A stretch of DNA of 33,410 bases, from positions 1 through 33,410 of the IMG/VR virus record IMGVR_UViG_3300032323_002205. One strand, given 5' to 3'. This document shows positions 1 through 33,410 of this stretch, one piece after another. The DNA is from a virus. Position 1 is the first letter of the stretch, and every line of letters begins with the position of its first letter. A program made the translations under genes and the position numbers. The notes beneath the pieces were generated by a model. The model saw only the letters and a program-made list of their open reading frames with translations. It was not told where the DNA came from and searched no databases.

Positions 1-54
1 ACCAAGTTGCAGACCATCGCGATCATCGCGCTCAAGGAATCAGACAGTGACTGA
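1..54 (+). CDS. C-terminal end of a small coiled-coil family protein (partial)
   Basis: Only the last 17 residues are in the window, in frame from the first base to a TGA at 52-54. They end IALKESDSD, matching the ALKEN/ALKDG ends of the paralogous genes that follow. The AAGGAA inside the ALKE codons (34-39) is well placed as the ribosome binding site of the next gene, whose GTG start overlaps this reading frame. The body of the gene lies outside the window, so the assignment rests on this tail and the position in the chain. Confidence 0.55.
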   Translation, partial: TKLQTIAIIALKESDSD

Positions 55-307
55 TATCGTGAAGCGACTGCGATCCTTCGACGTGTTCAACGCGCCGATG
101 GACATTGACGGAATCATGGTCAGTCCGGTGGCGCTGATGGCAGCGGACGAGATCGAACGACTAAGGGCCGAACGTGACCGGCTAAGGGACGCGCTCAAGG
201 ATATCGAAAGCCCGTCGATTGACATTGTTTGTCATGGCTCATGGGAAGCTTTCGAGTGGGCGATGGAGCGAGCCGCCGAAGCGCTCAAGGATGGCAACCA
301 TGACTGA
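47..307 (+). CDS. Small coiled-coil phage protein, paralogue 1
   Basis: This is an 86-residue protein of unknown function. It begins MTDIVKRLRS and has a central charged helix, EIERLRAERDRLRDALKD (about residues 36-53), likely to form a coiled coil, and ends AEALKDGNHD. The GTG start at 47 is chosen because AAGGAA lies 7 bases upstream and the start overlaps the previous stop. The MTDIV start, the ERDRLRDAL core and the ALKxxxxD end all recur in neighbouring genes, so it belongs to a locally duplicated family. Such small phage genes often encode dispensable early proteins, but nothing in the sequence gives a function. Confidence 0.75.
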   Translation: MTDIVKRLRSFDVFNAPMDIDGIMVSPVALMAADEIERLRAERDRLRDALKDIESPSIDIVCHGSWEAFEWAMERAAEALKDGNHD

Positions 308-728
308 CATTGTGGACAAGCTGAGGGAAAGCTACTCGCACCTCAATCGAGACGAAGCGATCACTTCCAACAGTGTCGATACGATCCAAAAGGCAGTCTC
401 TGAAATCAAGCGACTAAGGTTCGAGCGCGACCAACTCAAGACGGCGGCAGGGATAGACGAGTGGTGCAGGCAATTCGAGCGCGCCAACATAACCCTGAAT
501 GAGAAGCTGTTCGCCCTGCACGAGAGACTTGAAAAGCAAGCCGTGCGCCTCGTTCGCGTCGAGGCCGAGCGTGACCGGCTTAGGGATGCGCTGTCTGGAT
601 TGTTGGGCGTTGTTGATTGGGCCAACGCTTCCCTTGCTTCGGGTGAAGACGAGCAATGGATTCATGGTCAGCTAATGCGAGCGGCAGGCCATGCGCGCAC
701 CGCACTCAAGGAGAACGAACATGACTGA
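300..728 (+). CDS. Small coiled-coil phage protein, paralogue 2
   Basis: A 142-residue protein of unknown function and the longest member of the local family. It starts MTDIVDKLRES, like the previous gene. Charged helices include EIKRLRFERDQLK and KQAVRLVRVEAERDRLRDAL, and it ends ARTALKENEHD. The ATG at 300 is preferred over the in-frame upstream starts because it gives the family N-terminus and overlaps the preceding stop by 8 bases; AAGGATGG just upstream can serve as ribosome binding site. The KQAVRxxRVEAERD block is shared with the gene at 939-1172. Confidence 0.8.
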   Translation: MTDIVDKLRESYSHLNRDEAITSNSVDTIQKAVSEIKRLRFERDQLKTAAGIDEWCRQFERANITLNEKLFALHERLEKQAVRLVRVEAERDRLRDALSGLLGVVDWANASLASGEDEQWIHGQLMRAAGHARTALKENEHD

Positions 729-942
729 GATGGACACCCTTACTCTGGTGCGATGGAGGTTGGCTGAAGGCCGCACCATTGCAGACGCCGACGTGCATAA
801 GCTGGTGGCTCAGATCGACAGAATGACGGATGCACTAAAGAAGATCGGCGGCATCACCATGAGCATGTGCCTAAACTATAAAGACATGGCCGAGACGCAA
901 CGGGATATCGCCCGTGCCGCACTCAAGGAGAACGATCAATGA
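721..942 (+). CDS. Small phage protein, paralogue 3
   Basis: A 73-residue protein of unknown function that starts MTEMDTLTLVRWRLAEG and ends ARAALKENDQ. It is mostly helical and charged, with a short methionine-rich stretch (GITMSMC). The ATG at 721 follows AAGGAGAA, which sits inside the ALKEN codons of the previous gene, and overlaps that gene's stop by 8 bases. The C-terminal tail is nearly identical in DNA to the tail of paralogue 2: GCACTCAAGGAGAACGA is found at 702-718 and 919-935. It lacks the ERDRL core. Confidence 0.75.
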   Translation: MTEMDTLTLVRWRLAEGRTIADADVHKLVAQIDRMTDALKKIGGITMSMCLNYKDMAETQRDIARAALKENDQ

Positions 943-1172
943 ACGAAGACAACGCAACCAGGGCTGAACTCTTGGAAGTCTTGGCGAAACAGGCCGTCCG
1001 TATTGCTCGCGTCGAAGCCGAGCGCGACGCAGCGAAAAGCGCGCTTCTCGAAATGAGTATGGTAGTGAACTACGTCGAGGAACATGGATACGCAGACCAC
1101 AGATACGTGAGCGACGACACTATGGAGCAGATCAGGATCGTCCGCACTGAACTCAGGGAGAACGCCGAATGA
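939..1172 (+). CDS. Small coiled-coil phage protein, paralogue 4
   Basis: A 77-residue protein. Residues 16-39 (KQAVRIARVEAERDAAKSAL) match a block of the 142-residue paralogue at 300-728, so the two share ancestry. The tail ELRENAE is a drifted version of the family ending, and AGGGAGAA in those codons serves the next gene. ATG 939 overlaps the previous stop by 4 bases (ATGA), with AAGGAGAA upstream. Function is unknown; a soluble helical protein is the most that can be said. Confidence 0.75.
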   Translation: MNEDNATRAELLEVLAKQAVRIARVEAERDAAKSALLEMSMVVNYVEEHGYADHRYVSDDTMEQIRIVRTELRENAE

Positions 1173-1444
1173 CCGGCATCATCGACCGCTTGCTAGACGA
1201 AGCCGAGAAGGCACAGCGAAAGGGGCATCTTCTTCTGGCTGAGGTCTGCCGCGATGCGTCAGATCAGCTTGGCCTTGTCATGGAAGAGCGTGACCGGCTG
1301 CGGAACCTACTGTCTCTGGCAGAAGCAAAGCTGTCAGATGGACGACTCTACATTGGCTACGGCAATGCTGGTCCGCTGCACGACCAAGCTACGGCGAGCA
1401 TCATCCAGCGCGCTCGCGCTGCACTCAAGGAGAGCAACCAATGA
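1169..1444 (+). CDS. Small coiled-coil phage protein, paralogue 5
   Basis: A 91-residue protein. The N-terminus MTGIIDRLLDEAEKA resembles the MTDIVxxL start of paralogues 1 and 2. A VMEERDRLRNLL segment (about residues 36-47) takes the place of the ERDRLRDAL core, and the protein ends RARAALKESNQ. ATG 1169 overlaps the previous stop (ATGA) and follows AGGGAGAA. Function is unknown. It closes the run of full-length family members; the next two genes are short membrane proteins. Confidence 0.75.
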   Translation: MTGIIDRLLDEAEKAQRKGHLLLAEVCRDASDQLGLVMEERDRLRNLLSLAEAKLSDGRLYIGYGNAGPLHDQATASIIQRARAALKESNQ

Positions 1445-1521
1445 CGACATGGCCCCAGGCGTTTGCGCTTGTTGGTGTCTTTGCCTGCATCGCCTTCATG
1501 GTGTGGACGATGAGGCGATGA
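1441..1521 (+). CDS. 26-residue single-span membrane microprotein
   Basis: This reading frame encodes 26 residues: MTTWPQAF, a hydrophobic run AFALVGVFACIAFMVW that would span a membrane once, then a basic end TMRR. ATG 1441 overlaps the previous stop (ATGA), and AAGGAGAG lies 6-13 bases upstream, so translation is credible. It is coupled to another tiny membrane protein 14 bases downstream. Small phage membrane proteins can act in lysis or superinfection exclusion, but no family is recognised here. Confidence 0.55.
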   Translation: MTTWPQAFALVGVFACIAFMVWTMRR

Positions 1522-1538
1522 AGGAGAACGATCAATGA
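1518..1538 (+). other. Relic of the family C-terminus acting as a ribosome-binding cassette
   Basis: The six-codon frame MKENDQ-stop sits between two membrane microproteins. Its DNA AAGGAGAACGATCAATGA (1521-1538) is identical over 18 bases to 925-942, the tail of paralogue 3 with the start of its neighbour. The protein body is gone but the ribosome binding site and spacing are intact, and they now serve the ATG at 1535. This reads as the remains of a deleted or recombined family member. Whether the hexapeptide is translated cannot be told. Confidence 0.55.
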
Positions 1539-1636
1539 GCGCCGCCATCAAGGTCATCTTGGCTGGCGTCCTAGCCTACATGACGACCGGCGCATTTCTC
1601 TGGGCGCTATACGGTGCGCCTCCGGTTTGCCGGTAA
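1535..1636 (+). CDS. 33-residue membrane microprotein
   Basis: It encodes 33 residues: MSAAIK, then a hydrophobic span VILAGVLAYMTTGAFLWALY, then GAPPVCR. The start follows AAGGAGAACGATCA, the strong binding site left by the family-tail relic. With the 26-residue gene just upstream it makes a pair of single-span proteins from adjacent frames. A 26-base gap follows before the next gene. No known family is recognised, and the length is too small for a confident call. Confidence 0.5.
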   Translation: MSAAIKVILAGVLAYMTTGAFLWALYGAPPVCR

Positions 1637-1662
1637 ACAAAACAGACACGGGAGAACAACCA

Positions 1663-1851
1663 ATGACCGCCCTTCTGCCCCCGATGAAAGAGGTATTCGC
1701 CTACATCCGGGATGGCGAGATCATCGTGGCCTTGCATGGGGAAAATTATGAGGACGACCGGCGCGTTGTACTGACCCCCAGCCTTGCCCTGCAACTGGCT
1801 GAGGCGCTGATCCGGTCTGTCCGCAATCCCTATGCGGACAAAGAAGCATGA
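1663..1851 (+). CDS. Conserved hypothetical small phage protein
   Basis: A 62-residue soluble protein of unknown function: MTALLPPMKEV, a short beta-like stretch (AYIRDGEIIVALHG), acidic ENYEDDRR, then a helix SLALQLAEALIRSV. ATG 1663 is chosen because GGGAGAA lies about 8 bases upstream; the in-frame upstream codons have no such signal. The gene overlaps the next one by 4 bases (ATGA), so the two are probably co-translated. Confidence 0.7.
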   Translation: MTALLPPMKEVFAYIRDGEIIVALHGENYEDDRRVVLTPSLALQLAEALIRSVRNPYADKEA

Positions 1852-2045
1852 GCATGTTGCGCCTTGACCCGCCTATCCCTGTCATCACACCGAAGGGCAA
1901 GGCATGGGCGCACGTCCTCATCGACTACAGCCAGGAGCATCACCTCATCTGGGTATGCTTTCAGGATGACACGGGCGAGTGTTGGTCCTGGCAGAATAAG
2001 GACATCAGAATCCAACCAAACCCAACGCTAGGGAGAGACACATGA
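1848..2045 (+). CDS. Conserved hypothetical phage protein (LRLDPPIPxxTPKG type)
   Basis: A 65-residue protein. Its opening, LRLDPPIPVITPKGKAWAH, followed by a beta-rich IDYSQEHHLIWVCF and DDTGECWSW, is a pattern I recognise from many small phage and prophage hypothetical proteins; no function is known for them. Start and stop overlap the neighbours by 4 bases each (ATGA at both ends), placing it firmly in the chain. Confidence 0.75.
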   Translation: MSMLRLDPPIPVITPKGKAWAHVLIDYSQEHHLIWVCFQDDTGECWSWQNKDIRIQPNPTLGRDT

Positions 2046-2386
2046 TGATGACGACCGATGCCGTCGATGTGGTGGTTCACCACAAGCTGACGCAGAACTT
2101 CCCGAAGAACGATCTGTTCATTGAGATAGACGACCTCCAGGGCAACCCGGTCAGCGCCTTCTCAGATACCAGACAGGCGTCGCGCTGGTTGGAGTCCAAC
2201 GGATTCCGCTACGTCGAGGGCAGCAGCGGAGTGTGGACCCGCAAGAGGAAGGGCGGGGTGATCGTGGTGCCCCGCTTCGACTCCAAGCCGGAGCGCCGCA
2301 GCCGCTGGACGGAGATAGAGCAGGGCCTCATGGCCGCAGCATGGGCCATTGCTTGCCTGTCTTTTATCGCTTGGCTTGTTCTCTAG
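2042..2386 (+). CDS. Hypothetical protein with a C-terminal membrane anchor
   Basis: A 114-residue protein with a soluble part (about residues 1-92) and a C-terminal hydrophobic span, MAAAWAIACLSFIAWLVL, ending at the stop. The soluble part has a beta-like FIEIDDLQGNPVSAF followed by TRQASRWLESNGFRYVEG and a basic TRKRKGG. A tail anchor with the bulk in the cytoplasm is inferred from the basic residues before the span. It is the last gene of this plus-strand chain; a strong hairpin follows 38 bases after the stop. Confidence 0.7.
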   Translation: MMMTTDAVDVVVHHKLTQNFPKNDLFIEIDDLQGNPVSAFSDTRQASRWLESNGFRYVEGSSGVWTRKRKGGVIVVPRFDSKPERRSRWTEIEQGLMAAAWAIACLSFIAWLVL

Positions 2387-2423
2387 CTTGTTCGGTAAAC
2401 TTGCACGGTGAAACTTACATAGC

Positions 2424-2448
2424 GGGCGGGGCCAGTGCCCCGCCCTTT
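2424..2448. terminator. GC-rich hairpin between convergent genes
   Basis: A perfect 9-bp stem, GGGCGGGGC / GCCCCGCCC, closes a CAGT loop and is followed on the plus strand by TTT. It lies between the 3' end of the plus-strand chain (2386) and the 3' end of the minus-strand primase-helicase (2456). The position and symmetry suggest it stops transcription from both sides, although the U-tract is short on the plus strand and absent on the minus strand. Confidence 0.7.
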
Positions 2449-2455
2449 GCGTTCC

Positions 2456-4171
2456 CTAGTAATTGAACTGCTCGTCAAAGCCCTTGAGGAACAGCCGGTC
2501 CTCCGTGCTTTCATTCTGCCCCTCGTTGAACAGGCCGGTCGCCTTGTCATAGTGGAGGGTGGCCTCACCAATCTGACCCTGCCAAGGGAAGCGGCACTTC
2601 CAAACATGGAAGACAGTCTGGTCCAGCTTACGCTGAACCGTCAGACCAAAGTCCGCACGGTTATAGAAGTGGGCCGAGCCAGAGATGGAGTAGCCGGTCG
2701 GCACCCAATCATTGCCCACGTTCATGGGCTTGGCGGGATGAGCGATGAGGAAGAAGGTGACCTCCGCGCGCATGGCGAACGTCTTGAACTGAGCCAGCAT
2801 CTCATTGATGCTCTCAGTGTCCACGCCGCCGTCCTTCTTCTGGCTCAGCTTGATGAAGTTGAAGGGGTCAACGACCACCAGCTTCACACCTGAGCGCCGC
2901 ACCGCAGCCTCGAACCTTTCGATGAGGCTCTCCACCGTAGGCATCACGCCGTCGTTGGTCAGGAACGTCAGACGTTCATTGACCCAGGCCAGTGCCTCCA
3001 TCATCTCATCCTCGCTAATGCGAGGCGTCGGCCCATCACCGAAGGGCTTGCCGGTCTTGAGAGAGATCAGCTTGGCGAGGTGCAGTTCCGGCGGATTCTC
3101 GAAGGACGCATAAGCAGCGCTCATGTTGTGCTGCTTCATGGCGTTGACCACGATGTTGTCGATGATCTGAGACTTGCCCGAGCCGGGCGTGCCGGTCACG
3201 ATGATGAGGCTGCCAGGGTTGAGGGTGAATACCTCATCCACCGAAGGCCAGCCGGTCGATGCGCCACGCGGCAGGCCATCACGATAGAGCGTCTGGACCT
3301 TGTCCATGAAGTCAGAGGGAGAGGCCAACCCCTCGACAGGCCAGCGTGCTGCCTTCGCCTTGCACTCGGCAAGGGATTCTGCCCCAAGACTAACGAGCGT
3401 GTCGTTCGCGTCCTTGCAGCTACCAGGGAAGGAGATGCGCCAGCACTTCAGCTTGCCGATACGGCGGGCCAGTTCGTTGGCGGTGGTCTGACCAGGGCCA
3501 TCCATGTCCACCGCAAGGAAGACGTTCTCTGCCTTCTTGATCAGGTCGTCGTGGTGCGACAGCCACTTCAACCGAGCAGTCTCGTCAGCCGTGCCTTCCG
3601 ACAGAGCGCCCGAAGGGATCGAGACAGCAGGGATACCGGCCTGCCAAAAAGACAGCGCGTCGATCTCGCCTTCGGTGATAACGACATCTTGCCCAGGCTG
3701 AATCCGGTCAGCCAGGAACAGCGTCTGTGCCGAGCCGTCCTGCGTGAACTCCTTGGTCGAGAGCGACCGCCACTTGATCGCAGTGACCCGGCCCTGGTGC
3801 AGATAGGGGAAGCCGACCGCTTCCAATTCCTTGCCGCTCTTCTTGAAGAACTTCTGTCCCGAGCAAACGCCAAGGGACTTGGCCGTCTCTTCCGAGATGC
3901 CACGATCCGACAGGTAGTCTAAGCCGGAGAAGTCCACCTCATCAGCCGTGTAGGTCTTGATCGGAATAACCGCACTCACCTTGCCACCTCTCCCCATCGA
4001 ACCGTTGACGCCGCAGTGATGGCAATTCCAGAGAATGCCAGCCGCATCCTGCTTGATGGAGAGGGTCGGGTCGTTCTTAGTCTTCCGGTCAGGACCGCAC
4101 GCAGGACAGAACACCCTGGTCTGACCATCCTTAGCCCTGGCTAGGATGTATTCTTTTTCAATAGCTTGCAT
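2456..4171 (-). CDS. T7 gp4-like bifunctional DNA primase-helicase
   Basis: This 571-residue protein should prime and unwind DNA at the phage fork. The N-terminal zinc ribbon has Cys22, Cys25, Cys50 and Cys53 (CPAC...CHHC). A TOPRIM primase domain follows, with the catalytic glutamate in ITEGEIDAL (Glu167) and the metal-binding pair in VDMDG (Asp222, Asp224). The RecA-fold helicase has Walker A GTPGSGKS (327-334), Walker B LVVVDPFNF (Asp435) and a downstream FLIAHPAKP motif. This order and length match T7 gp4 and Twinkle-type proteins. The start follows GGAAGG. It reads opposite to its flanks and has a long hairpin-bearing leader. The matching polymerase is not in the window. Confidence 0.95.
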   Translation of the reverse strand: MQAIEKEYILARAKDGQTRVFCPACGPDRKTKNDPTLSIKQDAAGILWNCHHCGVNGSMGRGGKVSAVIPIKTYTADEVDFSGLDYLSDRGISEETAKSLGVCSGQKFFKKSGKELEAVGFPYLHQGRVTAIKWRSLSTKEFTQDGSAQTLFLADRIQPGQDVVITEGEIDALSFWQAGIPAVSIPSGALSEGTADETARLKWLSHHDDLIKKAENVFLAVDMDGPGQTTANELARRIGKLKCWRISFPGSCKDANDTLVSLGAESLAECKAKAARWPVEGLASPSDFMDKVQTLYRDGLPRGASTGWPSVDEVFTLNPGSLIIVTGTPGSGKSQIIDNIVVNAMKQHNMSAAYASFENPPELHLAKLISLKTGKPFGDGPTPRISEDEMMEALAWVNERLTFLTNDGVMPTVESLIERFEAAVRRSGVKLVVVDPFNFIKLSQKKDGGVDTESINEMLAQFKTFAMRAEVTFFLIAHPAKPMNVGNDWVPTGYSISGSAHFYNRADFGLTVQRKLDQTVFHVWKCRFPWQGQIGEATLHYDKATGLFNEGQNESTEDRLFLKGFDEQFNY

Positions 4172-4219
4172 AACCTTCCCCCAAGAAGGACAGCTAAGCT
4201 ACACCACTAAGACACTGAA

Positions 4220-4243
4220 GGCAATGGCTTTGGGGCCATTGCC
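4220..4243 (-). promoter_or_regulatory. Leader hairpin upstream of primase-helicase
   Basis: GGCAATGGC / GCCATTGCC is a perfect 9-bp stem with a 6-base loop, about 48 bases upstream of the primase-helicase start. In the minus-strand RNA it would form in the 5' leader. No U-tract follows it, so a role as an mRNA-stabilising element, attenuator part or processing site is more likely than simple termination. Confidence 0.4.
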
Positions 4244-4310
4244 CTACACCTAGATAGCTACAACATATAGGTTTACCTTAGAGGGATAACCACAATACCT
4301 ATGACTGCAC

Positions 4311-4377
4311 CTCTGTCCTTTGGGGTGGAGGGAGTCTGAAGACAAAGCTTTCCTATCCGGAAAGCTCTGTCCTTTGG
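4311..4377. repeat. 13-base direct repeat flanking a hairpin
   Basis: CTCTGTCCTTTGG occurs at 4311-4323 and again at 4365-4377. Between them, and overlapping the second copy by 2 bases, is a perfect 8-bp stem AGCTTTCC / GGAAAGCT with a TATCC loop (4346-4366). Repeats plus a hairpin next to the replicative helicase gene could be iteron-like protein binding sites or part of a structured leader RNA. Confidence 0.45.
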
Positions 4378-4680
4378 TTCCCATCAGTCGGTCGCCATTG
4401 GCAAGTTGCATCGCACCTCCAAAAGCCGGGGTCATCCTGTCGGCATTGGTGCGGAGTTTGGGGTCTCCCCCATGACGGTCAGCCAGCCACCATGCAACCG
4501 ATGGTCTGGCCTTGCCGGGTTGTGGGTATCACAGAGCCCGTCCTGGCAGGGTCGAAGCCCCGCCTTCTGCCATGCCCTTGGCTTCGCGTTGCCTGCCCGA
4601 ACCCAACGGACGACAGGTCGCCCCGCATATGGCGGGTGGCTATGAAAGCCCTTGACGCAGTCGTTGGGAGCGGTGAATAA

Positions 4681-4765
4681 GATGCCCACCGGCATCTATT
4701 GCCGCACCCTGGGTGCGACAGGGTGTTCGAGGGGGCTGCCCGGCAAGGCGGCCCCTTCGTCTTTT
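4681..4765 (+). ncRNA. Candidate short structured RNA ending at a terminator
   Basis: Three hairpins lie in series on the plus strand: GATGCC-cacc-GGCATC (4681-4696), CGCACCC-t-GGGTGCG (4703-4717) and the terminator at 4732-4755 with its U-rich tail. A TTGACG (4652-4657) and a weak TAAGAT (4678-4683) upstream could be promoter elements but are spaced 20 bases apart, which is long. No plus-strand gene ends here, so the terminator suggests a small RNA. It could instead belong to structure in the opposite transcript. Confidence 0.3.
4732..4765 (+). terminator. Rho-independent terminator, plus strand
   Basis: Stem GGGGCTGCC / GGCGGCCCC (9 pairs, one a G-U), loop CGGCAA, then TTCGTCTTTT. This is a typical intrinsic terminator on the plus strand. 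The nearest upstream plus-strand protein gene ends at 2386, so it must serve some transcript started inside the noncoding region. Confidence 0.6.
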
Positions 4766-5034
4766 CGGTATATCCAGATCGGCCGAGCCAAGGCAAGAGG
4801 TTTTCCCTGGCCGACAGGCCACTAGGTTATCGGCATCTTACAGTGTGAGTGTGCCAGCCTAGATTTTGTATTGATCTGTTCAGCGATACCCTGCATATAG
4901 GCAGGGCTCCGTGCAGACAACTTGCACCTCATGCCCTGGGTAGGTTCTTCCCCCGCCTCGCAATCCCAGGCAGCCAAGGTGAGACGTGGACCTTGGCCTA
5001 CTTCCCTCAGCCGCATATGATGCAGCCATTACGG

Positions 5035-5077
5035 GCGACCCCTCTGCACCTAACGGTGTACGGGTCGCTTTTCGTTT
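5035..5077 (+). terminator. Second plus-strand intrinsic terminator
   Basis: GCGACCC (5035-5041) pairs with GGGTCGC (5062-5068), and inside it TGCACC pairs with GGTGTA around a TAAC loop. The tail TTTTCGTTT follows directly. It lies 4 bases from the 3' end of the minus-strand resolvase gene and is oriented for plus-strand transcripts, so it would also protect the resolvase gene from antisense transcription. Confidence 0.55.
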
Positions 5078-5080
5078 GGC

Positions 5081-5488
5081 CTACTTCTTCCCATACATGG
5101 CGCGCACTCGGGCCAGTTCTTCTGCCCCAGCGTCAATGTCGCGCGGCTGGATGAGGATCTCCACGCGGGGGTTCTCCTTGTCTAGCATGTGATAGACATG
5201 CCGCTCCCGCACTTGCCGGTCGTTCTTGTAGACCTTGTCCTGGAGCAGATCGAGGATGAGGCTCTCGTCCAGATCGGGGCGGCGGCTGGCGTAGTAGATC
5301 CACATATCTATGCATAGCTCTCCCTCCAGCAGAGGATCGAGCGGCCTCACCTGTAACAGAAAGTCACGGGCGTAGCCCCTGGCCTTGTCCGACTTGATCG
5401 ACGCGGGCCGGTTTCCGAAGAGGACCAGCTTGCGGCTGTTCGCTTTGCTGGCTGGCTCGCCATAGACCACTAGATATACTGGCTTCAT
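5081..5488 (-). CDS. RusA-like Holliday junction resolvase
   Basis: A 135-residue endonuclease expected to cut four-way junctions or branched DNA during phage recombination and before packaging. The RusA signature is present: an N-terminal GEPASKANSR, then RRPDLDE (Asp72 and Asp74) and KVYKNDRQV (Asp90), the acidic residues that bind metal in RusA. The length fits the family. The ATG at 5488 is preferred to one 15 bases upstream because MKPVYLVVYGEP is the expected family start; neither has a strong binding site. It is divergent from the nuclease gene at 5595 across a roughly 100-base promoter region. Confidence 0.85.
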   Translation of the reverse strand: MKPVYLVVYGEPASKANSRKLVLFGNRPASIKSDKARGYARDFLLQVRPLDPLLEGELCIDMWIYYASRRPDLDESLILDLLQDKVYKNDRQVRERHVYHMLDKENPRVEILIQPRDIDAGAEELARVRAMYGKK

Positions 5489-5560
5489 AGACGGACCATG
5501 CACAACATGCAGTGGCCGGGCAAGCCTACATTTTTTTCCACGATATTCGCCACTCAGATA

Positions 5561-5594
5561 TTGCGCTTATGATGCATCGTGATATGTTCACGCC
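5561..5594 (+). promoter_or_regulatory. Possible promoter with inverted repeat abutting the nuclease start
   Basis: TTGCGC (5561-5566), 16 bases, then TATGTT (5583-5588) could form a sigma70-type promoter whose transcript would start at or next to the ATG at 5595. A perfect inverted repeat CGTGA-tatgt-TCACG (5578-5592) covers the -10 element and could be an operator. No Shine-Dalgarno sequence precedes the ATG, which fits a leaderless mRNA. The match to promoter consensus is modest. Confidence 0.35.
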
Positions 5595-6479
5595 ATGCCG
5601 AAGATCACTAACATTCACAACCTCCCTCAGACGTTGGTCAATCTCGCTATGCGGGACACCTATAGTCGGGGCAACGCACACATATCTGTGACCGAGCTTA
5701 TCGGCTCGCCCAAGATCCGCATCCTCAAGCACGAGAAGCGGGACGACATCGTGGTCGATGTGTCGGACATGCTCTGGTCTCTGATGGGCCGTGCCATGCA
5801 CACGGTCGTTGAGCAGGGCGCGGACAGCGAACACATCGCTGAGGAGCGGCTGTTCGCTATGGTCAGCGGCTGGCGCCTGTCTGGTGGCATCGACCTCCAG
5901 ATCCTTGGCAACGACACTGACGGCGGTCGAGAGGTCGCCCTGTCTGATTACAAGATGACAACAGCCTGGGCGGTGATGAACGAGAAGGAGGATTGGGAGC
6001 GGCAGCTTAACTGCTACGCCTACCTCATCGAAGTGACGCGCGGCTGGACCGTCACAGGTCTGACGATCAACGCCATCATCCGCGACTGGAACCGGCACGA
6101 GGCAGAGCGTCGTCCGGACTATCCGCAAATCCCGTTTGCAGTTCTGCCCCAAACACTCTGGAGCCCGCAGGCAAGGCAGGCATACGTCACTGAGCGTATT
6201 CGTATCCACCAAGACGCGGAGCGCAACTTTGATTGGGGCGATGCCATGCCCGACTGCACCGACGAGGAACGCTGGTTCCGACCCGGCAAGCTGGCGGTCA
6301 TGAAAGAAGGGCGCGTCAAAGCCCTCAAGCTTTTTGAAACCAACGAGAGAGAAGAGGCCGAAGACTATGCGAGAGAAAATAAGGGGCGCGTTGAAGAGCG
6401 TCCTGGGGAAAATCTCCGATGCGAAAAATACTGTCAGGTCGCGCCTTGGTGCGAGCAGCACAAGTCAAGCAAGGCGTGA
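5595..6479 (+). CDS. PD-(D/E)XK nuclease, RecB/Cas4 type
   Basis: A 294-residue nuclease. The RecB-family motifs appear in order: HxxxE (His69, Glu73), GGID (Asp100), SDYK (Asp118, Lys120) and QLNCY (Gln137, Tyr141). The C-terminus has CEKYCQVAPWC (Cys276, Cys280, Cys286); with Cys221 these could hold an iron-sulfur cluster as in Cas4 and AddB, although the spacing CX3CX5C is not exactly theirs. It probably trims DNA ends to feed the ERF annealing protein encoded downstream. It starts at an ATG without a binding site, just after an inverted repeat, and heads the plus-strand operon. Confidence 0.85.
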   Translation: MPKITNIHNLPQTLVNLAMRDTYSRGNAHISVTELIGSPKIRILKHEKRDDIVVDVSDMLWSLMGRAMHTVVEQGADSEHIAEERLFAMVSGWRLSGGIDLQILGNDTDGGREVALSDYKMTTAWAVMNEKEDWERQLNCYAYLIEVTRGWTVTGLTINAIIRDWNRHEAERRPDYPQIPFAVLPQTLWSPQARQAYVTERIRIHQDAERNFDWGDAMPDCTDEERWFRPGKLAVMKEGRVKALKLFETNEREEAEDYARENKGRVEERPGENLRCEKYCQVAPWCEQHKSSKA

Positions 6480-6576
6480 CTGGGGAGCCGCCACTGTTGC
6501 TCTGCTCCTGATCTTCCTTGGTGGTTTCTCCGGCAGCTTGGCTGCTGGCGTGATTATCCGCTGGCTCTTCCAATGA
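6367..6576 (+). CDS. Small membrane protein overlapping the nuclease gene
   Basis: A 69-residue protein: a basic N-terminal half (MREKIRGALKSVLG...) followed by one hydrophobic segment, ATVALLLIFLGGFSGSLAAG, and IIRWLFQ. The ATG at 6367 lies 113 bases inside the nuclease gene in another frame and is preceded by GAAGAGG; an in-frame TTG at 6334 is possible but weaker. The stop overlaps the next start by 4 bases (ATGA). A single-span protein with its N-terminus in the cytoplasm is inferred. Roles such as holin-like or exclusion protein are open. Confidence 0.55.
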   Translation: MREKIRGALKSVLGKISDAKNTVRSRLGASSTSQARRDWGAATVALLLIFLGGFSGSLAAGVIIRWLFQ

Positions 6577-6800
6577 AGATCACCAAGCAAGTCAGGGATC
6601 ACATTGGTTTGGCGGTGAAGGAGTTGGATGAGGCGGGCATCCCCTGGGAACTTGAAGCTGGGGGCAAGCACTTCCGCCTTGTCTATTTTGTTGGGGGCAG
6701 AGAGTTCGGCATGACGGTTTCCAATAGCCCGTCCGACGTGCGTTCTGCACTCAACCTTCGTAGCCAAGTTCGTAACTCTATTCGTCGTGGGGCAGCATGA
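6573..6800 (+). CDS. Conserved small phage protein, HicA-like pattern
   Basis: A 75-residue protein: helix VRDHIGLAVKELDEAG, beta-like IPWELEAGGKHFRLVYFVGG, then SPSDVRSALNLRSQVRNSIRR. The glycine-histidine turn with flanking strands recalls the small double-stranded-RNA-binding fold of HicA toxins, and the SPSDxR...RxxVR tail is common in phage proteins of unknown function. No HicB partner is next to it, so a toxin role is unlikely. It overlaps both neighbours by 4 bases. Confidence 0.65.
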   Translation: MKITKQVRDHIGLAVKELDEAGIPWELEAGGKHFRLVYFVGGREFGMTVSNSPSDVRSALNLRSQVRNSIRRGAA

Positions 6801-7219
6801 CCTGGGAACGTATCCAAACTCAGCTTGGCCGGGGCGACAGCGTCACTGTTTCGTGGCGCATCCCTGGTGGGCGAGCAACGCCTGCTCTCGCAGTGTCGTT
6901 GAGCAAGTCTGTCTGTCAGCGCCTTGGCCTTACCAAGAACGAGAAAGGCTCTCCCGTTCAGCGCGTTGTCGTTGAGCGCGACCGTATGGCTGGCAAGATC
7001 CGCATGAGCGTCGCTCCGAATGGAACGCCCCGTCATGAATGCAGACACATTGCGTGGAAGGATGGCGGCTGTTCGGTTGGTGTGCCGCTCGATGACGTGA
7101 AGCTGCCCGCCAAGAAACCCGCCCAGGATGTTGCGTGGGATGTGGTTGATGGCTGGCTCGTGGTGAAGCTGCCCCATTGGGCGTGCCCCATGATCCAGAT
7201 CTCGGGGAAAGCGGCGTGA
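6797..7219 (+). CDS. Hypothetical phage protein
   Basis: A 140-residue protein of unknown function. The first half reads MTWERIQTQLGRGDSVTVSWR and a helix SKSVCQRLGL; the second half is beta-rich with three cysteines or histidines that do not form a clear metal site. ATG 6797 overlaps the previous stop by 4 bases, and the stop overlaps the GTG start of the next gene. Nothing in it identifies a family. Confidence 0.7.
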   Translation: MTWERIQTQLGRGDSVTVSWRIPGGRATPALAVSLSKSVCQRLGLTKNEKGSPVQRVVVERDRMAGKIRMSVAPNGTPRHECRHIAWKDGGCSVGVPLDDVKLPAKKPAQDVAWDVVDGWLVVKLPHWACPMIQISGKAA

Positions 7220-7434
7220 TCGAACGAGCGTTTATGTTGGCTAGGCTTTCGGTTGCTCTGTCTGAAAACGCAAGGCGTTTGGCTGAACAGGGAAAGCTAA
7301 ATCGCGCCATGAGATCCTTGGCTCTTGCCGATGCGCTTCAACACGCGGCGGGCGGCGACAAGGTCGGGAAGAAGCTGGCGCTTCAGGATGCGAGGTCGCA
7401 TCGCAAGGCTGAAAGGAAAGAGAAGCGTGTCTGA
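7216..7434 (+). CDS. Small helical phage protein
   Basis: A 72-residue protein that is helical throughout: AFMLARLSVALSENARRLAE, then LNRAMRSLALADALQ, then a very basic end RSHRKAERKEKRV. The GTG start at 7216 gives a GTGA overlap with the preceding stop, in keeping with the rest of the chain; an ATG at 7234 is the alternative. The basic tail could bind nucleic acid, which is inference only. Confidence 0.6.
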   Translation: MIERAFMLARLSVALSENARRLAEQGKLNRAMRSLALADALQHAAGGDKVGKKLALQDARSHRKAERKEKRV

Positions 7435-7594
7435 TATCGTTCCTCCGCTCGTCCTGCTGTGGTGCATCGTCGCGATGGTCGCGCATGTCATCGCGTGCGT
7501 GGCAACCAATTGGGCCGCGATGCTGATCGCTGGCCTCGTGTTCTTCCCGGTCGGCATTGTGCATGGGACCGGCGTTATCTTTGGGTGGTGGTGA
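7427..7594 (+). CDS. 55-residue two-span membrane protein
   Basis: It begins with GTG at 7427, 7 bases after GAAAGGAAAG, and encodes MSDIVPPLVLLWCIVAMVAH then IACVATNWAAMLIAGLVFFP and IVHGTGVIFGWW, giving two membrane spans with a very short turn. The start overlaps the previous stop by 8 bases and the stop shares one base with the next ATG. Two-span phage proteins of this size can be holins or exclusion proteins, but no lysis gene is next to it. Confidence 0.6.
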   Translation: MSDIVPPLVLLWCIVAMVAHVIACVATNWAAMLIAGLVFFPVGIVHGTGVIFGWW

Positions 7595-7821
7595 TGGCTG
7601 ACCTTTATCTCGACTCCGTCGAAGTGTGCCGTCGCCTTTCCGCCGCCTGCAAAAACGCAGGCAGTCAGAAGGCGTTCGCTGAGAAGCACAGCCTGTCTGC
7701 CGCCTACGTCTGCGACGTGCTGAACGCGCGTCGTGAACCGGGCCAGTCCATCCTTGATGCGCTGGGTCTGGTTCGTGTCGTCCGATACCGAGTTAAGTCC
7801 ACCAAGAAGGGAGAAGAGTGA
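7594..7821 (+). CDS. Small helix-turn-helix DNA-binding protein
   Basis: A 75-residue protein with a Cro/XRE-like helix-turn-helix at about residues 23-50: SQKAFAEKHSLSAAYVCDVL followed by NARREPG, where the second half is the recognition helix. The closing ILDALGLVRVVRYR is typical of small phage regulators of this kind. It probably regulates phage transcription. ATG 7594 overlaps the upstream stop by one base, and its own stop overlaps the next start as TGATG. Confidence 0.75.
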   Translation: MADLYLDSVEVCRRLSAACKNAGSQKAFAEKHSLSAAYVCDVLNARREPGQSILDALGLVRVVRYRVKSTKKGEE

Positions 7822-8321
7822 TGTCTGATAATGTTCACGCCCTGCGCCGCATCGCCAACGTTGTTGGCCTGTCGCACGCCACCGTCATCAATGACGCAGC
7901 CGACGAGCTTGATGTGCTTCGCCATGCGCTGAAGCAGATCAATGGCTACTCACGGAAGTTCATCCAGCACACGGAAGCGCCGCAGCAGGAGAAGCCTCAG
8001 CCGGTGATTCGCTATGATGGGCAGAACCCTGTCTGGGATAAGTATGCTGCGATGAACCTGTCCCCCAAGAGGCAGATGAAGTTTGCCTTTGAGTCTATCC
8101 CCAACCTCACGCCTGAGCAGATGGAGATGTTTGGTTATCACAAGATGACCAACAGGGCGTGGAGGCTGGTTCGTCGGCTCAGTCTGCTTGATCGCCGCTC
8201 ATTCATCTATGCTCGTGCGGAGAAGATCAGGTTCATGGACAACGTGGGAAGGGTCACGCTCAGCGAGGTTGCTATCCTCCGCAGCAAGATCCTGAACCAG
8301 CACCAGAAGAAGGCTGCGTGA
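7821..8321 (+). CDS. Hypothetical phage protein with DNA-binding-like helices
   Basis: A 166-residue, helix-rich, basic protein of unknown function. The N-terminal part, ALRRIANVVGLSHATVINDA, looks like a helix-turn-helix, but no family is clear. The C-terminal part (about 90-166) is basic: MTNRAWRLVRRLSLLDRRSF and SEVAILRSKILNQHQKK. ATG 7821 is chosen over a GTG one codon earlier; GGGAGAAGAG lies just upstream. It directly follows the helix-turn-helix gene, so the two may work together. Confidence 0.65.
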   Translation: MSDNVHALRRIANVVGLSHATVINDAADELDVLRHALKQINGYSRKFIQHTEAPQQEKPQPVIRYDGQNPVWDKYAAMNLSPKRQMKFAFESIPNLTPEQMEMFGYHKMTNRAWRLVRRLSLLDRRSFIYARAEKIRFMDNVGRVTLSEVAILRSKILNQHQKKAA

Positions 8322-8593
8322 TGGGGCAGAATGACGCAGCCGCTGAGCGTAGCGCCCACGTCGAAAGGGGTGGGCGCAGCATTCCGGGCGAGAGCTTTCT
8401 CATCGAGGTGAAGCCTGGGGTTTTCCAGATAAAGGCTGTGGCTGTGGCTGAGCGAGAAATCGCTCGGCTGCGCGCCGCCCTAGAGAAGATCGCACACAGC
8501 GCAGACTACGACACGATCATCAGCCCTGACGGTGACAGACACCAGCAGGCTATCGACATCGCACTTGCGACGCTGGAGGGATGCAATGCCTGA
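8321..8593 (+). CDS. Small coiled-coil protein
   Basis: A 90-residue protein of unknown function. It has an N-terminal beta-like segment (GESFLIEVKPGVFQIKAVAV) and then the charged helix EREIARLRAALEKIAHSA, similar in style to the coiled-coil family at the left end of the window. ATG 8321 overlaps the previous stop as TGATG and is preferred over a GTG one codon upstream. Confidence 0.65.
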   Translation: MGQNDAAAERSAHVERGGRSIPGESFLIEVKPGVFQIKAVAVAEREIARLRAALEKIAHSADYDTIISPDGDRHQQAIDIALATLEGCNA

Positions 8594-8882
8594 CGAACTT
8601 CCTGTTCCGAAGAGATGGAAGTTGGCTGCTCCTGAGTTTGGGGAACAGAAAGACCGCCGCAGGAACGCTCGCAACGGAACCGTCTGCGGCGTTCTGATCT
8701 GGGACTACGAAGAGGCAGAGGGAGAAGTCCTCTTGCATCCGCACTTCTTTTGCGGATCTGCGCTTGAAGCCGCAGACGCCATCCAAGATTGGTCCGGTCT
8801 TCTTGATAGAGAATACAACGCAGGCTTCCCCGTTTTCGGTCAGAGAAGAAAGAATAAGACTGAGGGAAAAGAAGATGTCTGA
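8586..8882 (+). CDS. Hypothetical phage protein
   Basis: A 98-residue protein: MPDELPVPKRWKLAAPEFG, a basic KDRRRNARN, then VCGVLIWDYEEAEGEVLLHP and an acidic/aromatic segment ending in a very basic tail QRRKNKTEGKEDV. The ATG at 8586 follows GGAGGG and overlaps the previous stop. Function is not recognised. Confidence 0.65.
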   Translation: MPDELPVPKRWKLAAPEFGEQKDRRRNARNGTVCGVLIWDYEEAEGEVLLHPHFFCGSALEAADAIQDWSGLLDREYNAGFPVFGQRRKNKTEGKEDV

Positions 8883-9120
8883 CGACAACGTGGTCATCCT
8901 GCCCGTGATCTCCACCCTTCCCGTTCCGGTGGAGCGCATCCTTGAGCAAGCCATGAAGGCCGACCTCAAGATGTGCATCGTCATCGGTATGAACCAAGAT
9001 GAGTCGCCGTACTTCGCCAGCAGCGAACCAGACGGCGGCGACATTCTCTGGTGGATGGAGAGGGCAAAGCTTGCACTGCTGCATGTCGGCGGCGCTTGGC
9101 CTGGACGCGAGGAGCAGTAG
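8875..9120 (+). CDS. Conserved small phage protein
   Basis: An 81-residue protein. The segment GMNQDESPYFASSEPDGGD followed by ILWWMERAKLALL is a pattern I know from many short phage hypothetical proteins of similar length, but none has a known role. It starts at ATG 8875 after GAAAAGAAG and overlaps the upstream stop by 8 bases. Confidence 0.7.
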   Translation: MSDDNVVILPVISTLPVPVERILEQAMKADLKMCIVIGMNQDESPYFASSEPDGGDILWWMERAKLALLHVGGAWPGREEQ

Positions 9121-9122
9121 CA

Positions 9123-9473
9123 ATGTCTGACGATGGTGTGGCGCTGGCGCGCAGGCTGTTCATGCACGTCAAGGATGGCGGCACAGTGACGGCGATGGAT
9201 CTGTCTAGGCTGGTGTCTGAAATGGAGAAGATCCAGCACGAGCGAGGTATGGCTTGGGCAGAACGAGATAGGCTGGCGGCTGATCTGTCTGAGGCCAACA
9301 ATGCAATCCTGACCTGGATCGAAAAGTCCCTGCATCTGACTGCGATGAATATGGAGCAGTCCCTTGCCCTTCGCCGCATCGGCATGCCGGGCAAGGACAT
9401 TGGCTACTGTCGGGATGGTCATGAGATCGCCGCGCTGATCGCACGCGACGCCCTGAAGGATGGCGAGCGATGA
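9123..9473 (+). CDS. Coiled-coil protein ending in ALKDG
   Basis: A 116-residue protein of unknown function. The charged helix KIQHERGMAWAERDRLAADL followed by SEANNAIL is a likely coiled coil, and the protein ends ARDALKDGER. This matches the plan of the paralogue family at 47-1444, and again the ALKDG codons (CTGAAGGATGG) supply the ribosome binding site of the next gene. It is therefore a distant member of that family about 8 kb away. Confidence 0.65.
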   Translation: MSDDGVALARRLFMHVKDGGTVTAMDLSRLVSEMEKIQHERGMAWAERDRLAADLSEANNAILTWIEKSLHLTAMNMEQSLALRRIGMPGKDIGYCRDGHEIAALIARDALKDGER

Positions 9474-9781
9474 CGGACCTTGGTGAGAAGCCGGTCTGCT
9501 CTTGCGGACTTTACAGCGGGCAGACTTGCTCTCGTCAGCCTTGTCTTCTGAGGGGCATTTCCGCTGAGGAGGTTCGGCAAGCCTATCACCAGGGCGTCGC
9601 AAGCGCGACGTGGAGGTATGCGGCTCAGAGCCACCAGTTTCCGCTGGTGCCGCAGATGCCGTTCTTTCGTGAAGCAATGCAGCCCATTGGCTGCATCTGC
9701 CCGCCGGGCGCGAACAAGGAATGCGAGAACCCGGCGTGCCCTCGTAAATCCCACATCAACGTCACGTCTTCGGGAGTTTAG
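9470..9781 (+). CDS. Cysteine-rich small protein
   Basis: A 103-residue protein with two cysteine clusters: CSCGLYSGQTCSRQPC near residues 9-24 and CICPPGANKECENPACPRK near residues 75-93. They could each bind zinc. Between them is SAEEVRQAYHQGVASATWRY, a helix. ATG 9470 overlaps the previous stop by 4 bases. No family is recognised; the last gene of this kind in the chain is at 10522. Confidence 0.65.
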   Translation: MTDLGEKPVCSCGLYSGQTCSRQPCLLRGISAEEVRQAYHQGVASATWRYAAQSHQFPLVPQMPFFREAMQPIGCICPPGANKECENPACPRKSHINVTSSGV

Positions 9782-9783
9782 AC

Positions 9784-10026
9784 ATGGACGCAGAAGAATG
9801 GGCCGACGAGATTTACGCGGCCACCGGCATGGTGGTGAACGCCGAGCAGGCGACAGCCATCAGCAAGATGATCATGAACGCGCGCATCCTTGCGCTCGAT
9901 GAAGCATGGGAAGTCATTGCAGACAGGCCCGTGAATGAAGACGGTCTCACGTTCACCGAAATCATGAACCGCGATCAGGAGATGATGGACGCCATCAGGG
10001 CGCTGAAAAGGACCGGCTATGTCTGA
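9784..10026 (+). CDS. Hypothetical small acidic protein
   Basis: An 80-residue acidic, helical protein: MDAEEWADEIYAATGMVVN, NAEQATAISKMIMNARILAL and a C-terminal helix NRDQEMMDAIRALKRTGYV. It starts 2 bases after the previous stop and overlaps the next start by 8 bases. Function is unknown. Confidence 0.65.
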   Translation: MDAEEWADEIYAATGMVVNAEQATAISKMIMNARILALDEAWEVIADRPVNEDGLTFTEIMNRDQEMMDAIRALKRTGYV

Positions 10027-10366
10027 CGAAGGCATGAGCCCATACACCATCATCTGCAACATGCTGGAACGTAGCGTCGGCTTCAACGAAGCAGACAAGC
10101 TCGCGACCGAAGCCTTCGAGCGGCTTGCCGCGCAGGGCTTTGTGGTGGTCCATGCCAAGGCTGTCATCCAGCAGCACGGCAAGGTGACTGTCAGCCGCGA
10201 GTTGGTTGAGAGCGTGCTTGATGATGCTGAGGCGTATGTGAGGATCGACTACCACACGCAAGGCGACATCAGAGATGTTCATCCTGCCCTAAGACATAAG
10301 TATCTCAGGGATATGGAGGACATCTGGAAGCTGTGGGCAGAGGTAAGGGGGACGAACAATGAGTGA
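10019..10366 (+). CDS. Hypothetical phage protein
   Basis: A 115-residue protein with helices ATEAFERLAAQGFVVVHA and VSRELVESVLDDAEAYVR. The middle, AQGFVVVHAKAVIQQHGKVTV, may form a short sheet. The ATG at 10019 overlaps the previous stop by 8 bases. No family is recognised. Confidence 0.65.
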   Translation: MSDEGMSPYTIICNMLERSVGFNEADKLATEAFERLAAQGFVVVHAKAVIQQHGKVTVSRELVESVLDDAEAYVRIDYHTQGDIRDVHPALRHKYLRDMEDIWKLWAEVRGTNNE

Positions 10367-10529
10367 CTATGAACGGCTCTTCCGCCTGTTCGATGAGGCG
10401 ATGGGCGCGCTGAAGACGCTGGCCGACGAGGCTGAGGTGAAGGGCGAGACATACGCCTCAAGGCTGGTTGACGAGATGATCGACCGCCTCATCACCGCAA
10501 GGCAAGTGGTGGAGGGGGACGATGACTGA
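10359..10529 (+). CDS. 56-residue acidic helical protein
   Basis: The frame starts at ATG 10359, overlaps the upstream stop by 8 bases and runs to TGA 10527-10529, itself overlapping the next ATG at 10522. It encodes MSDYERLFRLFDEAMGALKT, a charged turn and SRLVDEMIDRLITARQVVEG, ending in three aspartates. It is a two-helix acidic protein of unknown function. Frame continuity on both sides supports it as a real gene. Confidence 0.6.
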   Translation: MSDYERLFRLFDEAMGALKTLADEAEVKGETYASRLVDEMIDRLITARQVVEGDDD

Positions 10530-10785
10530 CGGCGTCTATCACTGCGAGTGCGACCCGCACGGCGACAACGCCAAGTGCGACAGGCCCTGCGCGAAACCCT
10601 GGGGAGTGCCAATGAAGAACGAGCGCATCACCACCGACTTTGCTGAGGGCTGGCGCGCTGGCTTTGAGGCAGCACGAGTACAGCTTGAGGCGGCAGCAGA
10701 GAGGGCGATGGCCGACTACAGGTCTGTCATGAAAGCTATGAGAGCGGTGGAAACTCCTGCCCCGAAGCGAAGGGAGGAGGCGTGA
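10522..10785 (+). CDS. Cys/His N-terminus, helical C-terminus small protein
   Basis: An 87-residue protein. The N-terminus has YHCECDPHGDNAKCDRPC, a likely zinc-binding knuckle, and the rest is a long helix, GWRAGFEAARVQLEAAAERA then MADYRSVMKAMRAVE, with a basic tail. ATG 10522 overlaps the previous stop by 8 bases. An internal ATG at 10612 with GGGGAG upstream could give a short form without the cysteines. Confidence 0.65.
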   Translation: MTDGVYHCECDPHGDNAKCDRPCAKPWGVPMKNERITTDFAEGWRAGFEAARVQLEAAAERAMADYRSVMKAMRAVETPAPKRREEA

Positions 10786-11255
10786 TGCACCACGATGTCA
10801 CGCTGAGCCCGAGCGAGTACCTTATGGCTGCGGCTGTCGGAACTCTCAGACATTCGGAGAGCCTTCAGTTTAACCGCAAGCCTAACCACGGTCTGGATTC
10901 AGACGCGGACCTTCTCGGCATCCACGTCCTTGGTGCTGCGGGAGAGTTGGCTGTGGCGCGTGTGCTGAACCGCTATTGGGGTGGCGATGTCGCCAGCTTC
11001 AAGCGGGCGGATCTCGGTCACTCGGTGCAAGTCCGCACGCGCAGCAAGCCAGACTACGACCTCATCATACGGCACGATGACAAGCCTGAAGATGTCTATG
11101 TGCTGGTGACAGGTACGCCGACCCGCCTTCGAGTTCACGGCTGGATCCGTGGGGCAGAAGGCAGGAAGGACGAGTGGCTCAAGACACACGGCGACCGACC
11201 GGCTGCGTGGTTCGTGCCGCAGAGCGCGCTGCGTCCCCTCAAGAAGAAGGAGTAA
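10785..11255 (+). CDS. Phage protein with possible nuclease-like fold
   Basis: A 156-residue protein. Its pattern is a helix with GAAGELAVARVLNRYWGG, then FKRADLGHSVQVRTRSKPDY and a strand VYVLVTG, then HGWIRGAEGRKDEW and WFVPQSALRPL. Glu, Asp and the QVR strand fall in the order of a PD-(D/E)XK-type core with Arg in place of Lys, which I would not call active without a profile search. The ATG at 10785 overlaps the previous stop as TGATG. Confidence 0.65.
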   Translation: MHHDVTLSPSEYLMAAAVGTLRHSESLQFNRKPNHGLDSDADLLGIHVLGAAGELAVARVLNRYWGGDVASFKRADLGHSVQVRTRSKPDYDLIIRHDDKPEDVYVLVTGTPTRLRVHGWIRGAEGRKDEWLKTHGDRPAAWFVPQSALRPLKKKE

Positions 11256-11259
11256 GAAA

Positions 11260-11484
11260 ATGACTGAGCCATATCAGACAGCCGAGTGTGTGGCTGACTT
11301 CAACGAAGTGCAGTGGAAGAAGTTCGGCAGCAGGATCGGGGATCGGTGGAGCTTCAGCCTGCCGCCTCACGAGATGCAGAACCTCGAAGCTCTTCTGCCC
11401 AACCACGTCCTGTCGGCACAGAACATCAAGATGGGACCGGGCGCAGAGATCATCCTGGGCAAGCTGACCAAGAAGAAGGACTGA
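11260..11484 (+). CDS. Hypothetical small phage protein
   Basis: A 74-residue protein, MTEPYQTAECVADFNEVQWK and onward, ending in lysines. The segment FSLPPHEMQNLEALLPNHVL followed by a strand IKMGPGAEIILGKL suggests a small alpha/beta fold. ATG 11260 follows AAGAAGGAGTAAGAAA. It ends 4 bases before the MazG-like gene. No family is recognised. Confidence 0.65.
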   Translation: MTEPYQTAECVADFNEVQWKKFGSRIGDRWSFSLPPHEMQNLEALLPNHVLSAQNIKMGPGAEIILGKLTKKKD

Positions 11485-11488
11485 ACCA

Positions 11489-11848
11489 ATGAACGTGTTT
11501 GACGACCAAGCCAAGTTCATGCTGGCCTGCGACCAGACGGTTGGCAATGAGAACTTCAGGCAGTTTGAACTCTACCTGCATCTCATTCAGGAGGAGTTGG
11601 GAGAACTGCTGGAAGCAGTAGATGAGAGCGACAACGTCGAGGTCTTCGACGCACTGCTGGACATCATCGTTGTTTGTATCGGGGCAGGACACTCGCTTGG
11701 TCTCCCCATGCAGGCGGGATGGGAAGAAGTTGTCCGGTCTAATATGGCTAAGGTTGATCCCACCACCGGATTTGTTCGCAAGCGCGAAGATGGAAAGATA
11801 CTCAAGCCGGAAGGATGGACGCCTCCTCAGCTTGACAAGCTCCTCTGA
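11489..11848 (+). CDS. MazG-like nucleotide pyrophosphohydrolase
   Basis: A 119-residue all-alpha NTP pyrophosphatase of the MazG/HisE superfamily. The metal-binding motif EExxE (Glu35, Glu36, Glu39 in LIQEELGELLEAV) is followed by DALLD (Asp54 to Asp58), then an HSLGLPMQAGWEEV helix and a VVRSNMAKVDP segment typical of phage forms. Phage MazG proteins hydrolyse NTPs or dNTPs, or alarmone-like nucleotides, and may tune host metabolism; the substrate cannot be read from the sequence. It precedes the recombination genes by 33 bases. Confidence 0.8.
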   Translation: MNVFDDQAKFMLACDQTVGNENFRQFELYLHLIQEELGELLEAVDESDNVEVFDALLDIIVVCIGAGHSLGLPMQAGWEEVVRSNMAKVDPTTGFVRKREDGKILKPEGWTPPQLDKLL

Positions 11849-11881
11849 CTGGGTAAGATAGGCTCACTGAAGGAGAGAAGC

Positions 11882-12559
11882 ATGAAGCCAGATACCATCA
11901 AGGCTATCATCGACACGCGAGAACAAGTCGGTAGCCTTGGCAAGTCTGCCATGAACCCTCATGGCCGATATAGGTACGTATCTATTGATACGTACTACGA
12001 GAAGGTGGCTGTCGCTGCCGCCAAGAATGGCCTGTCCTGGATCGCGTCCGAGAGCGACTTCCAGATCATGCCCGACGTGGGCAAGACCGGCATCATCAAG
12101 GCCACCTACAACGTGTCTCTGATGCATGTGAAGGGTGACTTCATCAAGGACTTCACCACCCTCACGATCATCCACCCGATCCAGGGGGCACAGACCGTTG
12201 GTTCTGCCATGTCCTATCTGGACAAGGTGTTCATGCGTCAGTTGTTCTCCGTCGCTACGGGCGAGAAGGACGGGGACGCGGACGAGACGAACCCGGCTGA
12301 CATCATCGGCGCGGAGATGAAGGCTGCGCCGAAGGAAGTCCCGGCTGCTGATAGCGAGAAGATCAAGCAGATCGAGGCCACCTTCGTGACCTTCGCCGGG
12401 ACTTGCCAGAGCGAGAACGAGCTTAAGGACTTCTGGTCTGAGAACTACGAGGCCCGGAATGTCCTCAAGGAACACGCACCCGAAGCGCTGAAGCGCGCGA
12501 CCGCCGCCTTCACCAAGCGCAAGGAAGAACTCAAGAAGGAGAAGTCTGATGGAAACTAA
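11882..12559 (+). CDS. ERF-family single-strand annealing recombinase
   Basis: A 225-residue protein of the ERF family, which anneals complementary single strands during phage recombination and genome circularisation. The core YRYVSIDTYYEKVAVAAAKN and the later GSAMSYLDKVFMRQLFSVAT with GEKDGDADE are family landmarks. The C-terminal third (about 150-225) is a charged helical tail with ERF-like lysine and glutamate runs. ATG 11882 follows AAGGAGAG. The gene overlaps the SSB-like gene by 11 bases, and a RecB-like nuclease gene heads the same strand, giving a nuclease-annealase-SSB set. Confidence 0.9.
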   Translation: MKPDTIKAIIDTREQVGSLGKSAMNPHGRYRYVSIDTYYEKVAVAAAKNGLSWIASESDFQIMPDVGKTGIIKATYNVSLMHVKGDFIKDFTTLTIIHPIQGAQTVGSAMSYLDKVFMRQLFSVATGEKDGDADETNPADIIGAEMKAAPKEVPAADSEKIKQIEATFVTFAGTCQSENELKDFWSENYEARNVLKEHAPEALKRATAAFTKRKEELKKEKSDGN

Positions 12560-12824
12560 GAAGTATTACGGCGGGGCTCTCTTCATCAACCGCAACAAGA
12601 CCAACGAGAAGGCTCCCGATCTCAGCGGCGACGTTGAGATCAACATGGAGACGCTGAAGGCGCTGGTCGAGCTTGCCAAGAAGAACGAGCCGCTGAAGAT
12701 GCGGATGGCTGGTTGGGTCAAGGAAGGCAGGAGCGGGAAGTTCTATTCGATCCAGCTTTCTGAGAACAAGCAGCAGGAAAAGCCGAAGCCGAAGCTTGCC
12801 TTTGACGACGACATTCCCTTCTGA
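12549..12824 (+). CDS. Small single-stranded DNA-binding-like protein
   Basis: A 91-residue protein. It opens with YYGGALFINRNKTNEKAPDL, has strands MRMAGWVKEG and KFYSIQLSE and ends in the acidic FDDDIPF, closely resembling the acidic phenylalanine tail that SSB proteins use to recruit partners. The middle is compatible with a small OB fold. Its overlap with the ERF gene fits a role in coating ssDNA for annealing. I am confident of the tail and of the context, less of the fold. Confidence 0.7.
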   Translation: METKKYYGGALFINRNKTNEKAPDLSGDVEINMETLKALVELAKKNEPLKMRMAGWVKEGRSGKFYSIQLSENKQQEKPKPKLAFDDDIPF

Positions 12825-12842
12825 TCTTCGGAGAGTGCGGCA

Positions 12843-13049
12843 ATGGGACACACATACCGCACTGATCCTCGACAGATAGATCTTGTCGAATGGCTTGAGA
12901 GGAACAGGGAGACGCTTGGTGAGAAGCAAGGACAACAAGCGTCTCTCGTGGGTCCGGACACAGGGCTGTCTGATATGCCAGCGGTGGTCGCAGGCGCATC
13001 ACCTGATGTTTGCCGAACCCTCCGCGATGGGGAAGAAGAGCGGCGATGA
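12843..13049 (+). CDS. Questionable small frame upstream of the HNH gene
   Basis: A 68-residue frame that fills the gap after the SSB-like gene. The first 30 residues (GHTYRTDPRQIDLVEWLERN and a few more) look like a protein helix; the remainder runs in a different frame over the HNH gene and looks like noise. It has GGAGAG about 7 bases upstream of its ATG. It may be a real small gene, or the remains of an N-terminus separated from the next gene by a one-base frame change. Confidence 0.3.
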   Translation: MGHTYRTDPRQIDLVEWLERNRETLGEKQGQQASLVGPDTGLSDMPAVVAGASPDVCRTLRDGEEERR

Positions 13050-13197
13050 TTGGGCTGTTCCTCTTTGCGCCGATCATCACGCTGAGCTTCACTCATACGG
13101 AGACGAGAAGACATGGTGGGATCTGAAGGGGGTGGACCCGGTGGAGTGGTGCGAACGACACGGGTCAAAGCGATCAACCCCCACTATGCAGGATTGA
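12919..13197 (+). CDS. HNH-type nuclease
   Basis: About 92 residues with an HNH/treble-clef metal site: CLIC, then AHHLMF, then WAVPLCADHHAELH and GDEKTWWDL. This arrangement matches small phage HNH proteins found beside recombination genes. The GTG at 12919 is selected because GGGAG lies 8 bases upstream and because family members start just before the KRLSWVRTQGCL strand; TTG codons at 12883, 12895 and 12916 are alternatives. It likely nicks or cuts DNA, perhaps branched intermediates alongside RusA. Confidence 0.75.
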   Translation: MRSKDNKRLSWVRTQGCLICQRWSQAHHLMFAEPSAMGKKSGDDWAVPLCADHHAELHSYGDEKTWWDLKGVDPVEWCERHGSKRSTPTMQD

Positions 13198-13340
13198 TCC
13201 GACGAGAGTTGGATGTTCTGCCCAAGTCTGATGGGCAGGATTGGAAGATTGGGGATGAGGTTGGACTGCACGGAGCAGTTTGGGCTGAGCGCAATGGCGC
13301 GCCAGTCTATGCAGTCATAACGGAGATCCTTGATGTTTGA
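13113..13340 (+). CDS. Small conserved phage protein overlapping the HNH gene
   Basis: Up to 75 residues. The part from RTTRVKAINPHYAGLIRREL onward looks like genuine protein, with a compact strand-rich end IGDEVGLHGAVWAERNGAP then VYAVITEI. The first 12 or so residues, all Gly and Val, do not, so the true start may be a GTG at 13146 or 13149, or a TTG at 13194. The stop overlaps the next ATG by 8 bases. Function is unknown. Confidence 0.55.
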   Translation: MVGSEGGGPGGVVRTTRVKAINPHYAGLIRRELDVLPKSDGQDWKIGDEVGLHGAVWAERNGAPVYAVITEILDV

Positions 13341-13563
13341 GATCGAGAAGGGCATTCCCATCCCGCGCCGCTACACGGGCCGCAAGTCCAAGCAGCGTGA
13401 TGCGATGCTCGTCACCATGAAGCAAATGCAGCCGGGCGACAGCTTCCGCGCTGAGTACAAGCTCGCCTCTATGCGTAACTTCATCCGCAACTGCGAGGTT
13501 GAGGGTTCCTTCCGCGCTGCTCAGGAAGGCGACACCACGATCCGCGTGTGGCGGGTCGCGTAA
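13333..13563 (+). CDS. Conserved small phage protein (FEIEKGIPIP type)
   Basis: A 76-residue protein. It starts FEIEKGIPIPRRYTGRKSK, has MKQMQPGDSF, and ends with a strand TTIRVWRVA. Proteins of this length with the same opening and a GDSF segment are widespread in phages and are often annotated hypothetical; a role in regulation has not been shown. The ATG at 13333 is chosen over a TTG one codon upstream. A hairpin follows the stop within 3 bases. Confidence 0.7.
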   Translation: MFEIEKGIPIPRRYTGRKSKQRDAMLVTMKQMQPGDSFRAEYKLASMRNFIRNCEVEGSFRAAQEGDTTIRVWRVA

Positions 13564-13565
13564 GT

Positions 13566-13588
13566 TGGTGGGGGCGAAAGCCCCCATC
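13566..13588. promoter_or_regulatory. GNRA-capped hairpin in the operon gap
   Basis: GGGGGC-GAAA-GCCCCC (13570-13585) is a perfect 6-bp stem closed by a GAAA tetraloop, extendable by three pairs. No U-tract follows, so it is more likely a processing or mRNA-stability element, or an attenuator, than a terminator. It occupies most of the 52-base gap before the next gene, one of the larger gaps in this chain. Confidence 0.45.
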
Positions 13589-13615
13589 TAACTCTGACGA
13601 GGTGCCGGAGGGATA

Positions 13616-14047
13616 ATGACAGAACCCAAGCAACCCTGGCTGAAGTTCGAGGCCATCAAGACATCCATGCGGCAGGACGGGAAGGGCACCTACATGACCC
13701 TAACTATCCACCCTGACGAGGTTCCTGTTGACCTTCTCTCAGCTAGACCGGGCACCCGCTACATGGTCGGCATGCTGCCCGTCGATGACCATGACCGGCC
13801 CGTCAAAGGCAAGGACATGGAGGAAGGCGAGCGCGCCGTGCAGTCCGCAGGCATGCTCTGTCGCAACATGAAGTTCCAGCGGTGGATGGTGAGGCAGGGC
13901 CTTGCTCTCACCATGTCTGAAGAAGACTGCGCTGACGGCATCAAGGCCTACTGCGACATCGAGAGCCGGTCTGAGTTGAAAGACAACCGCGAAGCTCGCG
14001 CCACCTTCATCGCACTCAGGGAGAGATTTGACAGTGAAAGCTTCTGA
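13616..14047 (+). CDS. Hypothetical phage protein of the recombination cluster
   Basis: A 143-residue protein of unknown function. The N-terminal half is strand-rich (KFEAIKTSMRQDGKGTYMTL, VDLLSARPGTRYMVGMLPVD), which could be a small OB-like barrel, and the C-terminal half is helical with RAVQSAGMLCRNMKFQRWMV. I have seen similar proteins near phage single-strand annealing genes, without a known function. ATG 13616 has GGAGGG 5 bases upstream. Confidence 0.65.
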   Translation: MTEPKQPWLKFEAIKTSMRQDGKGTYMTLTIHPDEVPVDLLSARPGTRYMVGMLPVDDHDRPVKGKDMEEGERAVQSAGMLCRNMKFQRWMVRQGLALTMSEEDCADGIKAYCDIESRSELKDNREARATFIALRERFDSESF

Positions 14048-14333
14048 GATGCTGGAGCATGCTGCCTCCCTTGTCGGCGGGCAGCGCGCTCAGGACTACG
14101 GCGACAAGACTATCAACCACATACGCATCGCAGACCTGTGGAACGCTTGGCTTAATGAAGTTCACGATGCGGATGGAAGCGGCGAGTTCAGAATCACCGC
14201 CTACGACGTGGCGATGATGATGCTCATGGTGAAGATCGCCCGGCTGATGCACACCCCCGGCCACCAGGATAGCCACGTCGATATCGCAGGCTACGCAGCT
14301 ATCCTGGAAGAGATTGCGACCGGCGCTCAGTAA
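14034..14333 (+). CDS. DUF6378-like phage protein
   Basis: A 99-residue protein that fits a common phage family of unknown function: a helix EMLEHAASLVGGQRAQDYGD, NHIRIADLWNAWL, then YDVAMMMLMVKIARLM and DIAGYAAILEEI. The GTG at 14034 is chosen because GGGAGAG lies 7 bases upstream; a TTG at 14028 is too close to that site. Its last 7 bases overlap the end of the giant gene on the other strand, so the two transcripts have complementary 3' ends. Confidence 0.7.
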   Translation: MKASEMLEHAASLVGGQRAQDYGDKTINHIRIADLWNAWLNEVHDADGSGEFRITAYDVAMMMLMVKIARLMHTPGHQDSHVDIAGYAAILEEIATGAQ

Positions 14334-17300
14334 GCGCCGATCTGTCTAGCCCTTTCAACAACACGCCTTGCCACCATGTCGCGCTGCTCCCTCAAGGGAC
14401 GCAGCGCGTCAGCCTTAGACACCGAGTCCATATCACTGCGCTCGATGCGGGCCATGCGCTTGCCGATCTCAGCGATCTGCGTCGAGGCTTGATTGACCAT
14501 AGGCCTCAGACGCAGGGGCAGACCAGCATCACCACGCAGTTCTGCCAAACGATCAAGGTCGCGTGTCTCCATAGCCATGTTCTGAGACCGCACAAGCTGG
14601 TCCGTCATCTCCTTGATCTTGTAGAACTCGCCCACGAAGCGAGATGCTGTCTGGTCATCGCTGCGATAGAAGCGGTTCGCTCCAGTCAGACCGGCGATGA
14701 TGGCAGGCATGCTCATCGGATCGCCAAACGCACCAGCAGGCTTAGTGGGGATCAGATCCATGCTAGCCAAGATGCTGTCGAAGCCAGCCAAGACAGTCGA
14801 GCCAATCGTGCCGGAGTATCCTTCCAAGACATACTGGACACGGATCGGGCTGACGCCAGCCTGCTCGCCAATAAACTTGGCGACCGCGCTGGTGCTGCGG
14901 TTCACCCGCTCCTCCGGTAGCTTGCTCCGATCACCCGCCGTCTCCAGCGCACGAGCGCGGAAGAAGTCGTAGTTGGTGGCAGCGCCGATCAACGGGACAG
15001 CCGCAGCAGGGATCGGGTTGAAGAAGAAGGTGGACATACCAAGGTCGGTCAGCGCTTTCTGAAGATCCCGTCCGTCCTCGCGACGACGAGCATCCAGAAG
15101 GAAGACAGGCAGCGCACCGAAGACAGAACCCACCTCGAATGCTCGGGGCAGAAGGATGCGCTTGTCGTTCGGCAGATAGATGATGTCGTAGCGGAACTTG
15201 ATGTCAGGATTCTCTTCGTCCCAACGGTCGGGCTCATCCGCCATGTTCTTGGCGGCGAGAGCAAGCGATGCCGCCATCACGACAAGGCCGCGCAGAAGCA
15301 TTTGCTTGGGGATGCCCAGCGTCCAGAGCTTCTGAGTATCGCCCTTCTCGTTCTCGATCAGACGGTACATGCCCTGGATCTTGGCATTCAGGAACGGCAC
15401 CAGGGGAACGAAGAAGTTCACGCTGTCGCCAGCCCAGCCGCCGCCCATGCCGCGACGAGAGAAGGGGGCCAAGAGGTAAGCCTGGAAGGCAGCCTCCTTG
15501 TCCGTCATGCCCTGAGCCTTGGCGCGCTCGTAGAGCTTGATGCGCTCGGCCATTTCAGTGGCCTCGCTCGCCTTCTGGAGCGGCTGGGTGAAGCGATACC
15601 ACAGGCCCTTCGGCCCATAGCCAAGCCCACCAATCTCGAGCTCGAACGCAGCAGCGGCGTCGCGCTCACCCATGCCGTAGGTGTAGCCACCGAAGCCCGT
15701 CTGCGCTGCGATGGCCTTGTAGGAAGCGCTGGACTTGAGCGCCTGCTGAAGACCATCGAACGTGTTCGTGTAGAAGGGAACGCCCTCCTGCACGTAGGCC
15801 ATGATCTTACCGCGCCACAGGTTAGACAGCATGAAGCTCGGGGCGAGAGTGATCATGTCGCGGAAGAAGCCCGCGAAGTTCGCCATCGTCTGGTAGATGC
15901 CGTTGGTCACATGACGAGGCGCGCCAGCGAGAGCGGTGTAGAGGACAGGGTCATCGACCTCGAAGTTCTTATCCTGCCCATCAACGCGGTAAGTGATGGT
16001 CTTACCAGACACGCGATCCTTGGAGGGACGGCCAAGGCCGACAGCCTCCATCACCTCAGCCGCCTGTCGCATGGCGACGTTCTTCATGCCCGCCTTCATG
16101 ATCACGTCTGCATTGCGGATCATGTTCTCGAACAGATCGCCAAGCGGGTTCTCACCACCCTTGAGGCTCAGGTCGAAGGCGGTCTTCACGCGCGTCAGAC
16201 TGTCAGAAAAACGAGGACCAACCACCTCGTTGGCGTTCTGCTTCGCGTCTTCATCGGCCTGCCGGTAGAAGGGCGTGTAGAACATGCTGCCAAGCTGGTC
16301 TGCCTTGCTGCGGTCCAGCGTGCCGGTGGTTACGGCGAAGTCCAGCAGCGCCTTGTTGATGCGCTGGATATCGGCAGCCATCTGCTTCCACTCAGGGTGA
16401 GCGGCCTCAGACTTGGAGATGATCTGGTTGATCTCCGCGTCTGTCAGGTTGAAGAAGCCCTTCTTGCCGCTCTTGCGGAGGTCGCGCTCGCGCAGGGCCA
16501 CGAGGTAGGACTGAGCCTCCCTCTTGTCTGCAATCTTCAGCCTGCCCTTGATCGCCGCGACAAGGCCAGGGACATCCTCCCGCACCTTCACGTCGCCGGT
16601 CTTGGGATCGTAGCCAAGCGGCCCATGATCCAGATACATCTGGACGCGACCGCTGTTGTTGAGCGCAACCTCAAGCGCGAGGCCAACGCTCTTCATCGAC
16701 AGGCCCTTCTCCTTAGCCAGACGATCAAGCATCCACCCAGGAGCGGCGCGGTTCACCATCGTTCGCACGAGGGCAGAAGAGTTCTTCTCGCCCGGCAGCG
16801 CGCCAGTGAAGCGGCGCAGCGCATTGGAGAAGACGCCGGGCTTGTCGTACTCCTTGCCCGTCAGCTTGTCTCGGAGCGCAGCGAAGGCAGGATCGGCGGC
16901 AAGCGGAGAACGGGCAGACGCCTGGAGCGCCCTGAGCTTTGCACCGGCCTTCAGACTTTCGAGATTGCTCTCATCGCCCCTCTCACGAGCCGCCTTCATG
17001 CGGGCACCGGCAACCCTGATGCCCTGCGCCTCGTTGATGTTGGGGTGATTCCGCCGCAGGATTTCCAGCACGCGGCGCGAGAGGTTCTTCATCCCGGTGT
17101 AGGTGAGGTTGACGCCTTCGGAATAAACCCCAAAACCTTCCGTCTTGTACTTGAAGGGGTTCTTCTGAATATTCAGACCCTGAAGGCTGTTCACCTTCAG
17201 AACTCCATCATCGACCGACAAGTTGATGTTCAGGTAGCCACCGGACTTGAGGTCGGCAACTAGAACGTAGTTCGCCTTGGCCCTCGTCCCGGATGCCTCG

Positions 17301-20300
17301 ATGACCTCAACGTCGGTGATGACATCGCCACGCGCAGAAGCCTGGACGTTGCGCGCGGCAGACTGAAGGGCAGCGACGCCCTGGTCGATCAGTTCCTCAG
17401 TTTGCTCGTTGGCTAGCTCTGCTGCTGACCCGGATCCGGCTCTGTCGAGAGCGGAAGCTTCGGCCCGCGCAGCATCAGCGAAAACAGTTCGCGCTCTTTC
17501 GCCTGTGCCGCCCCCTCGATCCGCCCAGGACGAAGCAAGCTCTCGGAGCCTCTCTCGGTTGACTTCGGGTCGCGTGTACCAGGGGGCATTCCCACTCTCC
17601 GAAACGCTGAAAGGGATAGGCTCGGTGCGAGGCTGGCCCTTGTTAGGTCCAACCTTATACAACACCGCATTGCCGTCCGCATCAAGCATTGGCTTTTCAC
17701 CAACACTTGCAGGCACAACTCCGTTCGCAGGAATCTTCACATCAGTGAGAAACCCACGAAAGGCGGGAACACTGAACTTCATATCCCGCCCGGTTCCGGC
17801 GTCATAGATGAAGTACGGAACGCCCTGCTCGTCTCTCCCGTAGCGAGCGCCATACTCGTACCCGCCGTATTCTCCCTGCTTGGCTACAACGCGAGCAATC
17901 GCCCTGTCGTCGCCGCGAGCGTCAGAAAGGATGGCGTCGATGCTGCCATGCGACGCCTCTTGCTGGCTGTCCGCAACCCAAGTTTCCCAATGATATCGCC
18001 CAACGCTGGCGTCCTGCGGTCGGCCAACAGCCCCATAGATGCTGGCAATCCTGCGCTCCAGCGCCCTTTCGATAGCTTCATAGATGAGCAGGCCACGCGC
18101 GCCATAGGTAAGCTCAGCAAGGGATGTGCCCGTCTTTGTGGCGCGCTTCTTCTCTCCGTTGACAACGCGCTCTTCGGTCTCTCCGTCGTATAGGTTCTTG
18201 TTGCTGAACCTACCGTCGTCCCAGAGGCGTCGCATCTGCACGCGGTCAAGGACCATCACGTCTGGGAATCCAGACACGAGCAGCGTGAAGGAGACAACCT
18301 TGTTGTCGATGCCGACGCCATCAGACGCCATCTTCACAAACTCACGACGGATACCCTTGCCTGTGCTGGTCGGGTCTTCCATCAGGTTGTGAAGATACTG
18401 AAGGCGCGAGATGCCGCCAGGGGCGTCCCGCCTAGACATCTTGAAGAGGAAGCTCTTTCCGAATGCGTTGAGGTTGTGGGTAGCTCCGGCTCCGGGCTGA
18501 CCGCTTCCCTTCGGGGCGACAGACTTTGCCCAACGCTCGTAAGCAGGGAAGTCGGCTTCAGTGAAGTCACCGGCAGCCGCCTTCCTAATCCACTGATCTG
18601 CCCCGTCGAAGGCATCAACGAAGAGACTCTCCTGCGTGTACGGCGATACTCCGCGAGAGAGGAAAGACCACATGAAGAGCTTGCCTGTCGTAACCGGGCT
18701 AAGCTCCTTGTTGATGTATGCTTGGCGGAACATGCGAGCATTGCGGAAGCCATGATCGGCATCCTCGATCTGCCCCTTCGTGAGCGTCCGAAGAAGGTCA
18801 ACCGCACCGCCATTAATGTCCCGCATGAAGTTGTACGGCGGGATCGGGACTTCCGGAGATGAGAAGGCATAAGCCTCCATCTTCGCCCAGTCTTCAGCGG
18901 AGTTCTCAGGAGTGGGGAACTTCGACAGGGTGTCATCAAGCGCAGCAAGCTGACGAGCCGCGTTCTTGTTGTCCGTGCTTTGAGAAATCAGCGCGAGTCT
19001 GGGCAGGGTGCTTTCATCAACATCTGCGCGCACCCGAAGAGCAGGCTCAAAGCCCAGCTTGTTGCCTTCAGACACATCGACGCCCGGCATCTCAGCGAGG
19101 TTGCGGGCAGAAGCCTGCGCTCCGCGCGACGGGAAGTCCTGCTCGGTCGGCGTAGCCATCTGGTCGAAGCGTCTGCCACCCTGGGTAACGGAGCGGCCAA
19201 GAACCTCCTCGACTGTCTGGAATCCATCGCCGCGCAGCTTGCTGCCCAGCTTCGAGAAGAAGTTCTTGATCACGTTCACGAAGCGAGCAAAGGCAGGCTT
19301 CAGCCCAGTCATGGGCACGCCACGACGAGACGCATCCATCAGCGCGGCGAAGACGTAAGCCTGAGCTTCCTTGGCGTCCTCGATCACGTTGGGCAGGCTC
19401 TCGCTCAGAACTTGCCAGTAGCTCTTGCTGGAGTTCGGATAGCGAGCCTGCTCAAGCTTCCTGCGGATGGTCGGGTCAACGTCCCCGATCATCATGTTGT
19501 CGCGGAAGCTCTGGTTCATGAGCTTGGCGAACTGAGGATCGTACTTGCCGTAGTAGTCCTGAAGGACGTGGAACGCCTCATGCGCCGCCGTCTCAGTCAG
19601 GTAAGGCATGACGTTCGACGCAGGGGAGAGGGAGATCGTGATGACGCCCTGCAAGGCAGAGTCGGAGGGACGCTCACGAAGACCCTGCAATTCCTTCGTC
19701 GGGTCACCGCCGCTACGGGCGATGGCGTCCGCGAGTTCCTTTGTGGGCAGAAGCTCTTTGACAAACTGAATGCGGTGGTTCGCGCCAGCAGGAAGGAGCG
19801 TGGCGAGAGTGTCAGCCGCAGTGAAGGCGGCGTACACTTGCTCAGCCGACATCTCGCGGTTCTTCAGCGCGTCAACGAGGGCGTTGCGGATCAGGCGACC
19901 CTGGACGCCCATACCCTTGAGCTTGTCCAGATAGAGAGCGTTGATCTTGTCTTGAGCCTCGACGCGGCGAGACAGACGGCCTTCAGCTTCGCTAGGTTCA
20001 ACCTCTGCCTGCGGAGCAGCTTGTTCTGCCCCAGCAGCACGAGCGGAAGCCTGCGGCGTCTGACCGCCAGCGCCTTGCTGCGGACGAGCAAAGCCGTACT
20101 CGTCAGTGGGTATGGAGGGAGCGGGCTCAGGCGGGGATACAGGACGACCAGCCTCGTCTGTATTTGGCCCCTTCGGAGCAACGGCACGATAGACATCCTG
20201 TCTCTGAGCGCCAGGGCCAAAGGTAACCTTGGGCGGCATGCGCTCGCCAGGAACACCAGACGGCTCACCAGTAGTGCCGGTCTGCTCTACGGTATCGCGC

Positions 20301-22369
20301 TGAAGAACAAAGCCTTCACCCTGAGCAGGCGAAGAAAATGGCGCGGCCCTTGGGACCGGCTTTGCTCGCGCCCTTAGATTGATTGCAGGATACACATCCT
20401 CTTGCGTCCCTGCGTCTTCTCGCGCCGTTGCTGGCGCGGGGTCATTGTATGTGCTGAGAATGTCCCTCGCCTGGGCGAGAGGCATCAACTGTCCGGTGCT
20501 TTTGCGGACATAAGACTGAAAGGCCGGGACGGAGACAGGGGCGCTTGAGCCGTACTGCTGAACGTGCTGCGCTATGTAGCCCTCAACCAGAGGGAAGAAT
20601 GCGCTGAGAGGCTGCTCGGTGGGGCGCTCGCCGCGCGCAGCCGCAACAGTCCGTTCTGCTGAAGTGCCTGGATCCACAAACTGAGTGCGACGCGCTTCAC
20701 GAAGGGCAGACTCGTCGGCAGCAACGCCTAGGGTCGGACGCGCTTCGCGAGCCATCGCTTCGGCACGCTGACGGAAGAGTTCCGCCTGCGTTGCGCCGTC
20801 CTCCGTGCGTTCGCCGCGACCTTTCTCAAACTGGAAAGCCTCTGCGCGAGAGCCAGCCTGTCCGTAGATTACCTCGTCGGACGGACGGCTCGCAGACTGA
20901 GCCGCCCTGACACTGGCGGTCTCACGATCCCTGTTGCCCTGCGGGTCAAGAACAGAAAGGTTCTCGCCGCCCTGCTGACGATCAAGCTCACGCTGAGCGC
21001 GAGCAACAAGCCTTTCCTGAGCTTCAGGAGTAGAGCCCAGGAACTGCTCAGCGGTGATGGGAAGGTTCTCAGTAACCAGACGCAGCCGGTCGGTGATGTC
21101 TGGCGTCTCAGGCTCGCGGTTCGCCACGTAGTCTGCGATAGCGCCACGCAGATCGGACGGCAGATTGCCAGCGCCCGGCTCGGTGGAGGGAGGAATGGGA
21201 GGACGCTGGATCGCGCCAACGCCGCCGCCGATGATGCCGCCAAGCACAGCGCCCGTAGCAGCCGCGCCGCCAACGCCCTGCGTTAGACTGCGCTCCTCAT
21301 CAGCCCGGCGCTGAATGGCAAGGTTCTGGGCGAACTGACCGCCACCTTCCTCGATGGCCTCAGACCCGGCTTCGGCAGTACCAACGCCAAGCGCACGACG
21401 GATCGCGCTCTGAGACACGCCACGAGAAAACAATGCCCGCTCTGCGCTCGACGGCATGAGGGCCATCGTGCCAGCAGATATACCTCCGCCAAGAAGACCA
21501 GCTTCGCGGGCAGCACGATCAGCAATGGTAGCGCGAGCCTCGTCCGGAGACATGGTCCGCAGGAGTTCTTGATAGACAGGGCTACGCTGAAGCGTCTCGC
21601 CCGGCAGACGCATCACATCCTGATACGTCTCCTCAGCAACGCTACCACCCTGCAAGCCAGCGGCAGTGCCGACAGCAGCAACCTGACCGGCGCGCTGACC
21701 GGCCTGGAGGATTGCCTGCTCAGCAGCCTCGCCACCGCCAACGGCAGCGCGACGTGCTGCCACCTGACCAATCGCAGACGCACCCCTGCCGACGCCACCA
21801 GACAGCACGAAGGCGGGGATCTGCTCAATCGCCATAGAGAAGAGCAGGCTGGGATTCGACGCCAGGGTGGAGAGCGCGGCACGCGCTTCGCCAACTAGAC
21901 CCTGAGACTCGGCATCCTGAATGGCGCGAGAGAGAGCCTGCCGCTTCTCGACAAGCTCGGGAGACATGAGCCCCTCACCGAACTCGGAGACTCGACGGCC
22001 AGCGCGAGACAGCATGTTGTCGTAGCCAAGGCCAGCAATGCCGCCCAAGCCGCCGATACCAGACAGGGTGCTACCAGCGCCCGTGACAATAGACGCGCCA
22101 GTGTCGCCAGCTAGAGAAGCGATGCCGCCGAAGAAGCCACGTTCTGGAGTGGGCGCTCGCTGAGCGGGAGCCTCAGTAACTTGAGTGGGGGCAACAGTTT
22201 CTCGACCCGCCGGAGCGGGCCTGCTCATCAAGTAGGAGACGATGTCAGCATCAGAGTATCCGGCCTCACGCGCCCCTACGATGTTGAAGTTCCTGCGAGG
22301 GGCTAGATACTCGGCAATGTCCTTGTCCGAGTAGCCAGCCCGCCTTGCACCGTCCACATCAAACGACAT
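14327..22369 (-). CDS. Giant polyvalent ejection protein (2,680 aa), LPD38-type C-terminus
   Basis: Probably an internal virion protein ejected with the DNA. It opens with two ARxAGYSDxDIxxYL repeats (residues 8-22 and 33-47), then a Gly/Ala-rich membrane-active region (80-115, 365-390). A metallopeptidase-like site HEAFH lies at 930-934 with Glu1001 in EAQAY as possible third ligand. A segment at 1351-1383 resembles the HhH-GPD glycosylase active site (Lys1357, Asp1375). A beta-rich segment lies around 1690-1780. The C-terminal part (about 2020-2680) has the MFYTPFYR and SNLWRGKIMAY elements and helical end of LPD38-type large phage proteins. QASAR occurs at 773, 1085, 1676 and 1816, at domain borders. 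It is the last gene of the late operon; domain functions are inferred. Confidence 0.9.
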   Translation of the reverse strand: MSFDVDGARRAGYSDKDIAEYLAPRRNFNIVGAREAGYSDADIVSYLMSRPAPAGRETVAPTQVTEAPAQRAPTPERGFFGGIASLAGDTGASIVTGAGSTLSGIGGLGGIAGLGYDNMLSRAGRRVSEFGEGLMSPELVEKRQALSRAIQDAESQGLVGEARAALSTLASNPSLLFSMAIEQIPAFVLSGGVGRGASAIGQVAARRAAVGGGEAAEQAILQAGQRAGQVAAVGTAAGLQGGSVAEETYQDVMRLPGETLQRSPVYQELLRTMSPDEARATIADRAAREAGLLGGGISAGTMALMPSSAERALFSRGVSQSAIRRALGVGTAEAGSEAIEEGGGQFAQNLAIQRRADEERSLTQGVGGAAATGAVLGGIIGGGVGAIQRPPIPPSTEPGAGNLPSDLRGAIADYVANREPETPDITDRLRLVTENLPITAEQFLGSTPEAQERLVARAQRELDRQQGGENLSVLDPQGNRDRETASVRAAQSASRPSDEVIYGQAGSRAEAFQFEKGRGERTEDGATQAELFRQRAEAMAREARPTLGVAADESALREARRTQFVDPGTSAERTVAAARGERPTEQPLSAFFPLVEGYIAQHVQQYGSSAPVSVPAFQSYVRKSTGQLMPLAQARDILSTYNDPAPATAREDAGTQEDVYPAINLRARAKPVPRAAPFSSPAQGEGFVLQRDTVEQTGTTGEPSGVPGERMPPKVTFGPGAQRQDVYRAVAPKGPNTDEAGRPVSPPEPAPSIPTDEYGFARPQQGAGGQTPQASARAAGAEQAAPQAEVEPSEAEGRLSRRVEAQDKINALYLDKLKGMGVQGRLIRNALVDALKNREMSAEQVYAAFTAADTLATLLPAGANHRIQFVKELLPTKELADAIARSGGDPTKELQGLRERPSDSALQGVITISLSPASNVMPYLTETAAHEAFHVLQDYYGKYDPQFAKLMNQSFRDNMMIGDVDPTIRRKLEQARYPNSSKSYWQVLSESLPNVIEDAKEAQAYVFAALMDASRRGVPMTGLKPAFARFVNVIKNFFSKLGSKLRGDGFQTVEEVLGRSVTQGGRRFDQMATPTEQDFPSRGAQASARNLAEMPGVDVSEGNKLGFEPALRVRADVDESTLPRLALISQSTDNKNAARQLAALDDTLSKFPTPENSAEDWAKMEAYAFSSPEVPIPPYNFMRDINGGAVDLLRTLTKGQIEDADHGFRNARMFRQAYINKELSPVTTGKLFMWSFLSRGVSPYTQESLFVDAFDGADQWIRKAAAGDFTEADFPAYERWAKSVAPKGSGQPGAGATHNLNAFGKSFLFKMSRRDAPGGISRLQYLHNLMEDPTSTGKGIRREFVKMASDGVGIDNKVVSFTLLVSGFPDVMVLDRVQMRRLWDDGRFSNKNLYDGETEERVVNGEKKRATKTGTSLAELTYGARGLLIYEAIERALERRIASIYGAVGRPQDASVGRYHWETWVADSQQEASHGSIDAILSDARGDDRAIARVVAKQGEYGGYEYGARYGRDEQGVPYFIYDAGTGRDMKFSVPAFRGFLTDVKIPANGVVPASVGEKPMLDADGNAVLYKVGPNKGQPRTEPIPFSVSESGNAPWYTRPEVNRERLRELASSWADRGGGTGERARTVFADAARAEASALDRAGSGSAAELANEQTEELIDQGVAALQSAARNVQASARGDVITDVEVIEASGTRAKANYVLVADLKSGGYLNINLSVDDGVLKVNSLQGLNIQKNPFKYKTEGFGVYSEGVNLTYTGMKNLSRRVLEILRRNHPNINEAQGIRVAGARMKAARERGDESNLESLKAGAKLRALQASARSPLAADPAFAALRDKLTGKEYDKPGVFSNALRRFTGALPGEKNSSALVRTMVNRAAPGWMLDRLAKEKGLSMKSVGLALEVALNNSGRVQMYLDHGPLGYDPKTGDVKVREDVPGLVAAIKGRLKIADKREAQSYLVALRERDLRKSGKKGFFNLTDAEINQIISKSEAAHPEWKQMAADIQRINKALLDFAVTTGTLDRSKADQLGSMFYTPFYRQADEDAKQNANEVVGPRFSDSLTRVKTAFDLSLKGGENPLGDLFENMIRNADVIMKAGMKNVAMRQAAEVMEAVGLGRPSKDRVSGKTITYRVDGQDKNFEVDDPVLYTALAGAPRHVTNGIYQTMANFAGFFRDMITLAPSFMLSNLWRGKIMAYVQEGVPFYTNTFDGLQQALKSSASYKAIAAQTGFGGYTYGMGERDAAAAFELEIGGLGYGPKGLWYRFTQPLQKASEATEMAERIKLYERAKAQGMTDKEAAFQAYLLAPFSRRGMGGGWAGDSVNFFVPLVPFLNAKIQGMYRLIENEKGDTQKLWTLGIPKQMLLRGLVVMAASLALAAKNMADEPDRWDEENPDIKFRYDIIYLPNDKRILLPRAFEVGSVFGALPVFLLDARRREDGRDLQKALTDLGMSTFFFNPIPAAAVPLIGAATNYDFFRARALETAGDRSKLPEERVNRSTSAVAKFIGEQAGVSPIRVQYVLEGYSGTIGSTVLAGFDSILASMDLIPTKPAGAFGDPMSMPAIIAGLTGANRFYRSDDQTASRFVGEFYKIKEMTDQLVRSQNMAMETRDLDRLAELRGDAGLPLRLRPMVNQASTQIAEIGKRMARIERSDMDSVSKADALRPLREQRDMVARRVVERARQIGAY

Positions 22370-22374
22370 GCGGA

Positions 22375-24105
22375 TTACCCACCAAACTGAGAGATGCCGG
22401 AACCCTGACCGCCGCCGGGCGCAGCGCCCCCACCAGGAGCGCGCCCCCCGACCACAATGCTTTCATAGAGATTGCGGCGCTGTTCGGCTTGACGGAGGCG
22501 CTCTCTACGCTCGGTATCTCGGCGCTGCCATTCTGCATACCCAGAACTCGTCGGCCTTGGCGCGGGGTCAGCGTCCATCTCAGTCCGGATGCGACCGATC
22601 TCCGCGACAGTTGCATTAAGAACCGTGCCCGCGCCAGCCGTGTCGAGCGGACGACCAGCGCTACGCAACTCCCTGACAAGCGCCTGCTGTGCCGGCGGCA
22701 GAGCGGCAAACTCCTCCGGCGTATAGAAGCCACGACGGCGAAGCTCATCGGCCTGGAGCCTACCTTGAGCCTCAACGCGGCGATCAGCCCTGGCGTCTGC
22801 CTCAGCAGCCCGGATGCCCAGCATCCGCTCTTGGCGGTCTGCAATGTTCGTGCGGGTGATGTTGTCCATCCGAGTGCGATACTCGGTGGCACTGATCTGC
22901 CCCACAGCGAACTGACGGTTAAGCTCCTGCTTCGCCAGTTCCAGTTCGTCGCGACGAGCCTCACGCTGCTCGGCACGGATCTGACCAAGCTGCTGGCCGT
23001 AGGACTGGACCGCAGGCAGAGCGCCTTCACCAATCGCACCGACAAGGCTCGGGTTGCGAGAGCCAGCGATACGAAGGCCAGCCTCGATCAGAGCCATGTT
23101 CACAGCCTCGTTGCGACGGGCGGCAGGATCGACGCGCTCCTGCTGAGCCCGCTCACGAAGAGCAGCAATGCCGTCCGCAAACAGACCTTGGTTCTGACGG
23201 TAGATGTCTGCCATCGTCGGCAGACCGGCTTCGGTTGCGGCCCCTCCTGCTGGCGCACCACCGCCGCCACCAGCAGGGCGAGGCTGACCCTGACCCTGCT
23301 GGCCCTGGCCCGGTTGTCCCTGCTGACCGCCTCTCTGGGCTGGACGCTCAGGTCCAATTGGAGAGTCGTATTGAATACCAGACGGCCCAGGCTCGTTGCC
23401 GAACGCCTCACCATACCCGGCACCAGCATTGATTTCCCCGAAGCCCGGCTCGGGGTCGATGTTTATGTTGGGAGAAGGGGGGTTAAATATAGACAGAGGA
23501 AGCTGCTCTCGGGTGACTCGACCCCGATAGCTTGGAGCGTTCAGCGTGGAGTTAATCGCGTCCTGCACAGGCACCCCAGCTTCAATCTGGGCACGAACGT
23601 CAGCCATAGCGTCAGTGACAAAACGAGACTGACTCTGGCTGGCAGAAGCCGCCCTTTGAGCGGCTGCTTCTCGCTGAGCTTCGGCTGCTCGCCGGGCCAA
23701 ATCGCGCTCTAGATCCGCGCCCATAGGGATCAGTGGAGAGGTCGGCGGCGAACCACCGACCTGCATCCTCACAACGCCGCCCTCTCGATAGCGACGTAGA
23801 GACGCCAGCCCACCAGCGGCCATGCCCTGCACGCCGCCATCGGCGGCATCAACACCGTCCGGGTCAATCGAGTCCTGACCCTGTAGGCCCTGAATACCAA
23901 CAGGCTCCTGCGGGGCAGTAAGGTCTTCTGCCACAGTGCGATTGGAGCCCTCCTGCGGGGCCTGCTTCGCGCGCATGTCCTTGCGGCGGCGGATCTCAGA
24001 CAGCACCAGATACGACGGCGCAGTGCTGTCGGGAGCCTGCATCAACTGCATAAGCTGCTGATCAGAGGCGTTCTTGAGGGCGTCCTGGATGCGGAGAAGG
24101 TTCAT
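22375..24105 (-). CDS. Internal virion / ejection-type protein
   Basis: A 576-residue low-complexity protein rich in Gln, Ala, Arg, Pro and Gly. It begins with a helix MNLLRIQDALKNASDQQLMQ and has GGLASLRRYREGG at about residues 98-110, a motif shared with the 437-residue protein upstream. A proline/glycine linker follows (GQQGQPGQGQQGQGQPRPAG near residue 275), then a long coiled-coil stretch to about residue 500. It sits directly before the giant gene (5-base gap), as expected for an ejectosome partner. No signature domain is seen. Confidence 0.75.
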   Translation of the reverse strand: MNLLRIQDALKNASDQQLMQLMQAPDSTAPSYLVLSEIRRRKDMRAKQAPQEGSNRTVAEDLTAPQEPVGIQGLQGQDSIDPDGVDAADGGVQGMAAGGLASLRRYREGGVVRMQVGGSPPTSPLIPMGADLERDLARRAAEAQREAAAQRAASASQSQSRFVTDAMADVRAQIEAGVPVQDAINSTLNAPSYRGRVTREQLPLSIFNPPSPNINIDPEPGFGEINAGAGYGEAFGNEPGPSGIQYDSPIGPERPAQRGGQQGQPGQGQQGQGQPRPAGGGGGAPAGGAATEAGLPTMADIYRQNQGLFADGIAALRERAQQERVDPAARRNEAVNMALIEAGLRIAGSRNPSLVGAIGEGALPAVQSYGQQLGQIRAEQREARRDELELAKQELNRQFAVGQISATEYRTRMDNITRTNIADRQERMLGIRAAEADARADRRVEAQGRLQADELRRRGFYTPEEFAALPPAQQALVRELRSAGRPLDTAGAGTVLNATVAEIGRIRTEMDADPAPRPTSSGYAEWQRRDTERRERLRQAEQRRNLYESIVVGGRAPGGGAAPGGGQGSGISQFGG

Positions 24106-24114
24106 CTAGAGCCC

Positions 24115-25086
24115 CTATTGGCTACGCAGCAGGCCAAGGCCCGCAATGCCCAGACCGCCAAACTGAGCCAGCGGGTTGGGATTGTCGTAGGTGCTGCGGA
24201 CCTGTGTCGGCTGCACGGGGATACCCCGCAGAATGCTCGACATGAAGTTGATGTTAGCCCGCTCCGCTTCGCGCTGGCGAAGGAAGTCTTCGTAGCCGAG
24301 ATCAAGCTCGCGCTGGGTCTGCTGCTGTTGGGTGGCGCCCTGCTTCTGAAGAGCCTCAGCCTGCTGAAGCGTCAGACCCTGGCGCATCGCGCCAAGCTGG
24401 CCCAAAGACTGACCGGCCTGCATCCCAAGTCCTGCCCCAGCCAAACCATACTGGGCGGCTTGCAGGCGCTGCTGCTCGGTCGTGCCCTGCGCGCCCATAG
24501 ACGCAGCACGATCCCGCTCGTACTGAAGCTGTGCGTTCTCAAACGCCTTCTGTCGGCCAGTCGCCTCGATATCAGACAGGCGCTCGCCTAGACCGCGCTG
24601 AGCCACGCCCTCCTGGATGGCAGAACGATAGCCACCGAAAGCACCAGACCTGATAGCCTGGGTCTCACGCGACGGACGGCCCTCATCGAAGTCTCGGATT
24701 GCCGCAGCCTTCTGCCGCTCCAGGACTTCGTTCATGTAGGGCGACATATACTGCTGGGCCTGCTCCTGCCCGAACGCCTGCTGCTGGATCGGATTCGACG
24801 TGTAGCCGCTTGCACCAAGGCCGCGCATCGCAGACGCGCCCAGGATCCCACCCGCCACGTCAAGCTCAGGCGTACCCCGTGCGGCTACGTCGCGCGTGAT
24901 GCCGAAGCCAGTCTCCGTGTCTGGAGTGAAGCCAGCAATACGCTGCCCGCCGTATGGAACGTAGGGCTGATTGCTCTCAGCCTCAGCCCTGCCCATCATG
25001 CGCTCGAAGTATGGACGAGCGTACTCGGGAAGGTTCGAGGTGTAGGTGGTGCTTTGAGTGGGTCCCGGTTTTGGTGCGCCGCCCAT
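24115..25086 (-). CDS. Internal virion / ejection-type protein
   Basis: A 323-residue, glutamine- and alanine-rich helical protein: LPEYARPYFERMMGRAEAE, repeated helices with QQQ and QARQ runs, and a glycine-rich end with a hydrophobic tail (FGGLGIAGLGLLRSQ) that may insert in a membrane. This style matches podovirus internal core or ejection proteins. Its start is one base from the stop of the acetyltransferase-fold gene, so the two are coupled. Confidence 0.75.
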   Translation of the reverse strand: MGGAPKPGPTQSTTYTSNLPEYARPYFERMMGRAEAESNQPYVPYGGQRIAGFTPDTETGFGITRDVAARGTPELDVAGGILGASAMRGLGASGYTSNPIQQQAFGQEQAQQYMSPYMNEVLERQKAAAIRDFDEGRPSRETQAIRSGAFGGYRSAIQEGVAQRGLGERLSDIEATGRQKAFENAQLQYERDRAASMGAQGTTEQQRLQAAQYGLAGAGLGMQAGQSLGQLGAMRQGLTLQQAEALQKQGATQQQQTQRELDLGYEDFLRQREAERANINFMSSILRGIPVQPTQVRSTYDNPNPLAQFGGLGIAGLGLLRSQ

Positions 25087-25087
25087 C

Positions 25088-25501
25088 TCAGATATCCTTC
25101 TCGAACAGGATGAGGGTCTGTTTCACCCCGTAGGCATCCAGCATCTTGAGCCAGCCTTTTCTACCATAGCCCTCGATGGCCGTGCATTGGTTATCTTCCG
25201 CCCACCGGACCATGACCCCCATCAGGTCGTCCTTCCAGAGACGGATATTTCTGCCCCCTGTGAACAGGGAAGTGAGAACCCGGCGCGACGGGTAGTCCGT
25301 CACCCTCGTCACTTCGCAGCCAAAGATCTCTCGCTCATCATCGAACGCAATCCAAAGCTGCATGTCCCCTGTCTTGAGGGCAGCATACACATCGTAGAGC
25401 ATATACCTACCGTTGGTCACCTTAACGGCAGGAATTAGAAAGACTTTCACCGAATCCCAGACAGCGTCAACATGATCCGCTGGGACCAAGCTCACATTCA
25501 C
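25088..25501 (-). CDS. GNAT-fold-like protein, T7 gp13-type
   Basis: A 137-residue protein with the layout MNVSLVPADHVDAVWDSVKV, AALKTGDMQLWIAFDDERE, FGCEVTRVTDY, LTSLFTGGRNIRLW, AEDNQCTAIEGYGRKGW and QTLILFEKDI. This matches the family near T7 internal virion protein gp13, which has an acetyltransferase-like fold. The coenzyme-A loop is not the usual R/Q-x-x-G-x-G, so catalysis is doubtful. It overlaps the 437-residue gene by 4 bases (ATGA) and lies in the ejection-protein block. Confidence 0.75.
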   Translation of the reverse strand: MNVSLVPADHVDAVWDSVKVFLIPAVKVTNGRYMLYDVYAALKTGDMQLWIAFDDEREIFGCEVTRVTDYPSRRVLTSLFTGGRNIRLWKDDLMGVMVRWAEDNQCTAIEGYGRKGWLKMLDAYGVKQTLILFEKDI

Positions 25502-26811
25502 AGGGTGATCTTTCCGCCAATCGACTTGGGCTGAGCCTTCATGCCCGTCCGCTGCTGACGCACCTTGTCCATCAGGCCGTGCAGCTTGCGAACGCCCTGG
25601 TCGGTAGAGCCATCACCCAAACCAGACACGACATCGGCAGGCACCACGAACTCGCCGTCCGCAAGGCGAACCTTCTGTCGGCCCTCGATGCTGCCCGGAA
25701 CGAGATCGTCCATGCCGCCGCCAGCACCGCGCACCCGGCCCGGCGAGACGCGGTCGCGGAGGAGGTTCAGGGCGTCATCTCCAAAGGCTTCCCGGAAACG
25801 CATGATCGCCTCACGCGGACGGGGATGCTCGCCAAGGAGAGCGGCCTTAGCCTCGTTCATGAGGTTGGCCGTGTAGCTATCGTCCTTGCGGACAGAAGCC
25901 AAACCGCCCTCAGCGAAGTAGCGGAACTCAGGACCAGCGCCAGGGCGATAGCCAGCAGGCGGCGCAGTGAATCTGCGCGGAGTGATGGGGAACTGCTCAG
26001 GATACTTGTTCGGGTTGTATTCAGGTTCGCCCGGCATCCTGGGCTGGTTGCCAAACATATCGTTGGCCTGCATGAGCGTGCCGCCAGCCGCAATGAGAGC
26101 GGGAAACGGCTTGTTTGTGATGTTGGTCCCGATCTGAGAAATAGCCGCTCCAGGATCGCTCGCGATATTGGACAACCGCGTTCCGAAATCAGAGGCGCGG
26201 GAGGCTACATTCTGTGCAAGGCTTGGGGTCGCGGTCAGCGGGGTTGAAACAGAGCCAGTAACCGCGCCGGGATTTGCTGCGGCGATTGCCTCAGCAGCCC
26301 GCACGCTTCCAGCCGCGTCAATTGCATTTTGCGTTATGGCCCCCGCAGCAGGCGGGGAGCCGACAACTTGCCCCATAAAACCCGGATCTGAGACAGGCGA
26401 AGAAATACCGCCCGCGCCTTGAGACGCAGCACCAGCCGTCCCGCCAATTGCATCGCCAACACCAGACATAAGCTGCCCGCCAGCAAACGAAGTCGCGCCG
26501 CTGATTAGGCCCTGCGTCAGTGCGTCCTGGGCAGAGCCACCCTGCGCTGCCGTCGTTGCCGCAGACGCAGCGCCAGAGGCCAACGCGCCAACACCCACGT
26601 TGCCGCCGCTGAGGACCGTGCCTGCAATGCCTGCCGCGATAGGCAGGAGGCTGGCAAAGTTGAAGGCTTCCGGCAGGCCCGTGTCTGGATTGCGCGTGAA
26701 GTCCCGACCCGTCAGGGCTCGGATCCCCTCAAGCTCCTTGCGGCTAACATGCACCAGCATGTCGTCGCCGTTCCGTCCGTAGCTGGCTAGAGTCCGGGCT
26801 GCGTCGCGCAT
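25498..26811 (-). CDS. Internal virion / DNA-ejection protein with Gly/Ala membrane segment
   Basis: A 437-residue protein. The N-terminus, YGRNGDDMLVHVSRKELEGI, followed by a Gly/Ala/Ser-rich run at about 50-150 (LPIAAGIAGTVLSGGNVGVG and on), is characteristic of phage proteins found with nozzle and ejection genes. At 301-309 it has EGGLASVRK, a motif also seen in the 576-residue protein. The C-terminus (about 365-437) has DLVPGSIEGRQKVRLADGEF and VVPADVVSGLGDGSTDQGV, probably a protein-binding end. AAGGAC lies upstream of its ATG. Confidence 0.75.
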   Translation of the reverse strand: MRDAARTLASYGRNGDDMLVHVSRKELEGIRALTGRDFTRNPDTGLPEAFNFASLLPIAAGIAGTVLSGGNVGVGALASGAASAATTAAQGGSAQDALTQGLISGATSFAGGQLMSGVGDAIGGTAGAASQGAGGISSPVSDPGFMGQVVGSPPAAGAITQNAIDAAGSVRAAEAIAAANPGAVTGSVSTPLTATPSLAQNVASRASDFGTRLSNIASDPGAAISQIGTNITNKPFPALIAAGGTLMQANDMFGNQPRMPGEPEYNPNKYPEQFPITPRRFTAPPAGYRPGAGPEFRYFAEGGLASVRKDDSYTANLMNEAKAALLGEHPRPREAIMRFREAFGDDALNLLRDRVSPGRVRGAGGGMDDLVPGSIEGRQKVRLADGEFVVPADVVSGLGDGSTDQGVRKLHGLMDKVRQQRTGMKAQPKSIGGKITL

Positions 26812-26821
26812 GAGGCTGTCC

Positions 26822-27397
26822 TTAAACCGACACTGCGGTAGCTATAACAGACGGGATTGCTGGGCTGAAGGCGTTTGCTGGGGCCGCTACGATCTGAACG
26901 TTCGTGTTGTTCACAGCCCACATGATCTGAATGTAGTCGCCACCAAGAACAGTTATGAGGAAGTTCCAGGCGGCAACCAATTCAGCCGAAGTTCCCTGAA
27001 TGGCGACGACAGAAGATGAGTTTGGGATATCAATACCGTTCTTGCGAAACCAGATATAGATGTTGTGGCTTGCGCCAGAAGTCTGATCTAGCTGTGCCGA
27101 GAACTGGATATTGTACGTCCCGCGATTCTTGAAGGTAATGCGAGAACCACTCGTCACGGCGATTTGATTGGACTCAGCCGTCGTGTTGAGTTGCATCGCA
27201 TAAGGTGTGTTGACCGCCGCAGCCGTCTGGGTCGTCGTGTCGTAGAAAGACCCGTAGTACCCAGTGATCGCAGCAGAGTTGTCGATGTTGGCAAAGGCCG
27301 CATCGAAGTTCTGGTCAATCGCCCGGATAAGCTGGCTACCCCACTCCCGTTCGTAGTTCGGGGCAGGGATGGGCAGCCTTGTTCTGCCCAACCTCAT
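26822..27397 (-). CDS. C1q/TNF-like virion protein
   Basis: A 191-residue protein. After an N-terminal helix ([20 protein letters not shown]) it has a jelly-roll-like sheet: [57 protein letters not shown] and SVIATAVSV, as in C1q-like domains of phage tails. Such domains trimerise and bind host surfaces. I choose the ATG at 27397, which overlaps the nozzle gene's stop as ATGA; a longer frame from 27445 adds residues unlike the family. Confidence 0.75.
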
Positions 27398-29478
27398 CGA
27401 CGGCCATCCGACCGGATATCGACACGCGGAATGCCCAGGCGCCAAGCAACGCCAATCTGATCGCTCCTTACCCTGAGCGTCATCATGCGGCCCCTCAGAC
27501 GGAAGTACGTCTGGTCCGTGAACTGAGCGATAGGCAGCGTCGCTGTCAGGGTTGTGTTGTTGTTGGCCGTCTGACTGAAGTTGGAGCCAGAGTAGTCCTG
27601 AGCCTCAAGGATGAAATCCACCGTTGGGTTGGGGGCAGAACTATTCCTGAAGTCCAAGTCAGGGATCATGCGCCAAGCAAACCCAAACTGCTCACCCTGG
27701 CCGATCTCAATCGGAGAGCTTTCGATGTAGGAGATGATCGGGGACGGAGGGTTGGTCGAGCCGTCGTCCTGACCGATCTCGTGGAAGTAGACGTAGCCAT
27801 CCGTCGATGCCGCACGAGGATAGTCCTCAATGCCCCGATCAACCCATGTCGTGCGAACAATCGTGCCCACACTCCAAACACGCTCGTTGTAGTTATACAT
27901 AACGTAGCGGTCGTTCTCTTGGGAGTTCAGGCTGGGGTAGAACCACCAAACCTCATTGAACGACATATTGGAGCCGCCGGTAATCTTCTCGGCTTGGTTC
28001 CAGTTGAGGTCGTTGAAGACGAAATCCTTCACCGAGCAGGGCAGGCCAGCCAAGCGGCCATCCCACTGGAAGAAGCCATTCTGCCCCATCCAATACACAA
28101 CGTCGTTTGCCGACGCGACCGCGTTCGGGGCAACAAGGGATGTCATGCCGATACGCACAATCGAGTACTCGAATGGCGCGCCGATATACCGGAGGGAGTG
28201 AACGGCGTCGTCACTCCAAACAAGAATCTCCTGCTTGGTTTCGATGGCCCCGATGAACTCAGAGCCTGTCGGAATGCGAATGCCGCCAGCCGAGTTGGTC
28301 TCCGTTGGAGTCCAGACAGCCGGGTTCTCTGTATCAGACCAACGGATCAGCAGCCGATCCTGAACGCCCGTCACGATGTCGGAGCAACCGAAGGCAATTA
28401 CCTTCCGGTCCAGATCGGAGACGATGATTTGCCGAGCAACCCCCGGAACAGCAGACGCGCCCGGCAACGACGAGAGCAGTACGGCCCTGGTGCCGAGACC
28501 ACCAGAGTTGGCCCAGTAGTAGATCGCCGCATCACGCGGATTGATGACGAGGTTCTGCCCAAAGTTATCGGCAGACCACAACCGTAGTCGCGTGCCAGCA
28601 ACCTGGGTATTAGACGCAGCGCCCCAGCCTGTGCCAGCAAGAGCAAACATCGTCGTGGAGCTTACGGTCTGCGACACGCTGACCGTGTAGGTTCCAACGC
28701 CACCCGTGCCTGTGCCTAGGGCCGTGATGTATGTGGCAGAAGAACCCGGAGGGCTAGCAGACACGCCTGCCCCAGTAATCAACCGCCCAACAGCTAGAGT
28801 TCCAGACGCCACCGCAGAGACGGTAAGTGTCGTGCCGCTGATAGAGCCTGTGAACGTGGCGCTGGTTCCGGGCAGAATGCCGCCCCAAGTTCCGGCGCCC
28901 CAGCCGTTCGCATACAGCGTCGTGTCTAGGCCAGTGTTGATCTGAAAAACGGCAGTGACGGAGCCGCCGCCAGCAACCACTGTGGACGAAGCGGCAGATG
29001 CGGCAGTGATGGTGAATGTGGCCGATGTCAGCACATCGGTAATCTGAAACTCACCATTCAGGGTAAGACCACCGACAGAACTCGCCCCAGAGAAAGTCAC
29101 GAAGTCGCCCAGAAACGCTCCGTGGCTAGGGATCGTCACCGTGACAGTCGTGGAGCCATTGGTGGTGGAGAACGGGTTGCTCTGCGTGATCGTCGCTCGG
29201 ATGGGCGTGATGTCGTAGAGCGTGCCGCCACGTTCGATGTAATACTTGAGGTTCGTGCCGATCCCCAGGAAGTAGTTTCCTGCCAGATCGGAGAACGGAA
29301 AGATATTCCGGGCAGTGCCAAGGAATGCTTGAAGGGTTGCACGCTGCCAGCCGCCGATCTTCTCAGGGAAGTTCGAGCGAAAGCGCACCTTGTCAGAATC
29401 AGACCAAGCCCCGGACGTAGAGTACCGAGACCCGTCGTGCATGACCCCCGGCGCGAACTGGAGCTTTTGTAGCGGCAT
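27394..29478 (-). CDS. P22 gp10-like tail nozzle / DNA-stabilisation protein
   Basis: A 694-residue beta-rich protein that should form the tail nozzle and hold packaged DNA. The start [20 protein letters not shown] and [20 protein letters not shown] is the typical family opening, and [20 protein letters not shown] follows. Later blocks [32 protein letters not shown] and [14 protein letters not shown] are beta-propeller-like blades. A module at about 205-280 ([20 protein letters not shown] and [18 protein letters not shown]) looks inserted, as it is common in unrelated phage tail proteins. It starts one base after the collar gene. Confidence 0.85.
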
Positions 29479-29479
29479 G

Positions 29480-30586
29480 TCAGGTCTTGATGATGAAGGT
29501 CGAAGCTAGGTAGGGCTGAAGCGTCGAGACCGTGTGACTGTGCGATCCGTCCGTTGTTATTGTGTGGCTGTGACTGCCACCGCCGCCAGTCGCATCGGTC
29601 GTAAAGGTGTGGTTGTGGGCGCCAGCAGATGAGGTCGCCACATCCCCCACAAAAGGAAAATCGTACCGAGCCGCCGATATGGTACCTAGATCGGCGGCCG
29701 GACCGCCCCACGTCGGTACGGTGTGCGAGTGGGTGCCTGCGGTGCTTGTGGTTCCGCTGTGCGTATGGCTTGGAATCTGAGCCGTTGTGAGCGTCGTGGC
29801 GCCAGTGTTGCCAGTGTGGTTGTGAGCGCCATCCGTGCTGGTGGTCGCAGTAACGACGCCGCCAGTCTGACCGCGTGTGTAGGTCAACCCAGAACCAACG
29901 CCAACACGATCACGCCGATCTGGGACATTGAAGGTTGTGATGTTATCACCAACGCCATAGGTCGTGCCGATGATAGCAAAGAGCGCCGCATAGGTTGTGC
30001 GGCTAACAGCAGCACCATTGCAGAGAAGCCAGCCGGTTGGAGCGGCAGCGCCGCCGTATTCCAAGATCACGCCGGGCGGAACAATGCTCTCGCCGCCAGC
30101 GGTAATCGTGCCGGTGACCGAGAGATTGCCGCCGACCGTAGCATTACCGGCGATAGCCACATTCCCATTGGTGGCGTTAACGGGGATAGATGCCAGAACG
30201 ACGTTCGTCCCATCGCAGTACATAAGTTGGGTAAAGCCGTTGGCGAGCGTGACGCCCGTGCCAGCAGCAGTCTTCACCACAATGCTCTGGCTGCCCGTAG
30301 TCGCATTGCGGACAGCATAGAACTTGTTGCTCGTCGGCACGATGACATTGCGCGTCGCCGTCAGGGTGCCAGTGATAACCAGCACCGCGTTGCGAGCTTC
30401 GTCTGAAACGCCGTTGCCGCTGATGAGCGTGTAGTTGGCGTCGCCCATAACAATGTTGCCGACGCCGGTAATCGCCTGCTCAAGCAGGGTGCCCAGGTTC
30501 GTGTTCGTCGTGTTACCCCAGTTCGCGGCCTGCTCACCGTTGCCGATAAGCTCAAGCCGTAGGGCTGGCGAATATGTACTGGGCAT
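29480..30586 (-). CDS. Tail collar fibre protein
   Basis: A 368-residue short fibre or collar protein. A helical/linker N-terminus ([20 protein letters not shown]) attaches it to the particle. A phage tail collar domain covers roughly residues 165-230: [20 protein letters not shown] then [20 protein letters not shown]. The C-terminal 130 residues carry repeated HxH motifs (SHTHSG, THSHTV, AHNHTF, SHSHTI, SHSHTV), which in other phage fibres bind iron in a needle-like tip, and end [10 protein letters not shown]. Host adsorption is the likely role. Its start has GAGGTAGGG upstream. Confidence 0.9.
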
Positions 30587-30596
30587 CTACCCTACC

Positions 30597-31145
30597 TCAG
30601 CAGGAAATGGTGTAGGTGACGGTCAGAGTGTCGCCGCTCAGAACGCTGCGAGCAACAGCAAAGTCCGTCGCAGAGAAGAGCGTGCCGGTCGTGCCGCCCT
30701 TCGTGTTGTTCGTAGTGATGAAGCAGCCACCAACCGTCGCCGTGCCGTTGATATTAAAGACAGCAGGAGACGCAGTGTTGTCGGTCGATCCGCCCACAGG
30801 CACCGCCGCCGTGAAGGCTGGGCGCGTAGCGTTCGAGTAAACCGTGATCTCGGTCCACGACTTCGAGGCCATCGTGTCGGCGGCGCTGATGGAGCCAGCA
30901 GTCTTCAGACCCACAAAGAATGCCGCGTTGTAGGACGAGCCACGGAAGTACTGGTTGAAGAGGTCGTTCTTACCGACCGTCACGACGAGGTTCGAGAGTT
31001 CGTCTTCCCAGCGAACGGAGCCATCAGCGGCCCGGCAGATCACCTTGAAGGAACCCTTCACCTCGATGCCGTCCTGAGCAGAATGCCCCATGACCAGACC
31101 GGCGGCGGCTGCATCTACGACTCGGAGGGTGTCTTTAATGCTCAT
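30597..31145 (-). CDS. Virion-associated-type phage protein
   Basis: A 182-residue protein, mostly beta. The middle, VRWEDELSNLVVTVGKNDLF followed by NQYFRGSSYNAAFFVGLK, is a pattern I know from tail-region proteins of other phages annotated as hypothetical or structural. A C-terminal strand FSATDFAVARSVLSGDTL and VTYTISC ends it. It starts directly after the stop of the repeat protein (TAAATG) with AGGAAACAG upstream, and precedes the fibre gene. Its role is not known; a minor tail or fibre-assembly part is a guess. Confidence 0.7.
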   Translation of the reverse strand: MSIKDTLRVVDAAAAGLVMGHSAQDGIEVKGSFKVICRAADGSVRWEDELSNLVVTVGKNDLFNQYFRGSSYNAAFFVGLKTAGSISAADTMASKSWTEITVYSNATRPAFTAAVPVGGSTDNTASPAVFNINGTATVGGCFITTNNTKGGTTGTLFSATDFAVARSVLSGDTLTVTYTISC

Positions 31146-31859
31146 TTAGCTGTTTCCTATAGGGGTCCAGGTTGCTGCCACAGGGGAGATGGAAGCCCAG
31201 AAGTTCGCTTCTCCTGGGCTGATTGGAGTCCAGCCCGGATTCGGATTCGGTATCGGGTTCCACCCTCCGTATCCTGCCCCAACATCTACGAGGGTGATTG
31301 TATCCGACGCGAACGCGACCATGCCAGCAGTATTTGCCGAGCTAGCCGTCAGGATCAGAATGTCATCGGCGTTGAGCGGAATGCTCAGAGCGCCAGCCGT
31401 AGTGTCGGCCAGGGCGATTGCATCAGATGCGCTCACAGACGCGGCAAAGCTTCCAGCCGCGACTTCCGTAAAGGCAATGCTGTCCGAGATAAACTCCAAG
31501 AAAGAAAAACCAGCAATCGCGCTGTCGGCCAGAGTCAGAGAGTCAGACGATGCCACGGCAAAGATGTAGCTGTCTGTCGCAGAATCGGTCAGCGTTATCG
31601 TATCAGAGGCAGCGGCAAACCAATCTGGGGCCTTGGATGCGAAATCATGAAGTACAATAGTGTCTGACGCACTAGCCAACATGGCAAGTATGCCATTGGT
31701 TTCATCAGACAAAACAAGAGTGTCTGTAGCAAAAGCAACAGCCGACATTTGCTCCGACGCTGAATCTGTCAGAACAATAGCATCAGAAGCACTGGCCGTG
31801 TAAATAGAGCTAGGGATTGCGCTAAATGGCGCCCCAGAAAATGAGGAAATCCCAAACAT
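31146..31859 (-). CDS. 20-residue-repeat structural-type protein
   Basis: A 237-residue, cysteine-free protein made of nine tandem 20-residue repeats (about 24-203) with the consensus ASDTIxLxDxA in an exact register, then a proline/tryptophan tail with WNPI, WTPI and WTPI. Repeats of this type are expected to stack into a beta-solenoid or fibre shaft. It lies 5 bases after the radical SAM gene and directly before the virion-type 182-residue gene. GGAG in the end of the radical SAM gene serves as binding site. A surface or fibre role and modification by the neighbouring enzymes are inferred. Confidence 0.75.
   Translation of the reverse strand: MFGISSFSGAPFSAIPSSIYTASASDAIVLTDSASEQMSAVAFATDTLVLSDETNGILAMLASASDTIVLHDFASKAPDWFAAASDTITLTDSATDSYIFAVASSDSLTLADSAIAGFSFLEFISDSIAFTEVAAGSFAASVSASDAIALADTTAGALSIPLNADDILILTASSANTAGMVAFASDTITLVDVGAGYGGWNPIPNPNPGWTPISPGEANFWASISPVAATWTPIGNS
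31251..31790 (-). repeat. Nine tandem 60-base coding repeats
   Basis: The coding sequence of residues 24-203 is periodic at exactly 60 bases. The repeats begin ASDAIVL, ATDTLVL, ASDTIVL, ASDTITL, SSDSLTL, ISDSIAF, ASDAIAL, ADDILIL and ASDTITL. The DNA of the copies has drifted, so they are old duplications kept by selection on protein structure rather than fresh slippage products. Confidence 0.8.
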
Positions 31860-31864
31860 CTAAT

Positions 31865-33217
31865 TCACTCCGCGCCATTGCGGCTGGCTGACAATTCTTT
31901 CACATTATTCTTTGCTGCCTCAATCATCCCCCAGATATCATGCCGATCAGACCTGTGCGGTCCCTCAATCTTGATGGGGACAAAGCCAGTCAGGAACTCA
32001 ATGCCAGCGGCAAAGATTGGTACAGCATCAGCGTATGCGTTGTCACAAGATTTCTCCCAGAGCGGCCCGGTGAGAAACAGGCAAGAGCCCTGGCAAATGT
32101 GGAGCATGGGGCATTTCGGGCACTCTTCTCGGTCGCTCCAATGCGTCGAGGTCTTCACCCTTACAGATGCAAGGTCGCTAACGTGACCTAGCTTGTGAGA
32201 GATGCCTGCCGGGTTACGAGACACAGCAGACACATTCTGACACGTTAGCACGTTGCCGCGCAGATCAACCGCAAGATTGTCGGACTGATCCATACCGCAC
32301 TTTTGCTCAACCGCGCTTATGGGCCTTTCGGCTCGAAATGAGTTCACAAAACTCATAACGCGATTGCTTACAGCATGCTTGAAGCGAGTCACTTGCCCCG
32401 TGCGAATCTCTGTGAAGGCTAGGTTGCGATACTTGATTGCCTCATCCGGAGTAAGAGATTGTGCAGCGCCACCCTCGTCGTAAGCGTCAATCATCGCCCC
32501 TTCACCAATGACAAGGTAATCTTGGTAGGGCGCGACAAGCTCTTCAAAGAAACGCTGAATCTCTGCCCGGCTCGTGTTGGAGCGGTTGAGCATGGAGTTG
32601 AAGCTGAAGCGTTTCTGAGGAGCAAGGCGACGATAGAGCAGCATGATTGCCGCCCTGGTCTCAGGATCGTCTAGCGGATCAGGACCGCGTACATGCTGGC
32701 CTGGGCCGTCATGCGAGATCGAAACACTGAACCCCAGTCGATCCAGCCAATCGACCTTCTCTTCATCAAGGATGCTGCCGTTTGTGATGACAGAGAATAT
32801 CGCGTCGGGGAACTTCTTGCGCAGGCTTTCGGCCAGAGGTTTCAGGGTCTTCCAATAGACAAATGGCTCGCCGCCCCAAAACTCAATATTCTCAGGAGGC
32901 TGCTTAAGCCAAGCGTCCATGCCCGCGACAAACTTCTCGGCCTCTTCTCGGTGGGTCTCGTCCGAATGGGGCACAAATCTTTGGCTGCAATATTCGCAGG
33001 AGAAGTTGCAAGAGAGACCAAGCTGAACCTTTAGCGTGCGAACTCCCGTCTTCCCAACGGCATCTTTGGCCGAAGGTGCTTTTTTCCGGATTCCATCTAT
33101 GCGCTGAACCAAAGAAACATAGTTTTCGTCCGTAAGTGTGGAGTTGTCAGAGTTGTAGAGCAGCTTTTGCGGCTGCCCAGTGCGCTGATTGACAGCAGTG
33201 ATCTCAAAGGTAGGCAT
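31865..33217 (-). CDS. Radical SAM/SPASM-domain enzyme
   Basis: A 450-residue radical SAM enzyme. The 4Fe-4S/SAM motif CNFSCEYC gives Cys70, Cys74 and Cys77 (CX3CX2C), followed by a WGGEPF element. A C-terminal SPASM domain is complete: Cys307-X13-Gly321-X4-Cys326, then Cys366-X2-Cys369-X5-Cys375-X3-Cys379 and Cys391, for auxiliary clusters. Such enzymes often modify peptides or proteins (sulfatase maturases, peptide-crosslinking enzymes). It starts one base after the oxygenase stop and ends 5 bases before the repeat-protein gene, so a target in the virion is plausible. Clusters need low oxygen to stay active, which hints at an anaerobic or microaerobic host. Confidence 0.9.
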   Translation of the reverse strand: MPTFEITAVNQRTGQPQKLLYNSDNSTLTDENYVSLVQRIDGIRKKAPSAKDAVGKTGVRTLKVQLGLSCNFSCEYCSQRFVPHSDETHREEAEKFVAGMDAWLKQPPENIEFWGGEPFVYWKTLKPLAESLRKKFPDAIFSVITNGSILDEEKVDWLDRLGFSVSISHDGPGQHVRGPDPLDDPETRAAIMLLYRRLAPQKRFSFNSMLNRSNTSRAEIQRFFEELVAPYQDYLVIGEGAMIDAYDEGGAAQSLTPDEAIKYRNLAFTEIRTGQVTRFKHAVSNRVMSFVNSFRAERPISAVEQKCGMDQSDNLAVDLRGNVLTCQNVSAVSRNPAGISHKLGHVSDLASVRVKTSTHWSDREECPKCPMLHICQGSCLFLTGPLWEKSCDNAYADAVPIFAAGIEFLTGFVPIKIEGPHRSDRHDIWGMIEAAKNNVKELSASRNGAE

Positions 33218-33218
33218 C

Positions 33219-33410
33219 TCAGAACCTCATGTCACGGTGAAGTTCGACGTAGCCGTGGCTAACGACCTGAAAGTTCACCACCATAACAACCCGCTGAGTA
33301 TCGCCACGCCAAGTGTTTGTTTCGTGCCAAAGGTAGCCGGGGTGGATGACAGTAAGCCCCTGATAGGGAGAGATCGACTCAACCTTCTCCCAGTATGGGT
33401 AGTTGATGGC
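33219..33410 (-). CDS. 2OG-Fe(II) oxygenase, C-terminal part (partial)
   Basis: Only the last 63 residues are in the window; the gene continues past the right edge. The segment GLTVIHPGYLWHETNTWRGD followed by TQRVVMVVNFQV carries the distal Fe(II)-binding histidine (WHET) and, ten residues later, the arginine (QRVV) that binds 2-oxoglutarate in this superfamily. The HxD motif would lie outside the window, so this is a strong but incomplete call. The TGA is one base from the ATG of the radical SAM gene, so the two are translationally coupled. It might hydroxylate a protein or a nucleobase. Confidence 0.75.
   Translation of the reverse strand, partial: AINYPYWEKVESISPYQGLTVIHPGYLWHETNTWRGDTQRVVMVVNFQVVSHGYVELHRDMRF

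Follow-up and report, generated by a model that had tools for sequence, protein, structure and literature searches.

Radical SAM enzymes that mature peptides are known from the making of antibiotics and cofactors. In the maturase CteB, auxiliary cluster I has an open site that is bound by a cysteine of the substrate, whereas in anSME it is fully ligated (PMC6231123). QhpD, a radical SAM enzyme of quinohemoprotein amine dehydrogenase maturation, makes Cys-Asp and Cys-Glu thioethers in a non-RiPP protein (PMC8326336). In pelagimyophages, radical SAM genes are variable cassettes in the tail-fibre island, or host recognition cluster (PMC7029224); no substrate, tract or mechanism was put forward there, and the likeness to the enzyme described here lies in the gene setting. 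Closest of all is the phage protein family PHROG 1802, which includes gp030 of Achromobacter phage JWF and its counterpart in Achromobacter phage 2-1 and for which no function has been described. Here we analysed a member of this family, about 45% identical to the two Achromobacter phage proteins over its full length, that is encoded on a linear IMG/VR record, analysed over its whole length of 33,410 bases (the window).

The right end of the window carries three minus-strand genes. The last 63 codons of a gene for a probable 2OG-Fe(II) oxygenase (33219..33410), whose 5' part lies off the contig end, are followed after 1 base by the gene for a 450-aa radical SAM/SPASM enzyme (31865..33217), which we propose to be a maturase of a fibre-tip tract, and after a further 5 bases by the gene for a cysteine-free, 237-aa protein with 20-residue repeats (31146..31859). 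The tight chain described in the initial annotation is thus real. The repeat protein stands at the start of an ordinary structural module, outside the enzyme system; the module continues on the same strand with a 182-aa protein (30597..31145, phrog_8123), a phage tail collar protein (29480..30586, PF07484) and a virion structural protein (27394..29478, phrog_3287). Downstream of these structural genes, also on the minus strand, a single 2680-aa ORF (14327-22369) resembles a giant multidomain phage protein.

The window enzyme exceeds the cut-offs of both Pfam Radical_SAM (PF04055) and NCBIfam SPASM (TIGR04085), and the PHROG 1802 profile matches it at 2.7e-61 over residues 25-403. The cysteines of the CxxxCxxC motif, the site of the radical SAM 4Fe-4S cluster, are C70, C74 and C77 (residues 70-77, minus strand 32987..33010), and this motif is invariant across an alignment of 69 family sequences. 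The SPASM motif (residues 307-391, minus strand 32045..32299), for which two auxiliary clusters are expected, has the canonical spacing C307-x13-G-x4-C326, C366-x2-C369-x5-C375-x3-C379 and C391. This bears out the complete SPASM cysteine set noted earlier, and the canonical seven-cysteine motif is present in 176 of 177 members of the family. With the three CxxxCxxC and the seven SPASM cysteines, all ten cysteines of the protein are accounted for. From the count of seven in the SPASM domain, auxiliary cluster I is expected to be one cysteine ligand short, as in CteB.

An AlphaFold2 model of the enzyme (pLDDT 92.2) was compared with solved structures by Foldseek. The nearest folds include CteB (5why, 5wgg), anSMEcpe, ChlB, TigE, SkfB and SuiB, with the epimerase EpeE also among the matches; most are peptide or protein maturases, and several act on cysteine. 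With CteB and other ranthipeptide and sactipeptide maturases (e.g. PapB, NF047865) the phage enzyme shares the radical SAM and SPASM fold, the seven SPASM cysteines and, in our proposal, a cysteine-rich substrate; both the fold match and the ten-cysteine count agree with the CteB type, as read from the sequence and the predicted model. It differs from this type in that we propose the C-terminal end of a large virion protein as its substrate, in having no predicted RRE leader-binding domain (the first 60 residues of the model contain only short strands and no helix) and in its scores with the NCBIfam profiles of known maturase families, all of which lie far under the cut-offs: 55.1 bits for PapB (NF047865, cut-off 340), 58.1 bits for the nif11 maturase (TIGR04064, cut-off 518.7), 51.9 bits for QhpD (TIGR03906, 4.7e-14, cut-off 453) and 40 bits for the anaerobic sulfatase maturase (TIGR03942, cut-off 349). 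Since the PapB, nif11 and QhpD scores fail, we class the enzyme solely as a maturase-like, SPASM-domain radical SAM protein of PHROG 1802. The second-best solved fold, anSMEcpe, also acts on a protein cysteine, but its auxiliary clusters are fully cysteine-ligated (PMC6231123) and its substrate motif is a single site. QhpD, besides being a weak match, has another substrate and another setting.

Searched with the window enzyme alone, IMG/VR returned zero relatives; a three-sequence alignment of the window enzyme and its homologues from JWF and 2-1 found relatives on 420 IMG/VR contigs, and 80 of these 420 stretches were retrieved. The same alignment matched only six bacterial contigs. Among evenly drawn bacterial genomes, the starting genome counted in each case, the enzyme family was rare: it occurred in 5 of 301 within one bacterial family and in 1 of 399 within the phylum. 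Full-length matches among 50,697 annotated phage records were confined to JWF and 2-1. Judged by these searches, the enzyme system is widespread among viruses. One chromosomal relative (L423:6182-10028, genome G102) has a YcaO-nitroreductase fusion as a neighbour, together with an ORF of 65 aa, much like an azole-forming RiPP cluster, and this RiPP-type neighbourhood supports a peptide-modifying ancestry of the enzyme.

In almost all related loci with sufficient upstream sequence, a gene upstream of the enzyme encodes a tail-fibre-like protein that ends in alternating X-Cys, for example NCNCDCNCC before the stop codon; other C-termini read TRYNCNCDCNCC, YNFNCNCNCNCDCYC and FNCRTNCNCNCDCNCTCK. 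The tract consists of 3-10 X-Cys dipeptides at the extreme C-terminus, X being mostly Asn and also Asp or Ala. When we started from the enzyme, 2.5 kb or more of upstream sequence was available at 79 loci, and a same-strand tract was found at 73 of them. The six exceptions comprise three loci with weaker tracts (the fibres of L040 and L041 end in INCRNCNC and that of L042 in ACNCACCGCC), one that is cut by the contig start (L029) and two in which no tract was seen (L024 and L061). In the reverse direction we used DNA patterns for NCNCNCNC and NCNCDCNC that were chosen without reference to the enzyme. Among the matches listed, every C-terminal tract gene followed by 4 kb or more of sequence had a same-strand enzyme gene within 8 kb (78 of 78); the enzyme was found for 21 of 28 tract genes where 1.5-4 kb were available and for 2 of 19 where less than 1.5 kb was. 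A matched control pattern, KCKCKCKC, gave 62 loci; in none did it stand at the C-terminus of an ORF of 80 aa or longer, and no enzyme hit at these loci exceeded 22 bits. The orientation is nearly constant as well: 166 tract genes preceded the enzyme on its own strand, whereas 6 lay downstream of it and 2 on the other strand. The loci are not independent, as related phages recur and the forward and reverse searches share contigs. The tract genes nevertheless form 13 unlinked groups, of which at least two look like spurious reading frames, leaving about ten unrelated fibre families. As the unrelated fibre groups show, the link between enzyme and tract outlives fibre exchange, and it is near-exclusive in both directions. 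The general logic of RiPP systems, a linked ribosomal substrate with a distinct segment, thus appears in the related loci as the two-way tract link.

The residue before the tract cysteine was Asn in 460, Asp in 68 and Ala in 43 of about 600 positions in 120 distinct tracts. Cysteine accounts for 25% of the final 25 residues of the tract fibres and for 1.5% elsewhere, and the synonymous codons within the tracts are mixed. The mixed codons and the negative KCKCKCKC control led us to reject an origin of the tract by chance or at the DNA level. Radical SAM genes of Campylobacter and Erwinia phages gave partial matches only and were set aside; the retrieved stretches of CP220 and phiEaH2 contained no NC tract. 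Other NC tracts adjoin more distant radical SAM genes (∼106-148 bits with the family profile; L220, L226, L231, L259, L106 and L147), and some of the proteins that bear them carry TCQGCQTCQGCQ repeats. These are possibly further families of substrate and enzyme.

Some tracts are not terminal, and these run straight into a Hint or a Peptidase_S74 domain, both of which are self-processing. A Hint domain follows the tract in JWF, 2-1 and L422 with scores above the cut-off and in L060, L091 and L210 with scores below it, while in L228 the tract is followed by a Peptidase_S74 intramolecular chaperone; behind the internal tract of L223 we found no recognised domain. In JWF (NC_029075), whose tract fibre is gp028, the junction of tract and Hint domain reads NCNCDCNCNCS/CFPAGTMVLMADG. 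Because a self-processing domain follows directly, such internal tracts would again end the mature protein, with self-cleavage leaving the tract as the C-terminus. JWF and 2-1 thus resemble the other loci in having an NC-tract fibre upstream of the enzyme, with the Hint domain in that same fibre, and differ from the window in lacking a recognised 2OG gene between the fibre and enzyme genes. In JWF that place is taken by gp029, which we rejected as a 2OG oxygenase since it neither matches a Pfam family nor resembles the window fragment.

The oxygenase fragment of the window matches PF13759 at 1.7e-4, under the cut-off, over the last 63 residues that are present, and it also matches phrog_81. 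Its closest full-length relative (L059; 69% identity over 61 aa) scores 29.3 bits with PF13759, above the cut-off, and has the residues HYH...WHE...R, as expected of an HxD/H...H...R core. We read the gene beside the enzyme as a probable, truncated 2OG-Fe(II) oxygenase, the enzyme class named in the initial annotation. The L059 oxygenase directly precedes the radical SAM gene, and the order there is a fibre ending in QRRYNCNCNC, an Ig-like protein, a small gene, the oxygenase and the radical SAM enzyme. This order predicts the genes beyond the contig end of the window, and we infer that a tract fibre of the window phage lies just past it.

Genes between fibre and enzyme were counted in 136 distinct fuller loci. 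An Ig-like protein was present in 95 of them, and 62 had a 2OG oxygenase from a single homologous group. Less frequent were HxD...H proteins that match no Pfam family (14 loci), a second radical SAM enzyme (7 loci), 2OG oxygenases of a second group (6 loci) and desaturase-like proteins (6 loci); in 13 loci no gene lay between the tract fibre and the enzyme. The Ig-like protein (L059:6101-6817 and relatives) has a variable N-terminus and a conserved C-terminal domain, and its AlphaFold2 model (pLDDT 86.5) gave just generic Ig-fold matches in Foldseek. In four loci (L040, L041, L044 and L049; e.g. L040:8281-9372) a protein with an SGG(L/I)DSTF motif is encoded downstream of the enzyme. The motif resembles that of ATP pyrophosphatases or asparagine synthase, and the one protein searched had no Pfam match; it could be another cassette enzyme.

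We propose, with a probability of about 0.7, that a fibre-tip cassette has this enzyme as its central maturase, that the C-terminal X-Cys tract of the upstream fibre is its substrate, that thioethers are the probable products and that the oxygenase is an accessory. That the tract is the substrate we infer from the sequence comparisons, and the thioether chemistry is suggested by the fold and the cysteine count. A tract cysteine thiolate would bind at an auxiliary cluster of the enzyme, the enzyme would abstract a hydrogen from a residue near this cysteine, and cross-links from cysteine to that residue would form, as with ranthipeptide and sactipeptide maturases, among them CteB with its substrate CteA, and with QhpD. 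The 2OG-Fe(II) oxygenase, which is found in many cassettes though not in all, would then probably hydroxylate residues of the tract or the fibre. Where a Hint or Peptidase_S74 domain follows, self-cleavage would make the tract the mature C-terminus. Substrate recognition without an RRE may rest on a fibre domain or on the tract itself. The target of the oxygenase is the weakest step of the proposal, because we saw no difference in tract composition between loci with and without a 2OG gene; this gene is missing from many tract loci.

The initial annotation had placed the target elsewhere, in the repeat protein, whose gene adjoins that of the enzyme with a gap of 5 bases. The repeat itself is genuine: the protein contains no cysteine, and its sequence compared with itself agrees best at a lag of 20 residues, with 56 identities against a maximum of 43 over all lags in 1000 shuffles. 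Relatives with 66-69% identity (L093-L099) occur in phages of the same type as that of the window, as do two further ones (L270 and L274). In the readable neighbourhoods (L093, L094, L097, L098, L270 and L274) no enzyme genes were found beside them; the same structural genes follow the repeat protein, and a run of ordinary fibre cassettes precedes it. Likewise, none of the 80 nearest relatives of the virion protein at 27394-29478 had the enzyme or the tract in the retrieved stretches. As the relatives with readable neighbourhoods occur without radical SAM and 2OG genes alongside, we rejected the repeat protein as substrate, and its lack of cysteine and the upstream tract fibre as the constant partner of the enzyme elsewhere also speak against it; we regard its modification by the two enzymes as highly improbable. 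The claim that the enzymes modify a virion protein thus stands in part: the evidence points to a virion target, but not to this one. The pair of radical SAM and 2OG genes does recur in phage tail-fibre regions. The upstream fibre with its C-terminal Asn-Cys tract, which in the window would lie off the contig, is the better candidate. Because the relatives of the repeat protein and of the virion protein lack the enzymes in the stretches that were read, our preferred reading is that the radical SAM and 2OG genes form a cassette, added to a standard structural module on its fibre side. Two ORFs in the fibre cassettes of these relatives (L094:4435-4980 and L097:9365-9994) look by eye like HNH and GIY-YIG homing endonucleases; it is possible that such ORFs drive the exchange of fibre cassettes.

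A cassette in such a place might also hold auxiliary metabolic or host-surface genes that sit in a hypervariable fibre island by happenstance, as the pelagimyophage radical SAM cassettes near sugar genes in the host recognition cluster could suggest (PMC7029224). The near-exclusive two-way link to the tract, with a fixed orientation and across unrelated fibre groups, makes this very improbable, if marginally less so than modification of the repeat protein. Alternating cysteines could also bind metal, and the tract might be a metal-binding or disulfide-bonded tip, with the enzyme acting on another component such as the frequent Ig-like protein, or serving assembly indirectly. We consider this unlikely: the Ig-like protein is missing in 41 of the 136 loci and the tract almost never, the loci without any intervening gene argue against an Ig-like target, and the SPASM folds nearest to the enzyme belong to enzymes with peptide or protein substrates, in several cases with cysteine as the residue acted on. 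A more serious alternative is that the enzyme does modify the tract but through a different reaction (epimerisation, C-C cross-linking, or the oxidation of Cys or Asn), with the main change made by the oxygenase. SPASM enzymes are chemically diverse, and anSMEcpe, SuiB and EpeE are all among the fold matches, so we hold this to be a real possibility, if the less probable one; the cysteine density of the tract and the cysteine gap at auxiliary cluster I favour CteB-like thiolate binding but are not decisive.

The chemistry class of SPASM enzymes is already known; what would be new is the substrate class and the setting. In a literature search that covered mainly open-access journal papers, we found no papers connecting phage radical SAM genes with fibre tracts. 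Taking all cassettes together, we see an even chance that many phages build the tips of their receptor-binding fibres as covalently cross-linked, RiPP-like (Asn-Cys)n tracts by means of a dedicated radical SAM maturase, with exposure by self-cleaving Hint or S74 domains where this is needed and tailoring by oxygenases, desaturase-like proteins or a second radical SAM enzyme. Because a cultured phage, Achromobacter phage JWF, carries the system, it is accessible to direct mass spectrometry. If the proposal is true, the tract fibres would be a previously undescribed class of radical-SAM-modified virion proteins, radical SAM chemistry would be newly used at the host-recognition fibre tip, and virion maturation would gain a new layer. 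A set of phage genes for radical SAM and 2OG enzymes, otherwise read as auxiliary metabolism, would then encode virion-building enzymes, and the prediction of host range from the fibre sequence alone would miss a chemical modification.
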